NCBI RefSeq assembly: GCF_000226095.1
Contig: NC_016472.1
Coordinates: 7,626,001 to 7,690,000 of the forward strand
Length of the DNA stretch: 64,000 nucleotides
Source: Thermothelomyces thermophilus ATCC 42464
Taxonomy: Eukaryota > Ascomycota > Sordariomycetes > Sordariales > Chaetomiaceae
Direction of reading: 5' to 3'
Positions 1 through 64,000 of this stretch are shown in pieces. A model generated the notes under the pieces. It saw only the letters and a program-made list of their open reading frames with translations. It was not told the origin of the DNA and made no database searches. Numbering within the stretch: the first letter of the stretch is position 1; the number at the start of each line of letters is the position of its first letter. A program made the position numbers and the translations under genes.

Positions 1-1358
1 GCGGATATGTGTCCTGGAGCTGGGTCAGGTCGAGGTCGTGGCCCCCGACCGGATGCTTCGGAAGCAGGACGCAGAGCGACCTAAAGCGATTAGCATTTCG
101 GTCCCTGTCCAACGCTGCCGCCTCAAAATCGGTCGGTGCGATGGGCTTCAGCTGGATAGCGTCATCATTGTTCCCGAGGAAAGCTTCGATCGCTTCGAGA
201 GAGACATCTCCATCGCACCAGATCTTGGCGACTTCCTCGAGGGGGTTAAACGGCACGCGGCTATCCTTCTTCAAGATCTCGAGCGTGGCGATGGAAAGCT
301 GCATCCGGATTAGCAAGGCTTGCTCGATGACCTGCTCGCTCCTGGCGTGGGCAGTGTTGTCCGAGCCTTCGGCGATGAAGAAGCCAGGAAATGCAGAATG
401 CCACGCCTGCAGCCGCGGCAGAAGGTCTTCCTGCTTGACGAGGGTAAGCTCGTCGAGCAGAATGGCGAGGTTCGCCGCCGAGACGACCTTGAAGGCCTTG
501 TGCCACAGGGTGGACTTCTTGTCGAGCCGCATCGTGTCGGCGACGAAGGCGAAGTCCACGAAAGGGACGGTGTCATCGACCACGTAGTACCGGCGGTGCG
601 CGTCAAAAACATCCTTGTAAGCATCCTGCTCCAGCTCCCACATCTCGAGGTCCGTCTGGTCGCTGCGAGTGTGGTTGAAGTAGTCATCAGCGGCAATAAA
701 CAGGCGTGACAACATGGCTCTCATGACCTGTTCCCTGGCCGCTCTGCGGCTGGGCGTGTCCTCGACGGCTGACGACACCACAGAGGGCGCAGGCCCAGGT
801 GTACCGAAGGCACGGCCAGGAGCCGCCCTCTGTGAGGGCACATCTGACCGAGTGAGCTTAGGATCAACTAGCGTGCCCCGGGAGGTTGAACATACTCTGA
901 GATTCGGGCTGGGACGAAAACGCGTCCGTCACCGGATGGCTGTTGATGCTCACGATGCTGGACGCACCGCGACGCGTTCCCCGGCGTGGAACCACCACCA
1001 CCTCGGTCTGCCCACGCGGGCCCTTAGCACTCGAGGCAGGAGGAGGGGGTGGAGGCATGGCCGCATCCTGGGAGCCCGTGATGGCGGGGTCGATGTCCTG
1101 ATGATACACCGGCGCGGACATCGGAGCCTCGGGTTGCAGGTTCGGTTGCTGTTCCTGCTCCGAACGCTCCTCTTGTTCCCGCGGCAGTTGCTGTTCCTGA
1201 TGCTCTTCCTCTGCTGATGAGGGAGGCGGCTGTACCTCTCCGGCTGGCGCCGCGGTTTGATGTTGTTGCTGCTGCTGCCGCGTCGAGCGGCGGCTCGCGC
1301 CCGCGGCGGGTTCTTGCGCTGAGCGCGACGGAGGACGTGCTCTCCCGCGCCCTGACAT
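1..1358 (-). CDS. Unrecognised protein, polyQ N-terminus (3' end outside window)
   Basis: Reads leftwards and leaves the window at base 1. I place the start at the ATG at 1358 (MSGRGRARP); an in-frame ATG at 1481 is possible. Exon 1 is 896-1358. A 52-nt intron (844-895, GTATGT...GGTCAG, CCTAAGC branch) removes an in-frame stop and restores phase, and exon 2 is 1-843. The first ~170 residues are Gln/Glu/Pro/Ser rich with a short polyQ. After the intron the protein becomes ordinary and helical (for example MLSRLFIAADDYFNHTRSD, then DLEMWELEQDAYKDVF), with no signal peptide or membrane segment. I do not recognise the family. The even hydrophobic pattern and clean splice phase argue for a real conserved protein. 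Its function cannot be given. Confidence 0.7.
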
Positions 1359-2390
1359 GGGTTCAACGTCTGCTGAACTGTCAAGATTTCTTGCTAACGG
1401 GAAGAACTCGATGAATGATGTCGCAATGAGACGCGGAGCGCGTTGTAGAAGGGTTGGGGTTAGGGTTGCCGTCGAGGGCAATTGAGGTTGTTTGGAAATT
1501 TATCCTGGCTGGCGGAGGCTGTGACCCACCCGAGGAAGTGGTGGTTTGCTCAGGAAAGAGGGTCATACTCCGATCATCTAATCACGTGACTTGAAGCGTA
1601 CAACAAGTTGTACTGTGTACTGTATGAATGCCTCACGCTTTTTTCAACCCTTGATTGCCCAATTGGATACACTACAAATAATCCGTACTCCGTACAGGGT
1701 TCGAATACCAGAAGAGTAACTAAAACCAAAAGCGTGTACAAAGTAGTTTACCAGTACGTCACATAACGAAAAGCTCTTACATCAGCGTACAGTATCGCCT
1801 TCCAGGTACCTCCTTGCCTGAACAAGAGCAATTTCTGAATGGATGAAACGAGAGATTTCGAGGCATGCAGTCAGCGCAGGGTGTACGGATTATACGTTAG
1901 TCAATGAAACCCTAACCCCTTCCAGATAACCGATCATGGGCAAGCCTCGAGGCGATCACGGGCGGTCTCGAGGCAGGGGCTGTGTGCACTGGCGCGCCAT
2001 TCCCCCTTCTCGCGCATCACGCCAAGACTAATCCTCAGCAAGCCCCTAGCAGGGGGTGAAAGCAAAGTCTCAGCTCAGATGCAAGAAACAATCTTGGATC
2101 TTGGATTGGACGGCCGCTGATCTTGACCACCACTGGACAACTCAAGCAACTTTTTACTTTCTGACGTTCTCTATTAGGCACTTTTTTTTTGTCTATTCAG
2201 GCTTTTGGTATTACATACGGGGCAGAGCATATCCGCAGCACAGGAGAACTGCCTTGGACCCGGTGGTCTACAGCGACCCTTGATCTCGTCAAAGCCGATC
2301 CCGCGGGCGCGTTATCTCTTTGCCAAGCCGCGTTCTCTCCCTTTGTGTTCCGTACGAGTAACCGAGGGTCCTCAAACACAGCCGACGACA
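1359..2390. other. Divergent intergenic region
   Basis: Lies between the start of the left-edge gene (-) and GDT1 (+), so it should hold both promoters. It contains two telomere-like motifs: GGTTAGGGTT at 1459-1468 and AAACCCTAACCCC at 1907-1919. A short T-run lies near 2180. No coding sequence is convincing. Confidence 0.6.
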
Positions 2391-4070
2391 ATGAGGCTTC
2401 GAAATAGGCAGTCGCCCCTCCTCTTCCTTCTCCTCCCGTCCCTTGCTATCGCCGCCGCCGCCGCCGCCGCCGACCCGCAATTGGATAGGGACTCGGTCGC
2501 AGTCAGGGCTGGTGCGTCGACCGGGAGGAGATACGGCACCAAAGATGCGCCAATCGACGGCAATGACGGGAAACCCCATGCTGGGCCCTTCGTCGAACTG
2601 GGCTCGAGCTCTGGCTCTGCGGAGGACTTGCCGGTCCTCAAAGACCGCCCGGCAGACCCATTGATTGTCGACGGGAAGCGGATACCCGAGAGCCACGACG
2701 GCGTGATGGACGACAAGGACTGGTCGGGGCCCAGGAAAGGGCCCACGGGTACCGAAGGGGGCGTGAGCGAAAAGGAAAAAGAAAAAAGGTTGAGGGAGAT
2801 GCAGACTGGCGAGAAGGTCGAAAACAAGCCGCCGACACCGAAGGAAGCGCCTCCGCTCCCGCATTCCGAGCAGGAGAGAATTCAGGTGGCCAAAAACGAT
2901 GATAGATCCGATGACAGGGCGTCGACTGCCGACCCCTCCGGGCTCGAGGTAACTTAACCCCACCTTGCCGAGGCCTCATCGTCACAAAAGAGAGCAATCA
3001 TGCTGACCACGTAGCAGAGACCGGCCGATCTTCCGGGACGGACACACGACCACTCTCTTCCGCTTCCCGATTCCGCGGCGAACATTGATCACTTGGAGGT
3101 CCCGAGGGCCGGCAAACTAGGGGGGGCTGCAGAGCCCGACGGCGAAGGCGGCGAAGGGCTCATCCGACCGTTTCATTCCTTCATGCTCTCGTATACAATG
3201 ATTATCTTTTCCGAGGTCGGCGACAAGACCTTTCTGGTTGCCGCCCTCATGGCGATGAAACACGACCGCATGGTGGTGTTCTCGGCCGCCCTGGGCGCTC
3301 TGGTGGCCATGACGGTCCTCTCGGCCGTCCTGGGGCACGCGGTGCCCGCCTTGATTCCCAAGCGGCTGACGACCTTCCTCGCCGCCGTCTTGTTCTTCGT
3401 CTTCGGGGCCCGGCTGCTCCGCGAGGGGCTCGCCATGAGTCCCGACGAGGGCGTCTCTGCCGAGATGCAGGAGGTGGAGATGGAGCTGGAGGAGAAGGAG
3501 AGCCTCGCGAGGAAGGAGACGGCTTCGCCGTACGCCCTGGAAATGGGCCTCGGCAACCGCAAGCCCCGCTCCAAGTCTCGGTTCCCTGCGCCGACCCGCA
3601 GCCCCTCCAGCTCGCCCGAGGGCCGGAGCCCGTCGCCGCGCCCCGGGGCCCTGGTCAGCTTCCTCTCGGGCCTCAACAACCTCGTCTCGCTGCTCCTCAG
3701 CCCCGCTTGGGTGCAGACCTTTGTCATGACCTTCCTCGGGGAATGGGGTGATCGCAGCCAGATCGCGACCATTGCCATGGCGGCCGGTCAGGACTACTGG
3801 TGGGTGACGCTGGGCGCGGTCATGGGCCATGCGTGCTGCACGGGAGTCGCTGTCCTCGGAGGCAGGGCGATTGCCGGTCGAGTCAGTCTCAAAGTCGGTA
3901 AGTTCTAGAGTGTTGCCTCTTCCACCCATTCCCCCCCCCCCACCCCCCGGCCTTTTCCCCCGTCATCCACAGTTCTCATGGTCGCTCACATATGTATAGT
4001 GACTATCGGCGGGGCTATCGCGTTCCTTGTTTTCGCATTCGTCTACCTGTTCGAGGCCATGTACTCATAA
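2391..4070 (+). CDS. GDT1: GDT1/TMEM165 family Ca2+/Mn2+ transporter
   Basis: Three exons: 2391-2948, 3015 (or 3018)-3897 and 4000-4070, about 503 residues. The ATG at 2391 opens a signal peptide (MRLRNRQSPLLFLLLPSLA followed by an Ala run). The N-terminal ~200 residues are hydrophilic. Two UPF0016 repeats follow, each with the family acidic motif: SEVGDKTF near residue 253 and GEWGDRSQ near 429. They are separated by a charged Ser/Pro/Arg loop of about 100 residues. The last exon codes the final membrane helix ending FVYLFEAMYS. Yeast Gdt1 and human TMEM165 are Golgi cation/H+ exchangers supplying Mn2+ for glycosylation and removing Ca2+. The long luminal N-terminus makes this larger than yeast Gdt1. 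Both motifs are intact, so transport activity is expected. Confidence 0.93.
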
Positions 4071-4916
4071 AACAAATAACGGGCCACAATGCGATTGTTA
4101 GAGGGTGAGGGGTGTTTGGTTGGCTGTGCCAGCTGCTGAACGACAACCGGCGGCAGCTCTAATTTTCCCCGTCACAACTTGTAATTCTGCGCTTACACGC
4201 GACACGATGACCTTTCTTTTTTTCGATCTAGCAGCCAGGCGGTATCGGTCACGTTATAATGGATCTGGACAGAGCGTTCTGTTGGGGTAGAGCCGCGTAT
4301 GATCGTTCACGTGTGTATTATAATTATTATACTGGTCTACGGGGATTGGTCACGGTTGGGCATAGCAGGTTGAACAGATGGAGCGGTCTCGAAACGGCTC
4401 TACTTTGGCCGGGGAGTCTAGACGTTTATAAGAACCGGACATGGGGATGACGGGAGGTTGGGTTGGATTGGGCTGGATTGGGAGAGTAAGGAGGGGGTTA
4501 ACTTAATATTCTGTATAGGAATCGCACCATTTTGTTACAGGATTAAGTTGCATCCTGCTTTTTGAAGCAATTAACGGCAACTGAAGTCACTGGGGTCTGA
4601 TCCCAAAGTCGGCTGTTAGGCTGTTAGTCCAGTGAACTCGGGTCGCGTGCCAAGTTTCAGTACCAATGACGACATGCACTCAACCTCGATGAATAACCCC
4701 ATTTCATCGAGCAGCCGATACTTTCACCAACCATTTCAAACTCTAAACTTATTTTCATGATCTTAAGTCTGATTGAGATTTAAGCTAGGACGCCTTTCAG
4801 CACCCTTACGAGCTTTATTTCAGTCACGTTCGCTCAAAACCCCATCACAGACCCTGACCCTGACTAACACGCCCATAATTAGTTAAAACATATTCGCCCC
4901 CTTGCAACTCCTAAAA
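4071..4916. other. Intergenic region between GDT1 and the RRT8-like gene
   Basis: Terminator of GDT1 and promoter of the next gene, both on +. The right half (4500-4910) is comparatively AT-rich, as in 5' flanks here. No ORF or RNA gene is supported. Confidence 0.5.
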
Positions 4917-6446
4917 ATGGCGGGTCGACTTGCCGATAAGGCCCAAGAGGTTGTGTAAGTTGTTGTCCCAGCATTTTGATGATAAGATAGAACGACTTTC
5001 GTCAGCTAACGGGCTTTCTTGACATTCAGGAAAGAGGAGTATGACAAAGCCAAGCTCCTCCTCAACGACGCAGCGAGGAGTGGTTCCTACATGTATCCCA
5101 TCAAGGTCCTTCACCACCCAAGGTTCTGGCTCGGCGCGAGATGCGGCAGCGCAGCCGACAGGAATGGTTCCGCTGACATTGGACCTGCAGGGTATTTTCT
5201 ACTTGATCAGCCACCCCGAGCTGTGGAAGCCGCTGCGGTCGAGGCTGCTCCCCTACCTGACCCTCTACTCGAGCGTGCTCGGGTCCATGTTCTTCTTCAC
5301 CTACCTCCCGCAGCTCGCCGTCATGGCCTTCGCAAACGGGCCGCTCGCCGTCTTCACGACCGCCCTCCTCATCCTGAACGAGAGCTCGACCATCACGGGC
5401 ATCCTGTCCAAGAACTACGTCCTGCAGGACGCAATCCTGGACACGTTTGACGGCACGCTGCTGGCCCGTAACAAGGGCGACGTCGTTGCCGAGGGGAGGG
5501 AGGTCAAGACGCGCGGCGACTCGATCCAGAGGCTGGGCAAGGCGCTCAAGAAACCCTTCAGGTGCTTCAGCATCAACGAGCTGATTCGATATGTCATGTA
5601 TCTGCCTCTGAACATTGTCCCTGGTACGTTCTGTTCCGCATTTCCGGGGGAAGGCGGTCTTTCTTCTTCTTCTTCTTCTTCTTCTTCTTCTTCTTCTTCT
5701 TCTTCTTCTTCTTCTTCTTCTTCTTCCTGGACTAATTGCTGACATGTGTGCGTAGTTGTGGGCACCGTAACCTTCCTCCTGCTACGAGGTGAGATATGAC
5801 AATGACGCGCGATAGAAACCGTGTAACTAACATGCGACAGGACGATCTCGTGGCGAATCTGTTCATGATCGGGTGAGTTCCCTGTTTTGTGCACTGGCGC
5901 CAACGGAAGCTTACTCTTTCCACCTAGTACTTCCAACTGAAAGGGTGGACAAGTTCCAAGAGATCCAAGTGGCTCAAGGACCATAAGGGGCCTTATACTG
6001 CGTACGTGAATTCCCATTTCCGCGGCATTATCCTGGCTTCACGGGTACTTTGTGTGTGCACGCGAGGGGACACACGAATACCGCTCTATCGCCTGTTTGC
6101 TCATGATACCCGATCCGACGTACTTTTGTGTGTTTTTTTTTCCTCGGCCGTGTCCAACCCTTACGACAATGTACTGACGGAGTGGAACTTGACCTCCTAG
6201 ATTCGGCACTGTTGCCACTCTACTCGAGATGATCCCGGTTGCTTCGATCGTCTTCTCCTTCACCAACACAGGCAAGCTTGACATCCCCCCTCTCACCGCG
6301 GAGTTGGCCCACCTACTGACGACTGATTGACTGACTGACAAACAGTTGGGGCTGCGCTCTGGGCGGCTGACATCGAGGCTAAGGAGAGCCATATGGCCGG
6401 TAGCACAGCGCCGGAGCTGCGGGAAGCGGCCAAGAAAGCCGAGTAA
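4917..6446 (+). CDS. RRT8: EI24-domain membrane protein, RRT8/LDS-like
   Basis: Eight small exons give about 285 residues: 4917-4954, 5030-5105, 5191-5623, 5756-5788, 5841-5872, 5928-6001, 6201-6271, 6346-6446. All phases agree and the joined protein is continuous. Recognisable stretches are SYMYPIKGIFYLISHPELW, LNIVPVVGTVTFLLLRG, and RYFQLKGW near the end. It is a multi-span protein of the EI24 superfamily. Yeast members (Rrt8, Lds1, Lds2) sit on lipid droplets and the prospore membrane and help build the outer spore wall; filamentous relatives are mostly unstudied. Intron 2 has an unusual GTCCTT donor, chosen because it gives the conserved YPIKGIFY junction. Intron 3 carries a long TTC repeat. 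Intron 7 is a GC-AG intron (GCAAGC at 6272). The symbol marks family only. Confidence 0.85.
5658..5726 (+). repeat. (TTC)n microsatellite inside an intron
   Basis: About 22 uninterrupted TTC units within intron 3 (5624-5755) of the RRT8-like gene. It lies between the GTACGT donor and the TGCTGAC branch site, so it forms a very long polypyrimidine tract before the acceptor. Confidence 0.95.
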
Positions 6447-8567
6447 GAAGTGCTACCGGAGCAGACCGATAGGGCCACTTCAAACGTGCATTTTGGAGGG
6501 TCGCACCTTTCGATCGCGTGTAGCTCTCCTGCATGATCTCAGCTTGATGCAGTGGCACGCACACGAAAGTACAGGGTTGGCGATGGCAAGGAGGTAAACG
6601 AGGGCTCACAGCACCACGGCAGTAGGACATGTCGCGGCAGCCTGGGAGCTTTGGTACTTTGGTGAATTAAAAAAAAAAAACCAGATTGGAGATGATTGGG
6701 TGTCGAGGTCGTCGAGCAACGCAATACACAACCTGCTTATTTTAAAACTGTTCGGAGGTTGGAGGGTGCGGTGGGCTCCCAGATAGCAGAGAATGAGACG
6801 CCTTTTTTTTGTTTTTGGCACTTCTCATGCCTTCCTGAAAACGTAAAATGTCTCCGCGCAAGGAAAGTCTCCACGTGTTGTTTGCGGGCGTGATGTATGT
6901 CTTGACTGAATTAGGCCCCTGATATGTTAGGTTCAAACTCGCCTGTGCCTGAGAAACTGGGGACGGCTTGAAGCTTTCGGTAGCCGAGGAAGGTTGACCC
7001 CTATCCGTAGTCCCCGGAGCCGGAAAGTGAACCTCTCCTCTTTTTGTACCACAGGCCGTACCTGCCTCAAGGCTCATTCTCTTACATTCAAACAGTATGT
7101 TACATGCGCGCAAGGGCGGAGAGCGGTTGCACGAAACGCATCAGAGGCACAACCCAGGCACAACCCAGCCAAAGGCCCTGCAACCTGCAACCTGCTTGCT
7201 TGCTCACATTTCGGGCTCAATCCCTCCTCGACTGGGCTGACCGGGGGGGGGGGGGGGGTTGGTTTAGCGGCCGCAGAAACAGGCACTGGAATGGAATAAT
7301 CATCGATCTGGCCAACACCGGATACCCGCATAACCGACTGCCGTCTCGTCCGTCCAAAATGCATGCGGCGTGTAACCCCTGTTCCTCTCAGCGGCGGGAG
7401 CTTCGTCCCGAGACTACAGGGCTATGGTTTGGTTACGTCTCCAGCGACCAGGGACAGGTGGTCAGTCTCCTCCTATTCCAGGAGCTTTGGTCTGTCCATT
7501 TCTTGGTACAATACAAAGGCTCCCTTTGTGTTCATGGTTACATTGTCTTGGATGAGCTGTCGTAGGGGCTTCGTTGTTTGCTTACTTTACCTGGCAGCTT
7601 GTAGTGAGGACGGGGCTAAATTCGACGACGCCAAAACGATGTTCACACCAGCCGGTCAGAAGGTTCGAGATAAGCAAGAAGTTCAGATCGGTCAGACAAC
7701 GTTGGAGAGGGAGGATAGGCTATGATGGCCTGCGTCTGGGTCGATGAGAATCTCTCGCCGCCCCACCACGGAGGAGGAGGAGGAGACGCATGGCCGTCCT
7801 GACAGGTAGTTGCGGTGCCCTATCCGCCGCTTGTGCTCCTCTCGGATCAAGGTCTCATAGCGCATACTCCAGGTCCGCATCTCCGGGACACAGCTGGCCA
7901 CGGATCGGTTGAGTTGCGGGCCTCTTGTATGCCACAGTGTTGCATGAGTTCGAAAAGTTCGAACTGACATGTCACCACCGTTTAGGTTTCGCCAGTTACA
8001 TGGGCCCTTGAAGTCATTTCACGCAACCCAAGACGTGGGTAGTTTTCGGTTTGGTGGGTACAGTGCTCGCTACGGGGAACATTATCACGGCCACCAACCC
8101 CTTCTTCGATCGACATTGTGCGGCTGAGGGCAACCTCTCCCTTTGCCTTGGTCAAACTGGAGTCAGTTCACCTCGTACCCGCGTGGACTGTCTCTCGAGC
8201 GCCCCCACTACCCCCTTCCCTTGTTCGAGGATTCAAGGGATGGGCTGCTCCCTCTCTGGTATGTTCGTATATCACCCATCCGCCCGCACTTCTGTCATAG
8301 AAGCCTATACTTGTCCTGCTCGGCTCCCAGACCAGCTTGCCCCTACCACACAAGTCCCAGATCCGGTGGGCAGCCGGGGCATCGCCGCTCGTTTAATCAC
8401 CTTCCTGGTCATCAACTTTTTTTATATCTTGTATATCCTTGGCACCTGTACGAGGTTGTAACCCTCCCAGATTCCGGCTTCCCTAGAGAGAGGCAGAGCC
8501 ATTTGCTCTTCGCATCTGGATTGCTCAAACCAGGGCTGGACTCGGTCTCGCAAAGCTCTGCACTGCG
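6447..8567. other. 2.1 kb region without a supported gene
   Basis: Open frames here are short, lack signals and have unconvincing composition. The region contains an A-run near 6670, a 16-G run at 7243-7258 and a direct repeat of GTTCGAA near 7950. I see no gene, RNA or mobile element. Confidence 0.5.
7243..7258 (+). repeat. Poly-G run (16 G)
   Basis: Homopolymer of 16 G in the intergenic region. Length is liable to sequencing error. Confidence 0.9.
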
Positions 8568-10405
8568 ATGATAGCCATCAGGCTGCTTGGCAGTCTAACA
8601 TGGGCCACGGCCCTGCTGGGCTACTCCTCGGGCACCTTGGCATACCAGGAAACGTTTTGGGCCAGCTTTCGACAACGCATTGGCAGGGTCTTCCCAAGCG
8701 CACGAGACGACAGCCGCACGCGCATCCAGGCAATTGAGCCCAGAGAAGAGCGGGAATCCGATCCGCCGTATGGCTATCAGCCTCCGCCACTTAGAGAGAC
8801 TCCTCCTCCTCCTTTTTCTTTTACTTCTTCTTCTTCTTCTTCCTCCTCCTCCTGGTTACCATATTCTCTATTGTCAACCTCATCCTGGGCTGGTAAGGCA
8901 TCCCCTGCCCATGACTCTTCTTTCGGAGGCACTCTCGGAACAAGCTCTCGCTAACCTGCCCAGGATATGGCTCCCCTCCGGGTGTGACTGCCCCTTCAGA
9001 GACGAGTGATTACTCGCTCCCGTCGCCTTCACGAACTCTCTGGAGCACATCGGCATCTGACTTCAACTCGGGCAGCACCGCTTCTGGCCAACAGGCCACA
9101 TACTCGAGCCTGCTGCTCTCGCCAGCTTTCACCAGCGAGTATTCCACCTGGGAGACGTCTCTGACAGCACCGTCGCCACCTTGGGAAACGGGCCCGTCAG
9201 GCAGCCTCTCCTTCCCCGGGCCTACGGTAACGGGGGGTCCTCTCCGCAGTAGCATCTCGACCGCGCCGTTCCCGCTCAGCAACTCGACCAGCCTAGCCGG
9301 ACCAACGGGGACGGCTGCCTTGGGTACGAGCGTACACGGGTCGTCTGGGAACCCCCATACGACGGTACAGACACCGCCCTTTCCCATCAGCAACTCTACT
9401 ACAGCTGTGGGACCAACTGCTGCCGGACCGACATGCAGCTCTGGCTCGGGCACTGCGCCGGCGTTCTCTATCACGACAACAAGTTCCAGCACGGCCCTGC
9501 CGCCTTTCCCCTGGAAGAATTCGAGCTCGGCGGCGGTGTCTTCCGGTACGGGGATCCTGACCGGAACGCCCGGCGCGGCTATAACGTCTGCTGCACCGTT
9601 CCCATGGCCAAACTCGACCTCCGCGGGAGCCACTGGCTCCGGTCCGCGCGTGACCGGCAGTGTTCCTAGCGCGCCAACATGCAGCGCCCCGTTTCCCATG
9701 TCAAACTCGTCCAGCATCTCGGCGCCGACCGGCAGCGGCGCGTCTGGGACCCTCACCTGGCCGCTTAGCTCAGGTACCGGACTGCCGAGCTCGGCCCCCT
9801 TCCCCTTCACCAACTCAACCGCGGGCGGCGCAGGCCCGACAAGCCCGATAGGGACGACATCCACGCCGGCAACAGAGACCGGGCCGTTCCCGCTCCCTGC
9901 CTCGTCGTCCGCCTGCATCGAGACGACCCTGAGGACGGTGACGCTGACAATCTCGTCATCCGCACCGTGGAACACGACTTACACGACTTCCAGCGCTGGA
10001 GGCGAGAGCAGCAGCACTTCTTCTTCCGCCGGACCCCTGAGCTGTGCGTCCAGAAGGCCCCCCCTCCCCCCCTTTTGCTTGCCCCCAAGGGGTTGTTGAC
10101 GGTCTGGAAACTTGACTGACTGACCCACTCAACCGATACAAATAGTCCCCTGGATCACCACAAGCACCGAAACCCTCTCCTCCTCCTCGTCGTTCTTCAG
10201 TAGAGGCAGCGGTGAGGGTGCCGCTCCCACCACCGCGACAAGCGAACCGACCGCGTCCGAGCCTGGAGGAGCCGCCGGCAGCCCGCTCAACTCAGGACAA
10301 GGGACAGTGGACCGCCACCACCACCACCACCACCACCATCATCGCCACCATCGCGATGGCAGCAGCAACGATGACGAGGCCCGCGGGGCCGCAGGGCTCG
10401 GTTGA
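8568..10405 (+). CDS. Secreted Ser/Thr-rich protein with repeated PFP..NS units
   Basis: Modelled as three exons, about 554 residues: 8568-8892, 8964-10043, 10146-10405. Introns have good signals: GTAAGG with a CGCTAAC branch, then GTGCGT with CTGACTGAC. The ATG opens a signal peptide (MIAIRLLGSLTWATALLGYS). The body is Ser/Thr/Pro/Gly rich and contains six units of form [AP]PFPxxNS[ST], each an N-glycosylation sequon: APFPLSNST, PPFPISNST, PPFPWKNSS, APFPWPNST, APFPMSNSS and APFPFTNST. A seventh, degenerate GPFPLPASS follows. Units lie about 90-125 nt apart between 9260 and 9900. A Cys-containing ETTLRTVTLT segment follows the repeats. The tail reads PWITTSTETL and then a run of nine His. 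It resembles fungal mucin-like cell-wall or adhesin proteins. The last exon frame was chosen by phase and composition; no hydrophobic GPI tail is seen. No known family recognised. Confidence 0.6.
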
Positions 10406-14307
<3,902 letters not shown>

Positions 14308-15664
14308 AGAGGGAGCAAACAAATAGTTACTCTCGTGTTATGGTACTGGATGTCGAACACCACCCCCATGACACGCATCCGCATCCCGCCCCGGGCGGAG
14401 CCGTGTCAAACATACGAATCGCTTTTAGCGGCCGCGGGGGGCGCGAGTTCGCCGTGAGAGAGGGGTGCAGCGGGGGATGGAGTTCTGGCGGCTTCCAGCA
14501 TCGATAGAGTCGGCAAGCGGCATCTGCAGCTGCATGCGAGCATTTCTCTCGGTCCAAATACCAGCTCGGCATGATTTAGGAGTTTCCATAGACATTTTCC
14601 TGTTGCAAGTGAAGCCGACCCGTTGATTATTCATTCTCCGCAGTTGTCTCTCTCGTGTTTTCTATTCTTGGATGGCGGTTGCAGAACGCAAGTCGATTGG
14701 GCGCCCTGTCCCGCATCCTGCGGGCAGCACAGCGCGTAACCAAGGCCTGCATTGCTGCCAAGTTGAGGAGTCGAATCGGAATCGGCGCTCGTCCGAGCTA
14801 AACTTAGAGCCCTTCCACCTCGTTCTGCTGCTCCCAGGTTCCAGACCAAAAATGAGTTGCGCGTGTTTGAGCGAGAAAAGTTCCTGTTGTTCCGTATCGT
14901 TGCGTAGGTGTCGTTTGTTGTGCTGAGATTGAAACTGGTTCTTCATACGTCCCCCGAAGTGTACAAGGTTGAACCTTGCGGGTCTCCCGTTGGCTCGGGA
15001 CTGGCAAGTGTATTCTACTAGGACCAAGTAACTAACTATTAGTGGAGGGGCATGTTTGACCACATCAGACAGTGTGGGATTGATGGAGATTCGCAAGACA
15101 CGCACTGTATAGTTCGTACCTGCACCAAACAAGAGCGCGAAATGGCCTCGTCGAAGCTCGGATGGACAGTATGCGCACTGTCTCTGACGCCGGATTTGAA
15201 TCACACTTGGGCTGCCCAATGAATGCCATCACCGCCCAATAACTGCTAAAGGCTTGGGCGAGGACAGTGAAACTCGGGATGGATCGTCCGATTCCAGGCA
15301 CGAACTAGTCGGTTGAAGCTTTTGCCAGTCCCCTAACGCGAACTCTTGCCATTTCCTTACTCGACTCGAAAGCACCAAAGAATATCCATTACTCGCGGGC
15401 GTTTCGAAGGTCAACAACGGCAACCAAAGAAGTGTTAACACAAGGGAAGGGCCCTGCTTGATCCCACCACCCATTCGACAAAGTCGACCAACAACAGATC
15501 GCTCCCGAAGCTCTGCGCCGCAACCTGCCTACGGCACCGTGCAGTCGCAGTTACAGTTACGCCCGGCTACCTCAGCCGCACTTCGCCATACCTTATTTTT
15601 TATTTTTTTAATTTTTTTTGTTTCCTTTTAGGAGGCGGGGCGCTGCACCCTGACATGATCCATC
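14308..15664. other. Intergenic region
   Basis: Spacer between ATP sulfurylase and the next + gene. A 185-codon minus-strand open frame (14662-15219) has no recognisable motif and no splice context, so I do not call it. The last ~70 bases before 15665 are T-rich (15594-15630), probably promoter or leader. Confidence 0.5.
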
Positions 15665-18478
15665 ATGCCGTCCTCTAAGGACCGCGAGGTCGATGTCCTC
15701 GATGATCGCCCGCGCGAGAAAATCCACCGATCCAAGTCCGAGCGCAAGGACAGAGGCCGCGACCGAGACAAGGACAGGGACCGCGAGAGGGAAAAGGAGC
15801 GGAGGAGAGACCGGGACCGCGAAACCGACCGGGACAAGGACTCCTTCTTGTCGTCTTTGTCGTCTTCTCACCGCCACACGTACACCTCGTACCGGACGTC
15901 CAAGTCTCTGAAACTGAGGCCGACCGACAGCGAGACGCACTCTCGATCTCACCGACGACACAAGACGAAGGACATGGACAGGGACGAGCTCGAAGACAGG
16001 TCGGCCGCCTCCCGGTCCATGGTGGACCTGGTGCCGGAGCTGTCGCGGGGTCTGGCCAGCGAGCGGGGGAGCTTGCCGTATCCGTCCTTCAGCAGAGCTC
16101 ACAGCAAGGAGGCGCTGCACAGCAAGGAGGACGTCTCTTCCTCGCCTGGTGCCCGGCGGCGGGACCCGCTCACACCAGACACGACGGACCTCGGCGGCGG
16201 CAGCGAGATGCGGCGGTCCATGTCGGTCGACTCGCCCTTCGCGGCCCGGAAGAGCTCGACGGCACGAAAGGACGCCCGCCAGGACGACCGGCCGCCGTCG
16301 CCACCCGACACAGACGTTTCCGGCCAGAGGAAGAGACCCGAGTCTCCGGTGTCGGGGAAAGAAGGGGAGGCGCCCGAGACGAGGCCGTCATCGAGGGGCT
16401 CGTGGGTGTCGAGGTCCACGTCCAAGCACGAATCTAAATCGAGGGTCTCCAAGACCTCGAGCCAGGCCACCTTTGTCATGCGACCAGCATCTTCGGCCCG
16501 GGCGCCCCGTCGGGAGGACCATCGAGCGCCAAAGTCCGAGGTCACTGATGCTTCTACCGTCGAACCGGGCCCCGCTGCCGCCGCCGCAGCAGCAGCAGCT
16601 CCTCAGCAACGGAACGGACCCGTAGCCCGCCCTGCGCCCACCGAGGCGGGGGATTACTCTCCCGAGTCAGCGATAGACGTCTCCCCGCAGACGCCGACGC
16701 ACACACCTCAGTTCCCACCGCCGCCCATGATTCCCGAAGAGAAGAATCACTACTCGACATCCGACGTTCCTACCCCCTCCGCAACCCCCTTCACTCCCGC
16801 ACCGCCTCCTCCTCCGCCTCCTCCGCCCCCGCCCCCGACCTTCAACCTTCTGGAGGTGCCGCGGGTGGATTATCTCTTACAGAACGGTGGCCTGCCACAT
16901 CCAGTTCCCAAGACATTTCTCTCCGTGCTTCCGCGGCAGAATGGGACGCGGCCTTCCAACCCGCCCCTTCAGGGCGCCGAAACGCTCTTTGCGCCGTTTT
17001 TCAACCTCCTCAACCAGTATCAGACGGTGCTGTCCGGGCACGGTTCCATGGCTGTCGCGACAGGTCACCGGACCGTAGCCCGCCGCCTCCTGGACCGGTT
17101 AGAGAACGTCTTCTCCCGCGACCTCTGTCCGGACGGCTGCCCATGCATCATCTGCGAGCGGTCCGGGCAGCCTCGCAGGGGGCTCGGCTGGGGAGAGGTG
17201 CTCGAGCGCGTCAGCGGGAGGGTGGAGCTGCCGCCGTGGCCGCCGTTCGATTTCACCGTGCTCGGCTCCAAGGCGGTCGAAGAGCTGGCCGACGTCCCGC
17301 CCCGGCCGTCGTCACCGGTCAAGATGGACCCCGACATTGCCGAGGAGTTCCGGGAGCACTACCTCCGCCAGACGAAGCGCGTCCGGGCCGCGGTCGACAA
17401 GTGGATGAGCAGCTGCGAGAAGACGGCGGTGGCGGCGCCGCCGCCGCAGGACGTCGACGACGAGACGCTCGCCTTCGCCATCCTCACCAACCTCGAGCAG
17501 GAAGACCGGCCGTACTTCAACGCCCTCCTCGCGGGCTCGCGGGAGCTGCAGTCCCCCCTCCGCGCCCCGACCCCGGTTCGCCGGCCGCGCAACGACTTCA
17601 TCATCAAGATGGGCCTCTCGCTGCAGCGGCTGTACCGCCTGGCCCAGACCCCGCGCGACGCCGAGACGGCCGTCTACCTCGTCAAGCACCCGGCCGTCCA
17701 CGACCTGCTCCACACCATCTCCGACATTAGCGCCTCCGAGTGGGAGATCCTCACCTCGGGCCGCTTCGACGGCTTCCTCTGGTCGGGCGCCGAGGACGAC
17801 GGCGTCGTGCCCGGCGAGAGCGTCTCGCGCATGGCCACCCCGGCGAGCGGCATCCTCCCGCAGCCGCCGCCATCGTCGGCGTCCCGCATGATGAGTCCCG
17901 CGGCCGCCCCGGGACGGCCCGTGTCGCGCAACGCGCCGGCGACGACAACCGCCTACTGCACCCCGTACTCGCGCGGCCCGACGCCGGCCTCGTTCGTCAG
18001 CGGCGTCTCGGCGGCGTCGTCGTCGACCACCTACCCCTCCCGCTCGGCCGTGACGCACGACGAGGAGGTCGAGGTAGCCACGCTGGCGGAGCTCGAGCGC
18101 GAGATCTTCAACGGCATGGAGGCGCTCGAGGACGCCTTCGAGAAGCTGCACGAGAAGGCCATGGCCGTCCGCGAGGCCCTCCGCCGCCGCGGCGCCGCCC
18201 TCCAGATGAGCCTGCAGCAGCGTCGCCGCGCCGGCGCCGCCGCCGGTGTCGGCATCGACGTCCTCCCCCTCAGCGGCTCCAGCGGCGCCTACGACCGCCC
18301 CGCCTGGGCCGACGAGGAGAGCGTCGACGGCGCAGACAGCGAGTGGGGCGGCGACGACCTCAGCGAGCTCGCCCCGGACGACTCGGCCAGCCAGGTCAGC
18401 AGCAACCGCCTGCGCCGGCCCAAGCGCCGGAGGGAGCGGGCCACCCCGGCGCCCATCGAGGAGGAGGACGAGCAGTGA
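15665..18478 (+). CDS. Large low-complexity protein with a Cys cluster, function unknown
   Basis: Single exon, 937 residues, start ATG at 15665 after a T-rich leader. The N-terminal region is a strongly charged Arg/Asp/Lys/Glu stretch (residues ~15-60), followed by a Ser-rich disordered region and an Ala run near 305. A run of about 13 Pro lies near residues 380-392. The middle (about 395-700) is folded-looking and conserved in style, with VDYLLQNGGLPHPVPKTFL and a Cys cluster CPDGCPCIIC near residue 488, a possible metal site. A helical segment (TLAELEREIFNGMEALEDA) lies near residue 805. The acidic C-terminus ends EEEDEQ. I recognise no catalytic domain. Arg/Asp-rich heads and Pro tracts suggest a nuclear or scaffold role, but this is only inference. 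Confidence 0.85.
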   Translation: MPSSKDREVDVLDDRPREKIHRSKSERKDRGRDRDKDRDREREKERRRDRDRETDRDKDSFLSSLSSSHRHTYTSYRTSKSLKLRPTDSETHSRSHRRHKTKDMDRDELEDRSAASRSMVDLVPELSRGLASERGSLPYPSFSRAHSKEALHSKEDVSSSPGARRRDPLTPDTTDLGGGSEMRRSMSVDSPFAARKSSTARKDARQDDRPPSPPDTDVSGQRKRPESPVSGKEGEAPETRPSSRGSWVSRSTSKHESKSRVSKTSSQATFVMRPASSARAPRREDHRAPKSEVTDASTVEPGPAAAAAAAAAPQQRNGPVARPAPTEAGDYSPESAIDVSPQTPTHTPQFPPPPMIPEEKNHYSTSDVPTPSATPFTPAPPPPPPPPPPPPTFNLLEVPRVDYLLQNGGLPHPVPKTFLSVLPRQNGTRPSNPPLQGAETLFAPFFNLLNQYQTVLSGHGSMAVATGHRTVARRLLDRLENVFSRDLCPDGCPCIICERSGQPRRGLGWGEVLERVSGRVELPPWPPFDFTVLGSKAVEELADVPPRPSSPVKMDPDIAEEFREHYLRQTKRVRAAVDKWMSSCEKTAVAAPPPQDVDDETLAFAILTNLEQEDRPYFNALLAGSRELQSPLRAPTPVRRPRNDFIIKMGLSLQRLYRLAQTPRDAETAVYLVKHPAVHDLLHTISDISASEWEILTSGRFDGFLWSGAEDDGVVPGESVSRMATPASGILPQPPPSSASRMMSPAAAPGRPVSRNAPATTTAYCTPYSRGPTPASFVSGVSAASSSTTYPSRSAVTHDEEVEVATLAELEREIFNGMEALEDAFEKLHEKAMAVREALRRRGAALQMSLQQRRRAGAAAGVGIDVLPLSGSSGAYDRPAWADEESVDGADSEWGGDDLSELAPDDSASQVSSNRLRRPKRRRERATPAPIEEEDEQ

Positions 18479-20436
18479 GTTGAGTGGTATATGCGTGTGT
18501 GTGTATGTATGTATGTCTGTACATACAACGTTTTGCAAGGCGAGGGATTCGAGGTTTGGAAAAGGGTTCCCGCGGGGGGGGGGGGGGGTTGGTGTGGGTT
18601 GAAGATGGCCCGGTTATATATACTCATTCATGTATGAAAGAGGGAAAAGGGTTCAGGAGCGTGGGTTGTGCATGGTTATTACACAGGCCGGCAGAGACGC
18701 ATGCGGGCAGGAAGGCAGGTAATGGATCTCGTATGTACAGCGCGATCCTTTTCTTTTTCTCTCTTCCTTTTTTCCTTCCTCTTCCTTCCTCTGCAACGTT
18801 GGGTTTTCTTATTATACTGGTCTTGCGTTGGGGTGTATTCTTCGGAGCGATGGCGATGGCAATGGCAATGATCTGGCGAGGCAAGGGCTTTCTATGATAC
18901 CTGAACCTCCTTTGGAGGTTAAAGTCTTCGTTTTCCTTTCCCAAGGTCTCTTAGGCGCATGTGTTTATGGAGGGGTGACCCGTTCACTCCTGCACTGCAG
19001 AACTAGTACTAGCCTGAGCAACGGTTCGGATTTGGGCACGAGAGCAGTTTCGTTATATCAATGTCTGTATGTACATATACTATAGTAAGTACGCAGGACG
19101 TCAGTTATCCCACGCCGTAGTGTATCAGGTCTGGTGGTGATGGTGATGGTGCTCTCGCCCCGGGCATCCCAATCTCCTCCCATGAGTCTCCGTTGTTTGC
19201 TCGCGCCAAGGAGAGCCGATCCACCTTCCATTGGTGGTCCCAATATCGCATGCGGCTTACGGATAATTCCCGGCGGTCCGCCCCGTGGGCGGGCAGGGGT
19301 CGATGAGCTGGTCACCAATCAGGGCGCGAAGCCTATCCCTTTTGGTTCATCCCCACAGGTCAGTTCTTTCATCGACCCATATCTGTGGGCCGGATCAGAA
19401 GAGGCAGCATCAGCATGGGGCATAACCTCGCGTCGCAACCTCGTCTTGATTTTGGCGGTGATGGCCAGTTCAAACCTGCCTGCACTTTAGCTTTGTTGGA
19501 GGAATGGAGCCAGAGGTTTCGTGGAAATTCTTCAGTGCACTGGACGATGAAGTCGTGGTCGTGCCCACGGCGCATACGGATCAGTTGAGCGGATATGCGA
19601 ATGATTAATTACCCGATGAATCTGGGCGGCTGCCGGGTATCCGCCTGGGGAAAATGAACGGTGGGGATGTTTGCTTTCCTCTCAGGGGAATTCTTGGCCG
19701 GGAATTTCTGAGCGTGTTGTACCGTATTTTCCATGGGGTTGCTTTTTTTTTTTTTTGTTCTGGCTATTCTGTCGAGCAATGTACTTCGTGGCTTCGTGTA
19801 CACGGCCTTGAGCAATTCCAAATCGTAGACGGCAAGCGGCAGTGACATGCTATTTTGACTGACCCGTTGTGCCCGCGCCGACCGAGGCGGAAGCCAAGTC
19901 GGTCTTCCCTCAGTTTTGGCGGTTGATCCTCGCCAAGGGGTTCTTAGCAATTGACCACCGCCCAGCTTGGGTATCTCCACCGCGAAAGCTTCCGAGCCAG
20001 CCGAGCCGTTGAAGGGGCGGCTGTCATTTCTACACCGTTGAAAACCAAGAAAGACACCTGGGCCGTTAGCCAAACACGGGATTCGAGGCCCTCCCAATTT
20101 CCCCGGTAGTAGACCTTTCGAAGCGCCGTCGCAGCAAACAGAACTCCCTCGCTCGCCGTTTTGAGTAGTAGGCTGAGAGTTGGGGGCCCGCCCTCCCTCT
20201 CAAACCTCGGACAGGTTCGCTCAGTAGAGCTGGGTTAGGGACGTGGTCACAGAGGTTTGACCTGCCCCCTTCCCTATTCATTTCGAGGAACGAAACGCAC
20301 AATGAGGTTGTTGGCAGCGCCCTTGCCAACACATACCCGGACCGCCGACGAGATCGATTGTAACCCGGGTTTCCTTAGTCCAACTTGGGAGTTGATATAA
20401 CCCCCCCCCTCCCGCGAGGCTTCGGCTCTGTTCAAC
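18479..20436. other. 2 kb intergenic region
   Basis: Begins with the probable 3' UTR of the 937-residue gene, containing TGTACATA at 18518-18525 and TGTATG repeats. A 15-G run follows at 18574-18588. Further right are a T-run near 19745 and a GGGTTAGGGA motif at 20232-20241, about 200 bases before the next start. No gene is supported. Confidence 0.5.
18574..18588 (+). repeat. Poly-G run (15 G)
   Basis: Homopolymer in the 3' flank of the 937-residue gene; a second G-run similar to that at 7243. Confidence 0.9.
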
Positions 20437-22942
20437 ATGGCGCCATGGAACCGCATTCGGCTCCCCATCTGGATCATTCTTTTCTCTCTCTTCTCCATAA
20501 CAAGCCAGGCTCGCGAGGCCAAGTATGCCTCTCCTCACCAGTCCGCCCCCCTCGCTCCGAGCACGAAGGAAGTCTGACCCCCAAAAAGAGCAGCAGTCCC
20601 CGGGTTGTACACCGGCAACTTTGGTAATTGTTTGGCCGGCGAGAGCGTGCTCGAGGTTACCAGGTTTGACGTCGCCTACGATGCCGGCAATAGGACCCTC
20701 GTCTTGCGCCTCGATGGCACGAGCAGTGTCAAGGAAGAGTCTGTCATGTGTAAGCATCACCGAGGGGGTGGGTGGTTAAGCGCGTGCTGGGGTTCGGGGG
20801 CTGACTGCCGGCAGTGCACCTGTCCATTGACGGATGTAAGGATCAGTTTTCCTTGTTCTCGCGAACACAATCAGGGGGGAGCTGACAGGAACCACCAGAT
20901 GGCGCCAACCGCTTCGTCATGGCCGTCGACCCGTGCAGTTTCAACATCAGCAGGTGAGCTGGAATGCATGCTGTGGCTCCGTCGTCCGGGGAAACCGAGA
21001 CTGATTGTATGCAGCCTCTGCACCCTGAGTGCAAAAAAAACCTTCTCTGCCAGGACGGTGCTCCCGGCTGGTGCTCAGCGCGTCGGAGAGCTGTCCGATT
21101 TTCCCTTTAACCTGCCAGACTATGAGGGCTCGGCAAAGCTACAGATGGTCGCCAAGTCTAACCAGGAAGTGATTGGGTGCGTTCAGGCCTCCATGACGAA
21201 CGGCAGGACGCTGTCCCAGCCCGAGATCGTAGCGCCCGTCCTCGGCGTTTTCACGCTGGTGGCCATCGTCGCCTCCTTCATGACGGCCGCATACGGCGTT
21301 AGCGTCCCGCACATGAGGATGCACCATGCTCATTCTCTCTCGGTCCTGGTCACGTTCGAGACCCTGCAGACAGTCTTCTTCACGGGGGCCCTCTCAGTCC
21401 ACTGGCCGCCCATCTTGATGGCCTGGTGGTCCAACTTCGCCTGGTCCGCCGGCCTCATCTACATCCGGGGCATGGTCCGGTCCATCAACAAGTTTGCCGG
21501 GGTGGACGACAGCGCAACCCGGTTCTTGGGCAGCGGCGAATCCCCGCCCTGGCTCCTTGCGAGATCCTCGGCGGTCGATGGAGCGTCCGGAAGCACGGGC
21601 AAGGGGCGTCCCGCCTACAACTCCAGTTTTCTTCACGACTATACCTGGTCCGGAAGCTTGGCAGCGCCCGGGTTGCCTCTCCCTGGCGGCACCTGGTCAG
21701 GGTTTCCTGCGACGCTCTCAGTTCTCGGCATCCCCGTCGCCGATGCGTTCATGATTGGGCTGATCTGGCTGCTGATAGCCATCGGGCTGGTCGCCTTGGC
21801 TACCGGGGGCTTCAAGACCATGCTCGAGGGGTTAGCGGCCACTGGTAGGATCAAGAAAGACCGGCTGCACTTTTTTCGCAGCCACTGGACCGGCTATCTC
21901 GGACATGCCATGCTGAGGACCCTCGTCGTCGCCTTCTTCATGCTCATGACGCTGGCGATGATGCAGCTGACGATTCGGATGACCGTCGGGCCCGTCGCTG
22001 TTGCCACGGTGGTGTTCATTTTCGCGCTAATCGGACTCATTGGCCTGATTGCGAGCAGTTGCAAAGCTCGAACCCGAGACGGGAGGTTCCAGGTCACGTC
22101 AGACCCAGTGATCTGCTTCCGGAAAAAGACGTCTGGCAAGATCCCCGGTTTGCGGTTTGGGTATGGGTTGGGTCGGGAGAGCACCATCAAAACCCACGCC
22201 CTCGACGTCCAGCCAGTCTTCCGCATCCCTCTCTTCAAGATTCGCCACTCCAATAACGACCCGGACCGGCCCAGCGTGCACTTGGACGAGCGCTTCGTGA
22301 AGAGATTCGGCTGGCTTACGGCGAGATACCGCCGCTCGCGATGGTGGTTCCTGGCATACCATGTCGGTTACCTGTTCTGTCGCGCCGCCTTCTTGGGGGG
22401 CGGATGGAAGACCCCACGCGTCCAGGTCTGCGGCGTTTTGGCAGTCGACGTTGTGAACTTTGTCGTTGCCGCCATCCTGTCACCCTTTGAAGGAGCTCGC
22501 AACACGGTCATGGGCGTCTGGATACTCGGCATCTGCAAGATAGTCACAGGCGGCGTGGCCGCCGCCATGCTCTCAAACCCGGAGATTAAGCGCTCCAAAG
22601 CAGCCGAGCTCGGAATTGTGATAATCGCTGTCCAAGCCCTGGCCGTGGCCGCCCTGCTGGTGCTGATTGTCCTCAGCGCGGCCTCCTCCTTTCTGTCTTT
22701 GATGCGCAACCGTGAGGAAATGGACCCCGACTGGCTCGAGCCGGTGCGGGTGGCCTACTTCACAAAGATGGAGAGGAAGGCCCGAGATGCGCGCTTCGTC
22801 AACGAGACGGAGCCGCCTCCGCCGACGCCACGGTTCTCGGTCCTCTCGATCCGGCGTCGCCCCAAGATCGAGGACGAGGACGAGGACATGAACCCGGCTC
22901 CGTACGGACCGGAACAACAACATCATCATCATCATCAGCAGC

Positions 22943-22978
<36 letters not shown>

Positions 22979-23478
22979 CGACGCCCGACGACAGCTCCGC
23001 GGACGACTCCCGATCGCGTGCCCGCCGCAGCCACGGCAGCTACAGCCGCGCGGGCAGCGTCAGCCCGCGGCTAAGCACGGGCAGCCTCCCGCCGGCAGCC
23101 CGGCCGTACCGCCTGTCGTGGTCGTCGAGGGAGCTTGGGGAGCTGGCGGCGGCGGGGGCGGGACCTAGCAGCCGTCCGGACAGCGTCCTGACCAAGCGGC
23201 TCAGCGGCGTCACCTGCGTGGTGGTCACCGACTGCGACGCGGCGCCATCCAATGCGTCGTGGGTAGAACCGGAGTCGGCCAGGCCGCGGGACAGCACTTG
23301 CAGCTTGGGCACGCGCACGCCGTCGGCCAGTAGGTCGTCGAGCCCGGCCATCGGGAGGTCGCCGAGTCCTGGATTCGGGAGGTCCTCGAGGGAGTTTGTT
23401 GTCGGTGGTAGCTCGGCTCACGTTGACGGGAGGAGACCGCCTACGGCATTGCCTGAAGCCCCAGAGCCGCAAGAGTAA
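20437..23478 (+). CDS. TRP-like (Flc/Pkd2-type) membrane protein with ML-like N-terminal domain
   Basis: Five exons, about 928 residues: 20437-20522, 20589-20749, 20815-20835, 20899-20953, 21015-23478. The ATG at 20437 opens a signal peptide (MAPWNRIRLPIWIILFSLFS). Intron 1 ends AAAAAG, the only acceptor that restores phase (...AREAKAAVPGLYTGNFG). The luminal ML-like domain holds paired Cys (FGNCL, DPCSFN, SLCTLS). About nine hydrophobic helices run from residue ~200 to ~660, matching the fungal TRP family (Flc1-3, S. pombe Pkd2). Those proteins act in ER or plasma-membrane Ca2+ handling, FAD/haem transport and wall integrity. The cytosolic tail is low complexity with His5, Gln and Glu-Gln repeats, then Ser/Arg-rich. 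Exon 3 is only 21 nt. The substrate cannot be told from sequence. Confidence 0.88.
22919..22978 (+). repeat. Coding CAT/CAG/GAG repeat (His-Gln-Glu tract)
   Basis: CAT, CAG and alternating CAGGAG codons encode His5, Gln4 and (Glu-Gln)5 in the TRP-like protein tail. Confidence 0.9.
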
Positions 23479-24714
23479 ACCTTGTTTTCCTTTCTTTTCC
23501 TTTCCTTTCCTTTCCTGTCCTGTCCATTCCTGTCCTTCCCTCTCCTTTTCTTGATCAGTTGGTTGTCATCTAGCCGCCCTTTGTAATGATGTATAAACAA
23601 TAGCGCGTCCATTCAGAGCCGTTTGCTTCTGTCTCGCCTTCGCATCTGCAAGGTCAGCTGCAGCTTTAATCCCCGGCAATATACGGCTTGCAGTGTGCAT
23701 GTGCACTTACGGAGTGCATCAGACACAATGTTGTACATACTGATACATATCCATAGTGTACCCTCCGTAGTATAGTCGACATATTGCATCGTTTGTTCAC
23801 TCGGCAGGTTCCGATCATCGAGAAACCAAAGAAAACAGGACCGGCTCCTACACGACGGGCTGAGACCTCTGGCGTATTGTCCATCCTGGACTTACATCAG
23901 TGACCTCTGAGTGAGTAAAAGACGAAATACAGTACGGAATGCTCCGTACGTAGGTACCGACCTTGCAGTAATCCGTGCACTACGGATAGGTAACCTCGCT
24001 CGGGAATAACTAACGTGGTTTCCTCCGCTCCGGATCGGCATCAAAAGTTGGCCTGCGTCATCCGTGCCTGCGTTCGCTGCAAGTTTCCCCGCGCCCCCGT
24101 TCTTAACTCCCGAACCCCTCCTTCCCCAACTTCCTGCCGAACAACCCCACCTTGGGATCCAATCCATCCCGCTGGGAAGCTGACACACGGCCTACCCCAT
24201 TTCCTTCTCGACCGTGGACGTTGGTTAGGCGGTCTCCAGTCCTGCGCAGTAGTAGGCCGGGCCAATCCTTGTTAGCGGTAACTATTTAGAATAACTAGTA
24301 CATACATATCCGTACCTGGGAGGCAAAAAGCCGGCCGGGCCATCTGCCGGGTGCTATTTTCCTTGTCCGAGTCGCTCGTTTAAAACACCCACACTCGGAT
24401 GACCCTCGGAGGTCCCCTTTATATCGTCGTGTTATCATCAATTGATCAAATCTTTCCAATCCAACGATTGGTCCTTTATCATCTATAGAGAAGAACATAT
24501 CGTGTTACAGACGTGCAGCCCTGAGGACATTAGGTTAGGTCTGCAGTCAGCTCGCTCGCGACCTCCACTACACACTACACTAACTACATCAGCAGATTCA
24601 CGAATCAAGCGTGTCGAACCGCCACCCCCTCCTTTACCACCGCAATCCCCTCTACTACTGCCAATCCCATAACCACCACCAACAGGCAAAGCAATTTAAA
24701 GAGGGGAAAAAAAC
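23479..24714. other. Intergenic region
   Basis: Starts with a pyrimidine-rich stretch of TTTCC units (23482-23550) after the TRP-like gene. It contains TACATACATA-like motifs near 23735 and 24300. The last ~200 bases before 24715 are CA/CT-rich, as in a 5' leader. No gene is supported. Confidence 0.5.
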
Positions 24715-25920
24715 ATGGGTAGGGGAGAATCAGGCCAGACCTCCGCGCAGGCCGGAGGCGCGCCCCCGGCCCTGCTCGACCTGACCATCGACAACATCAC
24801 GCCCAACACGATCCGCATCAACTCGCAGAGCGACAACGCCCGCCTGACGTACCTGATGGCGCGGTTGGTGACACACCTGCACGACTTTGCTCGCGAGACG
24901 CGGCTGAGCACGGCCGAGTGGATGGCGGCGATCGAGTTCCTGATCAGCTGCGGAAAGATCTGCAGCGATGTGCGCAATGTATGTTTTGTTCATTGTTGGT
25001 TTTTCTTACAAAAACCGTTACCTCTCTTCTCTACGATTAGGGGCTGAAGGTGAAGGTGTGTGTGACTAATCACGAGCGACAGGAGTTCATCCTGCTGTCC
25101 GACGTCCTCGGCCTGTCGCTGCTGGTCGACAACATCAACCACCCCAAACCGCCGGGCGGCACCGAGGGCTCCGTGCTCGGGCCCTTCCACACGCATGACG
25201 CGCCGGTGCTGCCCAATGGCGCGAGCATGACGTCGGACCCGGCGGGCGAGCCGATGCTGGCCGTGTGCACGGTCAAGGACACGCAGGGCCGGCCCATACC
25301 GGGCGTGACCATCGACATCTGGGAGACGGACAGCTCCGGCCACTACGACGTGCAGCACGCCGACCGCGATGGCCCCAGCGAGCGGTGCGTCATGGTCAGC
25401 GATGAGCAGGGGAGGTTCTGGTTCCGCGGAATCAAACCCGTGAGCTACCCGATCCCCCACGACGGCCCCGTGGGCAAGTTGCTGCAGATGTTGAATCGGC
25501 ATTGTTGGCGGCCGGCACACGTGCATTTCATGTTTGCGAAAGAGGGCTGGGACCGTTTGATCACGTAAGTTCTGCTGTCCTCCCCATTCACAGAGACGCT
25601 TCGTTGGCCCCCTTTGTGTACATTTGCTGACGGGTATCTCTATTTATAGAGCCTTGTATCTCCGAGGTGACCCCTACGAGACGTCTGACGCCGTGTTTGG
25701 CGTCAAGAAGAGTCTGATAATCGACCTCGACAGGGTCGACAAGAAGACAGCCGAGGAGTACGGCGTAGAGGAGGGGATATGGCTGCTGAAGCACGACTTC
25801 GTGCTGACGACCCAGGAGGAGACGGAGCAGCTCAGAGACCAGCTGGCTACCGAAGCGTTGCAAAAGCTGGGATTGAACCTCAAGTTGGTTGATCACCTCC
25901 CGGTGCCTGATTTGGATTGA
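24715..25920 (+). CDS. Intradiol ring-cleavage dioxygenase (hydroxyquinol 1,2-dioxygenase type)
   Basis: Three exons: 24715-24978, 25083-25564, 25650-25920; 338 residues. Intron 1 ends at CGACAG after a strong TGACTAATC branch, giving the expected junction DVRNEFILLSDVLG. An N-terminal dioxygenase dimerisation region precedes the catalytic beta fold. The four Fe(III) ligands expected of the family are visible: Tyr176 (GHYDVQH), Tyr210 (PVSYPIPHDG), His234 and His236 (RPAHVHFMF). There is no signal peptide, so it is cytosolic, unlike the secreted fungal intradiol proteins. These enzymes open hydroxyquinol or catechol to maleylacetate or muconate in aromatic catabolism (3-oxoadipate route). No other pathway gene lies nearby. 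Hydroxyquinol versus catechol preference is inferred. Confidence 0.92.
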
Positions 25921-25964
25921 GAAAGCCTTGGGAATTCCAATCAGCGTTTTTGATGTTCCTCCTC

Positions 25965-27503
25965 TCAATGTTCGCTGCCGGTTGCTGTAGACTGCACCAG
26001 CTTCTGCACGTTGTCCCAGTAACCAGCAGCGCCACCGTATTTGTCGACAACGGCCTGGATGTCCAAGTATGACTTTGTCTCGTAGCGTTTTCGGCCGATA
26101 AGAGCCGTGTTGCGGGTGCTCGGGATCCGAAGCATCTCCTGCTCGACCACCCAGCCGCAGTCTTTCGCAATGTCGGATACCCAGGCAACCAGTGACGAGT
26201 ACGCCGAATGCGCCTTGGACTTATCCTTGGGTACTGGCGCACGGTACCTTTCTCCAGTAAGGTTGTGGCTGCAGCAGGGAATCGCAATGAAAGGGCACTC
26301 CGAGATGGCCGCGATGATGGGGGTCCACGGCGTAAGTTCGTCCGCGTGGTTTGAGATGATGAAGGTGCCCTTGGGAAAGCGACCGTCACAGATGCGACTC
26401 TCATCCAAGGCATCACTCGACAAATCGGCAAGCCCTTGTCTACCAGTACTGACAGGTGGCGGTAGCAAGACGAGCTCCCGCAAACTGTCCGCTTCCCCTG
26501 CGGGTGTCTGCAACTTGGTGCGGTACGTAGCCCACGACCTGCGCGAGCGAGCATCAAAACCCCATCCCTCAAAACCTTCCTGGTTAAGAATGTAGACGAG
26601 GAGGCCGTTGCCACACCCAATGTCAACAAAGCCGGGGAAGGGGCCTTGGCCGTACATGTCAGTCCATAGCTCGATCAGGAAGGCTGCAATGCAGAGATCC
26701 TCGAAGACGTGCTTTTCTGGGTCCGTGGTCTCGGCCCAGCTCGTGATCAATCCTCGAGCGTAGTTCTGCTTGAGCCGAGTGTACGTGTTCTGCACACGGG
26801 CCCGCGGCAGCACCTGGTCGTGCTGCACCCTCTTCTGGTAGCCCTCCAGCCGGCCCTTGCCGTGCTTGTGAATGACTTCGAGCAGACGGAGAGCCGTTCG
26901 CGTCAGCTTGACAACAGAACGGTCTTCGTCGTTAAAGAAGAGGTACGAGATGGATATAGAGCCGCAGGACTCCGCAGCATTCCATTCGTGCAGGAAGGCT
27001 ATCCCCCGCACAGTGGGGTGGTAAAAAGGCATCTCGGATGCCGTCAACACATGGGGGAGGTAGACCACAAGGCTTCTCTCCGCATGGGCGACATCATCAT
27101 CCTCTAAACTCGGTGTACTTTTGTACATGAGGCATGTCTGATCGAGTGGTCGGTCCCTGAGCGTGTTCCTGGGAATAAGCCTTCGTATAATGCACCGCTG
27201 CAGCTGGAAGCCGACAAACTCGGGGCCGGGGAGGCCGGGTGTGGTCTCGGCTTCGGATGGCGGGGTGCACGCCTGCGGCGGTTCGGCCGAGTCACGAAGG
27301 ATATCGGCGCGGAAGAGCCACGAGGAGTTGATGTTGGGATTGTGGATCAGGTTGATCATGACATCGCCGAACATGGCAGGGCCGAATGAGCACGGGTGGC
27401 GAAACAGCGGCCGCCATTCTGCTGCGCCTTGATCGCACGCCGCAGCCGTGGCGACGATGGCCGGGCTCGCATCAGCCGCCAATTCCTCGGGCTCAAATCT
27501 CAT
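25965..27503 (-). CDS. TRM44: tRNA (uracil-2'-O)-methyltransferase Trm44
   Basis: Single exon, 512 residues from the ATG at 27503 (MRFEPEELAAD); an in-frame ATG at 27581 would add 26 residues. Trm44 methylates the ribose of U44 in tRNA-Ser, using S-adenosylmethionine. The N-terminal half has the family block with FLHEWNAAESCGSISISYLF-like sequence. The SAM-binding motif is FVDIGCGNGLLVYIL, followed by GWGFDARSRRSW. The later blocks FIISNHADELTPW and IPCCSHNLTGE are characteristic of the family. The C-terminus is complete. The gene is convergent with the dioxygenase, the stop codons being only 44 bases apart, so the 3' UTRs must overlap or be very short. Confidence 0.93.
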   Translation of the reverse strand: MRFEPEELAADASPAIVATAAACDQGAAEWRPLFRHPCSFGPAMFGDVMINLIHNPNINSSWLFRADILRDSAEPPQACTPPSEAETTPGLPGPEFVGFQLQRCIIRRLIPRNTLRDRPLDQTCLMYKSTPSLEDDDVAHAERSLVVYLPHVLTASEMPFYHPTVRGIAFLHEWNAAESCGSISISYLFFNDEDRSVVKLTRTALRLLEVIHKHGKGRLEGYQKRVQHDQVLPRARVQNTYTRLKQNYARGLITSWAETTDPEKHVFEDLCIAAFLIELWTDMYGQGPFPGFVDIGCGNGLLVYILNQEGFEGWGFDARSRRSWATYRTKLQTPAGEADSLRELVLLPPPVSTGRQGLADLSSDALDESRICDGRFPKGTFIISNHADELTPWTPIIAAISECPFIAIPCCSHNLTGERYRAPVPKDKSKAHSAYSSLVAWVSDIAKDCGWVVEQEMLRIPSTRNTALIGRKRYETKSYLDIQAVVDKYGGAAGYWDNVQKLVQSTATGSEH

Positions 27504-28272
27504 CCTTCGGACTCGACAACCGCAATGCGCCTCCAGAGGCAAAATCAGGTCTGGTAAGCCGGCGGCCGGGCAGTGACCCAACTGGTGGGGATGCCATTGC
27601 AGACCCGAGTTACGATTGCCGGTATCGTAACGCTGTGTAATGTTACCGACTTTGGAGCATGTTGAAGTCTAGAGGCTCCCAGACCAAGCCAAGATCTTGC
27701 ACGGAAAGCAATGGAAGTACCTCAAATAGTATTCATGTAGAGCATGGAACGACCCTCCGAAGCCAACCGCAAAAGTTCCCAGTCCCGCTGCCAAATCACG
27801 CAACGGGAAGAGTCAGTGCAGGGTCATGCCATTGCACGCAGGCAGAACAGAACGGGTGATGCAGAGCTGGTAAGGGTAATACGGGATGTTCTCCGGAAAT
27901 TTTTATGTGTCTGTAATCCGTACAAGGAGTACCGCCACCAAGACTCATGTGGCCAGTGCCCCACGTTCATGCCTTGCGGCCTGATGCCGTCAGCCCCAGA
28001 GAGCTCCACATATGCTGTCTCTTCCCCTCACCTCTGGATTTCTATCGACTTCCTTCTTCCAACTACTTCGCCATCCGCAGCAGCATCACTTCTGAGCAAA
28101 CGAAGTTTAAAAGGACCCCAGACGCTCTCCTAACCTACTTTCGATCCCTTAACACCCATTCCGCAAATCCACACAGCCGATCAGCGAGACACTACTACAG
28201 TCGTCCGTCGCTACACCTTTCGCCCCTCAAACACAAACCTTCTCCCACGTTCACCCCGTAAACTTCGAGTTT
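27504..28272. other. Divergent promoter region between TRM44 and eIF1
   Basis: Separates two genes transcribed outward. The right part (28010-28265) is C/T/A-rich and looks like the leader of the highly expressed eIF1 gene. No extra gene is supported. Confidence 0.55.
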
Positions 28273-29064
28273 ATGTCAGGCGAAACTGAAATCCAGAATC
28301 TCAAGATCCGCGGTATGTATTTCGTGAATTCTCCCTTCGCGCATACTGCGCTCGCCGTTGTGGGATTTTCAGGAGCATTGTCGGTGTGACGTCTGAATTG
28401 AATCTGTTCCTGGGTGGAACCAGACCAATTCAGTTCCTGTACCGCCACGGCTGCGAAAGACCCCACATTCGGCCACCAGCGCGCGCAAAGTGCAATCGCT
28501 AACTTGGCTCGCGTGCAGACCCCTTCGCCGAAGCCGACGAGGACTCGGGGCAGACTGTTCAAACCCAAGAGTATATTCATATTCGCATCCAACGTACGTT
28601 TCCTCAATCGATACCCCGCCATTGTCCCACTGTCGCGTGACTATCCAATCGCCACCACAAAGCGGCTGTTCTCCGGATTGACGGGGACTGACAGATTGTT
28701 ACAGAGCGTAATGGACGCAAGACCTTGACCACCGTGCAAGGTATCCCTAAAAAGTACGATCTCAAGAAGATCCTCAAGGTCATTAAGAAGGATTTCGGTA
28801 TGTTCTGCGCATCTCCGCTGTCTCGTTGGATGCCGAATGACTAATCCTGCCCCAGCCTGCAATGGCACCATCATCAGTGACACCGACTCCAAGGGCATGG
28901 GAGAGGTGATCCAGCTCCAGGGCGACCATCGGGCCAAGATCAGAGAGTTTCTTATCGACGCAGAGGCGGGTCTGGGTCTCGACGAGAAGACCATCAAGGT
29001 GCGCATGACCAGCTGTGGCTGTTGACGGCCGTGTGCTAACTAGTGATAGGTTCACGGCTTCTAA
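28273..29064 (+). CDS. SUI1: Translation initiation factor eIF1 (SUI1)
   Basis: Five exons: 28273-28312, 28519-28593, 28705-28797, 28856-28998, 29050-29064; 121 residues. All phases agree. eIF1 binds the 40S subunit near the P site and enforces AUG selection. The SUI1 fold is evident: YIHIRIQQRNGRKTLTTVQG, then KKYDLKKILKVIKKDFACNG, GEVIQLQGDHR and REFLIDA. The last coding exon is only 15 nt (VHGF and stop), after an intron with a GTGCTAACTAG branch. Codon use and intron density fit a highly expressed housekeeping gene. Confidence 0.96.
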
Positions 29065-29638
29065 ACGGGCCTGTCTGCTGTGCCGCAATCCAGCGGCCCG
29101 GACTCCTTGGGAGAGACATCCGGTGCGGGGTTCACATCACTAAGAGTTGGGACTCGGTATATCTGGGCGACTAAGGCTCTGTCCGACCAGGTCGCGCGGC
29201 ACACATTCATGATAACCGGAAGCTGGAAGAAGGACTTCCTCTTTCCCTGAGCGAGAGCACGTCGAGGCTTTCATGTCTGGTGTTACGGACGGACCATTTG
29301 CTTATCATCAGTCCGTCGGCTCTAGTTGATAGGACGACTGCAGCCTGCATGCCCCTCGTTTGAGTGTCTGCAGGTTACGTAGTTTTGAGGCAATGGATTG
29401 CGTTACGACGAAGAAGCATGAGCGTTATGTCGAACTACGATGATAACTGCCGAATTCACTGTGCATGTTGATTGCGTGTCTGACATACGACAACTTGTAC
29501 TACCGTAACTCCCCAATCCGCTGCGAATGCATGAGTCATGAACAAAAACATGTAACAAAACAGAACTGACCGGAGGACACAAGCAATATCTAGAGAAGGC
29601 AATAGTCCCATTACAACGTAGAGAGCAACGCGTGGGTA
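29065..29638. other. Convergent 3' intergenic region
   Basis: Between the 3' ends of eIF1 (+) and EOS1 (-); contains only the two terminators as far as I can see. Confidence 0.5.
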
Positions 29639-30245
29639 TTAGAGCTCCCTCGTGATGTCAGCGTACTCCATGATTCGTATAGCCAGCTTACAAGCCTCGT
29701 CAAAGACCCTCCGGACAAAGTTGAGCAGTGGGATGTCAGGATAGTCGGAGCGGTTCGAGTGCAGTTGCACGAGGAGCGCCACCATACTGACGAAGCTGGC
29801 GATGGAAAACACGCTGATCGACATGGACGTCTCCTTGCGTATGTTGATCTTGCGTTGGGTGATGTGGTAGAGAACCGTCAGGGTCTGTGCCATGGGAAAG
29901 TGGAAAGATCCGGTCAGTATTCGTCGTGACGACTTGCGTAACGAAAGGGAGGAGGGACGGGATAGCCCGTACCGTGGAGATCACAATCCAGGCCGGGAGG
30001 ATGAGCCGCGGGTCCTCGAACCCGCCTGTGAGGTGGAGGACCCAGGAGGTCAGGTAGCCGTTTATGGCGTCGACGGTGAGCAGCCGGACGATGGTCGCTT
30101 GTGGCGTGTAGTGGAGCAGCCAGCGCGACATGAGGCAGTCCGTAAAGAAGAAGGAGAGGTAGCCTGATGCGCAGCACTGTGGTGTACGAGACTGGGTTAG
30201 TAAGGTTACGGATTGTGCGTACACTGCGCGTGTGTGTGTATGTAT

Positions 30246-30278
<33 letters not shown>

Positions 30279-30983
30279 TAGGGGATGTCCAAAAACAGGG
30301 GAAGGGAGACAGATGGTGGGCAGAGAAGGTCGACGCACCCATATTGTCGCGAGCAGGGCCTCAGTCAACCGCAGCCTGGCTTCGAATGCCGGGTTGTAAC
30401 CCGATGAAGCCGATAGGAAATTCGCTCCTCCTCCTCCTGCCGATGCTGCTGCTCCTTCTCCTGCTGTTGTTGTCATTGTTGTCGTTGTTGCTGCCGCCAA
30501 ACCCCCTGTCCTTCCTAGTTTGCTCAAGGCGCCGCCATCGAGGACCCTGTCGAGGTACATGAGGTGAAGTGTCGCCAGCAGTCGGAGGACGTTGGGCAGG
30601 CCAAACAGCACGCCTGGGCCGATGGAGGCCAGCCGACAGAGGAAGAGGATGGGATACCATTTCTTGGAGACGCCTAGTGCGACGGCAACGCGGGGCTGAA
30701 GGAGGGTAGACCGCACCGGGCTGCCGCCAGCATGGTCGGAGCCGGCTGCTGAGCCGGCTGCTGCATGTTGTGCTGCTGGTGTGGCGCCGCCTCCTCCGGT
30801 GCCCGGGTGATTGGCGGTTACGGCGTGGGCGGCGGCGGCCTTGACGGGCAGGGAGGCTGGAGCCGTGGCTGCAGCGGGGCCCGGGGCGCGGGACTCGGAA
30901 AGGGAGCGCTTCGCAGTGTGGGTGCTACTGTGTCGATTATCCGCCCGCGGCTGGTCCGCGGTTGGCCTCGCGCGGTTGTACAT
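29639..30983 (-). CDS. EOS1: N-glycosylation protein EOS1-like
   Basis: Three exons on the minus strand: 30339-30983, 29973-30176, 29639-29884; 364 residues from the ATG at 30983. The N-terminal ~120 residues are Ala/Pro-rich and variable. The membrane domain follows: VSKKWYPILFLCRLASIGPG, GYLSFFFTDCLMSRWLL, PQATIVRLLTVDAINGYLTS, and TQRKINIRKETSMSIS. Four hydrophobic segments match the EOS1 family. Yeast Eos1 is an ER membrane protein needed for N-glycosylation and for oxidative-stress and zinc tolerance. Intron 1 (30177-30338) is 162 nt, carries a TG/CA dinucleotide run and is free of in-frame stops; intron 2 is 29885-29972. Intron 1 is removed here because its 54 codons interrupt the conserved domain. 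Confidence 0.9.
30229..30278 (+). repeat. (TG)n/(CG)n dinucleotide repeat in EOS1 intron 1
   Basis: Alternating TG followed by CGCGCG, on the + strand, inside the EOS1 intron (CA/CG in the transcript). Alternating purine-pyrimidine sequence of this kind can adopt Z-DNA. Confidence 0.9.
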
Positions 30984-31568
30984 CAATGTGCGTCTCCTCG
31001 CCCATGGAGCATGGAACCCAGAATTGGCTGCCCGGGAAGGTCAAAAATTGGGAGGGGAAAAATAGTACTGTGTAGGTGGTTGATAAGGGTGCCGAGACGG
31101 TGAGTCGGTGCCGGCTGAAAATGGCGGCGCGCCCAGGGTTGATGGCGCTTTCCGGTTGGGGGCCTTGTTTCGCAAGGATGCTTCTTGCCATTCAGAGCTT
31201 GGTGGGGGTCACCCCGATAGCAACCCCCCCGGGCGCAGGCTAAGTGCTCATTGGCCGGGGCCGATCTCTCTCGATTCTGCTCCACAATTTCTTTCTTTGC
31301 CTATCCCATTGGGATTTTTGAGCTTCAAAGTCATCGCAGCTCGGGTTGTTGTTGCAACGTCGAACCAGCACCTCGGCCGCGACGCACGCTGTCCGACAAA
31401 CGCATGCTCGGCAAGGGACACCCGCACCGACGACAACAAATCGGATAACGGGCGACCGACCGGAGGCAGGGACTGGGATCCGAGCAGGAGGAAGTGTCTG
31501 GGGAGGAAAGCAGGGAGTGCAAGCGTCTTCGTCGACCTTCATCCAACGTATCCGCACGCAGGCACACC
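30984..31568. other. Divergent promoter of EOS1 and mL45/MBA1
   Basis: 585 bases between two outward-facing genes. It has CCAAT-type pentamers in both orientations (for example AGAATTGGCTG near 31020 and CTCATTGGCC near 31245). No ORF is supported. Confidence 0.55.
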
Positions 31569-32606
31569 ATGTCGCCGTTACGGCTCGGCCTGCGCGCTCG
31601 GGAGTTGCTCCCGGTGAAGGGCGCGGGCCCGAAGAGGTCAATGCTGGTCTTGGCCAACTGTGCAGGCGTCCGTCGACCACGAGGCTTGCCTTCGGCCGCT
31701 TCATTTACGACATCTCAAGAGAAGAGTCGGATTCATCTCAACCGTCCAAGTATGGAAAGTATGGCGCCTCGGATTGGGCAGAATACTGCGCCCAAAGTCG
31801 AGACGTCCCAGAGAGTGGCGGCTATGTCGGCCGACACATTAGCAGAAACTCTCTCTGTAGTTTTGCCAGGTGCGTTGTTCGCTGACACCCGGAGTTTGAA
31901 GAAGAGCCTTGTCTGACTTGATACCCAATCTAATCAAGGGTCTTTCGTGCTCCCACCCCTATCACAGTTTCCTGACTCCCTGGGCAAGAAGATCCGTTTC
32001 CTGAGCCAATGGATGTACATCAAGATTCAAGAGATGTTGACAAACGGCTCCGTGGTGTTTTCCTCAAAACCTAGCATCTTCAAGCGGGCTAGTTTTGAAG
32101 TAAAAAGGGGTAGCCTCATTCCTACCGCGAAGGCACTCCACCGTGCCGTCGCCGAGGCCCTGGCAGCCGGCAACAAGAGCGCAATCGGCAAGATCTGCAC
32201 GAGGGACTACGCCGGCCCCTTGCTCGCAAGTATCGATGCCCGGCCCAGAGGGCACCGTTACAGCTGGGAGCTGGTCAAGTATACCAACAAACTGTTCTAC
32301 CCGTCACTCAAGTCCCACCGGATATCGCCCATCTCGACCGAGCGCGAATCCCCGCTCATCAGGCAAGCCATCGTGGCCATCTCGAGCAAGCAACGGGTGG
32401 TTGTCTACAACGCCAAGGGCGAAGTCGTTCCGGGCAGCGAAAGGGAGATGGACGTGGTGGAAAACGTGGCGATTGCCTGCGTTATCGATCCGAAACGGGG
32501 TTGGAAGCAATCAAAATGGCGTTATCTCGGCACCATCAAGCCGACGACACTGGAGTCGTGGCAGGAGGAGAGGGCCATGGTGTCTCGTCGGCTTCTCGGA
32601 AACTGA
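31569..32606 (+). CDS. MBA1: Mitochondrial ribosomal protein mL45 / Mba1-like
   Basis: Two exons: 31569-31869 and 31939-32606; 322 residues. The intron (GTGCGT...AATCAAG) gives the junction VVLPGSFVLPPLS. The N-terminus MSPLRLGLRARELLPVKGAG is Arg-rich and amphipathic with no acidic residue in the first 15, as expected of a mitochondrial presequence. The rest is a Tim44-like domain: WMYIKIQEMLTNGSVVFSSK, ALHRAVAEALAAGNKSAIGK, ERESPLIRQAIVAISSKQRV and WRYLGTIKPTTLESW. Mba1/mL45 sits at the mitoribosome exit tunnel and docks it to the inner membrane for insertion of mitochondrially made proteins. Two Pumilio-type sites lie in the 3' flank. Confidence 0.9.
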
Positions 32607-33445
32607 GCCTCATGGCTTCAAGGACGTGGTGGTACATGTTTCAAACGGGAGACAGACGATGTACGATGGACATGGCCGTGTACAATATGTGTACATACCT
32701 ACAACACTTTGAACGCAACATCCCTTGTGAGAGAACATTCGGCGTAAAAGTTGGAAAGCATTGGTGCATGTTTGTTTATTCATGACCAAGAGTGGAATAT
32801 CCCGTCTTTGATCACGAGACCTAGCGGGCTCGAAACCCTTTCAGCTCATCTCTGGCAATGAGAGCAGCAGACCCGCTGTCCATGACCATTCCCCCCATCT
32901 CGGGAACACGCGACCAGACTGTCAGCCACATCTTTTTGGCATTCAGAAGATGCATCCTGTACCGGGGAGGTCTGTTGCTCCGTCTCACCAACCTAACCAG
33001 TGGCGGGCGCCCGAACCTGACTCTTCCTCAATCCTTCTCTCTCGTGCCTCGGCCCCGAGGTTTGCTTACTTCAAATTCCAAGTATCTGCTACGGTATATA
33101 GATTAAATCGGGAAAGACTGCTTGCCGTCATGGTATCGGTTATGGTTCAAGTTACCACATGGAGGGGCATGGCTGTTATGTCCTTATAAATAACATATAG
33201 TTTACAGACTCGACGGATCACAAGGATTTCCCATCGGGACAAGGTCATAGAAGGTCAAGAGGCACAGGGCCCATCGAGCACTGCGAGATCCATTGCCACG
33301 TCAATATCCTGGAGGGTGCCGAACTACCCAAGCAACAAGCACCAAAGTTGAGAAGCCCGGGGAATGTGCAGTGCTCTATGACACCTCGATCGAACGGTGG
33401 CCATGCCACCCCTTTTCCATCACCGCCCACTTCTAGGCTGGGTTT
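32607..33445. other. Convergent 3' region of mL45 and the symporter gene
   Basis: Contains the 3' UTR of mL45 with two PUF-like sites, and the 3' flank of the symporter gene. Open frames here have no recognisable content. Confidence 0.5.
32679..32697 (+). promoter_or_regulatory. Two candidate PUF-protein sites in the mL45 3' UTR
   Basis: TGTACAATA at 32679-32687 and TGTACATA at 32690-32697, about 72-90 nt after the stop. In RNA the second matches the Puf3 8-mer UGUANAUA and the first fits the Puf4 9-mer. Fungal PUF proteins are known to control mRNAs of nuclear-encoded mitochondrial proteins, which fits this gene. Occurrence by chance is possible. Confidence 0.45.
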
Positions 33446-36086
33446 CTAGAAGAACTTGCCAGTGGTCTTGGCGAGACCAGGAGCATCCGAAGAGATTTCG
33501 GTGTTGTCCCAGGTACCGCCGTCCCTCCCAGCCTCGGGGTCGACAAGCTGCGGCCCGCTAACAGCCACGGGGCGATCGAGAGCGTCGAACCTCTGTCCCC
33601 TGAGCCGAGCGCTGACGTACTGGATGCCCAGCCGCAGGCCCAACGCGCCGAATCCCCAGAGCAGGCCTCCGACGGGAGCCGCGACGAAGGCGCCAAAGGC
33701 GCCCCAGTCGGCCGTGTACAGGCCCTGCTCCAGCAGCATCAGCTCGGCGCCCAGCTGCGCGTCGCCGTAGTAGACGGTGCCGAACAAGAAGACGGTAAAC
33801 AGGCCGCCCAGGCCGCCCACGACCACCTCGAACCCCCTCCACCAGTAACAGGCATCCGACAGGCCGATCACCAGCACGGGGATGGTCGCGGCCGAGACGA
33901 GGTCCGAGATGAGGTAAATCTGCAGGATGGACGGCGCCCGGATCGCAATCACCACCACGGGGATCATGATGAGCACGACGCCGGCCCGGATCCACCAGAT
34001 GTTCAGCCGGTTCCGGAACAGGTCGTTGGACGCCGACGTGACCATGGCCGACTGGAGCGAGTCGAAGGCGGCGGTGCTGAGGGTGACGGACATGACGACG
34101 ACGACGCCGACGACCCAGTTGGGCAGCTGCGTGAGCAGCGCGAAGAAGGCGACGGAGCCGTCGACGGGCGCGTCCTCGGGCCCCGGCCAGACGCCGGCCC
34201 AGGCGGCGATCAGGCCCGTCGAGCCGACCAGGGTGATGATGACGAGCGTCGCGACGACGGCGCCGGTGATGCCGAGCCAGAGGTCGCGGTCGGTCTTGGC
34301 GGAGAAGGTGCGGAGCCAGAAATTAGACTGCGGGAGAGTAAACATTTCGGCTTAGTTTGTGGCATTTTGGGGAAGGACACGGAGAAAGGGGGGGGTAGGG
34401 GGGGCAAAGGAGAGGGCAAGGAAGAGAACCAACAACGTACGAGGAAGAAGTCATTAGTCAGGATAGCCACGGGCAGGATGTAAAGGAGTTGCCAGCCAAG
34501 AAGACTAGCCTTGGTCAGGCCGGAGGATTCGATCAGGCTCGTGTCGATCTTGGTCTCGACGCCGATGGTGATGGTGGCGATCAGAATAAGACCCAGAACC
34601 ATAGCTCCTTGGATGTTGTCCGTAAAGAAGGACACCTTGAAACCGCCAACGGCTTTTTATTCGGTAGGTCAGTGGACGTTCTCTTGCCGCACAAACTAAG
34701 AGTTTCCTCTGGACATACAAGTGTAGATGGTTGTGATGACGCATTCCACAATCAGCACGGGCAGCCCGTCAATTCCCGTCAGGAGGTTGACGACCTGTCC
34801 GATGGCGGACAGCTCGGAAATCATGTAGAGGAACAGTGTGACCAGCGTCATAAAGCTTAGGTACAGAGCCGCAAGCGTCCCGTATCGCTGCCTGGTCCAC
34901 TCGGTGAGGACGAACCCCTGGGGACACTTGCGGCGGATGATGGGGCCCAGCGCAGCGAAACTCAGAAGGGGGAGGGCGGACGCCAAGGCGTAGACGACCA
35001 CGCCCTGAACACCAGCCAACGTTGCAAGCTGAGGGTAAGTGAAGAGGATACCGGAGCCGAGGGCTGCTGGGATTAGTATGCTGACACAGGGTTGCTGAAT
35101 AGGGGAAGGGAGGGGGGGAGGGGGAATATCAGAGCGGCAGCACGTTTCCCACGCAAGCATTAACTTGATCGAGTATCACGGTACAATCTCAGCTTCGTTT
35201 CCACAAGACGTCGGTTCTCCTCCGCGTACCGCTTCGCTGGCTTTTCTTCCATGGAACAGCAGAAAAAGCCAGCGAACGGGGGAGGTTGGAGCCGGCGAAC
35301 ATGCTTCAACTCGGCGCCCGTAGTGAGCCGCAACCCTTAGTCATCCCATCCGCAACAGACCGACCAGGATTCCCACATCGCCAGGGGCGAAGTGGAAACC
35401 CGGTGACGGCGTGGGACGAGAGACAAGGGCTTGGTGAGGTTTGGGGTACGAACCTTGGTCAGCCTGTGGCCTGGCCTTCCTTGTCGTCTGTTGTCGCCGT
35501 TCACATGTCGTCGCCCTACGACGCCATTCCTCGATCAAGTGTCCTGCCGAATCGAGAACGATGCGAGTCTGATGCTTGACTCCTGCGTTGCCGCCGCCCT
35601 GATTTTGGAAAGACCCGCCGATTGGCTCTCTCTTCAGCCGCATGGCTCACTCACTCACCGGATGCGATGAAGTTCAGGGCGAGCGGCAGAGCTGTCGAGA
35701 ATAAGTGGTTAGCATCCCCCTTCTTTTGTCTGTCTGTTTAATATTCCCTTAGGCTAGGTGGAGGAGGGGAAAGGGGGGCTGAGTTGAAAACGAGAAGCGT
35801 AGCTCTCCTCAAGTTTTCTCTCCGAGCGCTAGTGAAGGCGAAGGAGAGTGTGCTCTAACCAGTTTGAGTCCTGTTGCCTGCCAGGAACTCTCCCTTGCTC
35901 TGGTTCCTGAACGTCCAGGCAACGCCTGTTCCCAACAACCTGCGTACTCCGTTAGCATGGACCTCTGATATATATATAGCCCTGGTGATGTGCCAGCAGC
36001 ATAATGTAGGTCTCATGATCTCACAGAAATACTCCATATGTCACATAAACGAGGGCGTGGGACGCCTCGAACGACGGCTGCCCCAT
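33446..36086 (-). CDS. Sodium:solute symporter (SSS family, urea-transporter-like)
   Basis: Six exons on the minus strand, about 537 residues: 36025-36086, 35860-35939, 35659-35691, 34719-35063, 34441-34652, 33446-34327. The short 5' exons were found by phase and strong branch sites (CATGCTAACGGAG before exon 2). They join to MGQPSFEASHALVYVTYGVF, then LAGNRTQT and ALPLALNFIASALGSG. Exon 4 could instead begin at 35066, adding one Ala. The protein is almost all membrane helix. Family hallmarks are the FIASALGSGILFTYPQ helix, GPIIRRKCPQGFVLTEW, and FTDNIQGAMVLG, followed by ASNDLFRN. Fungal relatives (Dur3 group) couple urea or polyamine uptake to cations. This one is shorter than Dur3, and the substrate is not certain. 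Confidence 0.87.
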
Positions 36087-37377
36087 GCTGTGAATGACGC
36101 GAAAGAGACTAGTTGATCGCTAAATGATCTGGTGCTGCTTCAAGTGACAAGAGCTGTCTGCCGACCCTCTCATGTGTTTTCGAATGAGAAAATACGAAGT
36201 AGAGATGCCCAAAAGGGAGGGAGCTGCGGTTTTTTCAAGGGCCTGCAGCCCTGCGTGCATCCTGCGACTCCATTCCACTAGCTCCGGTTGCGTGCCGAAC
36301 TTTTTTTTTTAACATGGCCTGACCAATGATTCTGGTGTCAACGGTCTGTTCAGGAAGCTAACGTTGCATTAAAATGTGGGTTTTGACCTACACGGCGTGG
36401 GGGCTCCACCGTGACTGCTGTGGCTACAGTGGGTGGCGCCAAGCCGCGGTGGGAAGGTCTGGCCCGCGAGCATCTGCAGCAACAAACCCGCCTATCGCTG
36501 GCCCCTCCTTACCACTTATACTTGCAGCTCAGTAGGGGTCACTCATCATCATCATCATCATCATCATCATAGTCGGAGAACGCCTTTCTGAAGGGTGTCC
36601 CAATTGATTGCCTCATTTCATGCCTCTATGGAGTGAGATAACAACATGGGGAAGTCATGTCGAGGCATCTCAAGGTTAGATACATCTCGGTACCCATCAC
36701 TCCTCCGTGCTACTCCCAACTTAACGAGGACTTGAAAAGTTCCCAACTGCTCGGAAGGCAGATCCATATGAGGGAATATGAGAGGCAAAAAAAAAAGGGA
36801 AATTCGAGGAAGTCCGCCGGCAGTTTGACCCAGCACTGGCGATGAATCGCCCGCTATATCCTGCGCCACGGAAGTCCAAGCATAAACTGACAAGATCACC
36901 TATCCACACACACACCAGCACCTCGCTCAGAAAATTTCATCCGTGGTCATCCAGACGCATTGCGCCAATCCGAGCCGTCACAAGATCCTTCAGCTCCGAA
37001 GTTCAGAAAATCGAGGAATCGCGGCAACCAAGGATGCCGAAACATCACCACGACTTTGTCATCAAGTCTCGTCATCGAGCGCTCAAAGGTCGTGGTTGGA
37101 CCGAGTGAACAAGAATCATAAGAGACGTATTCCCCGTTACAGGAAGGGTTGGAGACTGGTCAGATCTCTGTCAATCAATCTTGGTCCTCATCTCTGCAAA
37201 GAGATGCGCGACCGACTGGACAATATTGCGGGGCTGCCATGAGCGCCATCAAAGAAAAAATCAAAAACCGAGAAGCGATGCAGACCGGGAATGAGAGCGA
37301 TGAACGGAACTGATGTTGGGTATGTCTGACAAAGTAAAAATGACATCTGGGAGAATGAATGCGCGGCGCGTCTCCTC
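36087..37377. other. Region upstream of the symporter gene
   Basis: Promoter of the symporter (reading left) and 3' flank of the RRM gene. It contains a T-run near 36305 and a TCA microsatellite at 36543-36570. An 88-codon frame at 36842-37108 has no support. Confidence 0.5.
36543..36570 (+). repeat. (TCA)n microsatellite
   Basis: About nine TCA units in the intergenic region upstream of the symporter gene. Confidence 0.9.
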
Positions 37378-39934
37378 TCAGAAGCCGCCGTGGAAGTAGG
37401 CGTTCTCATGGGCGGTGGGGCGCGTGGGAGACTCGGTCGGCGCGTTGGTGGTGGTGGTGGTGGCACCGCCGACCGGCGGGGTGTAGGTCCAGAAAGTCTG
37501 GCCTGTGATGGGGTCCTGGGCGATGGACATGCCCGGCCAGAAGCCACCCGCGTAGGTGAACGGGTTCGGAGCGAAAGGGGTGGTGGACGGCGTGACCGGG
37601 AGGCCACTGGCTCCGACTACGGTGACACCGCTAGGCGGGGCAGCGGGGGCCGGCTGCGGATAGCCGTAGGGAGCGAAAGTATAGCCGGCGGTGGGGTCGT
37701 TGAAACCCTGTTGGGTAGCAGGGGCCCGCGTCTCCTCCTGCCTGCCCGAGAACTGGCCAGCGGAAGCCTTGGGGGACCGGGCGACAGTCGAGGCTTTCGG
37801 CGTCTTGGGGGTCGCGGACGACTTGATGGAGAAGGCCTGGGACTTGACACGGCGGGGAGTGCCGACGTGCTTGAACATCTTCCGCTCAACCTTGATGACG
37901 TTGCCGCGGAAAGTAGTGTCGCTCTGGAAGCAAGAGCTGTCAGCGCGAATCCGAGGAGATGCCGGAGGCCGATGAGCAGTACTTACGAAGTTGTTGACCG
38001 CCATGTCCGGGGTGTCAGCCCTGGAAAACTCGACGAATGCGAAGGCGCGAGTGACGTGGCCTGTTACTGATCATCAGCACCCGAGAGAAGCTGCGGTTAA
38101 ACCGACATGGACCAACCGTGGAAGTTGACACGCGAGATGATGTTGACACCGATAACGTCGCCTACGTTGGAGAAGAGGCTGACAAGCTCTTCCTTCTGGG
38201 TGTGGACGGGAAGGTTGCCGACAAAAACGGAGCGACGATCCACGTCATATTTGCGGAGAAACTCTTCGTCGGCGTCACTGCGCGAGATCAAGTTCCTCTT
38301 CTTGACATCAAAGGCATCAATGCGGTAGCCATCGTGCTGGCGGACAGCCTATGGGAAAACGTCAGCAGGTCAACGACATGATCCGATGTGGTACGGGGTC
38401 GCCCAAAACGTACCATGTTGAGATCACGCTTGGGATCAAACTTGGCAAATTCGACCAACACAGCACTCGGGAGGCTCATGGCCTCCTGCATCTGAACGCT
38501 GAGCATCTCGCACTTGCTGAGCTCCCCGTAAGGCTCGAGGATTTCGCGGGCGATATCGGGGGTGACTTCTTCGCCGCGGCGACTATAAATGACGAAGGTG
38601 CCTAAGGCGGGCAAGATAGGGCCCTGGTCAGTGGTGTTGCTCTGAGCGACAAACAGGAAACATCACGTACGGTTGGCTTTGACCATTTCGGTGCGGCAGG
38701 GGCGGCCGAGAATCAGGATGCCTCTACCTTCCTCCATTGCAACCCTGGCGTTCTCCTCGTTCTGGGCTTGTCAGACATGTGAGGTTCATGAGAAAATCGC
38801 GCAGAACTTACGGTGTATTGGGCGAACGCATAGGGCATGCCGGCAACGTTGCCCTTGCTCTCACGGCGAATCTTGACGAAGACGGTGCCGAAGCGGCTGA
38901 ACTCGCGAGTGACGGCGGCTTCGAGAGCCCGGTCATCCTTGGATTCGGGAAGACTATTGATTCCAGCTGTCAGGCTTGTCCTCGGGCGAACAGGATAGTT
39001 GGAAGGTGACAGCGACTTACTTGGCCACAAAAACACAGGCGCTGGGGGGATAGATGCCTTGGGCATCGATGCCGCCGATCTCATGGCGAGACGACGAGGA
39101 GCGGAGGGTGCGCTCGCCAGGCGTCGCGATCATGGCGTTGGGGGTCGTCACGGAACGCGTCAGGCGGCGCTCCTCGGCCTCGACGTTGGGAATCTTGACC
39201 TCCTCATTCTCATTCTCGTCGAATGAATTCATGACCGGGACAGCGAACTGCCGAACGGGTTTGGCAGGAGTCTTCATGCGGGGAGACTCGAAGACATCTC
39301 CGCTGGGCTTCATGCCAATCTGGAAAGGGGACGAACTGCGACAACCAAGGATCAGCAAACGCCATCGTGGGCGCCAGGGTGAAAGACTCACGTGGTGACA
39401 TTGCCAGGGCTTCCCGAGGCGATGCTCGAGGCGATGCTCATACGGCCGATCTCCTCAGTGATAGAAGAAAATCTGGTTGAGAATCAGCGGCCAGTATCAA
39501 CAGGGAAGGGCTACGGGACAACTTACCGAACACGGGGAGGGGAATCGGACAGCCCGCCAACGGAGAGGCGAGCGCCGGCTGATGAGTGTCAGCATCATCG
39601 CGAGATCCGCAACAACCAAGGACGCCATGCAAGGGAAAAGACGGCCAGATTTTGAATCAAAATCCCAATTACCCACCATCTTCTCATGCCACAGATGGCG
39701 CGAGAAATGTTGGTGAGTGAATCTGGCCTGCGGTACCAATTGCAGGACGAGGCGGATTGATATGGGGAATAAGGTCGGCGACCACGAAACAGATGGGAGC
39801 GAAGCGACAAGTGACTTACCATTCTCGGAATCCGACGAGTCGCTCGACGAGCCATTGCTGAGGCTAAAGGAGCGCACGCGGCGAACCTTGCCCGCGGAGC
39901 TGCCGAGCCCGTTTGCTCTAAGCATGGCAGACAT
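37378..39934 (-). CDS. RNA-binding protein with three RRM domains
   Basis: Ten exons, about 611 residues: 39820-39934, 39527-39578, 39392-39472, 39021-39335, 38812-38953, 38671-38761, 38414-38601, 38117-38348, 37987-38060, 37378-37923. Every junction keeps phase. The first ~180 residues are Ser-rich and disordered. RRM1 starts CVFVANLPESKDDRALE (about 183-265) with RNP1-like MPYAFAQYT. A degenerate RRM2 follows (RTFVIYSRRGEEVTPDIARE, about 266-345). RRM3 is canonical: RSVFVGNLPVHTQKEELV (from about 368) with RNP1 TRAFAFVEF. The C-terminus is Pro/Thr-rich with a PITGQTFWTYTPP motif and ends YFHGGF. Such multi-RRM proteins bind mRNA; I cannot assign a specific ortholog. Confidence 0.88.
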
Positions 39935-42900
39935 TGTTGCTGTCTTGCTGTCAGGTATTGACGTGATGAAGGCGATCAAGACGTCTTTCCGCGACGGACA
40001 GGACACCCAAATGAAGTCTTTTGGGAGGTAAAAGATGATCTCGAGGTTTTCCGGAGGCGCAGATGTAAGACGAGTTGCCTGTTGATGGTCTGTGAGACGC
40101 GTTATTTTCGCTGTTGGGGAAAAGGAGGCTCGGGAAGTTGGTGGTCTGGTCGATCAACGCGGATCGCGCGAGCAAGAGGGGAAATGCTATCAAACTTGAC
40201 CACCGATTTTCGAACAAGCGGGTAGAGAGTGGAGGAGAAGAATGAGTGAATGATGGAATTCGGGGAAGAGGATGTTCAGGAGAAGGATAGTAGGCCTGAT
40301 GGCAAGCTGGTTTGGGGATCGATCGATGGCCTCGAGTCAATGGGATTGTTTGATGGTTTGTGGAGAAAGGAAAGAGGAGGCAGAGGAAGGATAGGTGATT
40401 TATCTTTGAGAGGGGAGGAAGGAGCAGTTGAGTGAGTGTGAAGGGGGATGTGCCTTGCGACCTGGTCTTTCAGGCCGTCGACGACGACAACTGGGAGTTT
40501 CTGTTTACCCTGGCCACAAGATGCCCTTCTGTTTGGCAGAAGGCCACCTTTGCGCTCTCTCACAGACAGGCAGGTGAGGCTGCAGAACTGCAAGGAGAGT
40601 GGACGCAGGTTCGAAGGAGTGAATCCAATGTGCAGCAGCGTCGTCCGGCATCAAGGAGAACGCACAAGGATGGATGTCTCACTCACCTTTGTGGAAGATG
40701 CTATTGAAACTGCACAATGCAGGCGTAAAAGGTTGCTTGCGGTGTGGTGGAGAGGAAGAAAAGAGAGGAGATGGGGAAACTTGTCTGGTATTTATGGTCA
40801 CCCTAAACAGCCGTCGGGAATCAGAATCAGAACACAAATTAACTTCGAAGAGGAGGTAAAGAGGAGGCGGCGAATGAGAAAAATGCCCTCGGGTTGACCT
40901 ACGTGTGAGCGGCGGCGAACCAGGCGGCAGGATCAGGACTCGGGAGCCGGCAGATGTTGATTTTGTGGGGCTGGTCGGAGGCTGAATTCGGAGCTGGGCA
41001 CGCCGCACCGGCCCCGCTCCGGGTGTGATCCGGAGGCCGGCGACAACAGCACGGCCGGGACCCGCTTGCCTATTCCGGTAGTAGGCACCGGCCGGGCAAC
41101 AATAGGATTTCGGGCGATAAGATTGATGGTCGGTTTAGCCTAGTGAGGCCATCTCCGGGACACACAACATCACCGAACGGGCATGTTCGAGACGCAGGGC
41201 ACGGCCGGGAACCTGCTGGTGCAAGTGTAGAGGTTCCAGAGGTTCCATGGATAGTGGACATGACCATGGCATCACAGAGCTTGTCCCGCTGAGTTGGGTC
41301 CGCGTGCTGACTCGATCAGTATCTGCGTCGTCATTGGGGCTGTACGAGGGGTTGTTTCATACGTTTACTATTTATATTTACTTGCGGCATTGCCAACATG
41401 ATGTAAAACAAAAGAGTGGTAGCTATGATAGGAAATCGCGGTTGTGTGAGAACCATGTCTGTAGCCGTGATTATATAAAGGTGTAGCAGACGCTGGTCAG
41501 TATCTGTAAGTGGGAGACAACCAGCTCCTTGTGATCGAGTTTGTCAGTGTGATCTGATACAAACATGCTTGTTTGTTTAAAGGGAGGAGCACAGACAGAG
41601 TATTCTCATCGCAGGTGAAGTTCCTAACCGGTCCGTAGGGGAAACACAGATATAGACAAAACTAGCCATGATCTTCAACGTAGACGGTGTCCAACCTGGC
41701 TTACGTGAATGGACGTCGAGCCCAAAAAGCAATGAAGCAGGAGGCGAGAACAAGACTACTTTACAAAAGCGTGTCCGGTCTTGGAATGGACCTTCGCCAA
41801 AGATGCAAGCTATCAAGAACATGAGCGTTCGTCTTCTAGGCAGTGTCAAAGTAATGGAATCCCTATTATCACCTTGCGATTCTCTGGAATAGGGAATCTG
41901 TCATACGGCAGCCCAGACGGGGCCTATACTAAGAGGAATGGCTTCATCAGCAGCGCTGGCATGGCACACATTGGTAAGAAGTGGGCACTTGTCAGGAACA
42001 TGCCAAATAAATACTGAAGCAAGCTGGAAGACTTCTCTTCAAGTGGGAATGGTAAGAACTTTAGGTTTGTCTGCAATGTGAAAGAAGCCAAAGAGAAACA
42101 GAGCAATCAATGTTGACTTGACCAACGGAGCCCGAGCGTTTAAGTCTCAAATTTTCGGTTCTGGTACCGGCAGTGTTGCAGGCAAGAAATCGAAGGCCGG
42201 TCTGATAGCCTATCTCGGGGCAAGAGAACAAATGCAACGAGATAGGGGAACTGCAAGGGACAAGAAATAAAGGTCAATATGTTATACGAGAACTGTGACT
42301 TAGAGGCGGCTTAATAATTTAACAACTTGCTTGTCAATAACGTCTAGTCACAATTCTTAAATTGAAACTTGGTTATACTAACGAGATTTTGTCATTCGTA
42401 TAGGTGTTGTATCGCAACTTTACATTATCGACGGCCGAGATGCCTGATTTGTGCCAGAAGACGGACTTTGCTGCCCGGTTCAGCCCAAAGTAACTGGCAC
42501 TGAGCGTATTCCGGAGATGGTAGGGCAGACCTTCCAGCCTCGAGATTAGAGGGTGAACAATTTTTAGGTGCTTTAACAGTGTCATCCACATTATTGTTGT
42601 CCTTTGATTCTAAAACTTACGATAACCTGGGGACGTACGTAGGATCCGTGAATCTTTTCACTTAATCCATAGTTAGTGCAACAAGAAGCACGTGGCCGAA
42701 GCACCAACGCAGCGGCCCACCAATAAATGGTGGGGACACCCCCCTGGCGTAGAGTCGCAGATTGCTCATGACGAAACCCACCAAAGACCTCCGACAGCAC
42801 CCAATCGCATTCCAATGGATTGAGCGTCGCGAGCTCATTCCCCAGACACATTATGCAAGTGATTCTGGGAACATGCAAAGAGCCTTGAAGCATTCGGCGC

Positions 42901-42990
42901 TCTCGCCCCCTGGGATCCCATCAATCAGGTAGCTAGCTGCACAGGATTCTGGTCGCATCGCGCAAGCAGACAAGAGACAACTCGCCCACC
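39935..42990. other. 3 kb region between the RRM gene and CIA30
   Basis: Divergent promoters. The left part (39935-40900) is probably the long leader and promoter of the RRM gene. Between about 41350 and 42620 the sequence is distinctly more AT-rich than its surroundings (for example 42270-42420), without recognisable coding sequence, terminal repeats or known element. The last 350 bases return to normal composition. Confidence 0.45.
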
Positions 42991-43892
42991 ATGCAGGCGA
43001 CACGGCCGCTCTTGTACAAGGGCTTTATCGGCCGCAGCGTCGACGAATTCAAAAGGCTCTCACACATTGGTACGTTCTGGTAATTGGAGGAGGCCCGAAC
43101 CTTAGGTGGTAGCTGACCGAGGACTGCCGAGCAGTCTTCAGTCTGGAAGGCATCAAGGGCGCCCAAGGTCCCTACGAACTCCACAACTTCCACAGCCCAG
43201 AATCGATCCAGGACTGCAAGATCATGTCCGACGTCGAAATTGGCGGCTTCTCGAACGCGAACCTCGACTGGGTGTCCTCTCCGGCCCCCGACTCCGGCAT
43301 CCCGCCCCCCTCCCCCAACTCACCCGGCTATGCCCGCTTCCACGGAACCATCTCCACCCGACTCCCCAAGGACCGGCCGGACGTCAAGCGAACCGGCTAC
43401 GCCGCCTTTCGCACCCGCGACCGGCCGCCCACCATCTTCGGGCGCAGCCTGATCAACATCGACCCCTACGTCTACCTCGCGCTGCGCGTCAAGTCCGACG
43501 GCCGCGCGTACTTCATCAACGTCCAGACCGAGTCGGTCGTGCCGACGGATCTGCACCAGCACCGCCTCTTCGTCAAGAAGCCCGGGGAGTGGGAGACGGT
43601 GCTGGTCAAGTGGAACGACTTTGTGCGGACCAACTACGGCTTCGTCGTCGAGCCCCAGACCGAGATGATGCGACAGAAGGTCAAGTCGATCGGAATCGGC
43701 CTGACAGACAGGATACCGGGTCCATTTGAGCTTTGCATTGAGAGGATGTGGGCCACAAATAACGAGAGTGATGCGGATACCGTGGTGGACCTGTCGGCGT
43801 CAAGGCCCAAGGATGCGGGGGGCGCGCCCGTGCATAAAGAGGGGAAGCTCAAGACAAAACAGGGCCAGAAGGTTGCTTGGGGGGACAACTAA
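42991..43892 (+). CDS. CIA30: Complex I intermediate-associated protein CIA30 (NDUFAF1)
   Basis: Two exons: 42991-43069 and 43135-43892; 278 residues. The CIA30 domain is clear: YELHNFHSPESIQDCKIMSD, GGFSNANLDWV, ARFHGTIST, GRSLINIDPYVYLALRVKSD, RAYFINVQTESVVPTDLHQH and WNDFVRTNYGFVVEPQTEM, then SIGIGLTDRIPGPFELCIER. It is a chaperone for the early membrane-arm intermediate of respiratory complex I, defined first in Neurospora. The N-terminus (MQATRPLLYKGFIGRS) is basic and suits mitochondrial import. The C-terminal ~40 residues are charged and variable. Confidence 0.95.
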
Positions 43893-44476
43893 GTCCGGGG
43901 GGGGGGCGGGGATATTTTATCCAGACCCCGTGGAGAAGGATTGTGGCTGTCTGCTTAGCTTCTACCCAAGACGGGGTGGATGTACGAAACTATTCAGGAC
44001 CAGGGCATAATGTGGTCAGGAGTGACAGCTAGGACTCGCTGAACTTGAGCTTGCCGTTGCAGCCTTCTACCTTGTTGTTTCTCATACCCAAGGCTTAGCA
44101 AGCCCGGTGTAGTATATGTTAGCTCTGCACTCTTCGCTCCAACAACCTCAACCAACTGATACCCTCAACTCTAACAATAGAGCCGACCGGCTACCTACTT
44201 TCAGACCGGTAAACAAGGCCGGACGCCGGCCTTCCTGGCCAATTGCTAAGGGAACGGAGACGCTTAGCAGGTAAGGGAGGTTTGTTTTTCCATGATGTTC
44301 ATCACGATACACGCGCGCTCTTCCAATGGACTTTATGGACCTCACCCAGCCTTTTATACCGCTTGGAGGTAGGAATGTGCACCAGGAACGCCTACCAATG
44401 CATGATTTCCGAATACAATCCCGCTTTAATAACCGGAACGCCGCCCCAACGCAAAGGGGATCGAGCTTGGGCACGA
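43893..44476. other. Convergent 3' region of CIA30 and the splicing-associated gene
   Basis: Both neighbours end here. A TGTAGTATA motif lies at about 44108. Nothing else is recognised. Confidence 0.5.
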
Positions 44477-45767
44477 TCAAAAGAAGCTACCGTCCTTGCC
44501 CCTATCCCTAAACAGCCATGTTAGGGCTCGGTGTGTCGGTATGAAAATGAGAGTCCTCCTACTTACCACTCGCGCTTCTCTCCAGCCTTGCTCCACTTCA
44601 CATCATCAATGTCCTTCTCACCACCCTTTTCCCACTTCCTGATTTGTTCCTCAGTGAAACCGGCGGCTCGTAGCCTCTCGGCACCCTGCTGTTTCCATTT
44701 CTGACGGTCACGGTATGCCTCGACCGCCTCGTCCCAGTCGTCCGCCTCGGCCGAGTCTGGTTGGACGTCGGAGGCTGGGTCATAGCCCTCCGCGAATCGG
44801 CTGTCCATTGCCGCGGCGCCCCGGATGGCACCTCTCCCACGTTTCCGAACAGGACTTCTGGGCGGTGGTGCGGGGCCGATGAACTCCTCCAACGGATCGG
44901 ACTCGTCCTCACCGGCTGCCCTGCTTGATTTCGAGGCGCTCGACTGATTATCGTCCTCCTCTCGTAGCCGTCCGTAGTTTCTGCGCCTAGATGACTCGCT
45001 GGAGATAATGATGTCTCTATCCCGGGTGGACTCCTTCCGACGCGATCTCGAGTGGCGCGGCCGGTCGTCCTCAACCCTGCTGCCTAACGGTGACCGGTCG
45101 CGCTGCTTGTGGGCTCTCTGCTGCGGCGAGCATGACCTATCTCGGCGGCGGCGGCGGCCGCCGCCGTCTGGTGTCCGGTCGTCGTGCTTTCTGTGCGACC
45201 GGCGTCCCTCTTCTTCTTCGTCGTCCTGCCGTGTGCCGTGCCTGCCGCGTCGGTGGTCCCGGTCGCGGGACCGGTCTCGGGACTGTTCATCATTCCGTCC
45301 GCCATCCGTTTTCTTCGACCTTCCACGTCGCTCTGCGTCATTGGATCGCTTTCGCCCCGCCAGGATCGACGAGATATCGCCCAGTTGTCGGCGCCTGATA
45401 TCGGAGGCACTGGGATTCAGCCTTCGCCGTTTCCTCTCTTCGGCTTCGGTCAAGTCGTCGAGGCGCGCTTGAGCTTCGGCGGTCTCCTTTGCCAAGAGAG
45501 CGGCGTTATGGCTGGTCGTCTCTTTGATGACGCGCCCCAGGAAGCGAGTGTTTGGCTTTGCCTTGTTCGACGGCCTGTGTGACATGAGCTCCTTGAAGTC
45601 CAATGACCTCCGCGCGCCAAATCCGGAAGTGCTCACTTGGTCGATTTGAAAGCTTCGAGGCCCATTGAGGAGTACTTGATGGCCGCATCGTTCGCTTCTT
45701 TTGCTAGGAGCTCCGCGACCACATCATCGGTCAAGATGGTGTCCGGGTCTAAAAGACGCTTCTCCAT
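44477..45767 (-). CDS. Arg/Ser/Asp-rich nuclear protein, pre-mRNA splicing-associated (38B-like)
   Basis: Three exons: 45637-45767, 44567-45574, 44477-44507; 389 residues. A simple frame starting at 45636 looks complete but misses the real N-terminus. The GTGAGC...CACACAG intron joins MEKRLLDPDTILTDDVVAE...EAFKSTK to PSNKAKPNTRFLGRVIKE, which fits the family. The last exon adds DRGKDGSFF after the conserved KWEKGGEKDIDDVKW and KREW. The centre is rich in Arg-Asp, Arg-Ser and His-Arg dipeptides, typical of SR-like nuclear proteins. The role in splicing is inferred from this and from family annotation, not from a catalytic motif. The 5' side holds a possible leader intron and a small uORF. Confidence 0.8.
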
Positions 45768-46811
45768 AACAGCCACAACGACGCCGTGATGTTCGAAAGA
45801 AGCGCGAGTGCAGATGTAACCTAAAAATGACGTGGTTGTCACAGGAGCGGGCGTTTCCGTCGCGTTAAGAGGCAAACTCACTTTCGACAATTGCAAAGGA
45901 CGGCTGCGAGAGTTCAAGGGTCTCTAATCGCCTAGCTCCACTCGCTAATCGTTCCCGCTGACCCCACGTTAAGATCGCCGTTGAGCACGAGTCTCGAGCA
46001 TGCAGAGCCCGCAACTCCCCGTCTGGGCGAATGATTTTATGTACAGTACTAGTATGTACCCATTTCTGTACAGTTGGTACATGCGCAGTTCGAACCTGTC
46101 CAAATGACCTGGAGGTAGCAGAGCGAAAGCGGCCTTACGCATTGCTAAGAGACACTAACTACTGGAATCGACCTTTTTATCCTCTTTGTCGTGAGGTTTC
46201 AAGGACTCGACCTGCAATCGGCGGCGCCCGATATTGCATTACCAAGGAAACAGTACCGTACATTGTACATACATACATACACGAGCATTATTTGAGCGGA
46301 CCCTTCGAAGAGTTCCTTCTTTGGAGCCCCAACGTCATGGGGTCTTGAGCCCGCGACGACACAGACGTCAATTCTGTGAGCAGCAGCCCTTAGGGCTGGC
46401 ACGAAGGGATACGTGGTATGCAATCCTGTTAATGGCTTTCTTGATGTCCCCGTGTATGTATGTATGTACAATACGCGAATGGAAAGGTACCTACTATGTA
46501 GCAGGTAAGTGGAAAAATGGGACGACGGTGCCCTGCCCCTCCCTCCCTGCATGATCTGTCGGAACGAGAGCACGGGAGCAGTCCCACTGTTAGCAGCCTA
46601 TCCATTCGCGCTGGAGTGTAGCACCGAGAGCACCTACCTCCGCGTGCGGAAGGGACATACCGTCACTCAGCTAGCCCAGCCCCACCAAGTACTGTACCTA
46701 CGCAGCAAGTTAATCACCCGTCCTAGCACCCGAAACCCGTTGCACATCTCCCAATCAATCGCGGCGGCTCTCATCTTGCCGACTCACCTCATCCGCCTCG
46801 TGGCACGCAAG
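45768..46811. other. Divergent region between the splicing-associated and JmjC-SET genes
   Basis: Holds both leaders. On the minus strand a 61-nt intron-like segment (45821-45881) and a ten-codon uORF (45969-46001) precede the splicing-associated gene. On the plus strand an open frame in phase with the JmjC gene begins at 46509, but its translation is not domain-like. ATGTA/TACAT repeats occur at 46055-46080, 46255-46285 and 46450-46475. Confidence 0.5.
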
Positions 46812-49800
46812 ATGGACGCCCTTCAGCTCAAGGTCGATTCCATCAGCGGCGAGGTGAGAGAGATTAGCGTCGCGCTTAAGGGCTATCTCGAACATGGCCT
46901 TGCCTCGGGTCGCAAGGTGCAGCCGCCGAGGACGAAGGCTGGGAGAGACTTGCTGCAACATCTCTTGGGCCGCCTCGACCAGGTGTCTACCGGCTTGAAT
47001 AATGTCCGGGAGCTAGCCACGCCTCATGGTTCGCCCACGCCGTCGTCGGTTCGCGGCTCCGACACGCCTCTATCATCATCATCAGCCTCCCTTCCTCTTT
47101 CCAAGCGGGTCCTCCAGTCTCCAGCAGCACAGGCCGAGCATCCAGACCCGGCCGCCCAGCGCAACATTGGCATCCACTCGGCGGCTCCCGCCCCGGTCCC
47201 GGCTGTGGTGCGGTCCCCAGACACGGAATGCAAATCGGCTTTGGCGCCGCCCATCAAAGAGGCTCCCTCCGCCGCCATCCGCGGGCGCGATCACGGCCTC
47301 CACCCTCAGGCTCCCTACGGGATCACGTTGAGCAACGGCGCCGTCTATCGGAGCCCGGTGCCGTCCGAGCATGATGCATCCCCCCTCTTCGATTGCACTT
47401 ACCAAGACATTCATGTCCTGAACGAGGAGCTCTTCGAGATCTACTCGAGCCATCCAGCTGTCCAGGATGTCGGCTACTTCAAGATCCAAGTTCGGGATCT
47501 CCCACCACTCAATGTGCAGAAGATGGCTCGCCCCGGAAAAGATCATGCGACCTCATTTACCTACAAGGTCGACCGGCTGGGCCTCGTCAAGATCGATACC
47601 GGCAGGCGGTTCAAGTTTTCGTCGCCTAACCTCCCTCTTCCCGTGAGTGCCAAGACGGAATGGTCCCTGGAGGAGCAGAAGGAGCTGTGGAATTCCTCCG
47701 CTGCGAATCCGCCCAAGGGAACTTGGCCATACATCATTGGAAATCCCCTGTTCGAGGATGTTGAGCTGTCTCCCGGCGAGAAGCTACGGCGTAGAGGCCG
47801 CACCAAACTCGAGGGCATCAATACTCAATATGTCTACTTCAACCTCACCGGAAAGACCCTTACGACAATGCACAGGGAAGACGCGCATGTGCGGTCCGAG
47901 AACCTCCTCCGCTCCGGAGAGCACAAATTCTGGTGTTTTATCAAGCCTGCCTCTGCCAAGAAACTCGAAGAGAGGATGGCCATTGAATACCCCGAAATGC
48001 GTCACTGCTCGCAAGCCGTGAGGCACCTCAGCCGATTCATCCCGCCTTCTAAATTGGACGAATGGGGAATCGAATATACTCTCGATTACTGCGTCCCCGG
48101 ACAGGCCATCGTGACAGAGCCGGGGACTTATCATCAGGTCTTGAATCTCGGTCCTAACTACGCCATTGCCATCAACCTCGAATATAACTCATCACCGGAT
48201 ATGCCCCCTGATTACCGGTTTTGTGACCGGAATTGCCCCGATAAGTTTGCTATGTCTGCGGAAGACTTCCAAATCTATGACAAGCCGCCGTCGGAGCTCG
48301 AACGCCGGCTACCTGGCACCCCCGAGACGACGGGGTCGCAAGAAGGACATGCAGCCCCTGCCGCTGGTTGCGTTTCTGGACCACGAGCCGAGCCCGCCGG
48401 CTCGCAGCTCACGCAGTCGGCCACTCCGCCGCCTGAACCTGGCGCGTCGCATACGGGACACACAGCGACAGGACGGGTAGCGGACGTGGTTGTAGAAAGA
48501 GGGGAGGTGTCGACGACATCAGTGGATGCACCAAGGGCCCAAGCTGATGCCCGTCCGGCTGAAAGGAGCACGTCATTCAGATCTGCCGAGCAACCTACCA
48601 ACTCACCCCGAGTGGCCGCCGAGACCGGTGACTTGACACCTCGAACGCAGCCGCAACAGCTCGCTCCGGATGTTGTCGCGAAACCCGTCACGATCGTTCC
48701 GCAGCAACCCCCGTTCGCTACCCATGCCAAGATCCAATCTGTTTCAACCGGCGGAAAGAAGGAGGATTTGCCACCTTTCCGGAAGACCGCGAGAATGATT
48801 AATCCCAACAGGGACCATGACGTGCCGAGTCCGAGACCTTCCAAGAAGCTACGAGTGGAAACACCATCAGCAGCCGTATCGCAAAACTTGCCCGTCAAAA
48901 GCGCCCTTGAGCGCCTTTCCACGCTCCTCAAGGCTCGTGAGGCTGCTTTTGCTGGAAGCCTGACGGCCGATAAACTCGGCGGTAAGCCGTCGTTCGAGCG
49001 CCTCGCGCACTTGGTTCGAGAGTGGAGACGGTATTCCAAGTCAGCGCCGACGGTGTTGGGCAGGTTTGGGCTCGTCAAATCCGTCGAGGAGTCGGCCCAC
49101 GGATATCCGGAACTGCACGTCTTCCTCTCGCGCTTCTTCAAGATGAAGCTGGCACTCTGTGTTGAGTTCGCGGTGACCCGGCCAGGGCACCTTACGCCAC
49201 ACAACTATGTGAACGGGATGCTTCAGTCCCTGGGCTGGGACGAAACGAAGCGGTCGCAGCTTGATGACTGCTTGCGCGAAGGGAAGTGTTGGGCGACGAT
49301 TTGCGGGGAATATGACGGCCTCCTCTGCCTCATTCCGCACGACCTAGACTGCACGGAATTTGCCCTGTTCAAGGGCGAAGTGGCGCGCTTGCATACGGAA
49401 CTGGACAACGAGTTCGTTCGGCGGCTGTGCAGCGTCGGTGCGATCCTGCAGAAATACATCTGGGAATGCTTGGAGCTACCCGAGTTCATCTGGGAGAGCA
49501 TGACGACCACCTACCTCTCGGTCGACCAGATCTCTCCCCTTCTCGCCCCGTTCCGCCTGCTCAAGCAGAATCACTACAATAGCCGGAGCGGGTATCTCTG
49601 GCCTCGGCCGGCCGGCTGGGATTGGGACTGGCCGTCGGACCCCAGCCTAGTCAGACCTGGCGACAAGCTGTGCAGCCTCTGCCCGCGCAAGAATTGCCGC
49701 TGTGCCGAGGTCAAGATTCCGCAGATCCCGCGCATCTCGGACGACACAACAAAGGGACCCGGCATCCGGTCGGTGGGCACGCACAAGGCAAATGATATCC

Positions 49801-50111
49801 TGGGCGAGCTGGTCGGCGAGCTGGTGCCGCCGGGCTCCTGCCCCGGGCACTGGACCATGCCGCTCCGGCGGCCGGATCTGGATGACGAGACGGTGGCGGA
49901 GATCTATCCCGGCCGGATGGGCAACTGGGTGCGCAAGGTCACCCACAGCACGGACCCGTCAGCCGCGTTTAGGGTCATGAAGATATCTGGGCGGTGGAGG
50001 CAGATGCTCGTGGCCGTGAGGGCCATCGGAGACGGCGAGGAGATCACGGCCAAGTACGGGAACGGGTATCTCAAGGATCAGCCTTATTCTCTCGTCGAGG
50101 GGCTGCATTGA
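46812..50111 (+). CDS. JmjC-domain protein with C-terminal SET domain
   Basis: Single exon. I place the start at the ATG at 46812 (MDALQLKVDSI, 1,099 residues), because the 101 in-frame codons upstream have no protein-like pattern. After a Ser/Pro linker, a JmjC fold spans about residues 190-460. The Fe(II) ligands are His354 and Glu356 (TMHREDAH) and His441 (GTYHQVLNLG), with Lys/Tyr-rich strands around (QYVYFNLTGKTL). A disordered stretch (~480-690) and a helical region (~695-945) follow. A Cys cluster (CSLCPRKNCRC, from 954) leads into a SET domain with GPGIRS (982), THSTDP (1044) and EEITAKYGNGYL with Tyr1082. The usual NHSC motif reads THST. JmjC proteins remove and SET proteins add histone methyl groups; both in one chain is unusual. 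Substrates are unknown. Confidence 0.85.
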   Translation: MDALQLKVDSISGEVREISVALKGYLEHGLASGRKVQPPRTKAGRDLLQHLLGRLDQVSTGLNNVRELATPHGSPTPSSVRGSDTPLSSSSASLPLSKRVLQSPAAQAEHPDPAAQRNIGIHSAAPAPVPAVVRSPDTECKSALAPPIKEAPSAAIRGRDHGLHPQAPYGITLSNGAVYRSPVPSEHDASPLFDCTYQDIHVLNEELFEIYSSHPAVQDVGYFKIQVRDLPPLNVQKMARPGKDHATSFTYKVDRLGLVKIDTGRRFKFSSPNLPLPVSAKTEWSLEEQKELWNSSAANPPKGTWPYIIGNPLFEDVELSPGEKLRRRGRTKLEGINTQYVYFNLTGKTLTTMHREDAHVRSENLLRSGEHKFWCFIKPASAKKLEERMAIEYPEMRHCSQAVRHLSRFIPPSKLDEWGIEYTLDYCVPGQAIVTEPGTYHQVLNLGPNYAIAINLEYNSSPDMPPDYRFCDRNCPDKFAMSAEDFQIYDKPPSELERRLPGTPETTGSQEGHAAPAAGCVSGPRAEPAGSQLTQSATPPPEPGASHTGHTATGRVADVVVERGEVSTTSVDAPRAQADARPAERSTSFRSAEQPTNSPRVAAETGDLTPRTQPQQLAPDVVAKPVTIVPQQPPFATHAKIQSVSTGGKKEDLPPFRKTARMINPNRDHDVPSPRPSKKLRVETPSAAVSQNLPVKSALERLSTLLKAREAAFAGSLTADKLGGKPSFERLAHLVREWRRYSKSAPTVLGRFGLVKSVEESAHGYPELHVFLSRFFKMKLALCVEFAVTRPGHLTPHNYVNGMLQSLGWDETKRSQLDDCLREGKCWATICGEYDGLLCLIPHDLDCTEFALFKGEVARLHTELDNEFVRRLCSVGAILQKYIWECLELPEFIWESMTTTYLSVDQISPLLAPFRLLKQNHYNSRSGYLWPRPAGWDWDWPSDPSLVRPGDKLCSLCPRKNCRCAEVKIPQIPRISDDTTKGPGIRSVGTHKANDILGELVGELVPPGSCPGHWTMPLRRPDLDDETVAEIYPGRMGNWVRKVTHSTDPSAAFRVMKISGRWRQMLVAVRAIGDGEEITAKYGNGYLKDQPYSLVEGLH

Positions 50112-50871
50112 ACGGATTTGCGGGCAGAGTACGGTGGGCGTTTAATGTTGGTTTGATTCAAGGATGGAAAAGTAGGCGGCGTTTCTCGCATTGTGGTGTT
50201 ATCTTGTCTCGGGAATCCTGGCTTCTCTGGGAGGGCGTTATTCTGCTCGTCATTGGCGCTCATGGTTTCTGGCTTTCTCAATGTCTCAAAGCCCTGAAAG
50301 CGGCATATAGCCATTCGGCGGGGGGATGGTACAGTATCTGTTTTCTTTTATCTATTTTAGCATTCAAAGCTCGATAATAACAGTATTGATCCTGGAGGGA
50401 CGAGTGGTTCCTGTGCGTTAGGAGGCCTGCTCGGATTGTCTAGCCTTCTGTGCGACACAATGGTGGAGTGCACTCACAGCACTATGCTTACTATATGTGC
50501 TGTGTGTACCTATGCACGTATGTATGTACATGCATACAGTACATACCCTACCATGGCAGGCATGTTGACGACGCCCATCACGTACACAGCAGCTAGGGGC
50601 GCAGATGGGTGAAGTTGGGACGGAGCGCATCGAGTGAGAGAAGGGTTAGGGTTATGCGTTATCGATTATCGCCTTGCTCCCCGCTAACTATCCATATTCG
50701 GCAAATCAACAACAACAAACACAACCACAACTCGAGGGTCGGGATTGAGATCTCGAAAAGAAAGTGGCTCATTACACGAAAACCCCACGCGCTCCCGATA
50801 GGAATTTTTTTTAAAAAGCACAGAGAATACTGACACGGGAGCCCCCGGCATTTTCGTCGTGGAAACTAGCC
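50112..50871. other. Intergenic region between JmjC-SET and sos7
   Basis: The left part is the 3' flank of the JmjC-SET gene, with ATGTA-rich repeats at 50500-50550. A telomere-like AGGGTTAGGGTTA lies at 50642-50654, about 220 bases before the sos7 start. Confidence 0.55.
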
Positions 50872-51879
50872 ATGTCGCGCGCGACATCGTCCGCCAATCC
50901 CGACGCGGATCGCGCCGCCGAGGTCCTCCGCGCCCTCCAAGAGCTCGAGTCCGGCTCCGCCCCCGGCGAGGAATACACCATCCTCAAACTCAGCGAACCC
51001 ATATTGTCGGCGCAGCCGTCAAGCAAGGGAGCGGGCGAGGGCGAGGGAGGGGCGGCCAACCGCAGGTCGGACGTGTCGACCGCGTCGCTCGACAGCGGCA
51101 GCGGCAGCGGCAGCGGCAGCGGCGACAGGGGGCCGACGCCGGCGTCGCTCGAGGCCGACCTGGCGCACTACCGCGAGCTCTTCGCCAAGCTCCGCTTCTC
51201 GTACGTCGAGCAGGTCACCAAGGAGAAGTTCATCCGCGCCATCGTCGGCGACCCGCCGCTGATCGTGACCCCGCACGAGATCGCCGAGCTCGAGGCCGCC
51301 AACGCCCACGCCAAGGCCGCCCTCAAGGCCCGAAAGACCGAGGTCGCCGGCATGGTCGACGACCTCGAGCGCCGCGCCCGCGACCTCGCCCGCCGCTACG
51401 CCGACGTCCGCGCCGGCCGCGACCTGCTGCGCGAGCTGCCCGGCCGGATCGCGGAGCTGGAGGAGCGCGTGCGGGAGCTGCGGGCGAGGCAGCACCACCA
51501 GCAGCACCAGCAGCAGGAGGATGATGATGACGGGGCCCCGGGAGGGGGAAGAATGTCGACGGCGATGATGAACATGCCGCTGGGGAAGACGAGGGAGCTG
51601 GTGGAGCAGCGGAGGCGGGAGCTCGGCGCCGTGGAGCGCGAGCTCGAGGTGCTGGGCGCGCAGGCGCCCCGCAAGAGGAAGGAGATGGAGCGGCTCGGGG
51701 CCGAGGTGGCCGCGCTCGAGAACCGGAGGGCCAACAGCACGGCCGCGGCCAGGGAGGCCAAGAGGAGGAGGGACAACAACGCCCAGGGCGGGGTCGCGGA
51801 CGAGCTGGAGGCGAGGGGCAGGTGGTACAGGGCCTCGGAGGCGGTCTTGCGGCAGGTTCTGGATCTTCCGCAAGCGTGA
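50872..51879 (+). CDS. sos7: Kinetochore protein Sos7-like
   Basis: Single exon, 335 residues. The N-terminal region is short and disordered with a (Gly-Ser)n run. The Sos7 core reads YRELFAKLRFSYVEQVTKEK and FIRAIVGDPPLIVTPHEIAE, the diagnostic part of the family. Two long coiled coils follow (residues ~145-205 and ~235-300), separated by a His/Gln and Asp-rich insert (HHQQHQQQEDDDD). In S. pombe, Sos7 links Mis12-complex and Spc7 functions at the kinetochore. The end, RWYRASEAVLRQVLDLPQA, looks natural. Very high GC in third positions explains a 284-codon antisense frame across it, which I reject. Confidence 0.85.
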   Translation: MSRATSSANPDADRAAEVLRALQELESGSAPGEEYTILKLSEPILSAQPSSKGAGEGEGGAANRRSDVSTASLDSGSGSGSGSGDRGPTPASLEADLAHYRELFAKLRFSYVEQVTKEKFIRAIVGDPPLIVTPHEIAELEAANAHAKAALKARKTEVAGMVDDLERRARDLARRYADVRAGRDLLRELPGRIAELEERVRELRARQHHQQHQQQEDDDDGAPGGGRMSTAMMNMPLGKTRELVEQRRRELGAVERELEVLGAQAPRKRKEMERLGAEVAALENRRANSTAAAREAKRRRDNNAQGGVADELEARGRWYRASEAVLRQVLDLPQA

Positions 51880-51922
51880 GTTAGGTTGTGAGCTCTCCCG
51901 GATTAGTTCGTCTCCGGTTTTC

Positions 51923-51968
<46 letters not shown>

Positions 51969-52759
51969 GCGCGTCCTCTGGGGAATGTGTGTCGCCCAGT
52001 CATTGGTTTACGGTCTTGACAAAGGTTGGGATGATGACATGTGGTACTGGTTCGGCTCGGTGTTGGAATTAGGTCTGGTAACATCTGGCCATGGATAGGC
52101 GTTTGGGAGTTGTATGTCGTATGTACTGTACCAGGGTTTCCCAGGTTTCTGATTTCATGGAAGGGGGTTAAGCGCTGGCTCAGGGAATTCGGGCGCGAAC
52201 GGTCTGGGGGAACTCTGAGACTCGTTTCAGCTGTGGGTTGATAGTTTTACGAAAGGAGTTGTTCCCCGAAGTGGCCCCCCCATCCGTCTCGTCCAGCAAC
52301 CGAGTCACCATTTGCAGTTTGTGTTAGGTGGAACTGAAGCTGATGCTCTTGTCCGCCATTACGGCACCATCAGTGATCTCGACGGCGAGGCACAGGCGCA
52401 AACGGGAGACCGACCAGGGTATCTGAGGAACGAACGACCCGCTCAAACATCGTTTCCATTCAGAGCTCTCATAAAGGTTCTAGATCGGCTTCTATCTCAA
52501 GACATGTCTCAGAGCGGACGCTGCGGACTGAACACAAATGTCGCGAGACTGCAGGACTGTTGAGCCAAATGGGTGATGGAGGGCACCAGAGATGCGTCGA
52601 GACCACGGGTATGCAAGATGTGTCTCAATTGAACTGTAGAAATATCGGATTAAGCTTTCGCGCCGTCTTTAAGTCAGTCTGATGTACATACACGTACGGT
52701 ATGCACGCCGTTGACTATTGGCCGTACAACCAACATCTCCTTGGTCTAGACCGGCGCCA
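51880..52759. other. Convergent region between sos7 and the thioredoxin-like gene
   Basis: Contains a 40-T homopolymer close behind sos7. Further right, an 83-codon open frame (52312-52563) has no recognisable motif. Confidence 0.5.
51928..51967 (+). repeat. Poly-T run (40 T)
   Basis: Uninterrupted run of 40 T in the 3' flank of sos7. It is far longer than the other T/A runs in this window (10-13 nt). Length may be unreliable in assemblies. Confidence 0.9.
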
Positions 52760-53417
52760 TCATGACCTGCCGAAAATGCTACCAAGGAGGTTCGACCCGC
52801 CACTCGGCCCTCCGCCCCCGCGGTTACCGTGCCTTCTCGCCTCGTTCCTGATCCACTCCTCGAGAAAGTTTCGGTCCGCCAGTTTCCTCCCGTCCGAGAC
52901 CTTGGTCCGTACCTGTGCCTCGCCGGCATCGAAACTGAGCAAGGTTGGGACCGAGTTGATCATGTAGGTGAGGCCCAGCCCGGCGGCCATGACGTCCGGG
53001 GCGTCATACTCGACGGTGCAGTAGGCCACGCCGCCCTCGGCCTCGCCCACGCCGGACTCGACCAGTTCCTGGATGAGCGGCGCCACGACACGGCAGGTGG
53101 AGCACCACGAGGTCGTCCAGAGGGTCAGCAGCGGCGTCCGTGAGGAGGACGACAGGAGCTGGTAGGTGTGGAATTGGTCGGCATTGCGAACCCTGGAACG
53201 CGTCTGCGGTCAGTTCTCGAGGTCGGGGGGAGGATCTACGCGCGTTGGGGGTGTGGAACGGAGGTAAAACCCACGAGGCATAAACCTGATTCGATGCTCG
53301 TGATGGACGCGACGTTGAAAAGCGCAGCCGTGATACCAGTAGCCGGTCATGCTTGGGGAGGGACGTCGCTCTGAAAAATCGGCTCCCAGCAGCGAGTGAC
53401 GAGCCGAGGAGCTGCAT
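52760..53417 (-). CDS. Mitochondrial thioredoxin-like protein (WCSTC)
   Basis: Two exons: 53286-53417 and 52760-53203; 191 residues. The N-terminus (MQLLGSSLAAGSRFFRATSL, then RLRFSTSRPSRASN) is Arg/Ser-rich with no acidic residue in the first 20, so mitochondrial import is likely. The thioredoxin fold is evident from TPLLTLWTTSWCSTCRVV through YCTVEYDAPDVMAAGLGLTY to the cis-Pro motif INSVPTLLSF. The active site is WCSTC instead of WCGPC, a change seen in specialised thioredoxin-like proteins. The acceptor ACCGCAG at 53204 was chosen by phase; its branch site is close, so the junction residues are less certain. Partner and redox role are unknown. Confidence 0.78.
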
Positions 53418-55361
53418 CGTTTCCCTAGAATGCAGCGCAGGCGAGTGCAGCAGCACCCGAGGCAAAATCGGAATAACCCGAATAGCCCAGTCACGTTACT
53501 CAAACAATGTCCTCAATTGTGAATTTTCGCGAGCTTTCTTTCGACATCGAGGGTGAGGTCATCACCACTCGCGCACGCTACCTTCAGGGTTCTGTAAAGT
53601 TACCAAATACGGACGCTAATGTTTCGTTTGTGCTGCCGCCAACGTTGCATTGGATGCCGTCAGGCCAACCACCCCACATGCTAGGGTGGGCTCGGGGAGA
53701 CTTGGCGCGCATCACAAGCTGCACTCGGCACCTGTCGTGCTGAATTACCTCCGTCCTGCGTAGGGGAATGCAGGCGAGAATTCCTGGGCAGCTCCATAAT
53801 GATCCGCACACTACAGAACGTGGATCTCATCGGTCGCATCAGATGAGCGGTGAGATGACCTGCCATTGCTCTGTCCAGTGATGCATCGACAGGATGCGGC
53901 TGCGGTTCCTGTCCGTTTTGGGTGTTAGTTAATAGAACCACTGAGAAGTGTTGCCTGTGTGACCTTCGGGTGCACGGGAGTACTGTACGGCGTCGAAGGC
54001 TTGTCACGCGCCTTGGCATCGTCATTCTGCATGTCGAGGGCCCTATCGATGGCTTGCCATCAACAGCAGCAACCCGGATGCGGACGTTGCGGCGCAGAAC
54101 AAAGACGATCGCTTTCCCACATGCGTGCATTGATTAGCGGTGATGTGCGCCTCAACCTCTGCCCCGCGCCACCAGTTGGTTAGGAGCCCCGGGGGGCCGG
54201 GGGGAGCAACAGCGCTATGCCTGCTGGTGCGTTTTGGCGAGCTTGTCTGAGGCAGGCAGGCCCCGCTTCCTGCTCCCCGCGACCAAAACAGAGATACTCT
54301 CAGGGTCCTCGGCGCATTGCACCATCACGGTTCTATCGCTATACCTCGACTGGTTGTGGCAAAATCTCGAAGGTGGTGGTAGGTGCGACAGTAAGCTCTC
54401 GGCACGGCAAGTCGTCGAGTCAGAATCCGCGATTGCTTGGGCTATCCTCATCCTACTTGTCACAAAGAAGGTCACGCAGCGCTGCTCATCTGTTTGAGGA
54501 TTGCGCCGTCTGCTTTGGCTGCTGGACGGCTTCGCCGGGCTACCCAGCCTAACGGGTCGTTCCTTGATTTCCTGCATGTTGGCGCGGTACTGTGTACAGA
54601 ATCGCCGGGGTGTTTCTCTCACCAAACCCCGGGGGTCTTTCAGCTCCCCAAGCTAAACACACACCCGAGACACCCCGCGCCGGTTCCCATGACCGATTGC
54701 CAGGCCCTCGCTTCTGGCGGGGCGCTTTTCTTGACTCTTGGCCAACAACCCATGCGGCACTGCGTCGTACCAATCTACGGATTATAGCGTAGATGCGAGA
54801 GGATGGAAAGTTGGAGACACATCCTTGCGGATCTTCCATTGAACCCCACGCGTGTTTGGGGTAACCTCCTCGCATCTTACTCCGTAGTACTAGCTGAAAA
54901 GTACCCAGGTGTTAAGTATATCTCTAGGCTTGCGGCTCACTGCCCACCTCTCTTCCTTCTTTCCTTCCTCACGTTCCCAAGCATCCCAACTGCCGTTCAC
55001 CTCTTCCATCTCCCCCAGGTCCGCACTGGAGCAGGCATCAAGGCCTGTAGCGGCAGGAGTTCCGTGATTCCGCTGGTCTCAGTTCCGGTTTTACAGACCG
55101 TCAACAACACCCCTTCCGGGTTCCGGCCAGCAACGCCTGGCTTTGTTGTTGTAACGCAATTGCAGCCAGCTTCTTCCGAACCTCTTCGTGCTACAACCCC
55201 CGGCCTGGAGAGTACTATACCTGCTTCTTGTCGGCAAATTTTGGCTGCCTTCTTTCTGGCCAATTTTTAGTTTGGATATCTCTTTCCCATTTCGCCTTGT
55301 ATGTATTTGTATTCGGCACAGGATATAGTCGAATTTGGCACATCACATCCCAGAAGCGACA
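53418..55361. other. 1.9 kb intergenic region
   Basis: Divergent promoters of the thioredoxin-like (-) and MFS (+) genes. Contains a G/C-run near 54187-54203. Several frames of 100-155 codons have no signal, domain or splice context. The last 400 bases are pyrimidine-rich, as in a leader. Confidence 0.5.
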
Positions 55362-57725
55362 ATGGCGTCAGATGCACAACAAACCTCCCCTCCGTCGCGG
55401 CGGCCATGGAGTTCCCTTTTTGGCCGAAAGTCTGCTGGGGAGCGGGACTCTGGCGAGAGATCCGGCCCGCCTAGGTGGACGATGGGAATTCTGGAGGATA
55501 AGGAGACCATCGAAGTTCCAGGTACGTTGTAGAGACCGATTAGCTATCCCATCCAATACTTCCCAACACGACCGCTAACCCGCCAAACAGGCTCGGTTCT
55601 GTTGCTTGCTGCCGACCACAATGAACCGCTTGGGCTGAGGAACGCTCCGGCGCGAACATCGCACTCGTCCATTCCCACGGGTGTGATCCACCAACTCCCC
55701 GATGACGTGGAAGAGGTGCCGAAAAAGAAGACCCGGGATGGCAAGATTATCCTGGAGCCTCAGCCCGAAGACTCGGCCAACGACCCGCTCAATTGGCCGG
55801 CGTGGCGGAGAGACCTAGCCCTGCTGTCTCTGGGGCTCTTCTGCATGGTTGGCGGCGGCACTACGCCTCTGCTTGCCGCGGGCTTCACTGATGTCGCCAA
55901 CGAGTACGGCGTCGACGTCCATAGCGTCTCGCTCACCACGGGCCTCTACATGATGGGCATGGGCCTTGGATCCATCATATTCTCCCCTACCGCCATCCTG
56001 TACGGGAAGCGGCCCGTCTACCTCTTTGGGGCGATTCTCTACATCGCGACCTCGGTTTGGTGCGCTGCCTCGCCCAATTTCCCCTCCCTCGTCGTCGCGC
56101 GGATCTTCCAGGGTATCGCAGTCAGCCCCGTCGAGTGTCTGCCGTCGGCTACCATCGCCGAGATTTTCTTCCTCCATGAGCGTGCTTTCCGTATCGGCAT
56201 CTACACGCTTCTTCTGCTTGGCGGCAAAAACCTCGTTCCCCTCGTCAGCGCCGTCATCATACAAAATATGGGATGGCGTTGGGTCTTTTGGTACGTCCGA
56301 TTCCCCAGCTCCCCGCAGCAACCCAAAAAAAAATCACTAACTGCTTCTTGCAGGATGGTCGCTGTCGTGGTTGCCTTCTGCGGCTTGCTTCTCTTCTTCT
56401 TCGTCCCAGAGACGTTCTGGGACCGCAAGCCTATTCCAAGGAAAGTCAAGAAGACGAGGTCGAGGCCAAATATCTTTCGGCGAATCTCGTCCAGGCAGGA
56501 GGTCCTGCACGGAACGCCTGCTCCAACCAGGCGGCCCTCACTCGATCACGCCGTCGATGCTACGGGAGCGCCAACCACAACGGATCAGCGCGCGAAAGCT
56601 TCTCGGGTGGGATTTGCGCCAACAGAGAAGGTCAAGTTTGCCGATGCGTCGAGCGAGTCATCAGCCAGCGGGTCGGGAGAAGAGCAAGCAGCCGAAAAGG
56701 AAACGGCAACCGAAAAGCCGAGAGCCTCGGGGGAGGGCCTCGCATCGTCGGATGAAAAAGCTTCCCCGAGTGCTCCGCGGCCACCTTCCCCGGCAAAGCT
56801 GTCGATTCCTCCCGCATCCGCGGCCGTTCCGGCACCCTCGGCCCCTCCGACACCCTCGATCGAGCAAGACCTCCCACGCCTTGACCAATACGAAACCGAC
56901 ACCGAGTCGCAATCCATCCGGAGCACCCAGACAAACGGCCAGATAGCTTATACGGCTGCCCTGCGCAACCAACCGCCCCGTTCCTTTATCCAGTCGCTGA
57001 AACCGTTCAATGGACGGCTGAACAAGGACAAGTGGCACAAGGTTGTCGTAAGGCCTCTAATCCTCTTCAGCTACCCGGCTGTGCTCTGGTCCTCGGTTGT
57101 CTACGCATGCTCGGTTGGCTGGCTCATTGTCATCTCCGAATCCGTGGCGGTCATCTACCGCGAGGATATCTACAGTTTCAATGCGCTCCAGACGGGTTTG
57201 GTCTACATCAGCCCGTTCGTTGGCGGCATCCTCGGATCCGCGGTAGCGGGAAGAATATCAGACACGATCGTCAAGGCCATGGCGCGGCGGAATGGCGGCC
57301 TGTACGAACCCGAGTTTAGACTTGTCATGGCCATCCCCATCGCCATCACCACCGTCATCGGTCTGATGGGTTTTGGCTGGTCTGCCCAGGTCCACGACCA
57401 CTGGATGGTCCCGACGGCCTTCTTTGGAATCATCTCGTTCGGCTGCACCATGGGCTCTACGACCAGCATCACCTTCTGCGTCGACAGCTACCGGCAGTAC
57501 GCAGGCGAAGCCCTGGTCACGCTCAACTTCAGCAAGAACGTCCTGCACGGCTTGGTTTTCAGCTTGTTCGTCACCGGATGGCTCTCCGACGACGGTCCCA
57601 AGATCGTTTATATTTGGATTGGCATTATCCAACTAATCTTGCTGCTTTTCACCATTCCCATGTACGTCTTTGGTAAGCGGCTCCGTATGTGGACGGTGCG
57701 CAGGAACTTCATGGAGCGGTTCTGA
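55362..57725 (+). CDS. MFS transporter (DHA1-like drug/polyamine type)
   Basis: Three exons: 55362-55521, 55591-56290, 56354-57725; 743 residues. A ~120-residue cytosolic head ends in the family signature DPLNWPAWRRDLALL. Six helices follow with GLYMMGMGLGSIIFSPTAILYGKRP (the A-like loop motif), ARIFQGIAVSPVECLPSATI (motif C region) and MGWRWVFW. A Ser/Pro/Glu-rich cytosolic loop of about 200 residues separates helices 6 and 7; helix 7-12 run from VVRPLILFSYPAVLW to the end RRNFMERF. Intron 2 (63 nt) has no in-frame stop, so reading through it is possible. The family exports drugs, polyamines or small metabolites by proton antiport. No biosynthetic neighbours indicate a substrate. Confidence 0.92.
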
Positions 57726-58684
57726 AAGTTTTCCTTTGGACCCGTCTTGGTTTGGTCGGTTGATACCCCTTGACTCTCGTTTTCTGGCGTTTGCTTTGAA
57801 CCCTCATCCATTGCATGGTTGGGCATAGCATCGGCATCATCACCGCATCACATCGGCAACATTTACATTTGATATTTGTCGGCATTTGGGATATAATGGC
57901 GTATACGGAGTATGTGGAGCAGATTTCTGTTATTTCTTGGTTTTATCACGAATTACGAACTTTGCATGATATACGTGGAGAGGGCGTCATGTAGAAAGAC
58001 GTGAATACGTGTTCTGTTTTTAAGTCTTCTGACTGTCGATCCATCTTCTTCTATCCGTACATCTTGGAACTGATTCCTCTATGGCCGCCAAACACCTTTG
58101 TCCCTCAAGCTGCGGAAGGATCAAGTTTACCAACCGCCCTGCCCCCCACCACCCACGTAATTTTGACAGCCAGAAGGTGCCAACGAAGAGCTTCAATACT
58201 CGCTTCCTGCACACCCTCAATAGGCGCGCAACGCGCGTATAGATTTTATATACTTGTTAGACACGCGTAACCTAATGATACCTACCACCCAATTGGTGCG
58301 GGTAACGCGCCCAGAGATATTGGTTCCTGGCCAGGACTGCATTTCACAGGAGCTTTGCAGACCCTATATATATAACCTGCAAAAGAGGATAGATGGGGCG
58401 TTTGGCCGCCGTACTGTAGCGATGGTGGTGAATGGCGCCGCACTGTACACAATCAAGTCGCTCACACTGTGTGCCCCACGGCCTGTTCGACCCCTCCATT
58501 CGCAGTAGCTACCTGCTCATTCTTTCCAGCCCCACCAAACCATCTACTAGTACCAACCTACCAAACGATCCGTAGTGTACACTACCAATGTCGGGACAGA
58601 TACCCACCTGAGCGTACCAGCAACACACGGTGAGAGGGGAGGAAGCAGCAGCAGCGAACTTCACAACGAACAAACTTGGGGACA
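57726..58684. other. Intergenic region upstream of ELP6
   Basis: 3' flank of the MFS gene and ELP6 promoter. AT-richer between 57830 and 58020, with TATATATA near 58368. No gene is supported. Confidence 0.5.
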
Positions 58685-59770
58685 ATGACATCGCGCGTCC
58701 CGCACCTCCTCGAACCCTATCTCTCACTCCCGCCAGAAGCCTCCCTCGTCTTGCTCACCGGCGTCCTCGGCGCCAGCACCAACTGGCTCGTCCTCCGCCA
58801 CCTGTACGCCCTCCTCAAATCCAATCCCAAGCCATCAGCTCATCTGGGGAACGGGACGGGTATTGCAGATGCGCTGAGGAGAGGGACGGAGAGGGGGGGG
58901 GTAGACGAGGAGAACAAGAAGGAGAAGAAGGAGGAGGAGGAGGAGGGAAAGGAGGACGTGGCGGTGCTCCTCGTGAGCTTCCTTCGCGACTTTACCTTCT
59001 GGAGAGACGGCCTCGCCCGGCTGGGGATCGACCTCGAGGCGGCCGGGCGGCGCGGCAAGTTTGCGTACGTGGACGGGCTGCCCGCCGGCGGGCTCTTCTC
59101 GGGCGGCTCGGCAGCCGGGGCCGAGACGGCGGGCCACGGTCAGGTGTCGCGGCAAGGGTGGCGGCGGACGGCCGCGGCGCTGGCGGGCCCGAGCGACATC
59201 CGGGACACCGTCCTGGCGAGCGTGGAGAACTTGAGGAATCCTCATCACGCGGTTGGCCCCCGCACGCCCTCGGGGGATGATGAGGGCAAGGCTGGGAGGA
59301 AGGTTGTGCTAGTGATTGACGGGCTGGATTTCGTGCTTGCTGCGATGGATCCGAACTCGCGGCCGGGCGGTCCGCCTGATGCTGCGTGGACGGCTATGGG
59401 GGTGAAAGAGGTAGTGACGGAGTTGAGGGAGGTAAGTTTTATGTCAGGGTCCATGGAGAGTGCGGAGAAATGGGCGTTAGCTAACATCATCTCATAGGCA
59501 ACACACGCTGCTATCGTCACTCTCGCCGCCGACGACCCCCTCATCAAGGAGCAGGAAACGACGTTAGAGAAGCAGCACGCCTGGTTCGCGTTGAGTCTGG
59601 CCCACGAGGCCGACGCGATCCTCAGCTTGCGGCTGCTCGACACAGGCGCGGCCCAAGACGTGAGCGGTGTTATCAGAATCACAAACAGGAGAGACCCTGC
59701 ACAGAATCACGAGTATCTCTACCACGTGGGGGGCGACGGTGGTGTTAGAGTATTCGAACGAGGCCAGTAA
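58685..59770 (+). CDS. ELP6: Elongator complex subunit Elp6
   Basis: Two exons: 58685-59431 and 59498-59770; 339 residues. Elp4, Elp5 and Elp6 form a RecA-like hexameric ring that works with Elp1-3 in wobble-uridine modification of tRNA. The protein shows the Elp6 layout: PHLLEPYLSLPPEASLVLLT, AVLLVSFLRDFTFWRDGLAR, GRRGKFAYVDGLPAGG, VVLVIDGLDFVLA, then AIVTLAADDPLI and ALSLAHEADAILSLRLLDTG. No Walker A is present, as is normal for this subunit. An acidic/Lys insert (residues ~75-95) is encoded by a GAG/AAG-rich stretch. The intron has a TAGCTAACATC branch. Confidence 0.92.
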
Positions 59771-60156
59771 TGAAGATGATACCCCTGGTAATCGGAGTGC
59801 CACTTCCGTTTTCCCCCTTACTGCCAGGTCGCTGCACGCTAGGCTGTCCTACACCGGCGGGGCCGCCAGTCGTTTCTTGCATCTCCAGAGACCATGCCTC
59901 TGCCCCTTTCACACGGAACTTGCCCGGAAAAAAAATGAATCTGTGTGATTGGTCCCAAACGTGACGCCCGTTTCATGACCTGTGCTCGATGCAATTGACC
60001 GTCTTTGAACCGAGTCCCGTGCGCGCGAAATCATCCCATTTGTGATGTAGCAGCGGAAAGCGAGTAGGTCCGTCCGAAAAGTGTCCAGCCCATGTTACAC
60101 CACTCGCCGAAAACGATCCATCCCGTCGTCCACGCCCCTGCCGTCATAACAACCCA
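59771..60156. other. Convergent 3' region of ELP6 and eL37
   Basis: 386 bases holding both terminators; an A-run lies near 59930. Nothing else is seen. Confidence 0.5.
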
Positions 60157-60892
60157 TTATGAAGAAGTGGAAACCGCGGGGTCGCGAGCGCCCTTGGGGG
60201 TGCCGGTCCGGAAACCGTTCTTGAACCGCCTCGAAACTGTGCTAAGGTACCGCATCCGGCCGGTACCGGTGACCTTTCTGCGCTTCGCCTTCTCGGACCA
60301 GTTGTCTACAATGCGGCCGTGTCAGCGGTTGATCCAGCAAGAGGGGTTTCGGTGTTTTGCCGTCGAGAACGTACACTTGCGGATCTTAGCAGAGGGGTAG
60401 CCGCACGACGCGCAGACCTTCTTCTGGTTGTGGAGGGACCGACGGCTGGTGAATGTGTTAACTTCCGCCTTGTAAAGGATGTCTTGTTGTCTCCGTTGTT
60501 CGCTAAACGGTCGAGTCGTCTTTGTCTCGTCTTGCTTATCGGAGCATCGACTTACCCGCAGCGTCTGCAGAGACCGTGGGTCTTGGTGTGGCTGGAAATG
60601 ACCGTCAGGATTCAGGATCCAGAAACAGAGCTGTTTGCATGGAGGATTGAAACATACCGCTTGCCGAAGCTGGAGGTACCCTTGGCTGTAGTTGTATGTC
60701 AGCACGGCTGATCCAACATCAAGAACGCCAATATCCGTAGTAACGCCTCCGAAACTATTCAGAGAAGGAGTTGTTGGTGGAGCGTAAAACAGGGGGTGAT
60801 AATGTCGTCGGGTCATGGGAAGTCGATGTGAAGGTTACGGGTGTGGACCAGGAAAGGGACTGGAGAGCGTCGGGGAAGGGCAACATACTCAT
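60157..60892 (-). CDS. RPL37: 60S ribosomal protein eL37
   Basis: Five coding exons on the minus strand: 60889-60892, 60658-60685, 60556-60591, 60375-60445, 60157-60305; 95 residues. The first coding exon is only ATGA, before a GTATGT donor and a 203-nt intron. All phases agree and the joined protein runs [20 protein letters not shown], then [40 protein letters not shown] and [20 protein letters not shown]. The zinc ribbon Cys pairs CRRC and CASC are intact. eL37 binds the 5.8S/25S rRNA junction and is needed for 27S processing. The tiny ATG exon and several introns are typical of fungal ribosomal-protein genes. Confidence 0.95.
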
Positions 60893-61577
60893 TTTGGCGA
60901 TGTCTCTGAAGAATAAACGAGTTAGTCTCAAGGATAACAGAACAGTTGTATGCCACCATTGAACTTACCTGCGTCGTCGTCGACAGGCGGGTCGTTGTGA
61001 TGTGCAGGTTCTCGCGGGTCAAGGATCGCGAATTTTTGGGAATGTGTGGCCGAGCGATTTCCTTGGTTAGGGCTGCGGAAAAAATTCAGCCACACTTGCG
61101 CCTTGGTCTGAGTGTGTGGCTGAATCTTCTTAACGCCCCACATCCGCCGGACCTCGCTTTCGGGCCAGCACCCGGAGCCGGGCCCGACCGGGGGTTATTG
61201 TCGTACTTGCCAGCCCGTGCAATGCCCGTCTTCGCGGACGCCCTGCAAACATTCCCACCACCGACGTTATCCTCACATAACTAGAGGGAAGAGACGTCTT
61301 GACTTGATCGTGTCAGAAAGGTTTCCTTTTTTTTTTTTTGGTTGGTTGTGCGCAAGGTCTCAACTCATTCCCGCCATTGATGTTGAGAAAAAGTTTGCGA
61401 GCCTGCTCGGGGCAATTGCAACGATCCCGTCGTAGCTAATCCGTACATTGGTCGAAACTTACAAGCATTCAAGAATCAGGACTATCGTGTGGCAGAGAAA
61501 ATTGAAACTAAAAACAAAGAACTCCGGGAAGTTCTATTGAGTACTGTTAACTAACAGAAGCTTCGCCAATTCCAAGT
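60893..61577. promoter_or_regulatory. eL37 promoter region and ValRS 3' flank
   Basis: On the minus strand this lies upstream of eL37. It has a GGTTAGGG telomere-like motif at 61065-61072 and, beside it, an inverted repeat: TTCAGCCACAC at 61085-61095 and GTGTGGCTGAA at 61114-61124, with an 18-base spacer. Both are plausible ribosomal-gene promoter elements. A 13-T run lies near 61327. Confidence 0.55.
61085..61124. repeat. Perfect 11-bp inverted repeat in the eL37 promoter
   Basis: Arms TTCAGCCACAC and GTGTGGCTGAA are exact reverse complements around an 18-base spacer, about 195-230 bases upstream of the eL37 ATG. Confidence 0.9.
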
Positions 61578-64000
61578 TCAGAGCTTTAGTTTGCTAAACT
61601 CGGCCAGAGTTCTCTCGTAGTTCTCCTTCGCCGCCTGAGCATCGGCCAACTTCTTCTTCTCGGCAGTGAGGACCACATCGCTGACCTTTTCGAAGCCCTC
61701 ACGGCCCATCAGCTCCTGCTGCTTCTTAATGGCGAGCTCGGTCTTCTGCAGCTTGGTGTTGATCTTCTTGATCTCCGCATCGATGTCTGTGATCTGCGTG
61801 CTAACTTGCAGCAGCACAGCTACGTCCGCGGAGACGACATAAACGGCGCAGCCCCTTGGTGACGAGGCCTCGTCCGCGTCGGGACCGAGAACGCTAACCT
61901 CGGCAATGCCCTTGCCGGACAGAGTCTTGATAGCCTGGAGCTGCGCCCTGACCTTGTCCAGGCTTGCTGCCGTGGATACCTTAATGAAAGCTTGCCCGTC
62001 CGAACGAATATTGTAGTCAGCAGCCAAGGAGCGAAGACCGCCGGCGCACTGAAGGCCGAGTTCGTAATCTTCAGCATCCGACGCAAATTCTAGCGAGCTA
62101 TCCGGCTCAGGGTACGGAGCCAGCATGATGGAAGGTGTCGTATCGTTCTTGATACGCGGGAGACGCTGCCACAACTCCTCTGTAATGAAGGGCATGAACG
62201 GATGCAGCAGTCGCAATGCGACATCCAGCGTCCGATACAATGTCTGCTGCACGCTCTGCTGCTGCTCTGGGGTCCCATCGCTCAGGATGCCTTTGCTATT
62301 CTCAATGAAGACGTCGCACAGCTCATCATAGAAGAATTGGTATGCGAGCTTTGTGCTAGTAGAGAATTGCCGGGCTTCGAGTGCCTCGTTGATGCCCTTG
62401 ACGGCAGAGTTCATGCGATGAAGTATCCAGCGCTCCGGCACGGAGAGAGCCGAAATGTTCAACTCCGAAGCCGGGACGAAATCCTGGGGCAACTTGCCCA
62501 GGACATACTTGCTGGCCTGCCAGATCTTATTGCAGAACCGGCGGTAGGCGTGCATCACCTTGATGTCAAAGTTGATGTCGCCTCCACCCGTGGTGTACGA
62601 GAGCAGAGTGAACCGGAGGGCGTCTGCTCCACACTCGGGGATACCACCGGGGAAAGCAGTCTTCTGATACTTCGTGGCGCGCTCAATCTCGTCCTCCTTC
62701 AGGTTGCCCGTCAGGAGCTTTGCGTGGAGCGACTCAAGGTCGATACCGCTGATGATGTCGAGAGGGTCAATGACGTTACCAAGCGACTTGCTCATCTTCC
62801 TGCCCTCAGAGTCGCGGATGAGACTGTGGCAATACACCTCGGTGAAGGGAACTTGGCCCGTCAACTTGAGGCTGAGCATGATCATGCGGCTGACCCAAAA
62901 GAACAAGATATCCCAACCCGTTTCCAGCATGCTGGTGGGGAAGAAGTTCTTGAAATCAGGATGCTCGGTGTTGGGCCAGCCCAGGGTAGACATGGGCCAC
63001 AGCCCAGAGCTGAACCAAGTGTCCAGGCAGTCAGGGTCCTGTTCCAGGCGGAACTTCTTCCCGGGGAACTTGGCCTCGGCTTTCGCCTGGGCTTCCTCTG
63101 GCGTCCTGCCAACAACCCACACGGATTTGTCGGTCTCACCCCGGTCCTCTTCTCCATCAAGGATAACACGGTAAGCCGGAATGCGGTGGCCCCACCTTGA
63201 AGCGGACAATTAGCACAATGCAATCGCTCGGAAAAGGGATGCAGCACGTACCAAAGCTGACGAGAAATGCACCAGTCGTTGACATTTGACAGCCACCTGT
63301 CGTAGGATTTCCTTGCACTCTCGGGGCTGATCTTGATTTTGCCCTCCTCGACGACTTTCAGTGCAGCCTCCGCCATCTCCTTCATACGCACCCACCATTG
63401 CGGCGTCATATACGGTTCAATGACGTCCTTCGTCTTTTCGCACAGCGGGATGACCATCGCGTGGGGTTCTTTCTTGACAAAAAGCCCGCGCTTGGTTAGC
63501 TCCTCGACCACGGTATACCGAGCATGGAACCTCTTCTGGCCCTGGAACATCGGGCCAGCATTCTCGTTGAGAGTGCCATCCTCGTTCAAAATGTTGATGA
63601 ACTCCAGGTTGTGGCGTTCACCCAGCTTGTAATCGTTGAAGTCGTGGGCGGGAGTCAGCTTGACAGCACCTGTACCGAACTCCGGATCGACATAGCTGTC
63701 TTCAACAATAGGAAGGAGACTACATCTTGTCAATAACTGAATATCCGTGCCAAGACAGGTGACTCGACTAACCGATCTGTGAATGGGTGGCGCGCGAACT
63801 TGCCCACTAGATGAGCGTAGCGGGGGTCACCGGGGCTAACGGCAATACCAGTATCGCCGAGGATGGTCTCGGGACGGGTGGTTGCAACCTCGATTGTTTG
63901 GTCCGTGCCGTCGATCGGATACTTGAAGTATGTCAGGACGCCGAATTCAACTTTCCGGTCATATCCTGGCACATCGAGCATGGTGCGGCCGGTGATCTCT
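61578..64000 (-). CDS. VAS1: Valyl-tRNA synthetase, C-terminal part (5' end outside window)
   Basis: Three exons in view: 63773-64000 (open at the edge), 63252-63719 and 61578-63195, joined by 53- and 56-nt introns. Class I valyl-tRNA synthetase, attaching valine to tRNA-Val. Visible parts are the editing domain ([40 protein letters not shown]), the junction [36 protein letters not shown], and the class I KMSKS signature ([17 protein letters not shown]). The anticodon-binding helical domain and a C-terminal coiled-coil arm ending AEFSKLKL follow. The HIGH motif and any mitochondrial presequence lie beyond base 64000. One gene (cyt-20 in Neurospora, VAS1 in yeast) usually supplies both cytosol and mitochondria. 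Confidence 0.96.

Follow-up and report, generated by a model that had tools for sequence, protein, structure and literature searches.

A JmjC-SET protein of Thermothelomyces thermophilus with a KDM4-like JmjC domain and a divergent SET domain

Proteins combining JmjC and SET in a single chain are described in PMC2474616 (2008), where they form a family found in filamentous ascomycetes. According to the part of that paper available to us, there is one such gene in N. crassa, one in A. fumigatus and two in M. grisea, and none was found in F. graminearum. The same part states that JmjC-SET proteins share arginine substitutions with the inactive SET3 and that their SET domain is maybe inactive. 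A SET-JmjC protein of the diatom Phaeodactylum was reported in 2011 (PMC3145265, likewise available in part), its transcript having been confirmed by PCR with data not shown in the paper. The authors proposed that this protein may have two activities directed at different residues of the same histone, and they noted the N. crassa JmjC-SET protein alongside it. Neither of the two texts reports an activity of a JmjC-SET protein in the parts available. In the accessible sections of other work, JmjC-SET genes were omitted as they could not be grouped (PMC9692433, 2022), SET and JmjC were treated as two gene families with the fusion absent (PMC6963287), and a 2008 review on fungal histone modification leaves the fusion unmentioned (PMC2442719). 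Among the literature matches listed, which comprised titles and the beginnings of abstracts, with subscription journals mostly outside their scope, none was seen to study the function of JmjC-SET proteins. The architecture has been known since 2008 and the idea of dual activity has likewise been published, as the available parts of these papers document. The initial annotation of the locus studied here had presented the fusion as lacking a characterised precedent; as a claim of novelty this is superseded, since JmjC-SET proteins are published in both PMC2474616 and PMC3145265, each consulted in part.

The window analysed here, a stretch of 64,000 nucleotides (C1:7626001-7690000), belongs to a genome of 38,744,216 bases in 7 contigs. 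A profile search of this genome carried out exon by exon, with E up to 0.01 and counts that are lower bounds, gave at least 19 SET places and at least 5 JmjC places, and the JmjC-SET locus (Table 1) is the only place common to both lists. On these lower-bound lists the genome has one such locus, as the available text of PMC2474616 gives for N. crassa and A. fumigatus, and the window protein resembles that family further in having JmjC and SET in one chain with JmjC N-terminal. It shares with the Phaeodactylum protein the presence of both domains, although there, in a diatom, their order is reversed (PMC3145265, in the portion available). The same family searches in 14 control genomes found SET in one and JmjC in none, and a search for relatives among viral contigs returned 10 pattern matches, none of them related. 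The window protein is a real, so far uncharacterised member of the known JmjC-SET kind.

Table 1. Features of the JmjC-SET locus, with positions counted in the window
Feature	Position	Strand	Basis or remark
JmjC-SET gene, 1,099 aa	46812..50111	+	one open frame
JmjC domain, KDM4-like, residues 348-455	47853..48176	+	Pfam, PDB matches, alignment with the KDM4/RPH1-like frame L024
C399-x5-H405	48006..48026	+	aligned with C-x5-H of KDM4; possible zinc site with C471/C475 (48222-48236)
Low-complexity linker, residues 499-698	48306..48905	+	open in frame
Middle region, residues 695-946, unrecognised	48894..49649	+	no Pfam match, no second copy found in the genome
Cys cluster C954/C957/C962/C964, directly before SET	49671..49703	+	possible zinc site
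SET domain, residues 981-1083	49752..50060	+	Pfam 1024-1083, ASH1L alignment, the genome's own SET frames

The observation of the JmjC-SET frame is confirmed as real and correctly located. It translates into 1,099 residues followed by a stop, with no internal stop, and the JmjC ligands that had been read from it, His354, Glu356 and His441, agree in translation and in position. When its 3,300 bases were shuffled (n = 500), the mean number of stops was 34.9 and the minimum 18; because base shuffles average this many stops, the frame is not a product of chance. The open stretch in this frame begins further upstream, at 46509. A strict scan for fungal-type introns across the gene gave 0 candidates. 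On the window's + strand the density of distinct strict candidates is 1.22 per kb, and nine long frames including this one range between 0 (three frames) and 3.13 per kb. With 2 of the 8 other long frames likewise free of strict candidates, we count the zero as weak support. A looser scan gave two distinct candidates, with donors at 49929 and 50054 and a shared acceptor at 50175, both of which start within the SET domain, end beyond the stop and would remove Y1082. On the simplest reading of the sequence, the locus would be a single exon encoding a single protein. Upstream of the start codon, a possible 5' untranslated intron with a GTAAGT donor lies at 46505-46726 (+). An antisense frame at 48275-49204 (309 aa) is without a Pfam match and was taken as an incidental product of coding sequence rich in GC.

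The presence of both domains in one chain, as proposed before, is borne out by the Pfam profiles, which place each above its curated cut-off: JmjC at residues 348-455 (E 7e-17, 62.4 bits against 24) and SET at residues 1024-1083 (E 9.5e-7, 29.6 bits against 22.4). Pfam found only these two in the full frame and nothing further up to E 10, and NCBIfam gave no match. The leading PDB matches of the JmjC half are KDM4 enzymes, with 2w2i (2-oxoglutarate oxygenase) at 4e-14 and KDM4D from 8.5e-14. For comparison within the genome we used 22 of its other frames with SET or JmjC (18 SET places among them), and the E-values are valid for this small set. The best match of the JmjC half is L024 at 2.7e-19 and the next is L023 at 5.4e-12; the remaining 9 matches listed have E of at least 0.83, and 11 frames are unlisted. 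L024 is KDM4/RPH1-like (RPH1 at 5e-47, Pfam JmjN at 1.2e-8), and L023 is KDM5-like (KDM5A at 6.6e-50; PLU-1). The iron ligands of L024 are matched by H354, E356 and H441, and N364 and K372, which we take to be 2-oxoglutarate-site residues, align with it at the 2-oxoglutarate positions. The C-x5-H is also present in L024, where C399 and H405 align with it. H441 and C471 lie 30 residues apart, and the same step separates the corresponding His of L024 from the first Cys in its C-x-C. C471 and C475 have three residues between them, against one in the C-x-C of KDM4, and the second Cys falls two residues beyond that of L024.

The JmjC half has the same iron, 2-oxoglutarate and C-x5-H residues as the KDM4/RPH1 enzymes, whereas the whole protein differs from them in having no detected JmjN and in possessing a SET domain. 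Pfam found no JmjN in it, and a degenerate copy was not apparent when residues 181-300 were aligned locally with the JmjN region of L024 (p 0.192, 500 shuffles). As no JmjN was detected here though Pfam finds one in L024, our positive control, it could be that the JmjC half, like the SET half, is altered. The predicted structure of this half, made without an alignment, has a mean pLDDT of 30.7 (residues 176-493), which is too low to use. Judged by its residues, the JmjC domain probably has its chemistry intact within an altered frame, and the eraser half of the protein is probably active. The residue check makes JmjC the half to assay first.

The C-terminal part had been described as a SET-like segment preceded by a Cys cluster, and the motifs GPGIRS, THSTDP and EEITAKYGNGYL as well as C954, C957, C962 and C964 are all present. 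The nearest PDB match of residues 947-1099 is a Set1-type H3K4 enzyme (8.3e-5), with ASH1L from 6.7e-4, and the ASH1L alignment spans the GxG turn to the last Tyr. According to the accessible part of PMC5094779, an active SET domain requires XGXG, a cofactor-site tyrosine, NH and the active-site tyrosines, and MLL5 is without these; Tyr358 of that paper was mapped onto EYxG in the present analysis. In the window protein XGXG is kept (K981-G984), the NH motif reads T1044-H1045, with Asn replaced by Thr and His kept, and the tyrosine of EYxG is replaced by L1000. ELTYDY has lost its first tyrosine to A1080 and keeps the last as Y1082, so that 1 of the 3 active-site tyrosines remains. The position of A1080 is variable, with Phe in the Set2-like frame L005, and we infer that a Thr at the place of the NH Asn might still form a hydrogen bond. 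For the SET-I tyrosine of the cofactor site the candidate is Y1032: one alignment pairs it with a Tyr of L005, the ASH1L alignment pairs it with a different Tyr, and the stretch is shortened. The protein has no post-SET cysteines following the domain, and the 450 bases past the stop, read by eye in three forward frames, contain no cluster of cysteines resembling a post-SET. Of the two opposing activities that had been proposed for this chain, the eraser part agrees with the kept active-site residues of JmjC, but for the writer part the comparison with the available text of PMC5094779 shows two of three active-site tyrosines and the NH Asn changed. From these motifs, catalysis by the SET half appears doubtful, and the positions that decide the activity question are L1000, T1044, H1045 and Y1082.

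When the SET half was compared with the 18 other SET places by phmmer, the best match was L005 (8.3e-5), with L016 at 0.026. L005 is Set2-like, with Set2-type H3K36 enzymes at the top of its PDB matches (1.4e-66), and L016 is MLL5/SET3-like (KMT2E chain 5ht6, 3.9e-8). Local alignment z-scores (300 shuffles, 5 of the 18 tried) were 13.3 for L005, 9.0 for L004, 8.6 for L006, 5.7 for L016 and 4.9 for L007. The SET half scores nearer the Set2-like domain than the SET3/MLL5-like one in these comparisons, whose alignments are short and weak and do not amount to a tree. Set beside Set2/ASH1-type domains, it keeps GxG, the His of NH and the last Tyr and can be aligned with ASH1L from one end of this range to the other, but it is changed at the EYxG Tyr, the NH Asn and the first ELTYDY Tyr, has no post-SET and has a shorter middle. 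With the inactive SET domains of the SET3/MLL5 type it shares the loss of the EYxG Tyr, which is lost in L016 as well, but not their RR motif or their loss of GxG. L016 has RRSCKPN where the JmjC-SET protein has THSTDPS. The window SET also lacks the SET3-type RR that PMC2474616 reports for the JmjC-SET family, in the part available, as a trait and not as a definition. The case made in print for an inactive SET domain, which relies on these SET3-like arginines, fails for the window protein; its other changes still point that way.

The stretch at about residues 695-945 had been called unrecognised, and it remains so in our searches: Pfam gave no family for residues 690-963 and no second copy of residues 690-946 was found in the genome. 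The single-sequence model places helices in the middle region at a confidence too low to trust, and the mean pLDDT of 34.0 for residues 690-1099, from a prediction without an alignment, is not usable. The stretch around the Cys cluster C954-C964 has no match in Pfam.

The explanation that we regard as the best, and to which we give an even chance, is a chromatin-acting JmjC-SET protein, presumably located in the nucleus, in which a KDM4-type demethylase would be combined with a weak or dead SET domain as a binding platform. The KDM4-type core would most likely act on a histone lysine as a demethylase dependent on Fe(II), 2-oxoglutarate and oxygen, and by analogy with KDM4 its substrate might be H3K9 or H3K36. 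The C-terminal SET domain is probably a weak or dead methyltransferase. As a platform it could position the demethylase on chromatin or hold partners, a role modelled on SET3/MLL5-type SET domains, which are thought to act in this way. We favour the eraser with a platform because the JmjC ligands are kept, L1000, T1044 and A1080 are changed and there is no post-SET; against it stand the kept GxG, H1045 and Y1082 and the absence of the RR of SET3-type dead domains. These same features, with the intact JmjC ligands and a SET domain that aligns with the Set2/ASH1 type from GxG to the last Tyr, would suit a true writer-eraser, in which JmjC and SET would each be catalytic, on one shared lysine or on two adjacent ones, and would swap one mark for another. 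The three changed positions, the missing post-SET and the possibly inactive SET of the family (PMC2474616, part available) make such a protein unlikely, and a demethylase with a degenerate SET domain is likelier. It seems quite unlikely that a mark swap would be performed within this single protein by KDM4-type removal and by the writing of a divergent Set2/ASH1-type SET domain, the two being joined by the unrecognised middle domain.

The lack of JmjN and the changes in SET are compatible with a structural chromatin factor in which both halves are non-catalytic, but all three ligands of the iron and the two 2-oxoglutarate residues, needless in a dead enzyme, are kept, and we consider this reading unlikely. 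Highly improbable is a mis-joined frame or a pair of genes with JmjC and SET on separate transcripts. It draws on the weaker codon signal of the linker, where third-position GC falls to 0.50-0.62 without a stop, but this measure discriminates poorly at the locus, since the 101 codons preceding the start codon reach 0.70-0.72. Two genes are further opposed by the 0 stops in 1,099 codons, by the chance of about residues 499-699 staying open under base shuffling (P 0.0027), by the lack of strict intron candidates in the frame and by the JmjC-SET order also reported in N. crassa (PMC3145265, in the portion available).

Among the window frames sent to Pfam, 7 of 10 matched a family. The upstream neighbour of the JmjC-SET gene, at 44563-45636 (-), has no Pfam match, and a frame of 937 aa at 15665-18478 (+) has none at E 0.01 and no strict intron candidate. 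Downstream of the JmjC-SET gene, 50872-51879 (+) matches the kinetochore protein Sos7 (PF20882, 6.2e-32) and would encode a Sos7-like protein. Pfam matches lying further off in the window are an MFS transporter, an AdoMet-dependent methyltransferase, EOS1 and a class I tRNA synthetase. At 12919-14307 (+) an ATP sulfurylase is joined to an APS-kinase domain by Pfam, an arrangement that is common in fungi. The frame at 20605-23478 (+) matches a TRP-type channel with an ML-like domain in Pfam and contains 9 intron candidates, the highest number among the nine long frames.
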